This document shows, one piece after another, positions 1 to 36,322 of a stretch of DNA of 36,322 bases (its first letter is position 1; each line of letters starts with the position of its first letter). The position numbers and the translations under genes were made by a program. Where the stretch lies: NCBI GenBank assembly GCA_021736445.1, contig JAIPGA010000018.1, positions 1 to 36,322 on the forward strand. The letters are read 5' to 3'. The notes beneath the pieces are model-generated. The model worked only from the letters and a program-made list of their open reading frames with translations, ran no database searches and was not told the origin of the DNA. Source of the DNA: Synergistales bacterium. Its GTDB lineage: Bacteria; Synergistota; Synergistia; Synergistales; Aminiphilaceae.

Positions 1-24
1 GACACAGGGATTCCGCCGTATCAT
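1..24 (-). CDS. 5' end of an unidentified gene, cut by the left window edge
   Basis: An ATG at 24 on the minus strand is preceded by a good ribosome binding site (GAGGGGAG, about 5 bases upstream). It opens a frame of eight codons (MIRRNPCV) before the window ends. It lies 23 bases after the stop of the opine dehydrogenase gene, so it is probably the next gene of the same operon. Too little is visible to name a product. Confidence 0.45.
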
Positions 25-47
25 GGCACTCCCCTCTCGCCGCCGTG

Positions 48-1157
48 TCACACCCCACCCCCCTTCCCATACTGCACGAACCGCATAATGTCTTCCCTGT
101 CCAGACCGCCGAGGCCCAGACGTTGGCGGCTCCGTCCCTCCTCATGGAAATCCCTGTCCAGAAGGGCGGAGTAGATTGCCACCAGCCCATCCATGACAGG
201 AGTGGCGACACCGGCCGTATCGCCCAGGTCCACCACCGGGACAAGCAGATTGGGGACATCCTCGGTGGCGTACCGGTGGTGGACACCCTTCGGGGCGTCC
301 GCCCCATGCCTGGCGTAGATGGGGTTGTTGGCAAAGAGTTCGTGCAGGGTGGTTCCGTCAACGGTGTAGACGGAGCGGATCCACTCCTGCGCCGAGGAAA
401 GATCGAGCCCGTAGGCCTTGCCTACGGCCACCCGTTCTGCGTCGACCGCCTCCAGCAGCTTCCCTACGCTCGGGGTGACGCCGTCGGTGTAGAATCGAAA
501 ATCGCTGCCCACCCCTTCGATCCGGCCCACGTTCAACAGAAGCGTGGCGCAGTGGGCGACCATGTTCATGTTGCTGAAGGCCACCTGCAGGACATTCCTC
601 TGCGGCCAGAGGGGGATCGGAACGGCTCCCTCCAGGGCGGCCACGAATCCCTCCGAGGCGTCGCCCTCCAGACAGGCACCGGAAAAGCCCTTTTTGACGC
701 CCCAGATATTCACCACGCCCGGTTCGGTCATCCGGCAGGCGTAGGGCAGGGTGTCCGTCTCGCCGAGATGCGAGGGATCCACGGCGAGATTGCCGGCCGC
801 GGCCATCGCATAGGCTTCCAGACTGCCGAAGTTCCCCGGGACAAGCAGCACCCTTGCGCCCGGTTCGACACAGGGCAGGACGAGCTCCAGGAGAGGGCGC
901 TGGGCGAAGGAAGGAACCACCACGAAGACCACATCGGCACCCGCCACGGCCTCTCCGGGATCTGTCGTAGCCCTGCGGAGCTTCCCCCTGCCTTCGATCA
1001 CGCCGGTAAGCCGGATCTCCCGGGACTCCCGGACCGGGGCGAAGGCCTCCGCGCAGGAGGGATGTTCAAAGAGGGAGACCTCGTGCCCCCGCAGCGCCAG
1101 ATCGCCGCTCAGCGCCTGGCCCCCGTTGCCCGCTCCCAACACAGCAACACGCATCAC
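48..1157 (-). CDS. NAD(P)-dependent opine (octopine/nopaline) dehydrogenase family protein
   Basis: A 369-residue cytosolic enzyme. It starts with MMRVAVLGAGNGGQAL, a Rossmann dinucleotide-binding fold with the GxGxxG motif at about residues 8-13. The remainder resembles the C-terminal octopine dehydrogenase domain, with the family-type segment around NIWGVKKGF. Family members reversibly join an amino acid and a 2-oxo acid to form an N-(carboxyalkyl) amino acid. The substrate here cannot be read from sequence. The first codon is GTG at 1157 or the ATG just after it at 1154, behind an AGGGGG site. It lies 18 bases downstream of dctM in one operon, which suggests it acts on whatever that TRAP transporter imports, probably in the oxidative, catabolic direction (inference). 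Confidence 0.85.
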   Translation of the reverse strand: MMRVAVLGAGNGGQALSGDLALRGHEVSLFEHPSCAEAFAPVRESREIRLTGVIEGRGKLRRATTDPGEAVAGADVVFVVVPSFAQRPLLELVLPCVEPGARVLLVPGNFGSLEAYAMAAAGNLAVDPSHLGETDTLPYACRMTEPGVVNIWGVKKGFSGACLEGDASEGFVAALEGAVPIPLWPQRNVLQVAFSNMNMVAHCATLLLNVGRIEGVGSDFRFYTDGVTPSVGKLLEAVDAERVAVGKAYGLDLSSAQEWIRSVYTVDGTTLHELFANNPIYARHGADAPKGVHHRYATEDVPNLLVPVVDLGDTAGVATPVMDGLVAIYSALLDRDFHEEGRSRQRLGLGGLDREDIMRFVQYGKGGGV

Positions 1158-1175
1158 TGGTCGCCCCCTTCTCCG

Positions 1176-2480
1176 CTACTGGACAAAGCCCAGCATCCTG
1201 GGCAGGAACAGCGAGAGGTCAGGCCAGAAGGAGGTCAGAAAGACCACAGGCACATACCCGAAGAGGATCAGCACCATCGCCGGCTTGATGATATCCATGA
1301 ACTCCACCTTCCCGATGCGCATCCCCAGATAGAGGATACTGGCGTAGGGCGGTGTGACCCCTCCCATGGCGAGGTTGACCCCCATGATCGCAGCGAACTG
1401 CACCGGGCTCACGCCGATAGCCTGCACCAGCGGCAGCAGCAGCGGCGCCACCAGGATGATCCCCGTGATGTCGTTGACGATCATGCCGACGAAAAAGAGC
1501 ATGATGTTGATCAGCACCAGGATGACGGCCTTGTTCTGGGTGATCGAAAAGAGTCCCTGCACCAGCATCTGGGGGACCCGTTCCATCACGTAGGTCTGGC
1601 TGAGCATCAGACAGACCAGGATCATGATCAGTATGGCGCCCACCGAGGTGGCCGACTCCCAGGCCAGCTTGTAGAATCCCGAGGGCGTCAGTCCCCTGTA
1701 GACAAAAAAGCCTACCGGAATCGCATAGATCACGGCTACGGCGGCGGCCTCCGTGGGGGTCATGATCCCGCCGTAGATCCCGCCGAGAATGATGAAGGGC
1801 ATCATCAGGGCGGGGAGGGCGTTCCAGGTTCTGCTGGAGAGCTGTTTCATCTTCTCCGGGAGGGGCAGCTTGGGCTCCTGGTGGAGATCGAACTTCCTCG
1901 ACCAGATGAGATTGATCGCCGCAAAGAGAAAGGTGATCAGCACGCCGGGGCCCACAGTGGCCAGGAAACAGGCCAGGATGGAGGTCTCGGTCACCCAGCC
2001 GTAGACGATCATGATCACGCTGGGCGGGATGAGCAGACCGAGGATGGAGGAGTTGACCACCAGCGCCGTGGCGTACCCCCGGGGATACCCCTCCTCCTCC
2101 ATCCGGGGGATAAGGATCGGACCCATGGCGGCGACACCGGTGAATCCGCTGCCGGAGATCGCGCCGATGATCGCGCAGGCCACCGCACTGACCACACCGA
2201 GGCCACCCTTGATCCGCCCGACAAAGACATTGACAAACTCCAGGAGATAGCGGGCGATCCCGCTCTCGCTCATGATGGTGCCGGCGAAGATAAAGAGAGG
2301 GACACAGAGCAGAACGGGATTGGTAATCTGCCCGATCCCCCAGAGCATCATGCCCTTCATGGTCACTTCACCGACAATGCTCATGAACATCAGGGCACCG
2401 CCGAAACAGAAGGGCAGCGGCACTCCCAACGTGAGAAAGACAACGAGAATAATTAACGAGAAAAGGACTATGGTGAGCAT
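1176..2480 (-). CDS. dctM: TRAP transporter large permease subunit (DctM type)
   Basis: A 434-residue polytopic membrane protein with about 12 hydrophobic segments, the normal length for DctM. It opens MLTIVLFSLIILVVFLTLG. It carries family segments such as GSGFTGVAAMGPILIP and the second-half block AAIMGVNLAMGGVTPP. DctM is the ion-coupled channel subunit of tripartite ATP-independent periplasmic transporters, which import small carboxylates and amino-acid-like acids. It pairs with DctQ immediately upstream (21-base gap). No DctP-type binding protein gene lies in this operon, so the binding protein must be encoded beyond the left edge or elsewhere. The ribosome binding site (GAGGAGAG) is somewhat far from the ATG. 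Confidence 0.93.
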   Translation of the reverse strand: MLTIVLFSLIILVVFLTLGVPLPFCFGGALMFMSIVGEVTMKGMMLWGIGQITNPVLLCVPLFIFAGTIMSESGIARYLLEFVNVFVGRIKGGLGVVSAVACAIIGAISGSGFTGVAAMGPILIPRMEEEGYPRGYATALVVNSSILGLLIPPSVIMIVYGWVTETSILACFLATVGPGVLITFLFAAINLIWSRKFDLHQEPKLPLPEKMKQLSSRTWNALPALMMPFIILGGIYGGIMTPTEAAAVAVIYAIPVGFFVYRGLTPSGFYKLAWESATSVGAILIMILVCLMLSQTYVMERVPQMLVQGLFSITQNKAVILVLINIMLFFVGMIVNDITGIILVAPLLLPLVQAIGVSPVQFAAIMGVNLAMGGVTPPYASILYLGMRIGKVEFMDIIKPAMVLILFGYVPVVFLTSFWPDLSLFLPRMLGFVQ

Positions 2481-2501
2481 TGGACCGTTCTCTCTCCTCT
2501 C

Positions 2502-3020
2502 TTACGCCTCAGGCGCTTCGCCGGAATCAAGCGTTTTCATCCGCTGGAAGACCGTCCGTACCGTATAGACCCCCATCAGGGCAAACCCGACCACCGAAGC
2601 AAAGTCGGCATAGATCAACGGTATGTACAGCGTGGGGCTCGTCTTGCCCATCATCTGGCTGTAGGCGAAGTAGTCGTAGGCCCAGTAGGTCAGCCAGGCA
2701 AGCACCACTACCGAGATGATCGACGCGACAAGACGGATCAGCCTGACGGTCCTCTGATTCTTGACAAAGACCTCCAGAACGCGGGCCACAATCTGGGTCT
2801 CCTCCGCCGATGCGTTGATACCACCGATGAAATAGAGCCATATGGTGGGAAAGAGCAGGATCTCCTCGATTCCCATCAACGGCGCCCGAAAGACATAACG
2901 CAGCAGTACCTGCACAAATACCAGCACCGCCACCGCAAGGATCAACACAAAGAGAACAAAACGCTGTCCCCGCTCGACGCTTGCGGCAAATCCTCCTCCC
3001 AGCTCATCCTGCGACAACAC
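2502..3020 (-). CDS. dctQ: TRAP transporter small permease subunit (DctQ type)
   Basis: About 172 residues with four predicted membrane helices (FVLFVLILAVAVLVF, LLFPTIWLYFIG, LVASIISVVVLAWLTYWAY, FASVVGFALMGVY), the standard architecture of DctQ. The GTG start at 3020 is chosen because an AGGGGGAG ribosome binding site sits just upstream. The longer in-frame ATG at 3062 would add 14 residues not typical of the family and has no clear site. It is the first gene of the operon dctQ-dctM-opine dehydrogenase. A promoter with a 17-base spacer lies at 3083-3111, overlapped by two dyads that are candidate operators for the divergent GntR regulator. Confidence 0.9.
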   Translation of the reverse strand: MLSQDELGGGFAASVERGQRFVLFVLILAVAVLVFVQVLLRYVFRAPLMGIEEILLFPTIWLYFIGGINASAEETQIVARVLEVFVKNQRTVRLIRLVASIISVVVLAWLTYWAYDYFAYSQMMGKTSPTLYIPLIYADFASVVGFALMGVYTVRTVFQRMKTLDSGEAPEA

Positions 3021-3076
3021 AGATCTCCCCCTTTCGCACGGTAGCCCAAGGGCTCCATACAATCCTCTCTCCCTAC

Positions 3077-3093
3077 CATCCTAATGTAGGATG
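3077..3093. promoter_or_regulatory. Perfect 17-bp dyad over the -10 element
   Basis: CATCCTA-ATG-TAGGATG is a perfect inverted repeat with 7-base arms and a 3-base centre. It covers the -10 (3083-3088) of the dctQM promoter. It differs in sequence from the GT-N3-AC dyads at 3101 and 3222. It may be a second operator or a leader hairpin at the start of the transcript. Confidence 0.45.
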
Positions 3094-3111
3094 TTTGAAT
3101 ATGTAGTACAA
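3083..3111 (-). promoter_or_regulatory. Promoter of the dctQM-opine dehydrogenase operon
   Basis: On the minus strand, -35 TTGTAC (3106-3111) and -10 TACATT (3083-3088) are separated by exactly 17 bases. The implied start of transcription is about 3076, leaving a leader of roughly 55 bases before the GTG at 3020. Both elements are covered by dyads (3101-3111 and 3077-3093). Assigned by eye from consensus and position. Confidence 0.6.
3101..3111. promoter_or_regulatory. Candidate GntR/FadR-type operator (GT-N3-AC) at the dctQ -35
   Basis: ATGTAGTACAA contains the perfect dyad TGTA-G-TACA. It has the GT-N3-AC core known for FadR-subfamily GntR regulators. It coincides with the -35 element of the dctQM promoter. 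A closely similar site, TTGTCAGACAA, lies over the -35 of the divergent regulator gene, which supports a shared operator. Confidence 0.5.
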
Positions 3112-3221
3112 TACGGAAGCCCGGCGCCTGTGTCAATAGCTGCCCAGCCGAATGCCTCAGTGCATTCTGTACACGTTTAAGCAACCCTATTTCACAAGCA
3201 GCCTCGGAGTCCATCCGGTAC

Positions 3222-3249
3222 TTGTCAGACAAAGCAAAGAGAGTACACT
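3222..3249 (+). promoter_or_regulatory. Promoter of the GntR regulator gene with an overlapping GT-N3-AC dyad
   Basis: -35 TTGTCA (3222-3227) and -10 TACACT (3244-3249) have a 16-base spacer. The -35 lies inside the perfect dyad TTGTC-A-GACAA (3222-3232), a GT-N3-AC type site like the one at 3101-3111. This suggests autoregulation. Transcription would start near 3257, just ahead of the coding region. Confidence 0.5.
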
Positions 3250-3264
3250 CTTCCAGGAAAGTAG

Positions 3265-4029
3265 GTGAAGGAAAGGATGTTCAAACCGGCAAGCAGATCA
3301 AACCTCTACCAGGAGGTCCTGAAGCAGATGATAGAGGCGATCAAGGAGGGGAGGTGGAAACCGGGGGAGCGGATTCCCACGGAGATGGAGCTCGCCCGCT
3401 CCTTCGAGGTGGGCCGGAACAGCATCAGGGAGGCCACCAAGGCCCTGGCGATCTTCGGCATCGTGGAATCGAAGCCCGGGCAGGGAACCTTTGTCTCTGG
3501 AGATGCCCGCAAGAATATCATCAACACCGAGCTGCTCCGCTACCTCACCGACGACACCTCATGGGTGGAGTTGATGGAGGTCCGCATCCTCCTGGAGGTC
3601 CAGAATGTCTACTGGGCGGCGCAGAACGCCACCGAAAAGGACGCCGAAGAGCTCCGCGAGATCATCCGGCGGACCCAGGACGCCTCGGGAAGCGGTCATC
3701 CCCGGGACGCCGAGCATCTCAAGATCCACACGGATTTCCACGAGAAGATCGCAGCCATCGGGAGGAACAAGCTCGCGCTACGCCTCCTCCGTTCCATCCG
3801 AAGCGAGATCGACGCCCAGCGCCACAAGTACCTCAATCTCACCGAAGCGGAATGGGAACAGATGATCATCGAACACGAGCAGATGGTCGACCGTATCGCG
3901 GCCCGCGACGCAGCCGGCGCCAGCAGGATCATGCGGGACCATCTGCTCCGGGGGTTGGAAAAGGCGGTCCCCGAGAAGGAACGGAAACACCGGGATATCC
4001 GGGAGACGAGCATCTCCCGGAAGCACTGA
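3265..4029 (+). CDS. GntR-family (FadR subfamily) transcriptional regulator
   Basis: A 254-residue DNA-binding protein. The N-terminal winged helix-turn-helix spans about residues 12-80 (GERIPTEMELARSFEVGRNS, then the wing GQGTFV). It is followed by an all-helical FCD-type effector domain (about 95-240) with conserved histidines in DFHEKIA and the late HEQMVDRI and RDHLL segments. Such regulators usually repress a neighbouring catabolic operon and are released by its substrate. The gene is divergent from the TRAP-opine dehydrogenase operon, and GT-N3-AC dyads cover both promoters. The start is GTG 3265. ATG 3277 is an alternative and would fit the short leader better. The stop codon lies inside a terminator stem. 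Confidence 0.9.
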   Translation: MKERMFKPASRSNLYQEVLKQMIEAIKEGRWKPGERIPTEMELARSFEVGRNSIREATKALAIFGIVESKPGQGTFVSGDARKNIINTELLRYLTDDTSWVELMEVRILLEVQNVYWAAQNATEKDAEELREIIRRTQDASGSGHPRDAEHLKIHTDFHEKIAAIGRNKLALRLLRSIRSEIDAQRHKYLNLTEAEWEQMIIEHEQMVDRIAARDAAGASRIMRDHLLRGLEKAVPEKERKHRDIRETSISRKH

Positions 4030-4054
4030 CGCACCGCCGGGCGGTGCGTCAGTG
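4024..4054. terminator. 15-bp perfect hairpin overlapping the GntR stop codon
   Basis: CACTGACGCACCGCC and its exact reverse complement are separated by a single base, so the true loop is a few bases wide. The TGA stop (4027-4029) sits in the left arm. No T-run follows on either strand. It lies between convergent genes and may serve both. Confidence 0.65.
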
Positions 4055-4135
4055 CGGAAAGGCGGTACCCCTGCTGGGGCACCTATGTGCAGAGGGCTCT
4101 CCCGAAGGAGCACCCCGCACCCATCTCTCCACCGC

Positions 4136-4663
4136 TCAGGAAGGGGAATAGCGGTTCCGGTGCACCTTGTGCAGAGGCAGCTCTTCCCTGGGATGCCCCG
4201 GCTTCTCTTCATTCCCGTAGCCCAGCGCGATGATCGACGCAACCCGGTAGTGTGCGGGGATACCGAGGATCTCCCTGGCCACATCCTCGGCCTTCGCATG
4301 GCTCGTCCCGGGCCGGTTGCGTATCTGGATCCAGCAGCTCGAGAGCCCCAGGGCTTCAGCCTCCAGCTGGATGATGACGGAGGCGATGGAGCAGTCTTCC
4401 ACCCAGACGTCGCTCTCGCGCTCGTCGGCGATCACCACCACGCCAAGGGGCGCCTCGGCGAGAAACCTGCCCCCCTGAGGTTTACAGTCAGCCAGTTCCT
4501 TCAGCAACCCCCGGGATTCTACAATGACAAACTCCCAGGGTTTGATGTTCTTCGCAGAAGGCGAACGAAGCATCGCCTCCTGCAAAGCCTCCACCTTCTC
4601 GGGCTCTACGGGGCTCTCCCTGAAACGCCGGATACTCCGCCGGTTCCGCAGCAGTTCAAGCAT
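4136..4663 (-). CDS. Nitroreductase-family flavoprotein
   Basis: About 175 residues from an ATG at 4663 preceded by GGAGGGAG. A longer in-frame start at 4747 would run into the upstream gene and lacks a site. Features are the FMN-binding start MLELLRNRRSIRRF, the segment SPSAKNIKPWEFVIV, and near the C-terminus IIALGYGNEEKPGHPREEL. Family members are FMN-dependent NAD(P)H oxidoreductases acting on nitro compounds, quinones or flavins. The physiological substrate is not predictable. It is the last gene of the minus-strand group with DUF190 and MOT1. Confidence 0.87.
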   Translation of the reverse strand: MLELLRNRRSIRRFRESPVEPEKVEALQEAMLRSPSAKNIKPWEFVIVESRGLLKELADCKPQGGRFLAEAPLGVVVIADERESDVWVEDCSIASVIIQLEAEALGLSSCWIQIRNRPGTSHAKAEDVAREILGIPAHYRVASIIALGYGNEEKPGHPREELPLHKVHRNRYSPS

Positions 4664-4703
4664 CACAATCTCCCTCCATATTCTGTGCGGTCCACGCACT
4701 CCA

Positions 4704-5012
4704 TCATTCCTCGTTTTTGGTCCCGTCGTATCGATAGAAAACAACATGGACCGGCTCCCGGGTGACCAGCCCCTCCCGCAGGGTCTCGTCGAGAAAGGGC
4801 ATCAGCTGGTCGAGCCGCTCTCCCCTGTCAACGATCTCGACAATACAGGGCAGGTCCTCGGAGAGTCGCAGGATATGCGCCGCATGGACCCGGCTGTGGG
4901 CACCGAATCCCTCCATACCGCGCAGTACGGTCACACCGGCGAGCCCCCGACGCCCATCTGTTACGACAGAGGCACTCCCCCTCTCCGGACGTCGCAGCGC
5001 CGTCTCATACAT
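4704..5012 (-). CDS. DUF190-family (PII-like) protein, short at the N-terminus
   Basis: A 102-residue soluble protein. The DUF190 signature is clear (GLAGVTVLRGMEGFGAHS, then ILRLSEDLPCIVEIVD and a C-terminal EGLVT strand). DUF190 proteins adopt a PII-like ferredoxin fold of unknown role and often sit beside transporters. The first strand usually seen in the family is absent. The ATG at 5012 overlaps the last 8 bases of the upstream MOT1 gene, and the frame upstream is closed by a TGA six codons earlier. The protein is therefore either a short variant or lost its start. The overlap implies translational coupling with the transporter, which it may regulate (inference). Confidence 0.75.
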   Translation of the reverse strand: MYETALRRPERGSASVVTDGRRGLAGVTVLRGMEGFGAHSRVHAAHILRLSEDLPCIVEIVDRGERLDQLMPFLDETLREGLVTREPVHVVFYRYDGTKNEE

Positions 5013-6213
5013 GGAAACGCTCCAATCTCAACGCGCAGGAAAGCGCAAACCCCGCCACAAACCCAACGGCAAGATTGGCAGCCAACGTCACGGCAACAAT
5101 CAAAAGCGCCACAAAGAACTCCTCCCGGCCCTCCAGGTCGATGGCCCGCATGCCGAGCTGTCCCCCGGCAAAGAGGAGCAGCACCCCCAGCACCGCCATG
5201 GGGAGCAGTTTCAGCAACTCCAGGATGGAACCGCCCAGAAAGAGGGTCAGAACGAGGAAGAACCCGCCGATCATGAGATTCGATGCCGCCGTTCTGGCGC
5301 CGAACCGGTAGTGGGCGGCGAGACCGCCGGCGCCGTGGCACATGGGCATCCCTCCCAGAAGGGCGCTGCAGAGATTGGCCGCCGACATGCTGAGCGCCGC
5401 CGTCCGGTAGGTGATCCTCCCCGCCTGCCGGCCGAAATAGGAAGAGGAGAGATCGACAAAGGCGATGTCGGCATTGAGGAGTGTCAGTGGGAGCTGGGGG
5501 ACCACGGCGAGGAAGAATGCATTCCGGAATTCCTCCGGCGACGGCCAGCCCGCAGGCAGGATCCGGGGCAGATGGAAACCGGGGTCCAGGGCATGGAAGG
5601 CCACGTCCGGACCCAGTAGCAGGGCGGCCAGCACGCCGCCGGAGACGACCGCAAGACCGGCGGGAAACCGTCGGTTGTCCACCAGCAGGAGGGTCACTAG
5701 CACACCGAGGATCCCCAGCGGAAGACCCACCGGCACACCGGCGATCTCCTGGAGAGCAAGAAAGGGCTCGGCGGCGCCCTGGAGGGCCTGAAAGGAGGAT
5801 TCCCCCAGGATAAACCGCAGGCCCTGGGTCATCAGCAGAAGCCCTGTGGTGAGCTGGACCCCTCTGATGACGGCCTTCGGTGTGCATCTCCCGATGAACC
5901 CCGCCGCTCCCGAGGCGCCGAAGAGGAGCAACGCACCACCCATGAGCAGGCCGGCGGCGTAGACCTCGCCGGCGCTCATTCCGGTGGCGATGGCATAGGC
6001 CCCGATCACCTTCATGGGCTGCACGGGAACGGTGGTCCCGAAGAAGAGACCGGAGCCGATGTAGAAGAGCCCCACCGGCAGGAAGACCGCCCCCGGGTCA
6101 AGACCGTTGACGAAGACGATCCCTATAGCGAGCGGAAGCAGGGTTCCCAGGTCACCCAGCGAACCGGCCGCTTCCAGTCTGTTCCATCTCCAGGGAAGAC
6201 CGATGATACTCAC
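5005..6213 (-). CDS. MOT1-type molybdate/sulfate transporter
   Basis: About 402 residues and ten or more hydrophobic segments. It carries both signatures of the MFS_MOT1 family of molybdate or sulfate transporters: GSLGDLGTLLPL at residues 17-28 and PVQPMKVIGAYAI at 63-75. A second paired block, FVDLSSSYFGRQAG with MPMCHGAGGLAAHYRFG, follows in the second half. Molybdate uptake would supply molybdoenzymes, but sulfate cannot be excluded. The GTG start at 6213 is chosen because translated homology begins there. The farther TTG at 6264 has no better site, so the start is uncertain. It overlaps the downstream DUF190 gene. Confidence 0.82.
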   Translation of the reverse strand: MSIIGLPWRWNRLEAAGSLGDLGTLLPLAIGIVFVNGLDPGAVFLPVGLFYIGSGLFFGTTVPVQPMKVIGAYAIATGMSAGEVYAAGLLMGGALLLFGASGAAGFIGRCTPKAVIRGVQLTTGLLLMTQGLRFILGESSFQALQGAAEPFLALQEIAGVPVGLPLGILGVLVTLLLVDNRRFPAGLAVVSGGVLAALLLGPDVAFHALDPGFHLPRILPAGWPSPEEFRNAFFLAVVPQLPLTLLNADIAFVDLSSSYFGRQAGRITYRTAALSMSAANLCSALLGGMPMCHGAGGLAAHYRFGARTAASNLMIGGFFLVLTLFLGGSILELLKLLPMAVLGVLLLFAGGQLGMRAIDLEGREEFFVALLIVAVTLAANLAVGFVAGFALSCALRLERFHV

Positions 6214-6282
6214 CTCACTCTGCCAGGTTAACGAAAATCTTAACAGATAACACCGACAGAGCAAGCACCGGTCAGGAGAGAA

Positions 6283-6945
6283 TCACACCCTGGAGATACC
6301 ATTGATCGGCTTCCCGATCCCCGACGCAAGGAGATGCCGCATCCAGTGGATGCCTGTGAGCTCCAGCCCCGCACCGCGCACCAGCCCCCCGATCTCCTCC
6401 TCGCTGAAAAACCGGGAACCGTGGAGAAAGATACCGTGCGCGGCGCCGGCCTTCCTCCCCTCATCGAGGGAACGCCTGCCGGGGGTGATCAGGACAAAGC
6501 GTCCCCCCGGCGCGAGAACTCGGGCCACCTCCTGCATGAAGCGCTCCGGCTCGGAGAGGAAAAGCAGCACCGCCACGCTGGCCCCACAGGTAAAGCTGCC
6601 GTCCGGCCAGGGGAGATTCAAGGCATCCCCCTGGTCGATACGCAACCTGCCCTCCTCGATCGCCGCCCGGTTGTTTGCGGAAGCCAGCTCCACCATATCC
6701 CGGCTGTGGTCCAGCGCGGCGGCCTTCCCGACATAGCGCAGCATCTCGCGGAGCAGGAGACCGCCCCCCTGTCCGATCTCGCAGTAGCTGTCCCGCTCGG
6801 CGGGCCGTATCCACTCCAGAACGAGGGGCGTCACATTCTGCACGGATCTGTCTTTGTACACCAGCCGCCCCATCCATCCCGACGGCTTCCGGGAAAGCCG
6901 GTCCGTCACCCAGCGGGAGAACACGTCGGGCAGTAATGTCACCAT
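6283..6945 (-). CDS. Class I SAM-dependent methyltransferase
   Basis: A 220-residue cytosolic protein. Start ATG 6945 lies 7 bases after an AAGAAGG site; a longer frame to 7074 is not supported. The SAM-binding core includes YCEIGQGGGLLL (motif I, Gly-rich) at about residues 55-66, the acidic LDHSRDMVELA and the motif-II region DQGDALNLPWPDGSF. The arrangement is that of the Methyltransf_11 type. A segment VLAPGGRFVLITPG completes the fold. The methyl acceptor is unknown. An extended -10 promoter upstream (7015-7023) suggests it begins its own transcript, which could continue into MOT1 69 bases downstream. Confidence 0.85.
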   Translation of the reverse strand: MVTLLPDVFSRWVTDRLSRKPSGWMGRLVYKDRSVQNVTPLVLEWIRPAERDSYCEIGQGGGLLLREMLRYVGKAAALDHSRDMVELASANNRAAIEEGRLRIDQGDALNLPWPDGSFTCGASVAVLLFLSEPERFMQEVARVLAPGGRFVLITPGRRSLDEGRKAGAAHGIFLHGSRFFSEEEIGGLVRGAGLELTGIHWMRHLLASGIGKPINGISRV

Positions 6946-7014
6946 GGACACACCTTCTTTGCAGGGGCAACACGTCACCGTCTCACCCAAGATAATAAGA
7001 TCTTTTACGGCAAG

Positions 7015-7023
7015 AGTATACCA
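7015..7023 (-). promoter_or_regulatory. Extended -10 promoter upstream of the methyltransferase gene
   Basis: TGGTATACT on the minus strand combines the TGn extension with a 5/6 -10 match. No good -35 is visible. A 16-base imperfect dyad (AAGAT/ATCTT arms, 6989-7004) lies just downstream of the likely start of transcription and could bind a regulator. Confidence 0.45.
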
Positions 7024-7103
7024 CAAACCGCTCCTCACAAAGATGTGGCCCCATCCCCTGGAGTGGCCCTGCACTCCTCATCGAACCGGAAAGGGGGAAC
7101 CGT

Positions 7104-8048
7104 TCAGGCCTCACTGTCTCCATGATCCGTTTCCGCCTTGTCCACCTTCTCCGGGAATCGTTCGCGTCCCCGCAAGCAGAAGAAAAAGGCCGAAGCGGCT
7201 CCGACAAAGGCCGAGGCCACCAGGAGAAAGGTATGCGCGAAGAGGGCTGCCTCCGGCCCGGGACGCCCCCCACCGAGCCACGAGGAGAGCAACCACCCGG
7301 CTTCGTAGTTTCCAAGCCCCATCCAGCCGGAGAGCGGCACCAGGAAGGCCAGCTCGGCCCCCAACGAAGCGGCCAGGATCCGGAACAATTCCCCGGACAC
7401 CACCGCACGGGTGATGGTGGCGACTGCCAGGAGTTTGAGGATCCACACAGCCATGGTCACCGTCCCCAGCCAGACAAAAGCCGGCACAGAGATCGAGGCG
7501 ATCCGCTCCAGAGGCGGACGGAGCATCGCAATCTTCCCGGGGCGGTTTGCCAGACGAAGCAACAGAACACAGAGCGGCCCCTTGACGGCCACACCAAGGA
7601 TACAGACTGCAGCCGCTGCCACAATGCCTATTTTACCCAAAAAAAGAGGCAACGCCAGGATAAGCATGCTTCCGGCGTCGAGCATCCGCCCGGCCAGCAG
7701 AAAGACAAATCCCTCCGAAAAGGGGATCCCCCTCCGCCGGACGAGCATCGGGAAAAGCAGTTCACCGCTTTTGAAGGGAAGAAAGTTGGATCCCGCGGTA
7801 TGGATCCCGACAATCCACGTGTAGGGCACCAGATTGGCGACGATCCCCCTCCCCCGCATCAAAAGCAGCCAGCGATAGGCGCGCAGCGGATAGGTGGCCA
7901 CGTAGAGCCCCAGGGCACAGAGCAGCACCGGCCCCGGCACCGTCCGCCAGAGGGCGATGGCCGGCCCGAGTTTGCCGGCCGAGGCCAGCACCCACAGCGT
8001 CACCAGTGCGATGGCCAGCGAAAAGAACGTCGACCAGCCCCTGTTCAC
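7104..8048 (-). CDS. Flippase-like membrane protein (LPG synthase TM-region / UPF0104 family)
   Basis: A 314-residue integral membrane protein with about eight hydrophobic segments. It has the family block YPLRAYRWLLLMRGRGI, then NFLPFKSGELLFPMLVRRR (the conserved glycine/arginine-rich loop), and a C-terminal PLSGWMGLGNYEAGW. This family covers the membrane half of lysyl-phosphatidylglycerol synthases and proteins suspected of moving lipid-linked sugars. No lysyltransferase domain is attached. The GTG start overlaps the GT2 gene stop by four bases (GTGA), so the two are translationally coupled. This suggests it handles the polyprenyl-sugar made by that transferase (inference). Confidence 0.82.
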   Translation of the reverse strand: MNRGWSTFFSLAIALVTLWVLASAGKLGPAIALWRTVPGPVLLCALGLYVATYPLRAYRWLLLMRGRGIVANLVPYTWIVGIHTAGSNFLPFKSGELLFPMLVRRRGIPFSEGFVFLLAGRMLDAGSMLILALPLFLGKIGIVAAAAVCILGVAVKGPLCVLLLRLANRPGKIAMLRPPLERIASISVPAFVWLGTVTMAVWILKLLAVATITRAVVSGELFRILAASLGAELAFLVPLSGWMGLGNYEAGWLLSSWLGGGRPGPEAALFAHTFLLVASAFVGAASAFFFCLRGRERFPEKVDKAETDHGDSEA

Positions 8049-9007
8049 TGCCCCAGCCCCCTTCCCAGGGTCTCGCGCACCCAGTAGGGGCGCTTCCCGT
8101 CCTTGTAGTAGGCCCGGATCAGCAGCTCGGCGAGCAGCCCCGTAGTGAAAAGCTGGGTTCCCACGAGGATGAAGAGGACGCCGATAATCAGCAGCGGACG
8201 TTTGGAAAGCTCCTCGCCGAAGCAGAACTTGAGGATCGTCAGGTAGAGGGTAATGCCGAAGCCCGCGCCGCCCAGCAGCAGCCCCATGCCCCCGAGGAGA
8301 TGGATCGGCCTGGTGCGGAAACGGAGGAGAAAGCGGACAAGGAGCAGATCGAGAACAACCTTGGGGGTTCTGGAGATGCCGTACTTGGAGGTCCCCCCCG
8401 CCCGGGGAAAGTGGTTCACCGGAATCTCGGCGACCCGTGCCCCCACCATGGAGGCCAGCGCCGGGATAAAGCGGTGCAGCTCGCCGTAGAGCTCAATCTC
8501 CTTGATCACCTCCGACCGGTAGGCCTTGAGGCTGCAGCCATAGTCGTGGAGACGCACACCCGTCAACCTGGCGATCAGCCAGTTGGCGATCCGGGAGGGG
8601 ATCCTGCGGGAAATCAGGGCGTCCTTCCTGTCCTTCCGCCATCCGCTGACGATATCGCACCCCTCGTCGAGCTTGTCCAGGAGCTGCGGGATGTCGGCCG
8701 GGTCGTTCTGGAGATCGCCGTCCATTGTCACAATGACCTCGCCCCATGCCCGTTCGAAGCCCGCACTCATGGCGGCGGTCTGTCCGAAGTTGCGGCGCAG
8801 CGAGATCCCCACCACGCCCGGTCCGGCGCGGACGATCTCCTCCAGTTTCCGCCAGGTTCCGTCGGTGCTTCCGTCGTTGATATAGATGATCTCCCACCGG
8901 AGATCGAGCCCCTCCAGCGCACGGCGGATCCGTCGATGGAGCACGCCGACGTTCTCCTCCTCATTGTAGAGCGGCACCACAACACTCATGCTGTCCGGGT
9001 ACGCCAT
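8045..9007 (-). CDS. GT2-family polyprenyl-phosphate glycosyltransferase (ArnC/GtrB-like)
   Basis: 320 residues. The GT-A domain begins SVVVPLYNEEENVG, with NDGSTDGT at residues 44-51 and the metal-binding DGD at 96-98. YGCSLKAYR follows, then two C-terminal membrane helices. This layout is that of enzymes such as ArnC, GtrB and dolichyl/undecaprenyl-phosphate mannosyltransferases, which load a sugar onto a lipid phosphate at the inner leaflet. The start ATG has a GAGG site. It precedes the flippase-like gene with a four-base overlap. Upstream is the PAP2 pair (68-base gap). With the GT39 enzyme it would make and use a lipid-linked sugar donor. The sugar is not predictable. Confidence 0.88.
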   Translation of the reverse strand: MAYPDSMSVVVPLYNEEENVGVLHRRIRRALEGLDLRWEIIYINDGSTDGTWRKLEEIVRAGPGVVGISLRRNFGQTAAMSAGFERAWGEVIVTMDGDLQNDPADIPQLLDKLDEGCDIVSGWRKDRKDALISRRIPSRIANWLIARLTGVRLHDYGCSLKAYRSEVIKEIELYGELHRFIPALASMVGARVAEIPVNHFPRAGGTSKYGISRTPKVVLDLLLVRFLLRFRTRPIHLLGGMGLLLGGAGFGITLYLTILKFCFGEELSKRPLLIIGVLFILVGTQLFTTGLLAELLIRAYYKDGKRPYWVRETLGRGLGQ

Positions 9008-9075
9008 AACGGCACCTCACTTCCTCCCGACCGGAGGGCCTGTCCGTCCAGAGCCGCCTCCGTCAGGCAACCGGC

Positions 9076-9828
9076 CTAAATATCGTAACGGCCGTGCTTT
9101 GCGCCGTGTTGCGCTTCCATCCTCCTGAACCAGTGTGCGAAGGGGAGAGCGGCCACCGCCGCCCAGAGCGCGCCGGCCACCACATCCGCCGGCCAGTGGA
9201 CCCCGGCGAGTATCCGGGCGAAGGCGGTGCACTCCGCACAGACCAGCAGTACAAAGGCCGTGCGGTACCAACCGGTCTGGGCGGCGAAGAACGCCATCGT
9301 CCAGGTGGTGACGGTGTGCCCCGAAGGAAAGGAAAAGAATCGCCAGTCGAGTCCCGAACCCAGGATCGCCCCATACTGGAACCACCCCTGCTCGGCAACG
9401 AAAGGCCGGCTGCGGGCGAACACCACCTTCCACAGGTCGCTGGACAATCCCGCCGCCAGCGTGGCCGCAAAGAGCCCCATAATCCACAGGGCCACCCGTT
9501 CCCTGCGGTACAGTTTAGCGACAAAAAAGGCCCCGGTTATCAGCGAAAACGCCGCGACGGCGTTGCCGTAGAGGTTGCCGAACTCCCGCACCGCACCGAG
9601 CGCTCCCCCTTCCAGACCGACCACAAGGGGCTGGAGCCGGTCCAGGGAAAGGCCCGCCACAGCACCACAGACAGCGAGCAACAGCAGCCAGCGGTATCTC
9701 CGGGCAAAGGAAGGGTCGAACCAGGTGGAGAGCGCCCTGGCGTAGCCCGCCCCTACGCATCGCCAGGAAACGGCAAGGAAAAGAACCGCCATGACAATCA
9801 CGGGAAAGAGATCGCGGTCAGGCAACAT
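9076..9828 (-). CDS. PAP2-family membrane phosphatase (tandem copy 1)
   Basis: 250 residues with about six membrane helices. The full acid-phosphatase triad motifs are present: K134-x6-R141-P142, PSGH at 168-171 and R205-x5-H211-x3-D215, so it should be catalytically competent. PAP2 enzymes dephosphorylate polyprenyl diphosphates, phosphatidic acids or lipid A phosphates on the periplasmic face. ATG 9828 is preceded by GAGGGGG and overlaps the upstream PAP2 gene by 11 bases; an in-frame start at 9987 lies deep inside that gene and is rejected. It is clearly paralogous to its neighbour (shared GNLYG, AR[ST]RPF, SFPSGH, ALWAAVAALPFA). Confidence 0.88.
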   Translation of the reverse strand: MLPDRDLFPVIVMAVLFLAVSWRCVGAGYARALSTWFDPSFARRYRWLLLLAVCGAVAGLSLDRLQPLVVGLEGGALGAVREFGNLYGNAVAAFSLITGAFFVAKLYRRERVALWIMGLFAATLAAGLSSDLWKVVFARSRPFVAEQGWFQYGAILGSGLDWRFFSFPSGHTVTTWTMAFFAAQTGWYRTAFVLLVCAECTAFARILAGVHWPADVVAGALWAAVAALPFAHWFRRMEAQHGAKHGRYDI

Positions 9829-10624
9829 GGGGATTCCCCCCTCGCCCTGAAGGGCCCTGCGGCTCCGCCGCCAGCTCTCCGGAGGCACGGAGGTAGTGGA
9901 GGGCAAAGGGCAGAGCGGCGACGGCCGCCCAGAGCGCCGACCCCAGGGTGTCCGACGGCCAGTGCGACCCCGTAGCGACCCGCCCATAGGCGGTCACCAC
10001 CCCGAAGGCCAGCAGCACAAGCCCCGTTTTGACGCGGCGTGTCAACAGGGCGTAGAGTCCGATCACCCAGCCCGTGCAGGCGTGCCCCGAAGGAAAGGAT
10101 CGGAACTGCCAGCCGAACCCCGACTCCACAAGGGCTTCGTACCGGAACCAGCCCCAGTACTGGGCTACCTCCGCAAAGGGCCTGGTGCGGGCGAAGAGGT
10201 ATTTCAGCAGATCCGTGGCGATGCCGGCCACCATGGTGGCCGCGAAGAGCCCCAGGATCCAGAAGGCCAGCCTGCCCTTGCGGAACAGCACCGCCAGGAA
10301 GTAGGCCCCCACAAAGATGGAGAAGGCAAACTCGGCGCTTCCGTAGAGGTTCCCCAGCTGCCGCAGGAACTCGAGAGCCGGCACCCCCCGGGAGAGCAGG
10401 AGCTCCCGGGAACCGTCGGCCAGGAAGGAGAGAGCAAAGAGCGCGGCCAGGACCAGCAGGAGGGGTCCGTGGAACCGGTAGGTCCCGGAACGGAACCACC
10501 GGGACATGGCTTTGAAGTACCCTCCCCGGGCCACCTGCACGATCACAAGGATACAGAGAAGGCTGAGCACAATGGTTGGAACGTCATTCGCATGGGGAAA
10601 CACTCTGTCCACCTCGATTCTCAT
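9818..10624 (-). CDS. PAP2-family membrane phosphatase (tandem copy 2)
   Basis: 268 residues with about six membrane helices and complete catalytic motifs: K141-x6-R148-P149, PSGH 178-181 and R215-x5-H221-x3-D225. It is a paralogue of the following gene, from a local duplication that has since diverged at the N-terminus. The ATG overlaps the stop of the GT39 gene (ATGA), so the cluster is translationally coupled. Candidate roles are an LpxE/LpxF-like lipid A phosphatase or an undecaprenyl-diphosphate phosphatase. Sequence alone does not choose between them. Confidence 0.88.
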   Translation of the reverse strand: MRIEVDRVFPHANDVPTIVLSLLCILVIVQVARGGYFKAMSRWFRSGTYRFHGPLLLVLAALFALSFLADGSRELLLSRGVPALEFLRQLGNLYGSAEFAFSIFVGAYFLAVLFRKGRLAFWILGLFAATMVAGIATDLLKYLFARTRPFAEVAQYWGWFRYEALVESGFGWQFRSFPSGHACTGWVIGLYALLTRRVKTGLVLLAFGVVTAYGRVATGSHWPSDTLGSALWAAVAALPFALHYLRASGELAAEPQGPSGRGGNPHVA

Positions 10625-12198
10625 TGTGTTATTTCCATCACCACGGCGGGTTCCTCGAGATCCCAGCCCCGCCGGACAATCCGATGGGTCCGCCGGGGCA
10701 GGGCGCCCTCGACCCGTTCCAGGTGGCGCTCAAGCACCCAGATACGCACCCTGGGCCGGTCGGCCGCGAAGGAAACCACCGCCTCTTCACTCTCCAGGAT
10801 GGGGAGATCCCGGCCGCTGTAGAAGATCACCGCCGCCTGCTCCCGTTTGAACAGGCCGGCGGGGACGCCCTCGAGAGCCGCCGCCATGGCCTGCGGCCGG
10901 TAGAGCCCGCCATACTGGACGATCAACGACAGCAGAAGCGCCAGCATCAGAGCGCCCCGGGCCAGCTGGAGCCGTCCCCGGGCTCCCCAGGGGACCACCA
11001 TGGCCTGGCGCAGCGTGACGCAGCCGGTTGCGGCGAGACAGACCCCGGCGATCCGGAAATCCAGCGGCAGGGGTGCGGAGGCGAAGACGAAGAGACAGAC
11101 CGCCCCGGCCAGCTCCAGCACACCCTGCAAAGCCAGGATCCACCGTGTTCCGCGGCCGTAGAACGCACCGGCGAACCCGCAACCCAGCAGCACCGAGAGC
11201 CCGGGATAGGAGGCCAGAAGGTAGTGGTGCAGCTTGTTGGCCGCCAGACTGTAGAACACGATGACCACAATGGCATTGACGGCAAGGGCCTTGAGCAGCA
11301 ATCCTTTCTTTCCCTCGATCTGCCGCACCGCCCTCGCGGCACCGCCCCAGAAGGGATGCCAGAGCCAGAAGGCAACAAGAAGCACCGGCAGGTAGGTCTG
11401 CCAGAAGGGATAGTCGTGGTAGGCGATGCTGCCGGTGAACCGGGCGAGGTTGTTGGCCACCAGGAACTGCTCCACAAAGAGATCGCCGTGCAACACAACC
11501 ATTGCCCCGTACCAGGGTCCGGCGATGAGCAGAAAGATCCCCGGCCCGGCGTTCAGCCAGGCCCGGCGCAGAAAGAGCGGCACCGAAAGCGCCCGGTTGC
11601 AGAGGAAGGCGCAGAGCAATGCCGAGGCACCGGGCAGCAGAAAACCGATGGGCCCCTTGGCCAGGACCGCCAGGCCCGCCGCGGCCCAGGCCAGAAGCAC
11701 CTTCCCGCGGCCCGGCGTCTCTCCGGTGAGCCCTGTCCCCCGGACCAGCAGCAGAAAGGCGAGAAACTGGAAGAAGACCAGCGTCATCTCCGGCACCGCC
11801 CCACGGCTCTCCAGAAGGACATGGATATTGGTGATCCAGACCAGCGCGGCGGCCACCGCCTCCCTCCTGCCGAGGCTGCGCGCCATCGTCCCGAAGAGCA
11901 CCAGCACCATCCCCAGCGAGGCCGCCACCGACGGCAGCCGTGCGGCAACGGCATCCTGTCCGAAGACCGCCATGGCGGGAGCCGTCAGGTAGTAGAGCAG
12001 GGGTGGTTTGGCGAAACGGATGTGGCCGTTGAACCAGGGGGTGATCCAGTCACCGCTCTGGAGCATGGTCCAGGCCGCCGCAGCATTGCGGCCTTCATCC
12101 GGCGCCGTCAGCGGCACCATCCAGGTCCCGCAGCCGATCATCACCAGGGCGATACCGACGTACAAGACCACCCTGCGGCGTGTCAGCGCTCGTTCCAT
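10621..12198 (-). CDS. GT39-family (ArnT-like) lipid-linked sugar transferase
   Basis: About 525 residues, the size of ArnT/PMT-like enzymes, with some 12 hydrophobic segments. The first periplasmic loop carries the catalytic acidic pair in APDEGRNA (D34, E35), then NGHIRFAKPPLLYY (residues 57-70), as in ArnT. Such enzymes move a sugar from undecaprenyl phosphate onto lipid A or another envelope acceptor. ATG 12198 has an AAAGGAA site; the reading frame extends upstream without homology and is not used. It is the first gene of the coupled cluster GT39-PAP2-PAP2-GT2-flippase. Together these suggest glycosylation plus dephosphorylation of lipid A (inference). Confidence 0.87.
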   Translation of the reverse strand: MERALTRRRVVLYVGIALVMIGCGTWMVPLTAPDEGRNAAAAWTMLQSGDWITPWFNGHIRFAKPPLLYYLTAPAMAVFGQDAVAARLPSVAASLGMVLVLFGTMARSLGRREAVAAALVWITNIHVLLESRGAVPEMTLVFFQFLAFLLLVRGTGLTGETPGRGKVLLAWAAAGLAVLAKGPIGFLLPGASALLCAFLCNRALSVPLFLRRAWLNAGPGIFLLIAGPWYGAMVVLHGDLFVEQFLVANNLARFTGSIAYHDYPFWQTYLPVLLVAFWLWHPFWGGAARAVRQIEGKKGLLLKALAVNAIVVIVFYSLAANKLHHYLLASYPGLSVLLGCGFAGAFYGRGTRWILALQGVLELAGAVCLFVFASAPLPLDFRIAGVCLAATGCVTLRQAMVVPWGARGRLQLARGALMLALLLSLIVQYGGLYRPQAMAAALEGVPAGLFKREQAAVIFYSGRDLPILESEEAVVSFAADRPRVRIWVLERHLERVEGALPRRTHRIVRRGWDLEEPAVVMEITQ

Positions 12199-12243
12199 AG
12201 GCTGTCGGTTCCTTTCATCGAAAGGTCGGCGAGGCCAGACCAT

Positions 12244-12252
12244 ATGATAGCA
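12244..12252 (-). promoter_or_regulatory. Candidate extended -10 promoter of the GT39-PAP2-GT2 cluster
   Basis: TGCTATCAT on the minus strand combines a TGn extension with a 5/6 -10 element, 46 bases upstream of the GT39 start. No convincing -35 is present. Confidence 0.35.
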
Positions 12253-12372
12253 TCGAATCGGCATCCCTCTCTGCCCAGAGCGGAGTCGTCGAAGAGAAGG
12301 ATACAGGCCACATGGTTGCGTATACATGGTATCCTGCACACACAGACCGCACCACCGAGAGGAGATGCAAAC

Positions 12373-12969
12373 ATGAAAACACCACAGGAAACGCTGCTCG
12401 TCCCTGGGGGGTACGCGCGGGCCTTCCGGCTCGATGAGGGAGCCCACTGCACCGTCGAGGATATCGAGGGGGGGCAGATCGCCGATTTCGTAGCCTTCAA
12501 CGCCGAGGACTACGGTGAGCGGTTTTCCACCTCCCACACGATCCTTGCGCTGCATTCCATCCGTCTCCGCGTGGGCGACGCGCTGCGCTCCAACCTGAGA
12601 CACCCCATGCTCACCGTCGCGGAAGACAGCGTCGGCACCCACGACATGCTGGTACCCGCCTGCGACGAGCAACGCTATCTCGTGGACTACGGGGTGGCGG
12701 AGCACAGAAGCTGCGTCGCCAACTTCGAGGAGGTGCTTGCGCCCTACGGCATCCGCCGCAACGACATCCCCAATCCCCTCAACATCTTCGAGAACGCCTC
12801 CATCGACGAAGCAGGGGGGCTCCACCACCACCCCGTGGTCTCCAGGGCGGGAGACACCATCACCTTCCAGGCCCTCATGCCTCTGATCTGCGCGGTTTCG
12901 GCCTGCCCCATGGATCTCAACCTCACAGGCGGCGATGCCATTACAGACATCCGCATCACCATCTGGTAA
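12373..12969 (+). CDS. DUF1989 / urea carboxylase-associated family protein
   Basis: A 198-residue cytosolic protein. ATG 12373 lies behind GAGGAG. The family hallmarks are the IEGGQIADFVAFN segment (residues about 28-40), GTHDMLVPACDE, CVANFEEVL, and PNPLNIFENA before a histidine-rich GLHHHPVVS. DUF1989 proteins are found with urea carboxylase/allophanate and aminomethyltransferase-like genes, but their reaction is not established here. No urea genes are nearby and the gene stands alone, divergent from the GT39 operon. It ends only six bases from the convergent djlA-like gene. A long frame extending upstream over the GT39 gene is a shadow. Confidence 0.87.
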   Translation: MKTPQETLLVPGGYARAFRLDEGAHCTVEDIEGGQIADFVAFNAEDYGERFSTSHTILALHSIRLRVGDALRSNLRHPMLTVAEDSVGTHDMLVPACDEQRYLVDYGVAEHRSCVANFEEVLAPYGIRRNDIPNPLNIFENASIDEAGGLHHHPVVSRAGDTITFQALMPLICAVSACPMDLNLTGGDAITDIRITIW

Positions 12970-12975
12970 GGGCGG

Positions 12976-13767
12976 TTACTTCATGCCGCGCTCCCGGGCA
13001 ATCCGCTCGTAGGCCCTGTTGATCCGGGCGAGCTGCTCGTTGGCGAAGTCGGTGAATTCGGCAGGCAACCCCTTGGACTGGATCGTATCAGGGTGGAACT
13101 CCTTGATCTTCCTCCGGTAGGCCGCCTTGATCTCGTCGTTGCCCATCTCCGGGAAGCAGTCCAGGATCGTATAGGCCTCCTTGAGACTCTGTTCTTCCTG
13201 TCCGGGGGCCTCGGCCTGTCGGTCGCTTCCGGATCCGGCTCCGGCCCCGGCCCGCCCGAGGTAGGCATCCACCGTCCCCCTGGGGAGCCTCAGAGCCTCC
13301 TCGGCTTCGTAGAGACAGTCCAGCTCGGCCTGATGAAGGCGATGATCCGCCGCGGCCACCTCGATCAGCGCCAGCAGAAAGGTGGTGCAGGCCTCGCGGT
13401 CATACCGAAAGATCTCGCCGAACTGCCGCACATACTGCCCGATGGGCACCTCTGTACTCTTCGCTTCGTTGAAGATGGCGATGGCCGCCCGACGCCCCTC
13501 GGGATTGAGGCGCAGCCGCCGGGAGATGATGTCTTCCACCACGGCGACCTCCTCGGGGGAAACCCGGCCGTCGGCCTTGGCGATCTTCCCCAGGCTGGAG
13601 AAGTAGGCCGCAAAGAAGGCCGCCTCCGTCTTCTGCCGGCCGGTCACCTGTCCCTGCGACTTCGCGTCGATCATCTGATGTCCCAGGGCCCCGCCGATGA
13701 TCGCTCCCAGCGGCCCTCCGAGGGCCGCGCCGACGCCTCCAAACAACACCTTGCCCCACCAGCTCAC
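12976..13767 (-). CDS. djlA: DjlA-like co-chaperone (TerB + DnaJ domains)
   Basis: 263 residues from a GTG at 13767 with a clear TGGAGGG site; an upstream in-frame start at 13863 is not supported. Order of domains: a short glycine-rich membrane segment (about 5-28), a TerB-like helical domain (about 45-165) rich in acidic residues (KIAKADGRVSPEE, AAADHRLHQAE), a Gly/Ala/Glu-rich linker, and a C-terminal J-domain. The HPD motif needed to stimulate DnaK is intact (KEFHPDTIQ). This is the architecture of DjlA, a membrane-anchored DnaK co-chaperone linked to envelope stress. It stands as a single gene. Confidence 0.87.
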   Translation of the reverse strand: MSWWGKVLFGGVGAALGGPLGAIIGGALGHQMIDAKSQGQVTGRQKTEAAFFAAYFSSLGKIAKADGRVSPEEVAVVEDIISRRLRLNPEGRRAAIAIFNEAKSTEVPIGQYVRQFGEIFRYDREACTTFLLALIEVAAADHRLHQAELDCLYEAEEALRLPRGTVDAYLGRAGAGAGSGSDRQAEAPGQEEQSLKEAYTILDCFPEMGNDEIKAAYRRKIKEFHPDTIQSKGLPAEFTDFANEQLARINRAYERIARERGMK

Positions 13768-14066
13768 GATATATCCCTCCAATTGTTCCGTATCTATCCA
13801 TGCAGACACGAAAGCCAGTGTACCCCAGAGCCTCCATTGATGGAACCGTGCCGCCGGGCACATTCGCCCCTGGGCCGCGGTAGCCCACCCTGCACAAGGA
13901 AGGAAGGATGCCGGAGCACCTCATTGCCCGCCGTGGGAGCACGAAACGCCCGCTTCCGGCAGAATCCTCCGCAAGGAAGCGCCCTGGGTGCATGAAATGG
14001 TGTGGTGAGGTATCATTGAATGCATGCACGCCAGTGCAAATCTGTTTGTGTGGGGTGAGACCTCCC

Positions 14067-14987
14067 ATGAAAGAAGAAGCACTCCGCAACAGTGATCTCT
14101 ACAAGAGAATGCTCGACACCCTCTACGACGGTGTCTACGTGGTCGACACAGAGCGAAAGATCCACTACTGGAACATGGGCGCCGAACGGATCACCGGCTA
14201 CCGGCGGGACGAGGTCTACGGGAGACACTGTTCCGACAACATCCTGGTCCACGTCGATAACGAGGGCAACAACCTCTGTCTGGGCATGTGCCCCCTTGCG
14301 TTCACTCTGCAGGACGGCAAGATGCGTGAGGCCGACGTCTATCTCCACCACAAGGAGGGCCACCGGGTCCCCGTCTCCATCCGGATCTCGCCGATCGAGG
14401 ACGACAAAGGCGAAATCATCGGCGCCGTGGAGATCTTCAGCAACAACAGCGAGAAGCTGGCCGCCCTGGAGCTGGCGGAGTCCTATTACGAGATGTCCAT
14501 CACCGATCAGCTCACCAAGGCAGGCAACCGCAGGTATTCGGACATCTCCCTGCTCTCGGCGATCGACGAGTACCAGAACCACCATCTTCCCTTCGGCGTG
14601 CTGTTCATCGACCTGGACCATCTCAGGGAGATCAACGACAGGCTGGGACACTACGCAGGCGACCGGGCGCTGCGGATGCTGGCTCTCACCGTAGCGAGCG
14701 ACCTGCAGAGCTTTGACTTCGTCGGACGCTGGGGCGACGACGAATTCCTCGTCATCCTCGGCAACTACACCTGCACGGACAAACTGGCCGAGAAGGCCGA
14801 GCATCTCCGGATGCTGATCGAGAACTCCTTTTTCCAGGACAGTCTGGACAACATCGTGCGCGGCACCGCATCCATCGGAGGCACCATCGTACAGGAGGAG
14901 GACAACCTGGACCGCCTGCTGCAGCGTGCCGACGAAGCCCTCTACGCAAGCAAGAAACGCGGCAACAACACGGTAACCATCAGGTAA
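14067..14987 (+). CDS. PAS-GGDEF protein with a cysteine-bearing PAS and degenerate GGDEF motif
   Basis: 306 residues, predicted cytosolic, no membrane segment. The PAS domain (about 10-120) contains C55, C71 and C75 in a block recurrent in similar proteins (LCLGMCPL, LHHKEGHRVPVSIRI). Its cysteines may bind metal or sense redox (inference). A short coiled linker leads into a GGDEF domain (about 150-306) with DLDHLREINDRLGH. The active-site loop reads GDDEF (residues 223-227) rather than GGDEF, and the RxxD inhibitory site reads QSFD. Cyclase activity is therefore uncertain; it could be a reduced-activity cyclase or a c-di-GMP/GTP sensor. ATG 14067 is preferred over upstream starts by domain boundaries. 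The 299 bases upstream (13768-14066) hold no recognised feature. Confidence 0.85.
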   Translation: MKEEALRNSDLYKRMLDTLYDGVYVVDTERKIHYWNMGAERITGYRRDEVYGRHCSDNILVHVDNEGNNLCLGMCPLAFTLQDGKMREADVYLHHKEGHRVPVSIRISPIEDDKGEIIGAVEIFSNNSEKLAALELAESYYEMSITDQLTKAGNRRYSDISLLSAIDEYQNHHLPFGVLFIDLDHLREINDRLGHYAGDRALRMLALTVASDLQSFDFVGRWGDDEFLVILGNYTCTDKLAEKAEHLRMLIENSFFQDSLDNIVRGTASIGGTIVQEEDNLDRLLQRADEALYASKKRGNNTVTIR

Positions 14988-14996
14988 CATCCCCCA

Positions 14997-15037
14997 AGCT
15001 TCTGCGGAGACGCACTACCTCCGCCCCCGCAGAAGCT
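14997..15037. terminator. Bidirectional-type hairpin after the PAS-GGDEF gene
   Basis: AGCTTCTGCGG (14997-15007) pairs exactly with CCGCAGAAGCT (15027-15037), an 11-bp stem with a 19-base loop. It lies nine bases past the PAS-GGDEF stop and also touches the stop of the convergent MFS remnant. There is no T-run. Confidence 0.55.
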
Positions 15038-15263
15038 ACTCCAATTCTTCCAGATTCTTCCCCTTTGCCTCGATGCCGAACCGCCAGGCAACCACCGCAC
15101 CGAGCAGGGAGGTGTCGATCAAGATATACAGGAGGTTCCGGGTACCCATATCCTGAAAGAGAATGGGAAAGAGGAAGGCCGTCGTCACCGCCCCGATTGT
15201 GGGGAAGGCAACAGGTATGCAAAGGACCCGTCCAACGGCCTTCCGGGCAATAGAGGACTGCAC
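15036..15263 (-). pseudogene. C-terminal remnant of an MFS (sugar-porter-like) transporter
   Basis: A 75-codon open frame with two hydrophobic helices ending WRFGIEAKGKNLEELE. This closely resembles the C-terminal tail of sugar-porter-type MFS proteins (last helix then ETKGxSLEE). Reading a few codons upstream of the GTG at 15263 gives CYAES, similar to the family segment before helix 11 (YAE.FPT). Only about the last two of twelve helices remain, and there is no good ribosome binding site. The rest is replaced by the terminator of the adjacent binding-protein gene at 15287. It is probably a deletion relic. A small intact two-helix protein is the alternative. Confidence 0.5.
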
Positions 15264-15286
15264 TCCACCGGACTCCGCGTAGCATG

Positions 15287-15318
15287 AGCAGGCCCGCGGC
15301 GGGTGCCGCGGGCCTGCT
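15287..15318 (-). terminator. Strong hairpin after the solute-binding protein gene
   Basis: A 14-bp perfect, GC-rich stem (AGCAGGCCCGCGGC and its complement) with the 4-base loop GGGT, 29 bases beyond the binding protein stop. No T-run follows on the minus strand. Confidence 0.65.
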
Positions 15319-15347
15319 GCAGGGTCCTTCTTGGCGCTGAAAGGCGT

Positions 15348-16094
15348 CTACTTAAACCACTTTTCGTAGAGTTCCTTCCGGTGCTCCCGGACCGCCTCGT
15401 TCACCGCTTCCATGAGGGCGTCGTTCCCCTGGGGCATGGCGACGGCATAGCGTTCACGGGTCAGCCGATCCTCCAGGGCCTTGAGGCTCTCATTCTCCCT
15501 GGCGAGCCAGAGGATGCCGGTGCCGTCGTAGATGGCGGCCTGGGCTTCGCCGGAGGCCACCGCCCCGGCCAGCTCCTTGACGGTCTGGAAGGTCACGATG
15601 TCGTCGGTCATCTCCCTGGCCAGGCTGTGGCCGGTGGTGTCCTCCTGTACGGCGATACGCTTGCCCTCCAGATCGTCCGCGGTGGCGATCGGACCGCCAC
15701 GCTTGACCAGGGCCATCTGACCGGTCATGAAGTACCAGTCAGAGAAGGCGCAGATCTCCGCACGCTCCGGGGTCACCGTGATGGCGGCGATAGCGATGTC
15801 GAAGGGCTCCCAGTCGAAGCCTTCCGACCAGGCTTCGGTGATGTCGCTCCAGGGCATCGGCTTCCCTTCCAGCTCCACACCGAGCTTCTCGGCAACGGCC
15901 TCGGCCATGTCCGCATCGAGCCCTTTGGGGATGCCGTCCTCCATGAAGAAGAACGGTTTGTTCGTCGCCTCGTCCCAGGCGACGCGAATCGTCCCGCGCT
16001 CCTGGATCTCCTGCAGCGTCGCACCCTGTGCCGCAGCACCCAGGGCAACCGTCGCGACAAAAACCATCGCAACCATCAGTACCAGCTTCCGCAT
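15348..16094 (-). CDS. Periplasmic amino-acid-type solute-binding protein, coupled to a chemoreceptor gene
   Basis: 248 residues. The signal peptide (RKLVLMVAMVFVATVALGAAA) has no lipobox, so a soluble periplasmic protein is expected. The mature part is a PBPb / family-3 binding protein: IRVAWDEATNKPFFF, GLDADMAEAVAEKLGV, the ligand-binding stretch AAITVTPERAEICAFS, then VQEDTTGHSLA and QAAIYDGTG. The TPER arginine normally binds the amino acid carboxylate. ATG 16094 has GAGGAG upstream and starts seven bases after the chemoreceptor stop. No permease or ATPase gene is nearby. It may deliver ligand to the receptor rather than to a transporter (inference). Confidence 0.88.
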   Translation of the reverse strand: MRKLVLMVAMVFVATVALGAAAQGATLQEIQERGTIRVAWDEATNKPFFFMEDGIPKGLDADMAEAVAEKLGVELEGKPMPWSDITEAWSEGFDWEPFDIAIAAITVTPERAEICAFSDWYFMTGQMALVKRGGPIATADDLEGKRIAVQEDTTGHSLAREMTDDIVTFQTVKELAGAVASGEAQAAIYDGTGILWLARENESLKALEDRLTRERYAVAMPQGNDALMEAVNEAVREHRKELYEKWFK

Positions 16095-16101
16095 GCAACA
16101 A

Positions 16102-18294
16102 TCACTCCTCTTCAGATATATTGGCACCGCCCTCTTCGTGCGAAGGCAGCTGTGCCCTCTGTTCGGGAAGCGCAAGCCCCTCATCGGCATCCACCGCCCC
16201 GTCGATCCTGAACCGTGCCAGCAGCTCCCGGATCCGTCGTGCGCTCTCGGAGACACGTTCCGATTCGGTAACCACCGCTTCGGAATCACGGAGGGTCGAC
16301 TGCGAGGAGCTCCGGATCTCCTCCACCCGCTGCACCACCTCGGTGGTCCCCTGTGTGACCTGGTCGACCGCTTCGGCCATCTCCCGACTGGAGGCAGCCT
16401 GCTCCTCCGACACGGCGGCCAGATTCTGGACAACGTTATCAACGTTTTCGATCTCCTGCACAGCAAGGTGGAGCTTGCCCCGCGCCTCTCCGGCCCGCTT
16501 CAGTGTCCTTTCGAGGACACCCTTGGTCTCGCGGGTACTGTCGATGGATTCCGCAGCCTGGCCCTCCAGGGTCTCGATCAGCGAACTGATCTCCCCGGCG
16601 GCCTTGCCGGACTCCTCGGCAAGCTTCCGCACCTCTTCGGCCACTACGGCGAACCCGCGCCCGGCCTCCCCGGCCCTGGCCGCTTCGATGGCCGCGTTGA
16701 GGGCCAGCAGGTTCGTCTGGTCCGCTATGTTGTTGATGGTGTTGACAAACGTGGAGATCTGTTCCACCGACTCCGAAAGGGAGCGGATCCCCGCGAGGTT
16801 CCTCTCGGAGGATCTGTTGACATCGAGGACATCGTTCATCACCGCCTCGACACGCTCCGTCGCGTCGGTAGCGGTCTCCCTGGTCTTTTTGGAGGATTCC
16901 GCTCCTTCCGCCGAGGAATCCGCCGCCGACTGGGCACTGCCGGAGACCTCCTCGATCCCGGCGTTGGTCTCCTCCAGGGCGGCGGAGTTGGACTCCGAAC
17001 GGGAGGCCACATCCTCGACGGCGCCGGTCACCTGCTGCATGGCGTTGCGGGAGCGCTCGGCCACCTCGGAGAGCGCGACCACACGCTCCGCGGTGCCCTT
17101 CGTTTCCTCTACGATGGAGCGTACAATCTCACGCTGGGAGGAAACCATCTTCTCCAGTGCTCCGGCGATCTCCCCGACCTCGTCCCTGGTGTCCAGACCA
17201 AAGGCTCCTCTGGAAACGGTGAGGTCGCCCTCGCCTCCCCGTCGGGCCATCTCCACTACCGAACGGAGGGGCCTGGCCATGCTTCTGTGGACCAACGTGC
17301 AGACCGCCATGCTGGCGAGCACCGAGAGCGCTACGGCGACCAACACCGTACGCACCGTTCCCTTGAGCTGGGACACCATACCGTCGGCCAGCGCATTGAC
17401 CTGGGTCACCGCACTTCTGTTTACGTCGCCGGCCACGGCGATCACCTCTCCCGCAGCCTCCTCCAGATCAGTATAGAGGGCGGCCACACGGTTCCAGCTC
17501 TCCACAAGATCCCCTACAGCCTGTTCATAGGACGACAGCGCCTCCAGGACCGCTCCAAGCTCCTTCTTGCTCGCCCGGACGTAGGTGTCCCCTTCCAGCT
17601 CTTCCAGGGTACTCCGGATCTTCGGGAGTTCTTCCATGGCCCTGTCAACGATCCCCGTATCCCGGAGTGTCTGCGCCCGGTACAGCGCCTTTTCGATGGC
17701 CCCCACTCCTTCGACAATCCGATGGGCCTCCCTGATACGTTCCGTCCGGGCCAGGATCGCCTCGGCACCCATCTCGAACTCCACCTCGTTCCGGAGTTCG
17801 GCATACTCGTTCTCGATGAAGGAGTTCATGCTCTTCGTAAAGGTGGTTGACGCCTGATCGGCACGATTGCGGTAGCGCTGGATCGACGAAACGGCCTTCT
17901 GCGCCTCGGCAGCGATGGAACCGAAACGCTCCAGGGCATGGCGGGCCTGTTTCCGGCCCTTCTCCAATCGCTCCATTCCCGCCGTCGCCCGGGCCAGCTC
18001 CGCCGCATCCCCGAGATAGCCTCTGGTTCGTTCCAGCGCCTCTTCGCCGGCCTCGCCGTAGCGCTCTTCTTCGCTGAAGACGAAGCCCCGGAAATTCGAA
18101 ACGGCATCGAGGGCCGAACGTTCGATCCCGTGGGCGATGTTGATCTCCCGGAATCTCGGTCCCGCCAGATCCTCCGTTTTGGTCTGGACATCCCCCAGGT
18201 TGAGCCATATCAAACCGCCGACAGCGACAAAAAGAAGCAGCAGAAAGACAAATCCCGCCGCCATCCGTGTACCGATACGCAGATTGCCAAGCAA
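16102..18294 (-). CDS. Methyl-accepting chemotaxis protein with a large helical periplasmic domain
   Basis: About 730 residues. One membrane helix near the N-terminus ([20 protein letters not shown]), then about 285 predicted-helical periplasmic residues (possibly a helical bimodular-type sensor). A second helix ([18 protein letters not shown]) follows, then HAMP and a signalling domain with the invariant tip region [20 protein letters not shown]. There is no CheB/CheR-tethering pentapeptide at the C-terminus. The TTG start at 18294 is preferred: it follows AAGGGGGA and leaves a leader of about 45 bases from the predicted promoter. The in-frame ATG at 18336 (744 residues) has no site and would be nearly leaderless. 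It is followed seven bases later by the binding-protein gene. Confidence 0.92.
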
Positions 18295-18345
18295 AGCGTC
18301 TTCCCCCTTTATCCGTACTGTTCGTTCATCGGTCATTTATCGTAT

Positions 18346-18374
18346 ACAATACGTGATTCTCCGGCAGGTGGCAA
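18346..18374 (-). promoter_or_regulatory. Promoter of the chemoreceptor-binding protein operon
   Basis: -35 TTGCCA (18369-18374, 5/6) and -10 TATTGT (18346-18351, 4/6) have a 17-base spacer on the minus strand. The promoter overlaps the terminator hairpin of the upstream SCP2 gene. The predicted transcript start, about 18339, argues for the TTG start of the receptor. Confidence 0.5.
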
Positions 18375-18396
18375 CCGCCCCGCCCGCCGGAGAATC
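18355..18396 (-). terminator. Hairpin after the SCP2-domain gene
   Basis: GATTCTCCGGC (18355-18365) pairs with GCCGGAGAATC (18386-18396), an 11-bp perfect stem, 29 bases past the SCP2 gene stop. It overlaps the chemoreceptor promoter. Confidence 0.55.
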
Positions 18397-18425
18397 GTTC
18401 GGGGATACCTCCCGGGCCTCCCGCC

Positions 18426-19328
18426 CTACAGGGTGCGGGCGATGGAGGGCAAAAAGAGGGTGACGGCGACAGGGGGGACGAACAGGACCGACAACAGGGG
18501 GCGGATCCAGGCAAGACCGGGGAACAGCACCACCACGGCCAGGAGGCCCGCGCCCACAAGCAGGAAGGCCAGGCCCCACAACAGGGTGGCCAGGGCGTTG
18601 GACCTGGTAAAGGCGGTCTTGCTGCGCTCCTGAAACGTGTAGTTCCACTGGGTGTACCGACTGGTCAAGGGGGTAGAGGAACGCAGGGAGAGCAGCAGGC
18701 ACACCGCAAGCGCGGCGAAACCGAGGGGAAGGCCGAAGCGTTCCGTAAACGCCGGATCGGCGAGGTACCCTCCAACCATGGCAAGCGGAACGATCAGGGT
18801 ACTCCAGTCGAGAAGGGTGACCTCGATATAGAGCCACCGGTAGAAAAAGAACACCATCCCTGCAACAGCGGCGAACCAGAGCCCGGCGTGCAGTGTCGGC
18901 GCGTCCCGTTCCAGGGAGAACCAGAGCAGAACCCAGGGAAACAGAGCGAACCAGAACCAGAGATCGCCCCTGACCTTCACCGGCCCACCGGGGTAGCGTG
19001 GGGGACGTTCCTCCCGCTCCAGAGGGAAGAATTCCCTAAACCGACGCAGCAGGGCGAGCTCTCCCGTCGCCCTGATCCGGCCTTCCCGCACCAGACGTTC
19101 CCCGTCCTCGCCGTCATCCGTCAGGCGGCGGAGGACCTCCGGGGAGGCCTTGACGCGGAGCTTTGGATGCTGAGCCCTTCCCTCCCACACCGAACACTGT
19201 CCGTCGGAGATGGACAGCACGTAGTACCCCTCCTGCTCTCCAACAGCAACAAACTCGATCTCCGCCTGGAGGTTCCCCGCCGCCCGGGGATGGAAGCGCT
19301 CCGCCATCCGCTCCAGTTCGTTCCGCAT
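18426..19328 (-). CDS. SCP2 sterol-carrier-like domain fused to a multi-helix membrane protein
   Basis: 300 residues from ATG 19328, with GAGGGAGGGA upstream; an upstream in-frame extension to 19583 lacks homology and is rejected. Residues 1-95 look like an SCP2-type hydrophobic-ligand-binding fold (FHPRAAGNLQAEIEF, YVLSISDGQCSVWEG, LRVKASPEVLRRL, then RATGELALLRRF). The rest has about six membrane helices in pairs, starting with WFWFALFPWVLLWF. I do not recognise a family for the membrane half. The fold suggests lipid or coenzyme A ester binding at the membrane, without further proof. It ends ahead of the chemoreceptor operon on the same strand. Confidence 0.7.
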   Translation of the reverse strand: MRNELERMAERFHPRAAGNLQAEIEFVAVGEQEGYYVLSISDGQCSVWEGRAQHPKLRVKASPEVLRRLTDDGEDGERLVREGRIRATGELALLRRFREFFPLEREERPPRYPGGPVKVRGDLWFWFALFPWVLLWFSLERDAPTLHAGLWFAAVAGMVFFFYRWLYIEVTLLDWSTLIVPLAMVGGYLADPAFTERFGLPLGFAALAVCLLLSLRSSTPLTSRYTQWNYTFQERSKTAFTRSNALATLLWGLAFLLVGAGLLAVVVLFPGLAWIRPLLSVLFVPPVAVTLFLPSIARTL

Positions 19329-19407
19329 TCCGATCCCTCCCTCGCAGTCTCTCTCCTTTGCGATGTCCCGCCGCTCCAGGCAATCACGCCCCTGTGGCAA
19401 TATCGTC

Positions 19408-19416
19408 ATCATACCA
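19408..19416 (-). promoter_or_regulatory. Candidate extended -10 promoter of the SCP2-domain gene
   Basis: TGGTATGAT on the minus strand, 80 bases upstream of the ATG, combines TGn with a 5/6 -10. No good -35 is visible. It follows the BCCT terminator. Confidence 0.35.
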
Positions 19417-19434
19417 CTCTTCCCGCACAGACAG

Positions 19435-19467
19435 GAACGGCCCTCCCCATGACGAGGAAGGCCGTTC
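19435..19467 (-). terminator. Hairpin after the BCCT transporter gene
   Basis: GAACGGCC (19435-19442) pairs with GGCCGTTC (19460-19467). Inner CCTC/GAGG pairing shortens the loop. It lies 36 bases after the transporter stop and ends the betaine operon. Confidence 0.5.
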
Positions 19468-19503
19468 TGGCTGGTCCACAGGAAGATCCGGTTCCTGTGT
19501 CCG

Positions 19504-21033
19504 TCAGATCGTGGGCGACTCGGTGGCCGGTTCGACACGCATGGTCTCGGCCTGCAGACCGCGGTAGAGGGAATAGCAGGCAAAGAGCATGACGATCTCG
19601 AAGGGGAAGGCCGCCGCGATGGAAGCGATCTGCAGCGCCTTGAGGCCCCCGGTCAGCAGCAGGGTGAAGGCCAGGGCCGCCTGCAGTGTCCCCCAGATGG
19701 CCATGTATCCCTTTGGCGGGTTGAGGTTCCCCTGGCTGGAGTACATGGAGAGCACGAAGGTCGCCGAGTTGGCTGAGGTGATGAAGAAGGTGGAGATCAG
19801 CACCAGGGCGGCCAGGGAAAGCAGCATGCCCAGCGGATAGTACTGGAAGACCTCGAAGAGCCCGGTGGAGATGTCGTTGACTATCACCTGGCCCACCTCG
19901 GCGATCCCGGCCAGCTCCAGATTCATTGCAGAAGTCCCGAAGACGGCGAACCAGCAGAAGCTGCCCAGACAGGGCACCAGCAGCACGCCGAACACGAACT
20001 CCCGCACCGTGCGGCCCCGGGAGATCCGGGCGATGAAGGTCCCCACGAAGGGCGCCCAGGCGATCCACCAGGCCCAGTAGAAGAGCGTCCAGGCGCCCTG
20101 CCACTCCGCCAGTGCGCCGCCGAAGGGGGTCATCTTGAGGCTCTCCTGGATGACGGTGTTGAAGTAGTAGCCCATGGAAGTCAGCAGCATCATCAGCGAT
20201 TTGACGGTGGGCCCGATCAGGAAGAAGGCACCCAGGAGGAAGAGGGCGATGTAGAGGTTCATAGTGGAGATGAACTTGATGCCCTTTTCGATACCTGTCA
20301 CCGCCGAGCCGGTGTAGATCAGCCCGATGACCACGATGATCATCAGCTGCGTCATGATGGAGTTGGGGATACTGAAGAGATACTCCAGGCCGCTGCCGAT
20401 CTGGAGCGTCCCCAGACCCAGGGAGGTGGCGATCCCGGCAACGGTGGCGAAGATGGCGAGCACATCGATGGTCTTGCCGATGGGGCCGCGCACACCCTTC
20501 TCCCCCAGGATGGGCAGGAAAACGCTGCTGATCAGCCCAGGCGCATTCTTGCGGAACTGGAAGAAAGCCAGAGACAGGGCGATGACGCCGTAGCTTGCCC
20601 AGGGGTGGATCCCCCAGTGGAGGAAGGAGATCTGCATCGCCTGCATGGCGGCCTCAGGGGTCTCCCCCGGCCCCACAGGGGGGCTCATGAAGTGGTACAT
20701 GGGCTCGCCGATCCCGTAGAAGACCAGGCCGATACCCATCCCGGCGCTGAAGAGCATGGCGAACCAGGACACGTTGGAGAACTCCGGCGTGGAATCCGGC
20801 GGACCGAGCTTGACCTTCCCGAAGGGGCCCAGCCCCATAAACAGCAGAAAGACAACAAAGATGGACATGGAGAGCATGTAGCTCCAGCCCATGTTGGCGA
20901 TCAGGAAATTGAAGGTTCCGTTGGCCGCCCCGCTGAAGGTCTCGGGGGAAAAGAGCCCCCAGAGCACGACGCCGACTGTGATCACAGGCGCAATAACGAA
21001 TACGGCATTCAAGCCGCCTGAACGCGACTGCAT
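19504..21033 (-). CDS. BCCT-family transporter (betaine/carnitine/choline type)
   Basis: 509 residues and 12 membrane helices, typical of BCCT carriers. Signatures: the glycine-rich stretch GMGIGLVFYGIGEPMYHF in TM3, and the Trp box in TM8 (WTLFYWAWWIAWAPF) that cages quaternary ammonium groups in BetP-like carriers, followed by ARISRGRTVREF. The C-terminal tail is short, so osmotic gating as in BetP is unlikely. It is the last gene after grdA-grdI-grdH. Its position argues that it imports glycine betaine for reduction. A strong hairpin in the 118-base gap to grdH (21108-21136) could lower its expression relative to the reductase. Confidence 0.92.
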   Translation of the reverse strand: MQSRSGGLNAVFVIAPVITVGVVLWGLFSPETFSGAANGTFNFLIANMGWSYMLSMSIFVVFLLFMGLGPFGKVKLGPPDSTPEFSNVSWFAMLFSAGMGIGLVFYGIGEPMYHFMSPPVGPGETPEAAMQAMQISFLHWGIHPWASYGVIALSLAFFQFRKNAPGLISSVFLPILGEKGVRGPIGKTIDVLAIFATVAGIATSLGLGTLQIGSGLEYLFSIPNSIMTQLMIIVVIGLIYTGSAVTGIEKGIKFISTMNLYIALFLLGAFFLIGPTVKSLMMLLTSMGYYFNTVIQESLKMTPFGGALAEWQGAWTLFYWAWWIAWAPFVGTFIARISRGRTVREFVFGVLLVPCLGSFCWFAVFGTSAMNLELAGIAEVGQVIVNDISTGLFEVFQYYPLGMLLSLAALVLISTFFITSANSATFVLSMYSSQGNLNPPKGYMAIWGTLQAALAFTLLLTGGLKALQIASIAAAFPFEIVMLFACYSLYRGLQAETMRVEPATESPTI

Positions 21034-21107
21034 CTCTCACTCACCCTTTTCGATCGTCTTTGGTGGTCTGCGTGCCGTACTACAGTCCCGCTGCTCCGCA
21101 CACAAAC

Positions 21108-21136
21108 CTGGAGGAGGCGCAGACCGCCTCCTCCAG
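21108..21136 (-). terminator. 12-bp hairpin between grdH and the BCCT gene
   Basis: CTGGAGGAGGCG (21108-21119) pairs perfectly with CGCCTCCTCCAG (21125-21136), 5-base loop. On the minus strand it is followed by GTTTGTGTG. It is likely a partial terminator inside the operon. Confidence 0.65.
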
Positions 21137-21151
21137 CCGGTTCATCTACAG

Positions 21152-22465
21152 CTAGACCTTCACGGGGAACTGGGTCTGTTCCTCCACCGGGGTGGTCAGG
21201 GCGTCGAAGGCCACTCCCACCCGATGCAGGCGGAGCTTCCACTCGGCCTCCTCCGACGCGTCGGGGAGCCCCAGCGGGTACGGCACGGAAACAGTCTGGA
21301 CAATGCGGTTGGAGCCCACACTGAGGGCGATGTCCACCAGGTTGCAGAGGACGGTCACGGGGATCCCCGTACGCTCGATCTCTTTTGCCATCGTTGCACC
21401 GCAACGAGTACAGGTTCCTCAGGTGGCGACAAGCAGAACGGCGTCGATCTCGGCCTCATGCAGCTCCGCGGCGATCTCGCGTCCCATGCGGGCCGCCTCG
21501 CCCTGGGAGGTCCCGGTCCCGACAGTGGAGTAGAAGAAGGGATGCAGCGACCCGAATTTGCCTTCCTTCAGGTAGGTCTTCACCGCATCCAGCGGCAGAA
21601 TCCGGTTGGGGTTGGCGTTGGCCGCAGCGGGGTCGAAACCGGCGTGGATGGTCTTGTATTCGCCCGCCGGAAGGACGTCCAGCTCGGAGATGTCGTACTT
21701 GCCCCACTTGGTGGCCGAGGCGGACTGGATATGGTCCGGGTTGTCGCTGGGAACGATGCCGCCGGAGGTCACCAGGGCCACCCTGGCCTTCGAGAGATCG
21801 GAGACCGCTTCGGCGATGGGGATCCGCTCGGTCTTGGGGATGGGCAGCTCTGTGCGCACGGGCTCTCCATTCAGCTTCCGGAGCAGCATGTCCACCACGC
21901 GGTCCGCGGCCTGGACGGGTTCGTCCAGGAAGTACTGGTGCCGGATCCCCCGGGGGAAGTATCCTTCTTCTGCTGCCGGACGGAGTTCCTCGCCGGCGAC
22001 GATCCTGTTGATGAAGGCCGTCATCCTGGTGAGATCCTTTTTCATGGAGGTGGCCTTCCTGCCGGCGGGGAAGATGTACATGTCCTTCACGAACATCTCC
22101 ACACCGGGGTTCTCCTCGTTCATCGCCGTCACCACGGGGACGCCGAAGCGTTCCGAGACGGCCTTGCCGACCTGGCCGCAGGCGTTGGCGTAACGGCCCG
22201 CCAGGAAGGACGGACCGGCCACGAAGAGGTCGAACTCGATCCCGTCCAGCATAGCGAGGACATCCTTGACGGCGCCTTCCGGGTCGGCGGTCATGTGGTT
22301 GTCGCCGCCGATGATGGTGTGGGTCACCTCGGCATCCGCCAGCATGCTGTCCAACAGCTGGGCGGGCCCGACGGTTCCCTCCCGGAGCTCCGGCGCCATG
22401 TCGGCCTTCTCTTCACCGCCGACCTGGCCGAAGAACTGGTTGATGTAATGGATCACCTTTTTCAT
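21152..22465 (-). CDS. grdH: Betaine reductase component B, selenocysteine subunit (GrdH; GrdB/GrdF family)
   Basis: A 437-residue selenoprotein. The in-frame TGA at 21419-21421 encodes Sec349 in the motif VATUGTCTRCG, so U349-xx-C352-xx-C355, the family's active site. Without readthrough the gene appears as two pieces (348 and about 79 residues); the frame continues with MAKEIERTGIPVTVLCNLVDIA, as in family members. Component B binds the substrate and passes the carboxymethyl group to the selenium of GrdA. The ATG has GGGGAGG upstream. A SECIS-like hairpin follows the TGA. It is assigned to betaine rather than glycine because the partner GrdI lacks the pyruvoyl cysteine and a BCCT carrier follows. 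Sarcosine (GrdF) is the main alternative. Confidence 0.9.
21391..21407 (-). promoter_or_regulatory. SECIS-like hairpin in grdH
   Basis: On the minus strand TCGTTGC-GGT-GCAACGA forms a 7-bp stem with a GGU triloop. The stem begins 11 bases after the selenocysteine TGA and the loop starts 18 bases after it. Bacterial SECIS elements have a short stem with a GU-containing apical loop at about this distance, so this should recruit SelB. Confidence 0.7.
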
Positions 22466-22483
22466 CGTGCTTCCTCCCCTCCC

Positions 22484-23794
22484 CTAGTACTCCACACAGG
22501 TCTTCACGGAGAACCCGGCGATCTCATCACCGCAGAACATGGCGTTGTTCTCCATGACCAGCGAGCCGTCTTCGCGGACGCAGCCTTCCCATCCTCCGGA
22601 GAGGCCGTCCCTGGCCAGGGACTCCAGCTCACCGATGACGGTGTCCATAGGGGGCAGCTCGATCAGCTGGGAGACGTTGCCGGTGGAGACGATGGCGTCC
22701 GCCGATTCGTGGAGGGAGACCAGCGGCTGGGACTGTCCGTCCCGGCCGGTGCACTCGTTGGTGATGCCTGCGGTCTTGATGCCCGCCCTCTCCAGCTCGA
22801 CGATGGCCTGAATGAAGTCCACATCGGGGTTGCCGTAGCCCTCTTCGGCCACGATGGCGCCTTCCGCCCCGAGATGCTCGGCCATCCGGCGGAGCATGAT
22901 CGCCGAACGGCGCTTCTGCTCCATGGAGACATTGAGGTTGGAGACGATGACGCCCAGGAAGTTGAGGGTTTCGCCGTGCTCCTTCATGAGCCGCTTGATG
23001 GTGGGGTTGTTCTGGTGGTCGTAGGTGGACATCTTGGAGGAAACAGGCATGAAGCTCCCCGAGATGACGGCGCCGTCGAAGATTTCATTGGGGTGCATGA
23101 AGGTGGGAAGCATCCGGTTGCCGTCCCAGCCGTAGACCAGCGAGTTGTAGCCGAGCTCCTCCATCTGGGTCTGGAGCTGAACCACATAGACCACCGAGGG
23201 CAGCTCCTTCAGGCGCTCCTCCCGGCCGGCCACAGGCTCGAGGTCGAAGACCTCCATCTCCTCCGGCTCAGCCTCGGCGACAGCCGTGCCGATGTACTCG
23301 GCGAGCTTGTGTCCGGCGGCGCGGAGGGCGATATTCTTCTTCTGCTGCTCGTAGCGCTCGTCCTCCTCGTCGGTGTCGCCGACCAGGACGATGTTTTTGA
23401 GCTGCGAGTAGGGGTAGGTGTACTTGGCGCCGGGGCCGCTCATGTCGATCAGACCGTCCTGGAAGCCGCCCCAGTGCTTCCCGACAACGGTGACACAGCA
23501 GTCTTTCAGCGCGTGGGTCCGGCCCGATCCGACCGGCTCGAGATCGTTGTTGTACCCGGGGAACATCACGCCGCCGTCCACCTTGCAGCGGGGCTCGATG
23601 ACCTCCTTGACGGGAACGAGCCGGACCGCGTCGCCGGGGGCGACGACCCGGATGTCGGCATCGGTGATATGCTCGTCCTCGTAGACGACCTCCAGGGCCT
23701 CCTGCTTGTTGATGGTCAGCGTGCCCTTCTCGTAGCGTGTGGCGTCACCAAAGGCAATCTCTTTCACGTGGAACGAACCGAGTTCGAGTCGCAT
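22484..23794 (-). CDS. grdI: Betaine reductase component B, second subunit (GrdI; GrdE/GrdG family)
   Basis: 436 residues, full length for the family. Recognisable blocks: FGDATRYEKGTLTINK near the start, FQDGLIDMSGPGAKYTYPYS, MHPNEIFDGAVISGSFMP (about 233-250), and GITNECTGRDGQSQPLVS (about 343-360). In glycine reductase the GrdE precursor is cleaved at a cysteine near residue 242 to create a pyruvoyl group. Here the matching region, around residues 240-260, has no cysteine (MPVSSKMSTY). That fits the uncleaved betaine and sarcosine subunits. It lies 12 bases after grdA and 18 before grdH, with a GGGAGGG site. Confidence 0.9.
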   Translation of the reverse strand: MRLELGSFHVKEIAFGDATRYEKGTLTINKQEALEVVYEDEHITDADIRVVAPGDAVRLVPVKEVIEPRCKVDGGVMFPGYNNDLEPVGSGRTHALKDCCVTVVGKHWGGFQDGLIDMSGPGAKYTYPYSQLKNIVLVGDTDEEDERYEQQKKNIALRAAGHKLAEYIGTAVAEAEPEEMEVFDLEPVAGREERLKELPSVVYVVQLQTQMEELGYNSLVYGWDGNRMLPTFMHPNEIFDGAVISGSFMPVSSKMSTYDHQNNPTIKRLMKEHGETLNFLGVIVSNLNVSMEQKRRSAIMLRRMAEHLGAEGAIVAEEGYGNPDVDFIQAIVELERAGIKTAGITNECTGRDGQSQPLVSLHESADAIVSTGNVSQLIELPPMDTVIGELESLARDGLSGGWEGCVREDGSLVMENNAMFCGDEIAGFSVKTCVEY

Positions 23795-23806
23795 ACTTTC
23801 CCTCCC

Positions 23807-24283
23807 TTACAGGCTGTAGGAGCCGCTCTCTTCGCGCATCGACCTGACCGACGCGGTGAGGGCGTCCACATCCAACACCATTTCCATCATGCCTACCTGG
23901 TCTTCCCAGAGGGAGGGATCGACCTCTTCCTTGATCTCCGGTTCCACAACGTGGTACGTGGCGAGTCCCAACGGGACTCCCGCCAAGGGACCTGCAAAGG
24001 TGGGATCTCCTGCGGTCACCGTCTCGGCATAGATCTCCGCGCCTTCGGCGTCGGAGCTTCCGAGAACGACCACAACGTTCTCCGCACCGTGCTGCTCCAC
24101 CGCATCCTTGATGCGCTGCTGGTTCTGCAGGTCCATGGCGCCCGCCGCCGTTCAGACGAAACACTCGGTGGCGGAGAAGACGATCTCCGCTCCGGTGTCC
24201 TTGAGGCAGGTTTCCATCACGGGGCCGGCCACACCGTCACGCTCGCCGAGCAACAGCAACCTCTTTCCTGCGAGCTTTCCCAC
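23807..24283 (-). CDS. grdA: Glycine/sarcosine/betaine reductase component A, selenoprotein GrdA
   Basis: 158 residues, the usual length. GTG 24283 is chosen because GAGGAGG lies upstream and it places the in-frame TGA (24152-24154) at residue 44, the position of selenocysteine in known GrdA. Motif: SATECFVUTAAGAM, with C41 and U44 forming the redox pair. The N-terminus [13 protein letters not shown] and the C-terminal part ([36 protein letters not shown]) match the family. GrdA carries the selenoether intermediate from component B to component C, which releases acetyl phosphate, and is re-reduced by thioredoxin. It is the first gene of the operon, divergent from a nitroreductase. Confidence 0.94.
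24137..24149 (-). promoter_or_regulatory. Weak SECIS candidate in grdA
   Basis: GGCG-GCGGG-CGCC on the minus strand could fold a 4-bp stem starting three bases after the selenocysteine TGA. It is short, GC-rich and lacks a GU loop, so this is a tentative assignment. grdA SECIS elements are known to be poorly conserved. Confidence 0.25.
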
Positions 24284-24319
24284 TGCCGCACACCTCCTCG
24301 AATCTGGTAAGGTATTATT

Positions 24320-24337
24320 GGAAGGATGGTTCCTTCC
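24320..24337. promoter_or_regulatory. 7-bp dyad in the grdA leader
   Basis: GGAAGGA-TGGT-TCCTTCC is a perfect inverted repeat 37 bases upstream of the grdA start and between divergent genes. It could be an operator or a leader hairpin. I see no clear promoter elements around it. Confidence 0.35.
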
Positions 24338-24462
24338 CGGGTTCTTTCCTGCACATATGCTAGTCGAGAAGGCATACGGGAGGATATGGCGGAACCCGTG
24401 ATTTCCCGCCTCACGGATTCCGTGAACATCGGATACAGATCCTGACGGAAGGGGACATAAAC

Positions 24463-25005
24463 ATGGAGGATTTTCTCGCACTCTGCCGAAAGCGGCGGAG
24501 CGTTCGGCGGTACCGCGGCGATCCGGTTCCCGAAGACGTACTGGAGCGCTGCCTGGAGGCAGCCAGGCTGGCGCCGTCGGCATGCAACAGACAGCCCTGG
24601 CGTTTCCACGTGGTGCGGACGCCGCAAACCGTATCGCGGCTTGGAGGGGCCATCTTCGGCGGCCCCTACCGGATGAATCGCTTTGCGCAGAAGGCTCCGG
24701 TGCTGATTGTGGCGGAACGGATACGGGAGGCGGCCGCGCCCGCCTTTGCGGGGCTTGTGGCCCGCACCCAGTTTAGTCTCATGGACGTGGCCATCGCCGC
24801 GGAACAGCTGATCCTGCAGGCCGCAGAGGAAGGGCTGGGCAGCTGCTGGCTGGGGTGGTTCTCGCGGCGGCAGACCAGGAAGGTGCTGGGGCTCCCCGTC
24901 ACCGCCAGTCTGGAAGCCGTCATCAGCCTCGGGTACCCCGTTCAGGAAGAGAAAACCCCGGCTACGGCGAGGAAGGAGACGAACGAGATCGCCCGGTTCT
25001 ACTGA
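24463..25005 (+). CDS. Nitroreductase-family flavoprotein
   Basis: 180 residues. FMN-binding N-terminus [16 protein letters not shown], then [13 protein letters not shown] at about 39-51, the dimer/FMN segment [20 protein letters not shown] (about 107-126), and [10 protein letters not shown]. This is the NAD(P)H-dependent oxidoreductase fold of the family; the substrate is unknown. It differs markedly from the nitroreductase at 4136-4663, so they are not recent duplicates. It is divergent from grdA and 131 bases before a GntR-type regulator. ATG 24463 has GGAAGGGG at some distance. Confidence 0.88.
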
Positions 25006-25058
25006 TCCGACCGGCGGTCGCCTGCGTCCATAGCAGAGTGCGCACCGCTTCCATCGTG

Positions 25059-25064
25059 TATAAT
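25059..25064 (+). promoter_or_regulatory. Perfect -10 (TATAAT) upstream of the FCD regulator
   Basis: TATAAT lies 72 bases before the regulator's ATG. No -35 matches at 16-18 bases upstream, so activation or weak expression is possible. A GTATAC palindrome follows 10 bases downstream. Confidence 0.4.
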
Positions 25065-25136
25065 GGGGTTTCGTATACCGGAGACACAGGGGAGGGAACG
25101 CTTCATCGGACGAAATGCCGGGTGGAGTGGCGGCGG

Positions 25137-25823
25137 ATGACAGACGAGACACTGGTGGAACAGGCCTACACGCTCCTCAGGAGGGCGATCCTGCAACGGA
25201 CCTTCCGGCCGGGGATGAAGCTCTCGACCCTTTCGCTCTCCAGGGAGATGGGCATCAGCCGGACGCCGGTGCGCCTTGCGCTCCAGAGCCTCGCCTCGGA
25301 GGGACTGGTGGAGATGCGCTCCAACCAGACACCCCAGGTGGCCAATCCCTCCGCCCGGACGGTGCAGGAGATCTTTTACATGCGCTGTCTTCTGGAACCC
25401 GAAGCGGCGGCGCTGGCCTGCGGCTCATCCAGGCGGGAGGAGCTGGCGGAGGAGCTGCGGCAAGGCGCTGAAGCGGAACGCCGGGCCTTCAGCAAACGTC
25501 TGCTCGACGACTACCTGGAGGCCAACGAACGTTTCCACAGCACCATCGCCGGGATGTGCGGCAACGAAACCCTGGCGACGACGATCAGGCCCTTTCTCGC
25601 CCGCTCCACGGTGATCCTCTCGCTCTTCGACCCCTTCTACGAGTTTTCCGAGGACGAGGAACAGCGGATCATCCGTGAAAACAGAGCTCTCGTCGCCGCC
25701 ATCGGCCGCGGTGACGGCCAGTGGGCCCGGGAGACCATGCGGAACCACATCGAGACCACCTACCGCAATCTCCCCGTCCACGCCATCGAGGAGGCGACAC
25801 GGACAGTGGCGCGACTGAAGTAG
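25137..25823 (+). CDS. GntR-family transcriptional regulator (FCD type)
   Basis: 228 residues from ATG 25137 behind GGTGGAG; a longer in-frame extension lies in the nitroreductase region and is rejected. The winged helix occupies about residues 8-72 (LSTLSLSREMGISRTPVRLA is the recognition part). The FCD effector domain (about 80-220) has the metal/ligand-type residues NERFHSTIAGMCGN and a late RNHIETTYRN. The target is unknown. The neighbouring nitroreductase or the grd operon are candidates by position only. Confidence 0.88.
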   Translation: MTDETLVEQAYTLLRRAILQRTFRPGMKLSTLSLSREMGISRTPVRLALQSLASEGLVEMRSNQTPQVANPSARTVQEIFYMRCLLEPEAAALACGSSRREELAEELRQGAEAERRAFSKRLLDDYLEANERFHSTIAGMCGNETLATTIRPFLARSTVILSLFDPFYEFSEDEEQRIIRENRALVAAIGRGDGQWARETMRNHIETTYRNLPVHAIEEATRTVARLK

Positions 25824-25894
25824 CCCGGGAGGAATCGCGGCAACGGAACTGCACGAGCTCCTTCGCCGGGACGGAGACACGAAGTGGGAGATCT

Positions 25895-26545
25895 ATGCTT
25901 ATATCGGCACGACACAACTTTCTTTTCGTCCACATCGCCAAAACAGGCGGCACGAGCGTGAGAAGAGCACTGGTCCCTTCCATCTGGAAGGACCGGTTCT
26001 GGCTTCTCCAGCGGATCAGCAGCCGCCTCAGCCGCTGGTCGGGCCATCGCATCGGGGCGAAGCTCCCCCGCCACGCCAAGGCCGTCGCCGCCCAGGAGAT
26101 GCTCCCCGACGATTTCTTCCGAAAATTGTTCAAGTTCGCCTTTGTCCGGAATCCCTGGGATCTGCAGGTGAGCTCCTATCTTCACGTCCGGCGCGAACGA
26201 CCGGAAATTGTGGCGCATCTGGACAGTTTCGAGGCCTTTCTGGAATGGAAGTTCCTCCGGGAACGGCCCAGCCACTACATACTGGACGCCTCCACGGAAC
26301 CGCAGCGGCGCTCGCTTGTGGACCTGCAGGGGCAGGTCATCGTCGACTACGTGGGACGCTACGAACGGCTGGAGGAGGACTTCCACGAGGTCTGTCGCCG
26401 CATCGGCCTGCCGGCGATCGCTCTGCCCCACAAACGCAAGGCTCCGAATCGGAGTGGGTACCGCGCATACTACAACGACCGGACCTACAGGATCGTTGCG
26501 CGGCACTACCTCGAGGATATCGACGGTTTCCAGTACAGCTTCTGA
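25895..26545 (+). CDS. Sulfotransferase family protein
   Basis: 216 residues, cytosolic. The PAPS-binding 5' loop is FVHIAKTGGTSVRRAL (about 11-26), and the 3'-phosphate motif is KFAFVRNPWDLQVSSYLH with the arginine and serine expected. C-terminal GRYERLEEDFHEVCRRIGLP is also typical of the Sulfotransfer_2 type. Such enzymes transfer sulfate from PAPS to a carbohydrate or other acceptor, here unknown. ATG 25895 has GGGAG upstream. No PAPS synthesis genes are nearby. It converges on a small minus-strand gene with only nine bases between stops. Confidence 0.8.
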   Translation: MLISARHNFLFVHIAKTGGTSVRRALVPSIWKDRFWLLQRISSRLSRWSGHRIGAKLPRHAKAVAAQEMLPDDFFRKLFKFAFVRNPWDLQVSSYLHVRRERPEIVAHLDSFEAFLEWKFLRERPSHYILDASTEPQRRSLVDLQGQVIVDYVGRYERLEEDFHEVCRRIGLPAIALPHKRKAPNRSGYRAYYNDRTYRIVARHYLEDIDGFQYSF

Positions 26546-26554
26546 TCCAGCCGG

Positions 26555-26872
26555 CTATTTCCGCTCCCGGATCCGTCCGGGGATCCCCTCATCCTCGACC
26601 ATCTCCCTGATCTGGGCGGCATCCATCTTCTCCAGCCCCAGCACCTCTTCCAGCTCGTCGGCCAGTTCGAGGATGGCCTTTTCCACATCGGCAGACCCCT
26701 CGATGACATCCCAGAATCCTTCGGGCTGACACTCCAGATACTCGCGGATCTGTCGCTTGGCCTTTCGGGTGCCGAGCCCCTTGCCGCCCTTGGATTTGTA
26801 TTCCTCGACAACGCGGGGCAACAGCACCGAAGCAACCCGTTCGGCGAGATCCTGTTTCTGCTCCTGTTCCAT
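26555..26872 (-). CDS. Hypothetical protein, small, charged and helical
   Basis: A 105-residue soluble protein rich in Glu, Lys and Arg, with no membrane segment, signal peptide or cysteine pair (one Cys). It is predicted almost wholly helical, with an amphipathic stretch VEKAILELADELEEVLGLEK. I recognise no family. The ATG has a strong GGAGGTGG site, and codon use matches the neighbours, so it looks real. It lies downstream of a terminator on the same strand and convergent with the sulfotransferase gene, so it probably has its own promoter. Confidence 0.7.
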   Translation of the reverse strand: MEQEQKQDLAERVASVLLPRVVEEYKSKGGKGLGTRKAKRQIREYLECQPEGFWDVIEGSADVEKAILELADELEEVLGLEKMDAAQIREMVEDEGIPGRIRERK

Positions 26873-26945
26873 CTATTCCACCTCCGGTGCGCCTCTCTTC
26901 CAGTCCCTGTCGATCGCCATGCCGTCAGCCTGTACCGAGGACATC

Positions 26946-26987
26946 AAAAAACGGGAACCAGACCGCCGCCTTCCTGTCGTTCCCGTT
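26946..26987 (-). terminator. Rho-independent terminator of the FAH-family gene
   Basis: On the minus strand AACGGGAAC and GTTCCCGTT form a 9-bp stem with a 20-base loop, followed directly by TTTT. This is the only classical T-tailed terminator in the window. It closes the gene starting at 27951. Confidence 0.8.
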
Positions 26988-27066
26988 GGCATCACCGTAA
27001 TCCTAGCAAGCAATACCTGTACCGACAAGGTTTTTCACTGCATGTTCAGCAATCGGAAGGATTTTT

Positions 27067-27951
27067 TCAATCGATAGCCGCCTTTTGGTCGATCACAGGG
27101 TTTTCAAGGGTGGGAAACCCCGCGATCCGGCAACCGACCACCTCGCGATGGGCCAGCGGTACGGCCCGCGGCGTTCCTGTGGAAAGCACATCACCGGGGA
27201 GGAATGTCATCACCCGGGAGTGGAAGGCCACCAGCTCATCAGGGGGGAACATCATATTGGAGGGGCGGTTCTCCGCATAGACCTCCCCGTTGTGGAGCGT
27301 GGCGACCGCAAGGCTCCCGACATCCTCCACCTCATCGGGGGTCAGCATCATGGGGCCGAAGCTGAAAAAGGTGTCGAAACTCTTGGCGCGGGTCAGGTAC
27401 CGGGGATTCTTCCGCAGTATGTCCTCGGCGGTCATGTCGATCACACAGGTGAATCCGGCCAGTACGCTGCGCCAGTCCTCCGCGGCCACATCGCGGCACC
27501 TGCGTCCAAATATCAGGCCCAGTTCCGCCTCCCCGGTGGTCCTGCAGGACTGCACCGGGATCTGGATCGGCTGGCCGTGGCCGATGATCGTCGTATCCGG
27601 TTTCATGAAACTGGCCGGCTCCGATTCCGGGGCCTTCTCCGCCAGGTCGCCCGCATGGTCCACGTAATTCAGTCCAATGCCCCAGATCTTCCGGGGATGT
27701 CTGAACAGCGGACACCACTCGACCCGTTCCCAGACCACCGTCTGCCCTGCCAGAGACGCCAGCTGCTCCCTCCCCTGCTGTCGGTACCAGTGGTTCATCG
27801 GCTCAAGCTCGCCGGTCCAGATGAGTGACCACAGCTGCTCCGGCCACTCCGTTCCCAGGGCCCTGTTGATTTCGGCAAGAGGGACCATTCCCCCCTCGGT
27901 CGCAACGGCGGCCATCTCCGTGTTGCTGTAACGAACCGTTCCGAGACGCAT
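27067..27951 (-). CDS. Fumarylacetoacetate hydrolase family protein
   Basis: 294 residues. A short N-terminal domain (MRLGTVRYSNTEMAAV) is followed by the FAH catalytic fold: KIWGIGLNYVDHAGDL, the metal-binding EAELGLIFGRRCRDV, then CVIDMTAEDI and the glycine-rich GDVLSTGTPRAVPL. Family members use Mg or Mn to hydrolyse or decarboxylate 2-oxo acids in aromatic or sugar-acid breakdown. The substrate is unknown. ATG 27951 has a GGGGGAG site; the frame upstream to 28056 has no homology. It is a single gene with its own terminator, divergent from the helicase gene. Confidence 0.88.
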   Translation of the reverse strand: MRLGTVRYSNTEMAAVATEGGMVPLAEINRALGTEWPEQLWSLIWTGELEPMNHWYRQQGREQLASLAGQTVVWERVEWCPLFRHPRKIWGIGLNYVDHAGDLAEKAPESEPASFMKPDTTIIGHGQPIQIPVQSCRTTGEAELGLIFGRRCRDVAAEDWRSVLAGFTCVIDMTAEDILRKNPRYLTRAKSFDTFFSFGPMMLTPDEVEDVGSLAVATLHNGEVYAENRPSNMMFPPDELVAFHSRVMTFLPGDVLSTGTPRAVPLAHREVVGCRIAGFPTLENPVIDQKAAID

Positions 27952-28133
27952 CCAACTCCCCCTTTCGGCGACGTCTCCGCTTCTCCTGCAAGAATACAGC
28001 AGTTTCCCCCGCAATGCCAGGCCCCGCCGTCCCAACCGCTGTCGGCGGCAGAACAATCAGCGACCGCCCCGGCGCTACACCTGCGTGCCGGAAGCTGCTA
28101 CACTTGCCGGACAACAAAGGAGGTGGACCCCTG

Positions 28134-30437
28134 GTGCTGATCGAGCCGAACAAGGACCTTGCCGAACTGCTCAGCTGGATTGAGGGGCTCGGGGGAGACA
28201 TCACCGCCCACCGGACCTTTCCGGAACGGCCGGCACGCTACGGGGAGCGGCCGCCACTGGATCACAGGCTCGGGGAAGCGCTCAGGCGGAGGGGAATCGA
28301 GCGTCTCTACACCCATCAGACCGAGGCCATAGGACACATCAGGGACGGCAGGCATGTCGTTGTGGTCACCCCCACCGCTTCGGGCAAAACGGCCTGCTAC
28401 AATCTGCCCGTGCTGGACAGCATCCTCAAAGGCGACGCCGCCCGTGCCCTCTATCTCTTCCCCACCAAGGCCCTCAGCCAGGACCAGCTCACCGAGCTCT
28501 ACGGCCTGGTGGAAGCGCTGGAGGTGGACATCGGAACCTTCACCTACGACGGCGACACCCCGCCGGCGGCGCGGCGGACCATCCGCAAGGCGGGGCATAT
28601 CGTGATCACCAACCCCGACATGCTCCACACCGGCATCCTCCCCCACCACACCAAATGGATCAAGCTCTTCGAGAACCTCCGGTACATCGTCATCGACGAA
28701 CTCCACACCTACCGGGGCGTCTTCGGCTCCCATCTGGCCAATGTCCTCCGGCGGCTGCAACGGGTCTGCGCCTTCTACGGTTCGGAACCACAGTTCATCT
28801 GCTGTTCGGCGACGATCTCCAATCCAGGGGAGCTGGCGGAGCGGCTTGTGGAGAAACCCTTCCGGCTGGTCACACAGAATGGAGCGCCGGCCGGGGAGAA
28901 ACGGGTGGTGTTCTACAACCCGCCGGTGGTGAACCGCCAGCTTGGGATCCGGCAGTCTTCGCTCAAGGTGGCCGCCCGGATCGCTACGGAAACGCTGGCA
29001 AACGGCATCAGCACGATCGTCTTCACACGCTCCCGGATCAATGTGGAGCTGCTTCTGACCTATATCCGCAAAGGGCTGGCACGTCGCGGCGCCTCGACGG
29101 ATATCGTCGGGAGCTATCGCGGCGGCTATCTGCCGGACGAACGGCGCCGCCTGGAACGACGACTCAAAAGCGGGGAGCTCCTCGGCGTGGTCAGCACCAG
29201 CGCTCTGGAACTCGGCGTGGATATCGGCTCGCTGCAGCTGGCTGTCCTCCACGGCTATCCGGGCAGCGTCGCCTCGGCCTGGCAGCAGATGGGACGGGCC
29301 GGACGCCGTTCCGGCGTCTCCGCCGCCGTCATGGTGGCCTCGTCGCTGGCGCTGGACCAGTTCCTCACCGCCCGTCCGGAGAACCTCTTCGGCGCCTCCC
29401 CGGAGCACGCCCGGCTCGACGCCGACAACCTCTACATCCTGGTGAACCATGTCAAGTGTTCGGCCTTCGAGCTGCCCTTCCGGGAGGGCGAATCGCTGGG
29501 CTCCGCCGACATGGAGGAGATCCTGCAGTATCTCGCCGAACAGGGGACCCTCCACCGGGCGGGAGGACGCTACCACTGGCAGTCCGACTCCTTCCCGGCG
29601 GAATCCATCTCGCTGCGCAGCGCCACCAGCGAGAACTACGTCATCCTGGATATCACCGAAACGGGCAACCCCGTGGTGATCGGCGAGGTGGACCGCCCCA
29701 GCGCCCCCATGCTGATCCACCCGGAGGCCATCTACTTCCACGGCGGGAAGGCCTACCAGGTGACCGAGCTGGACCCGGAGGGCATGCGCTGCTATGTCCG
29801 GAAGGCCGACGTGGACTACTACACCGACGCCGATCTCGCCGTCCGGATGGAGGTGCTGGACGAATTCGAGAGACAGGGCCTGTGGAGCTGGGGGGAGGTG
29901 CTGGTGGCCGCGCGGCCCACCGTCTACAAAAAGATCCGCCTCCACACCCACGAAAACATCGGTTACGGCAACATCCACCTGGGGGAGGAGCAGATGCACA
30001 CCACCGGGGCCTGGTTCGGTATCGAAGAGCGGTGGATCGAAGGGCTGGACCGGGATACGGCGAGCTCGGCGCTCTCCGGCCTGGCCAATCTCTTCCGGAA
30101 TGTGGCGCCGCTGTACCTCATGTGCGACCACCACGACCTCATCGTCCACGGCCACGTCAGGGACCCCTATCTGGGGCAGCCGGCGGTCTACATGGCCGAC
30201 AACGTTCCCGGCGGCGTGGGCCTGGCGGAGACGGCCTTCTCCCTGCGCGACCGCCTCGCCGCAGCCTGCCGGGAAGCGCTGGAGTCCTGCGGCTGCAGAG
30301 AGGGGTGCCCGGGATGTATCGGCGTCTTCGATGCCTCCGAACGGATCAAGGAGGCCTCCCGCTGGCTGCTGCTCGCCCTGGAACGGGGGATGGGATCCCG
30401 GCCGGAGACGGCAGCCGGCGGGGATACCCCTCTATGA
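28134..30437 (+). CDS. mrfA: MrfA-type DEAD/DEAH-box helicase with C-terminal four-cysteine motif
   Basis: 767 residues, the usual size of YprA/MrfA. GTG 28134 follows a perfect AAGGAGGTG. Motifs: Walker A TASGKT (81-86), Walker B DELH (188-191), SATISNPGE (motif III), and motif VI QQMGRAGRRSG. The DUF1998 C-terminus carries C719-x-C721-x3-C725-x2-C728, the metal site of MrfA. This is a 3'-5' DNA helicase linked to repair of mitomycin-type damage in Bacillus. There the partner exonuclease MrfB lies next door. No exonuclease gene is adjacent here, so the protein is either an orphan or its partner lies elsewhere. Confidence 0.92.
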   Translation: MLIEPNKDLAELLSWIEGLGGDITAHRTFPERPARYGERPPLDHRLGEALRRRGIERLYTHQTEAIGHIRDGRHVVVVTPTASGKTACYNLPVLDSILKGDAARALYLFPTKALSQDQLTELYGLVEALEVDIGTFTYDGDTPPAARRTIRKAGHIVITNPDMLHTGILPHHTKWIKLFENLRYIVIDELHTYRGVFGSHLANVLRRLQRVCAFYGSEPQFICCSATISNPGELAERLVEKPFRLVTQNGAPAGEKRVVFYNPPVVNRQLGIRQSSLKVAARIATETLANGISTIVFTRSRINVELLLTYIRKGLARRGASTDIVGSYRGGYLPDERRRLERRLKSGELLGVVSTSALELGVDIGSLQLAVLHGYPGSVASAWQQMGRAGRRSGVSAAVMVASSLALDQFLTARPENLFGASPEHARLDADNLYILVNHVKCSAFELPFREGESLGSADMEEILQYLAEQGTLHRAGGRYHWQSDSFPAESISLRSATSENYVILDITETGNPVVIGEVDRPSAPMLIHPEAIYFHGGKAYQVTELDPEGMRCYVRKADVDYYTDADLAVRMEVLDEFERQGLWSWGEVLVAARPTVYKKIRLHTHENIGYGNIHLGEEQMHTTGAWFGIEERWIEGLDRDTASSALSGLANLFRNVAPLYLMCDHHDLIVHGHVRDPYLGQPAVYMADNVPGGVGLAETAFSLRDRLAAACREALESCGCREGCPGCIGVFDASERIKEASRWLLLALERGMGSRPETAAGGDTPL

Positions 30438-30478
30438 ATGCGCAGGAATGCAGCAAAGCAGTGCATGCGGGAACCGGC

Positions 30479-30507
30479 TTGTCACCAGAGGAGAATGATG
30501 CTATTAT
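30479..30507 (+). promoter_or_regulatory. Promoter of the TAXI-TRAP operon with a long leader
   Basis: -35 TTGTCA (30479-30484, 5/6) and -10 TATTAT (30502-30507, 5/6) have a 17-base spacer. Transcription would start near 30514, giving a leader of about 160 bases before the TAXI gene. That leader contains a 12-bp direct repeat. Confidence 0.6.
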
Positions 30508-30557
30508 TTGTAAAGTTTCGTTCAGGTTTGCAACGCTGGATCACACATCACCCCAGG

Positions 30558-30594
30558 CCATCATCACGGTGCCTTTCGAAGCCCATCATCACGG
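30558..30594. repeat. 12-bp direct repeat in the TAXI gene leader
   Basis: CCATCATCACGG occurs at 30558-30569 and again at 30583-30594, 25 bases start to start. It may be a pair of regulator sites or lie in leader RNA structure. Chance cannot be excluded. Confidence 0.4.
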
Positions 30595-30675
30595 GATCAT
30601 CCGCAGGCCCGGCCGGCGGAAGAGATCTGATACAGTGTTTCAATCATTCAAACCGTTTCAAAGGAGGCTGTCTGT

Positions 30676-31677
30676 ATGAAAGGTTTCCGCATCATTGTTG
30701 CTGCAGCTCTCGTGCTGGCGCTCTGCGCAGGTGGCGCACTGGCCGCCGACAAGGACTGGCCCTCGTCGCTCCAGTTTGTGGCCGGCCCGCCGGGCGGCAG
30801 CTGGTTCCCCATGGGTGGCGCCGTTGCCGACGTCATCACCAAGAACGTGGAGGGTGTCTCCTGCACCAGCGGCACCGGCGGCGGTGTCTCGAACATCTTC
30901 AACGTCAACCGGAAGAAGGCGGATCTCGGCCTGACGGTGGTCTTCATGGGCAAACCGTCCATGAACGGCAAGGAGATCTTCGAGAAACACGGGCGCCAGG
31001 ACAACGTATCCGTACTGACCAATGTCTACAAGCAGTACTTCTACTTCATCGTCCGCAGCGAATGGGCGGAGAAGAACGGCGTGGAGACGATTCAGGATAT
31101 CTTCGACCAGGAGCTTGACTTCCGTATGGCCACTCTCAAGCCGGGGACGTCCAGCGAGTACATGGTCCGCAGGACCCTGGAAGCCGGCTACGGCGTGAGC
31201 TATGACGACATCAAGAGCTGGGGCGGTTCGGTGGAGTACAGCTCCTATTCCGACGGCGCCAACCTCATGGCCGACAAGCATCTGGACGCCTTCGCCTTCA
31301 CCGTCTCGCTGCCCGCTTCCATCATCATGAAGATGGAGACCCAGACCGACATCGACATCCTTCCCGTGGACCCCAAGGCACTCAAGGCCATGAGCGAGGC
31401 CTACGGCACGGCCACCTTCACGATCCAGCCCAGTGATTACGAGTGCGTGGACGAACCCGTCAAGACAGTAGGTTCCTACACCTCCATCCTGGTGCGCAAG
31501 GACCTCCCCGAAGGGCTTGTCTACGAGATCGCCAAGGCGGTCTTCAACCACAAGAAGACCCTGGCCGACACGGTCTCCGCCATGAAGCAGCTCAACCTGA
31601 AGGACGGTCCGCAGAACACCGTCTTCCCGCTGCATCCGGGTGCGGCCAAGTACTTCAAAGAGCAGGGCACACTCTAA
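30676..31677 (+). CDS. TAXI-family TRAP transporter solute-binding protein
   Basis: 333 residues with a signal peptide (KGFRIIVAAALVLALCAGGA, cleaved near ALAAD). The mature protein carries the TAXI hallmarks: AGPPGGSWFPMGGAVADVI, then SGTGGGVSNIF, DLGLTVVFMG, and SYTSILVRKDLPEGLVYEIA. TAXI proteins deliver solutes, reported as glutamate-like or dicarboxylate compounds, to fused TRAP permeases. The ATG follows AAAGGAGG. The permease gene follows 117 bases later, with a strong hairpin in between that may favour excess binding protein. Confidence 0.94.
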   Translation: MKGFRIIVAAALVLALCAGGALAADKDWPSSLQFVAGPPGGSWFPMGGAVADVITKNVEGVSCTSGTGGGVSNIFNVNRKKADLGLTVVFMGKPSMNGKEIFEKHGRQDNVSVLTNVYKQYFYFIVRSEWAEKNGVETIQDIFDQELDFRMATLKPGTSSEYMVRRTLEAGYGVSYDDIKSWGGSVEYSSYSDGANLMADKHLDAFAFTVSLPASIIMKMETQTDIDILPVDPKALKAMSEAYGTATFTIQPSDYECVDEPVKTVGSYTSILVRKDLPEGLVYEIAKAVFNHKKTLADTVSAMKQLNLKDGPQNTVFPLHPGAAKYFKEQGTL

Positions 31678-31721
31678 CGGAGAGACCAAAGAAGCTCCGC
31701 ACAAAAGAAGCGTGCAGTCAG

Positions 31722-31749
31722 GAGGGGCGACCTGGAACGGTCGCCCCTC
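31722..31749 (+). terminator. Intergenic hairpin between TAXI binding protein and permease
   Basis: GAGGGGCGACC (31722-31732) pairs perfectly with GGTCGCCCCTC (31739-31749), loop TGGAAC. No T-run follows, so it is more likely an mRNA-stabilising or partial-termination structure than a full stop. Confidence 0.55.
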
Positions 31750-31794
31750 GCTGCAGCGCCGCGGAGACGCCACTATGCGGGAGTTGAACAGTGC

Positions 31795-33678
31795 ATGAGA
31801 AAGCTCACAGGTTGGCAATACTGGTTTATCTATGCCTATGTCGTGATTATGGGCTCCTTCCACCTCTATACGGCGCTGCAGGGCACACTGGAGGCCTATC
31901 TCCAGCGGATGACCCACCTGACCTTTGTGTTGCCGCTGGTCTTCCTCCTGATGCCCTTCAGAAAGGACCCCGACAGCCCGGAGACCTCGATCCCGCTGCA
32001 GGACTGGGGACTGGCCGTCCTCGCCGCCGTCCCCGGGCTCTACGCCATCGCCAACTACGACGCCATCGCAAGCCGCATCGTCCACTTCGACCCGGTCAGC
32101 ACGGTGCAGCTCGTCCTCGGCCTTATGCTGGTGATTCTTCTTCTTGAAGCAACGCGCCGTTCCGTCGGGTGGCCGCTGGCACTGATCGCCACAATCTTCG
32201 GCGCCTATATGCTGGTGGGCGACCAGATGCCGGGACTGCTGCGGGGGATCGGCTTCTCCTGGCACGAGATCGCCGAGGTCCTCTATCTGACCGACGAGGG
32301 GGTCTTCGGGATCCCTCTGGGCGTCTCGGCCACCTTCGTCATGATCTTTCTCATCATGGGCGGCTTTCTCGACAAATCGGGCGTGGGCGAGTTCTTCCTC
32401 GAGATGGCCCAGGCGCTCACGGGACGAACCCGCGGAGGACCGGCCAAGATCGCCGTGGCCTCGTCGGGGCTCTTCGGCATGCTTTCGGGGAGCGCCGTGG
32501 CGAACGTCTACAGCACCGGGGCGCTGACCATCCCCATGATGAAACGGATCGGCTACGAGTCCCACTTCGCCGCCTCCGTGGAGGCTGTGGCCTCCTCGGG
32601 CGGACAGATCATGCCGCCCATCATGGGCGCCAGCGCCTTCATCATCGCCTCCTTCATCGGCATCCCCTACCGGGAGGTCATGATCGCCGCCTTTGTCCCC
32701 GCCGCGCTCTTCTATCTGGCCGTAGGATTGATGGTCCACCTCAGGGCGGTCAAGCTGGGCCTCCGGGGGCTTACCAAAGAGGAGCTGCCGTCGAAACTGC
32801 GGATGCTGAAGCATGTCTACATGCTGGCCCCGGTGGTCATCCTCGTCTACATGCTGCTGGTGGGCTACACGCCCATGCGGGCGGCGGTCTTCGCCATCGG
32901 GATCAGCTGGGCCTGTTCGCTCTTCTCCAGGGAAAACCGAATGGGCATCAAGGCGATCCTCGACGCCATCTATCAGGGGAGCATCAACATCATCGTGGTC
33001 GCCATGGCCTGCGCCGCAGCGGGGATCATCATCGGCTCCATCAACCTCACCGGCTTCGGCTTCAAGTTCGTCTCGGCCGTCATCGCCCTCTCCCAGGGCA
33101 TCCCCTTCGTCGGGCTGGCGCTCATTATGGTGATCGCCATCATCCTGGGAATGGGGCTCCCCACCACGGGGGCCTACCTCCTGGCCTCCGCGATGGGTGT
33201 GCCGGCGCTGATCGAGCTGGGCTTCCCCATGCTGGGCTCCCATCTCTTCGTCTTCTACTTCGCCATCGTCTCGGCGATCACCCCCCCGGTGGCGCTGGCC
33301 GCCTATGCCGCCTCCTCCATCTCGGGGAGCGACCCCAACAAAACGGGCTTCACGGCCATGCGACTGGGTGTGGTGGCCTACATCATCCCCTTCGCGTTTA
33401 TCTACGATCAGACACTGCTCCTCCACGGCGGCTACCTGGCCAACAGTCTGGCCGCCCTCTGCGCCATCGTGGGCGCCACCGGTCTCGCCGCCGGGATGGA
33501 AGGCTACTCCTTCCGGCGACTCAAATCCTGGGAGCGCGCCGTCCTCCTGGCCTTCAGCGTGGCCAGCATCTGGCCCCTGGCAACGGTCAAGATAGGCGGC
33601 GCCCTGGCCATCGGCGCCGCCTATCTCTTCCTGCGGACCACCGCCGGCGGGCCCCCGGAGGCGCCGCAACCCTCCTAG
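31795..33678 (+). CDS. TRAP transporter permease, fused DctQ-DctM type (4TM/12TM)
   Basis: 627 residues with some 16-18 membrane helices. The N-terminal four-helix part corresponds to DctQ (WYWFIYAYVVIM-type start). The larger half is DctM-like with GLFGMLSGSAVANVYSTGA, SSGGQIMPPIMGASAFI, and the repeated block GMGLPTTGAYLLAS with SAITPPVALAAYAAS. Such fused permeases partner TAXI binding proteins and are ion-driven importers. The binding site and substrate cannot be read. ATG 31795 has only a weak GGGAG site 11 bases upstream. A hairpin follows the gene. Confidence 0.93.
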   Translation: MRKLTGWQYWFIYAYVVIMGSFHLYTALQGTLEAYLQRMTHLTFVLPLVFLLMPFRKDPDSPETSIPLQDWGLAVLAAVPGLYAIANYDAIASRIVHFDPVSTVQLVLGLMLVILLLEATRRSVGWPLALIATIFGAYMLVGDQMPGLLRGIGFSWHEIAEVLYLTDEGVFGIPLGVSATFVMIFLIMGGFLDKSGVGEFFLEMAQALTGRTRGGPAKIAVASSGLFGMLSGSAVANVYSTGALTIPMMKRIGYESHFAASVEAVASSGGQIMPPIMGASAFIIASFIGIPYREVMIAAFVPAALFYLAVGLMVHLRAVKLGLRGLTKEELPSKLRMLKHVYMLAPVVILVYMLLVGYTPMRAAVFAIGISWACSLFSRENRMGIKAILDAIYQGSINIIVVAMACAAAGIIIGSINLTGFGFKFVSAVIALSQGIPFVGLALIMVIAIILGMGLPTTGAYLLASAMGVPALIELGFPMLGSHLFVFYFAIVSAITPPVALAAYAASSISGSDPNKTGFTAMRLGVVAYIIPFAFIYDQTLLLHGGYLANSLAALCAIVGATGLAAGMEGYSFRRLKSWERAVLLAFSVASIWPLATVKIGGALAIGAAYLFLRTTAGGPPEAPQPS

Positions 33679-33699
33679 ACGACCAGTCGGAACACCCTG

Positions 33700-33731
33700 G
33701 GGAGCAGATCCGGTCCGCCGGGTCTGCTCCC
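33700..33731 (+). terminator. Terminator hairpin after the TRAP permease
   Basis: GGGAGCAGATCCGG (33700-33713) pairs with CCGGGTCTGCTCCC (33718-33731), 14 bp with one G-U pair and a 4-base loop. It lies 21 bases past the stop. T-run absent. Confidence 0.65.
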
Positions 33732-33737
33732 GCTCTA

Positions 33738-33766
33738 CTGACAAATCAGCGATCTCGTTCTATACT
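33738..33766 (+). promoter_or_regulatory. Promoter of the small secreted protein gene
   Basis: -35 CTGACA (33738-33743, 5/6) and -10 TATACT (33761-33766, 5/6) with a 17-base spacer, one of the best promoter matches in the window. It sits right behind the TRAP terminator and leaves a leader of about 30 bases. Confidence 0.65.
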
Positions 33767-33803
33767 TCCCCTAGTATTGCTATCGAAAAAGGGGAGTGAT
33801 TGT

Positions 33804-34193
33804 GTGATGAAACGTTGTATTTGTATGATCGCATTCCTTGCCGTAATCGGTATAGCCCTCGGTGCGGGAATCCCGGCGACCGCCCAGGACGGCTGCGGAC
33901 CGGAGCACGCCGCCTTCTTCGTCTCCTCCTGTTCCTGGAGCTACAACGCAGCGGAACAGCGGTTCCATGTGGAGGCCACGGTAACCAACGACTCCGAGGA
34001 ATGGGTCAACGGTCCGGGCATCTCCGTCCGGCTCTACGACAGGGATGGCGCGGAACTGGTCTGGGCCTGGGGCGAGGCGGAGGTCCGGCAGCTCGCGCCC
34101 GGGGAAAGCGCCCCCGTCTCCCTCTCCGTCCAGCCGAAGGCGCTGCCCCGACAGATACGGGTGACCGCGGAGGAAGGTCTGGGGATGACCTGA
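33804..34193 (+). CDS. Small secreted protein of unknown function, beta-rich (FxLYD-like)
   Basis: 129 residues from GTG 33804, or 128 from the adjacent ATG 33807, after AAAAGGGGAG. A signal peptide (MKRCICMIAFLAVIGIALGA) is cleaved near ATAQD. The mature part, about 100 residues, reads like a single immunoglobulin-type beta sandwich: VEATVTNDSEEWVNGPGISV, LYDRDGAEL, LAPGESAPVSLSV. It resembles the FxLYD-type periplasmic/extracellular domain. Two mature cysteines near its start could pair. No function is known. It has its own promoter and terminator. Confidence 0.75.
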   Translation: MMKRCICMIAFLAVIGIALGAGIPATAQDGCGPEHAAFFVSSCSWSYNAAEQRFHVEATVTNDSEEWVNGPGISVRLYDRDGAELVWAWGEAEVRQLAPGESAPVSLSVQPKALPRQIRVTAEEGLGMT

Positions 34194-34207
34194 ACACGAT
34201 AGCTTTG

Positions 34208-34226
34208 GGGGCCGCGTTGCGGCCCC
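34208..34226 (+). terminator. Terminator after the secreted protein gene
   Basis: GGGGCCGC (34208-34215) pairs with GCGGCCCC (34219-34226) around a 3-base loop and is followed by TTTCGTCTTT, a T-rich tail. Confidence 0.7.
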
Positions 34227-34267
34227 TTTCGTCTTTCCCGGCCCTGGAACGGGAACAGACCCGGGAG

Positions 34268-34276
34268 TGGTACAAT
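34268..34276 (+). promoter_or_regulatory. Extended -10 promoter of the aminotransferase-ligase operon
   Basis: TGGTACAAT combines TGn with a 5/6 -10, 44 bases before the aminotransferase ATG. The -35 region is poor, as usual for extended -10 promoters. Confidence 0.45.
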
Positions 34277-34320
34277 GCCGGTGATCGTCTGCGACACTAC
34301 CAATTCGGGGGGTACCGCAA

Positions 34321-35481
34321 ATGGATATCCAGCAATTCGGTGTGGAAAAATGGATGAATACCTACGAAAACGAAGCGATCTTCAATCTCGGCGAGACCTG
34401 CGTGGATTCCTTCACCCTGGGGGAACTGCTCGATATCACCGGCAAACGCGAGGAAATCCTGCAAAATATGGTGGCCACACGGCTCTCCTACGGCGATATC
34501 CAGGGGAGTCAGGCCCTGCGGGAGCAGATCGCCGGACTCTACCAATCGGGGAGAGCCAACAACGTACTGGTGATGAACGGCGGCGCCGCCGCCAACTTCC
34601 TGGCCCTCTACAGTCTGGTGAAGGCGGGGGACCGTGTGATCAGCGTCCACCCCACCTACCAGCAGCTCTACAGCATCCCCGAGTCCTTCGGCGCCACCGT
34701 GGACCCATTGCGGCTCAGGCCGGAAGAGGGGTTCCACCCGAACCTGCAGGAACTGGAGGAGATGTGCTCCGGGGGCGTAGACGTGATCTGCTGCAACAAC
34801 CCCAACAACCCCACCGGGGCCCTCATGTCGGCCTCCGAGGTCGAACGGCTGGTGGACATCGCCGGGAAACACGATGCCTGGCTCGTCTGTGACGAGGTCT
34901 ACCGGCATCTCTATCAGGAGGGACAACAGCTTCCGCCGTCCGTCGCCGATCTCTACGAGAAGGGTGTCAGCACGGGAAGCATGTCCAAGGTCTTCTCCCT
35001 GGCCGGCATCCGCATCGGCTGGGTTGCAGGCTCCGAAAGGTTCATCGAGAACGCCTACGACCACCGGGACTACACCACCATCAGCGTAGGGCGTCTGGAC
35101 GACATGCTGGCCTCGCTGGCCCTGGAACACCGGGAAGCCATCCTGGAACGGAACCTCGGCATCATCCGGAACAATCTCGGCCTCCTCGATGAATGGGTGG
35201 CCGGCGAGGAACGCATCGACTATGTGCGCCCGGAAGCCGGAACCACCGCACTGCTGCACTACGACTACGACATCCCCTCCGACCAGTTCGGCAAGCGCCT
35301 GCTGGACACCACGGGAACCTTCGTCGTCCCCGGGGGCCGCTTCGACATGGAGCACTGGATCCGCGTGGGCTACGCCTTCGAGTCCAGGCAGCTGCAGGAG
35401 GGGCTGCAAGGCCTCTCCTCCTTCCTGAGAACCCTCGACGGCGAGGGGATCGCCCCCGCCGGAGACCTCCGGAAGGGATAG
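34321..35481 (+). CDS. PLP-dependent aminotransferase (class I/II fold)
   Basis: 386 residues. Fold-type I residues are in place: NNPNNPTGAL at 159-168, the cofactor aspartate in CDEVYRHL (D191, Y194), the Schiff-base lysine K223 in GSMSKVFSLAGIRIGW, and the arginine following it. The N-terminus (VDSFTLGELLDITG) and the loop RLSYGDIQGSQALR resemble the capreomycidine-synthase-like branch of the fold (from memory). The reaction is not certain. The ATG has a GGGGGG site. The gene is followed eight bases later by an AMP-forming ligase, so product and activation may be linked. Confidence 0.88.
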   Translation: MDIQQFGVEKWMNTYENEAIFNLGETCVDSFTLGELLDITGKREEILQNMVATRLSYGDIQGSQALREQIAGLYQSGRANNVLVMNGGAAANFLALYSLVKAGDRVISVHPTYQQLYSIPESFGATVDPLRLRPEEGFHPNLQELEEMCSGGVDVICCNNPNNPTGALMSASEVERLVDIAGKHDAWLVCDEVYRHLYQEGQQLPPSVADLYEKGVSTGSMSKVFSLAGIRIGWVAGSERFIENAYDHRDYTTISVGRLDDMLASLALEHREAILERNLGIIRNNLGLLDEWVAGEERIDYVRPEAGTTALLHYDYDIPSDQFGKRLLDTTGTFVVPGGRFDMEHWIRVGYAFESRQLQEGLQGLSSFLRTLDGEGIAPAGDLRKG

Positions 35482-35489
35482 CGGCAGGG

Positions 35490-36322
35490 ATGCGCGCCAC
35501 CGGGATTCCCGGGCCCTACAGCGAGGCCTTCGACAATCCTGAAGCGCCCTTCCTCTATCTGTATTCCCCTTCGGGGGACGGCAGCACAGCCGAGCTGTTC
35601 ACCAGGCGGCGGTTCCTCTCCCTGGGGCGCAAGGCGGCAACGGTGCTGCACCGGTACGGGCTGCAGCCGGGGGACCGCTTTGTCAACGGCTTCGGCGCCA
35701 ACAGCCCCGTTGACCTGGCCTTCCGCCTCGGGGCGATCCTGACCGGGACGGTGCCGGTGACCGTGAACTGGCAGGCCGACTCGCCGGAGCGGGCCGCCTA
35801 TAAGGTGGAGATCTCGAAGGCCAGACTCCTGGTGCAGGAACACACCTTCCCTTCGGGACTGCTGCGGGGAATCGAAGAGCTCTTCCCGGCACTGCCGGTC
35901 TACCCGGTGGAGAACCTCGACAGGGAAACACCCTACAACGGCTCCTGGCCGGAGGAACCGGCACCGGAGCAGGAGAAGCTGGTGATCTTCACCTCCGGGA
36001 CCACCGGCGCCCCCAAGGGGGTCTCGCTGACCTACGGGAACTACGCCTCCAACGCCGCCACCTTCCGCAGCTTCCTCGCCCCGCTGGGGCTCCGTCCCCT
36101 CCAGCTGGTGATGCCCAACCCCCTGCACCACGCCAACTCCTCGGCCCTCTCCGACTGGTGCATGCGGGAGCCGGGCGCCGTCATCCACATGCTGCCCGGG
36201 TACGGCACCGCCTACTGGAGGGTCCCCGCAGAGACCGCCTCCAGCGGAGGGGAGCTTCTCGCTCCGGCGGTGGCCCGACACATCGATTTCCTCCACAACC
36301 TGGCGGAGGAGGGCGCGCTCCC
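35490..36322 (+). CDS. AMP-binding (adenylate-forming) enzyme, 5' part only
   Basis: The first 277 residues and two bases of the next codon are present; the gene runs off the right edge with no stop. The adenylate-forming P-loop is clear: FTSGTTGAPKG at residues 167-177, followed by VSLTYGNYASNA. The region upstream, GDRFVNGFGANSPVDLAFRLGAILTG, is typical of ANL-superfamily ligases. The substrate-specifying and C-terminal domains are beyond the window, so acyl-CoA ligase, NRPS-like adenylation or other roles remain open. It starts eight bases after the aminotransferase stop, so it is probably co-transcribed. Confidence 0.88.
   Translation, partial: MRATGIPGPYSEAFDNPEAPFLYLYSPSGDGSTAELFTRRRFLSLGRKAATVLHRYGLQPGDRFVNGFGANSPVDLAFRLGAILTGTVPVTVNWQADSPERAAYKVEISKARLLVQEHTFPSGLLRGIEELFPALPVYPVENLDRETPYNGSWPEEPAPEQEKLVIFTSGTTGAPKGVSLTYGNYASNAATFRSFLAPLGLRPLQLVMPNPLHHANSSALSDWCMREPGAVIHMLPGYGTAYWRVPAETASSGGELLAPAVARHIDFLHNLAEEGAL

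Follow-up and report, generated by a model that had tools for sequence, protein, structure and literature searches.

A chemoreceptor gene paired with an amino-acid-type binding-protein gene in Synergistota, a candidate two-protein periplasmic sensor

In a 36,322-nucleotide stretch of a Synergistota genome, hereafter the window, a chemoreceptor (MCP) gene is closely followed by a gene for a solute-binding protein (SBP), and such a pairing without a transporter was found at four loci. On genome and structure-prediction evidence, we consider it likely that the two products act as a dedicated periplasmic sensor, in which the SBP would present an amino acid to the tip of the receptor's helical bimodular (HBM) domain. 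The first-pass annotation of the window had suggested a two-protein sensor of this sort, and the suggestion gains support from the recurrence of the pair, the two clades formed by its partners, a single amino-acid permease in the genome that has its own SBP, the HBM/TorS fold of the receptor and the conservation of its tip. That annotation was partly confirmed: the pair is real, and what it said of a terminator, of translational linkage and of domain size has been corrected.

The receptor and the binding protein

Both genes lie on the minus strand (Table 1). Between the stop codon of the receptor (16104-16102) and the ATG of the SBP (16094) lie 7 nt, exactly as first annotated; the translational linkage claimed for the two genes fits this spacing, from which alone it was read. 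The annotated receptor start at TTG 18294, giving 730 aa, was kept over the longer reading from ATG 18336 (744 aa), because AAGGGGGAAG at 18309-18300 stands 5 nt before the TTG as a ribosome-binding site and because the start is arranged likewise in the Thermovirga homologue. The "strong terminator" said to follow the SBP gene is a perfect hairpin (about -34 kcal/mol, z -6.1 on folding), but it lacks a T-run and is absent from the list of the terminator scan, and we dropped it as a terminator. An open stretch after the SBP gene (15016-15231, minus) resembles by eye the C-terminus of an MFS transporter and had no match in Pfam.

Table 1. Features of the receptor-SBP pair in the window
Feature	Position	Strand	Basis
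Chemoreceptor (MCP)	16102..18294	minus	Pfam HAMP and MCPsignal, hydropathy TMs
Periplasmic ligand-binding domain, predicted HBM fold, residues 44-330 (ATG numbering)	17347..18207	minus	AlphaFold2 model
Part A of the membrane-distal tip (H3-H4 turn, residues 177-193), where the SBP is proposed to dock	17758..17808	minus	pairwise identity
Part B of the membrane-distal tip (H5-H6 turn, residues 248-260), where the SBP is proposed to dock	17557..17595	minus	pairwise identity
MCP signalling domain, canonical hairpin tip	16351..16899	minus	PF00015, alignment
GAGGAG, SBP ribosome-binding site, extreme 3' end of receptor coding region	16105..16110	minus	read from sequence
SBP (SBP_bac_3), polar-amino-acid type, 248 aa	15348..16094	minus	PF00497
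14-bp G+C hairpin 3' of SBP gene, no T-run	15287..15318	minus	fold

The receptor consists of TM1, an HBM-like periplasmic domain, TM2, a HAMP domain (32 bits) and an MCP signalling domain (148 bits), with the TMs placed by hydropathy at residues 25-43 and 331-349 (ATG numbering). This is the layout of HBM chemoreceptors, in which a periplasmic domain of about 250-285 aa stands between the two TMs. The periplasmic domain had been described as unusually large and helical; it is all helical in the model, but its roughly 285 residues are an ordinary size for HBM. An AlphaFold2 model of residues 18-400, built from a two-sequence alignment (pLDDT 82.8, pTM 0.63), matched most closely McpS, an HBM chemoreceptor of Pseudomonas putida that binds malate or succinate directly (Z 21.5, 237 of 238 residues aligned, 2.2 A, 8% identity). 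Further matches were TorS (Z 18.9), TorS with TorT (18.5), PilJ (18.1) and McpZ (17.3), and the first match outside these proteins had a Z of 15.0. Since helical bundles reach a Z of about 13-14 through their common arrangement, the HBM-like matches exceed this background, by a margin that is not great for the weaker ones. The domain is accordingly predicted from the model to be of the HBM type, a stacked double four-helix bundle.

The window receptor had no match to the Pfam HBM family (PF16591) at E<=0.01, and the receptor of a paired locus in the genus Thermovirga (L069, genome G012) reached 30.4, just above the cut-off of 29.8, in a match that covers part of the model. When the receptor-domain profile was compared with the sequences of solved structures, no chemoreceptor domain was among the matches; the best of them, ancestral PcpI (E 4e-4), was read as a helical-bundle match.

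The binding protein scored 90.7 bits against PF00497 (cut-off 26.4) and has a Sec-type signal peptide with a hydrophobic segment and no lipobox cysteine. Its model (pLDDT 90.8) has amino-acid binders as the closest solved structures, namely ancestral arginine/glutamine and CDT ancestors, T. maritima ArgBP and GlnBP. Residues R111 and D190 were invariant in 11 aligned sequences and align with the amino-acid site of GlnBP, whose Arg and Asp we take to bind the alpha-carboxylate and the alpha-ammonium group of the amino acid. The ligand is probably an L-alpha-amino acid.

Upstream on the same strand (18426-23794) are betaine reductase-type genes together with genes for a membrane protein and a BCCT transporter of the betaine type. 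The reductase genes scored 547 bits (GrdH-like) and 388 bits (GrdG-like), both under the models' curated cut-offs, and the transporter scored 647.7 against the betaine model (cut-off 650). A TGA at 21419-21421 is followed in frame by GTCTRCGA, presumably as expected for selenocysteine in a betaine reductase-type gene. These genes hint at glycine-related ligands for the SBP, but the betaine neighbourhood is not kept in Thermovirga, where the neighbours differ. No operon with them is claimed, given gaps of about 160 nt (counted from 19340, the start favoured for the intervening gene) and 89 nt (ending at ATG 18336).

Recurrence of the pair and the clade around its binding protein

The window SBP used alone as a query gave no match in the named genomes; an alignment-based search found seven loci, including Thermovirga and Dethiosulfovibrio. 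Conservation of the pair across genomes, the check proposed with the first annotation, was borne out: besides the window, the pairing occurs at a second locus of the same genome (C44) and in two genomes of the genus Thermovirga (G012 and G021, the latter being Thermovirga), a sample of four loci of which two come from close relatives. The order is MCP-SBP in the window and at C44 and reversed in the other two, and the neighbouring genes differ. The C44 SBP is 44% identical to that of the window, and the receptor domains at the other three loci share 26-31% identity with the window's over the domain. On the trees, the four paired SBPs form one clade (96/86) and so do the four receptor domains (100/98). 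In the C44 receptor (L049:6677-8900), a TAG interrupts the frame close to the start and the reading frame changes close to the end, either from assembly error or from decay; the stop codon of the frame as read is separated from the start of its SBP by about 258 nt. At the two Thermovirga loci (L069, L070), inverted repeats were seen by eye between the SBP and receptor genes; perhaps more SBP than receptor is made there.

A search for further receptor domains gave 32 matches (E<1e-8), of which 31 were examined and one fragment (G077:C397) was left out. None of the 31 had an SBP within the stretch examined (up to about 7 kb per side, less at contig ends), so that a domain of this kind needs no adjacent SBP in general.

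The window genome (locus G000:C18; 2.45 Mb, 97.6% complete) contains 25 BPD_transp_1 matches. Only one permease, at C25, exceeded the cut-off for the polar-amino-acid (HEQRo) type, a second at C76 falling below it. The C25 permease has its own SBP and ATPase adjacent, and this SBP falls in the ABC clade of the tree, far from the window SBP. Near the window pair there is no adjacent permease or ATPase gene, as first annotated, and no amino-acid permease within 3 kb. Having found no cognate permease and ATPase near it, we propose that the window SBP is not a subunit of an ABC importer. The genome also has CheW-domain genes, two of them CheA-sized.

We surveyed SBPs in 185 Synergistota genomes and placed 60 on a tree, comprising 57 of 60 listed places (without G025, G051:C11 and G124:C298), G044 and, from the window genome, C47 and C28; groups were labelled by their neighbouring genes before the tree was built. 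A split (97/88) separated 36 SBPs, including the window's, from the other 24. A polar-amino-acid permease within 3 kb was found for none of the 36, with flanks shortened by contig ends for several (e.g., to 379 bases on one flank of G137), versus 17 of the 24. These 17 comprise two labelled far and 15 labelled ABC, the latter a count of 15/15 by construction because that label was given for the permease beside them.

Within the 36-member clade, four SBPs are adjacent to an MCP gene, eight follow a symporter gene, 13 are joined to an MCP (one of them, G183, counted despite a frame break that splits the gene) and three lie beside ParA/MinD-like ATPase genes; one precedes a GAF-GGDEF gene, one overlaps an HD-domain gene, four stand alone and two are unclear. 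The symporter-linked SBPs form one clade (100/100), drawn from Dethiosulfovibrio and from a single genome outside its family. All eight come directly after a sodium:neurotransmitter symporter gene (L071:5679-7808, L072-L075, L161, L162, L163), and both symporters tested have Pfam SNF; the pair is possibly an SBP-assisted secondary transporter. The MCP-joined SBPs, whose clade has weak support (78/60), carry SBP_bac_3 C-terminal to the MCP signalling domain (L053-L058, L082, L083, L084, L161:4312-6090, L165, L166). These chemoreceptors are mostly TM-free, a few having a short hydrophobic N-terminus, and their binding domain would be cytoplasmic. The SBP before the GAF-GGDEF gene (L051:4449-7376) and the one overlapping the HD-domain gene, which encodes two TMs (L052:4658-7866), possibly feed cyclic-di-GMP receptors. 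Of the ATPase genes beside SBPs (L078:5686-7466, L079, L081), the one tested has 4Fe-4S domains. Our literature searches found no report of MCP-SBP_bac_3 fusions and, by title, nothing relevant on symporter-SBP pairs.

It is possible, and in our view close to an even call, that an amino-acid-SBP lineage in Synergistota left ABC transport and became a sensing module. Some members would be soluble periplasmic partners docking on the tip of HBM chemoreceptors, as in the window pair. Others would act next to the gene of a cyclic-di-GMP-type receptor, form the C-terminus of MCPs that mostly lack membrane segments, so that a binding protein would have been transferred into the cytoplasm, or be paired with the genes of Na+:neurotransmitter-type symporters.

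Conservation of the membrane-distal tip

By the helix lengths of the model, the turns furthest from the membrane are H3-H4 (about 187-190) and H5-H6 (about 251-253). We compared the four SBP-paired receptors with 29 unpaired relatives, leaving out L146, which had no match to the window's domain, and L148, a near-copy of L147. Pairwise identity among the paired receptors is 56% at the tip (58% at 177-193 and 54% at 248-260) versus 29% elsewhere, whereas among the unpaired ones it is 24% at the tip (20% and 30%, respectively) and 30% elsewhere. The tip excess of 0.272 in the paired receptors was reached by none of 14,145 unpaired quartets of similar overall identity. Without G021 the effect persisted, at 0.254, with none of 17,374 unpaired triples as high. 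As the two tip windows had been picked after viewing the conservation profile, we repeated it as a scan over the whole length, taking the best window wherever it fell. The peak lay at residue 186 with an excess of 0.365, and none of 4,245 quartets was as high, the thin margin being to a maximum of 0.360. These quartet counts are not probabilities because the unpaired receptors are mutually related. In these alignments, conservation of the distal tip is confined to the SBP-paired receptors.

A proposed two-protein sensor and its precedents

In the mechanism that we propose, the small soluble SBP would bind an L-alpha-amino acid and close, and the closed form would dock where the receptor's HBM domain is furthest from the membrane, at its tip. 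The resulting shift would be transmitted through the long helix H6 and then TM2 into the HAMP and MCP signalling domains, and from there the signal would pass to CheA/CheW. The docking itself, the class of ligand, and the course and sign of the signalling response are inferred.

Transport and sensing could instead be combined, with the SBP as an extra subunit that feeds the C25 importer and also touches the receptor, as PstS and maltose-binding protein do. Several SBPs can share one importer (LAO/HisJ), and the genome does have one polar-amino-acid permease with an ATPase. Dual-role SBPs are described as well, PstS among them (PMC6321045). We nevertheless regard this reading as unlikely, because the C25 SBP lies in a distant clade, none of the 36 members of the window SBP's clade has an amino-acid permease within 3 kb, and for the 13 SBPs joined to mostly membrane-free MCPs the periplasmic feeding of an ABC importer is implausible.

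Slightly less credible still is direct binding by the receptor, as in McpS, with the SBP merely co-expressed in the same nutrient response. This would suit the best structural match, solved with malate or succinate bound, and the 31 related receptors that stand without an SBP in the stretch examined. It fits poorly with tip conservation limited to SBP-paired receptors and with adjacency kept despite reversed order, and no transporter lies near the SBP to account for the co-expression. Compact genomes do put unrelated genes close together, but adjacency by chance, without function, is very improbable for four loci in two orders with both partners monophyletic, and we rejected it on these loci and on the SBP and receptor-domain trees.

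The BasT-BasB and CosT-CosB genes are reportedly neighbours that act apart from transport. Like the window pair, these Halobacterium salinarum systems consist of a transducer and a partner binding protein, with amino acids as the stimuli in the case of BasT, and BasB and CosB are described as co-purifying with Htrs (PMC3579733). They are archaeal; the window SBP looks soluble, having no lipobox, and the window receptor domain is of the predicted HBM type. CtpL of Pseudomonas aeruginosa resembles the window receptor as an HBM chemoreceptor that is, according to PMC6321045, activated by an SBP, PstS. However, PstS is a component of the phosphate importer PstABC, whereas the window SBP is of the amino-acid type and no cognate importer was found for it. 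The periplasmic domain of TorS, solved in crystal with the SBP TorT that it binds, has the same double four-helix-bundle fold as that predicted for the window receptor (Z 17.3-18.9); TorS is a histidine kinase whose complex with its SBP is reported to answer to TMAO (PMC8534201), whereas the window receptor is an MCP.

SBP-activated receptors are established (PMC9602780, PMC6321045, PMC3579733, PMC6381276, PMC8534201), and with CtpL-PstS and BasB/BasT as precedents, the proposed mechanism is of a known kind. The variation on it lies in the dedicated pairing of an HBM receptor with an amino-acid SBP and in the surrounding SBP clade without ABC partners. Activation through SBPs is thought to be common yet hard to find, as described in PMC6321045, since an SBP is usually part of a transporter and pull-downs are often unsuccessful. 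In the window pair, the genome itself points to the partner, which has no apparent role in transport, and conservation indicates the surface where docking is likely. The pair would therefore offer a clean test case for an HBM receptor reading an SBP, and the wider clade provides natural comparisons, in which the same type of SBP occurs free, fused to an MCP or beside a symporter.

Follow-up and report, generated by a model that had tools for sequence, protein, structure and literature searches.

The closest described systems are a grdHI betaine reductase cluster with opuD (BCCT) from Candidatus 'Betaina sedimentti' (PMC6716910) and, in the Synergistota, the opuD-containing cluster for betaine-type protein B of Cloacibacillus porcorum MFA1 (PMC10838667). 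The operon type is already published for Bacillota and Synergistota, and it is common. Here we describe a locus in a 36,322-nucleotide stretch of DNA (the window) from a Synergistales bacterium of the family Aminiphilaceae, which is very probably a glycine betaine reductase operon with betaine as a Stickland-type electron acceptor. The locus resembles that of 'Betaina sedimentti' in that a BCCT-type carrier for betaine accompanies GrdH and GrdI, in its dependence on selenocysteine and in the proposed chemistry leading to acetyl phosphate and trimethylamine. However, the published cluster figure includes trxA, trxB and selA (PMC6716910), whereas the window has a second grdA at the head of the operon, and the selenocysteine genes and trxB are located on other contigs. 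C. porcorum MFA1 belongs to the same phylum and also has several selenocysteine-containing grdB paralogues, one set being near a betaine carrier gene, but it has eight grdB genes (PMC10838667) compared to the four of this genome, among which the fluoroacetate reductase farEB of strain MFA1 was not recognised.

The identical gene order (grdA-grdI-grdH-BCCT) and strand were found, among others, in Acetomicrobium, Dethiosulfovibrio and Halanaerobium (L073, L080, L103, L122, L123), where the only difference seen was sequence divergence, with a GrdH 59-63% identical to that of the window. Protein B was matched in 135 of 188 Synergistota genomes, and about 58 of the 188 reach at least 56% identity to the window GrdH. 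In the three further genomes sampled from this Synergistota family, the best match reaches only 48% identity and the betaine type is lacking; the locus adds a betaine-type member to the family. Betaine reduction forms trimethylamine, from which methane arises in sediments and TMAO in animals.

Gene content and organisation of the operon

All four genes were found on the minus strand where the preliminary description had placed them, with scores far above the family-level cut-offs. The gene for selenoprotein A, grdA (23807..24283), has a GTG start behind GAGGAGG (NF040748, 256 bits, cut-off 130), and the genome contains two copies of GrdA. The grdA gene is followed by grdI (22484..23794), encoding the alpha subunit of a betaine-type protein B (PF09338, 611 bits, cut-off 22.2), by grdH (21152..22465), encoding the betaine-type selenoprotein B (TIGR01918, 608.7 bits, cut-off 65.45), and by the gene of a BCCT glycine-betaine carrier of OpuD/BetP type (19504..21033; PF02028, 612 bits, cut-off 27). 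The short gaps that had been reported between the genes are present in the grdA-grdI (12 bp) and grdI-grdH (18 bp) spacers, but not between grdH and the carrier gene, where the spacer is 118 bp long and contains a 12-pair hairpin. Judging from the known pathway, the operon would be transcribed jointly.

Routine annotation breaks the locus at two UGA codons. As had been anticipated, standard gene calling cuts grdH to 348 amino acids and breaks grdA at the UGA in positions 24154-24152. On the other side of grdA, a nitroreductase-family gene (24463..25005, plus strand) is a divergent neighbour outside the operon. A GntR/FCD regulator gene is also located nearby (24855-25823, plus strand), and it is a putative regulator of the operon.

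Selenocysteine sites and decoding machinery

Both in-frame UGA codons were found at the predicted positions, and they look like true selenocysteine sites. In grdA, the UGA is codon 44 (24154-24152, minus strand) in the context TECFVUTAAGAMD, which contains the CxxU site of the family (CFVU44). In grdH it is codon 349 (21421-21419, minus strand) in the context VATUGTCTRCGA, with the UxxCxxC motif UGTCTRC. A single in-frame UGA at the same motif was present in all 117 GrdB/GrdH relatives, and a SECIS_4 element (RF01990; 21381..21418, minus strand; 61.8 bits, gathering threshold 38) begins, according to Rfam, at the first base past the grdH UGA. No Rfam SECIS match was found for grdA, so the case for recoding there consists of an intact frame with the CxxU site of the family, and of the grdA copy on another contig (C68), which has the same UGA and encodes a protein identical to the window GrdA at 120 of 158 aligned positions. 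Folding energies computed for the 57 bases past each UGA were uninformative (z between -1.5 and 0.5). Columns 17 and 27 of the grdH stem are paired in 91 of 91 distinct sequences with three pair types, although the covariation is thin, as most other stem columns are invariant and fixed by the protein sequence.

The preliminary description, which regarded both codons as conserved sites of their families, had proposed aligning the downstream frames and searching for the selenocysteine genes. The frames beyond both UGAs turned out to be conserved in alignments, and selA, selB, selC and selD are all present in the same assembly. The selA and selB genes are side by side on contig C4, and the tRNA-Sec with anticodon UCA is on C21. 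The selD gene on C32 (L032, G000:C32:14500-18500) has an in-frame UGA of its own, and its product is therefore probably itself a selenoprotein. It could be argued that the two UGAs in the window are real stops and that the genes are decayed remnants whose downstream frames are untranslated, which would agree with the stop codons themselves and with grdA not matching a SECIS model. This is scarcely credible, as the UGA is shared by every one of the GrdB/GrdH relatives, SECIS_4 follows the UGA in grdH, the frames of grdA and grdH are intact to their normal ends and the genome has the complete machinery; decay was ruled out on these grounds.

Substrate class of protein B

Among the substrate-specific models, the window GrdH scored best with that of betaine reductase (NF040795, 701 bits, compared to 522 for sarcosine and 466 for glycine), although below its cut-off of 775. 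Five other Synergistota members that were tested also stayed below this cut-off, with 660-744 bits. The genome has four protein B beta subunits with one UGA each, and two of them, on C68 and C22, show the reverse preference and exceed the cut-off of the glycine model (606 and 633 vs 602). In a tree with FastTree local supports only and without any experimentally characterised GrdH, the window GrdH was placed inside the betaine-type clade and apart from the other GrdBs of the genome. Its branch is long (0.36), and within the clade it joins a group with a support of 99 whose 47 rows are mostly from Synergistota. No solved structure related in sequence to GrdA, GrdH or GrdI was found.

The alpha subunit is more discriminating. 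In the window GrdI, SGSFMPVSSK (from residue 245) stands where the glycine type has SGNCVSACDK, with pyruvoyl cleavage at the Asn-Cys within the GNCVSAC motif. In betaine-type GrdI this site is absent and SGSFMP is present in 77 of 77 covered relatives, whereas Asn and Cys are both kept in each of the 23 glycine-type subunits that were aligned. Three of these are the GrdE-like proteins of this genome, which read SGNCVSAC, SGNCVSAC and SGNCAAPC, and the other 20 come from elsewhere in the phylum. Schiff base formation is not possible for a quaternary amine, and the missing pyruvoyl site in GrdI fits with this. Lacking Asn-Cys, the window subunit was not assigned to glycine or sarcosine reductase (GrdE/GrdB, GrdG/GrdF), and these types were ruled out by the models and the tree as well. 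Previously, GrdI of betaine reductase has been described as not being a proprotein (PMC10838667). The difference between SGSFMP and SGNC in the alpha subunit offers a simple marker for separating betaine-type from glycine-type clusters in metagenomes.

Residues that never vary in the betaine type and hardly occur in the glycine type mark candidate specificity positions, and there are 44 of them in GrdI and 16 in GrdH. Three of these, GrdI W223 and F248 and GrdH W254, have aromatic side chains, which may point to a cation-binding site.

The BCCT carrier and the spacer hairpin

The carrier reached 647.7 bits with the betaine equivalog model, just under the cut-off of 650. It is close to BetP, and the aromatic motifs HWGIHPWASY and FYWAWWIAWAPFVG are kept when aligned with a solved trimethylamine carrier of the BCCT family; in BetP, these motifs of TM4 and TM8 bind betaine. 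A BCCT gene is directly downstream of GrdH in 62 of 80 relatives across Bacillota and Synergistota, and none was found near the 23 glycine-type or other non-betaine clusters, in stretches of about 11-16 kb around each. GrdI is directly upstream in 79 of the 80 named relatives, the remaining one being cut by a contig end, and GrdA is nearby on the same strand in 29; the 80 were picked by similarity and are not independent.

With the carrier included, specificity for betaine is well supported by the models and tree, the lost pyruvoyl site and the neighbouring BCCT gene, all of them sequence comparisons. A related quaternary or N-methylated compound, for example dimethylglycine or dimethylsulfonioacetate, might be reduced instead of or besides glycine betaine, as the GrdH is under the betaine model cut-off on its long branch, and the BCCT family also includes carriers of choline, carnitine and trimethylamine. 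However, we consider this improbable, since the carrier is nearest to the betaine model with both aromatic motifs kept, and it is the betaine type that the locus matches in gene order and in the loss of the pyruvoyl site.

BCCT-family carriers often function in osmoprotection, and together with the 118-bp spacer and its strong hairpin this could mean that the carrier is an osmoprotectant transporter, separately expressed and beside the reductase by chance. Such a coincidence is very unlikely, as the same neighbour recurs in most of the relatives but in none of the glycine-type clusters, and another BCCT gene is found elsewhere in the genome (contig C70).

The hairpin (21108..21136, minus strand) has 12 pairs and a weak T-rich tail. 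Stems of at least nine pairs were found in the grdH-BCCT spacers of 27 of 59 relatives, far more than in mononucleotide shuffles, where 20 rounds gave 0.55 on average and never more than 2, although the loci with hairpins are related and the number overstates independent events. The stem sequences vary between lineages. The hairpin may separate the expression of the carrier from that of the reductase, but a terminator ending the grdIH transcript would look the same. We put forward only tentatively, as a joint proposal that is rather doubtful, that the hairpin is a recurring attenuator or mRNA end that uncouples BCCT from the reductase in several lineages, and that SGSFMP with GrdI W223 and GrdH W254 forms a site activating the quaternary ammonium.

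Proposed pathway and other protein B loci in the genome

The other components of the pathway are also encoded in the genome, an assembly of 2.45 Mb that is 97.6% complete. Their spread over separate contigs, of which there are 112, and an estimated contamination of 3.35% count to some degree against the reading. As the preliminary description had proposed to look for them, grdC and grdD were sought outside the window, and they are present on C68 (NF040746, 726.8 bits, and NF040747, 560.3 bits, both above cut-off) in a glycine reductase cluster of grdC, grdD, grdE, grdB and the other grdA. The operon in the window thus provides what is specific for the substrate, together with a second selenoprotein A, and draws on a common protein C. 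The trxB gene is on C17 and ackA on C4. No sign of a binning error was seen, the stretches from C68, C22, C46, C4 and C32 having tetranucleotide correlations of 0.95-0.98 with the window and the short piece from C21 0.84.

It seems, from sequence comparison, that the cell would be able to import betaine and use it as a Stickland-type acceptor, as suggested earlier; the substrate, reaction order and electron flow are taken from the known pathway. Glycine betaine would be imported by the BCCT carrier and bound by GrdI/GrdH without a pyruvoyl group. The selenocysteine of GrdH would then attack the methylene carbon, with trimethylamine leaving, and the carboxymethyl group would be transferred to selenocysteine 44 of GrdA. 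GrdC and GrdD, encoded on the other contig and common with glycine reductase, would release acetyl phosphate, from which AckA could form ATP, and GrdA would be reduced again by thioredoxin reductase and thioredoxin.

The remaining protein B loci differ from that of the window in several respects. A glycine-type GrdE/GrdB pair with a sodium-dependent carrier is located on C22 (L029, 6199-11066, minus strand), with a glycine riboswitch (RF00504, 64 bits, 9459-9566) and SECIS_4 in grdB. On C46 (L030, G000:C46:4000-18440), a divergent GrdE/GrdB-like pair lies upstream of a TRAP carrier (about 6287-8930, minus strand), and its GrdB, the most divergent of the four in the genome, reads UGTGTRC, having lost the first Cys of CxxC. 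In the C68 cluster (L028), a putative prolyl-tRNA synthetase relative, read by eye, is located between grdA and grdC (about 4140-5630, minus strand).
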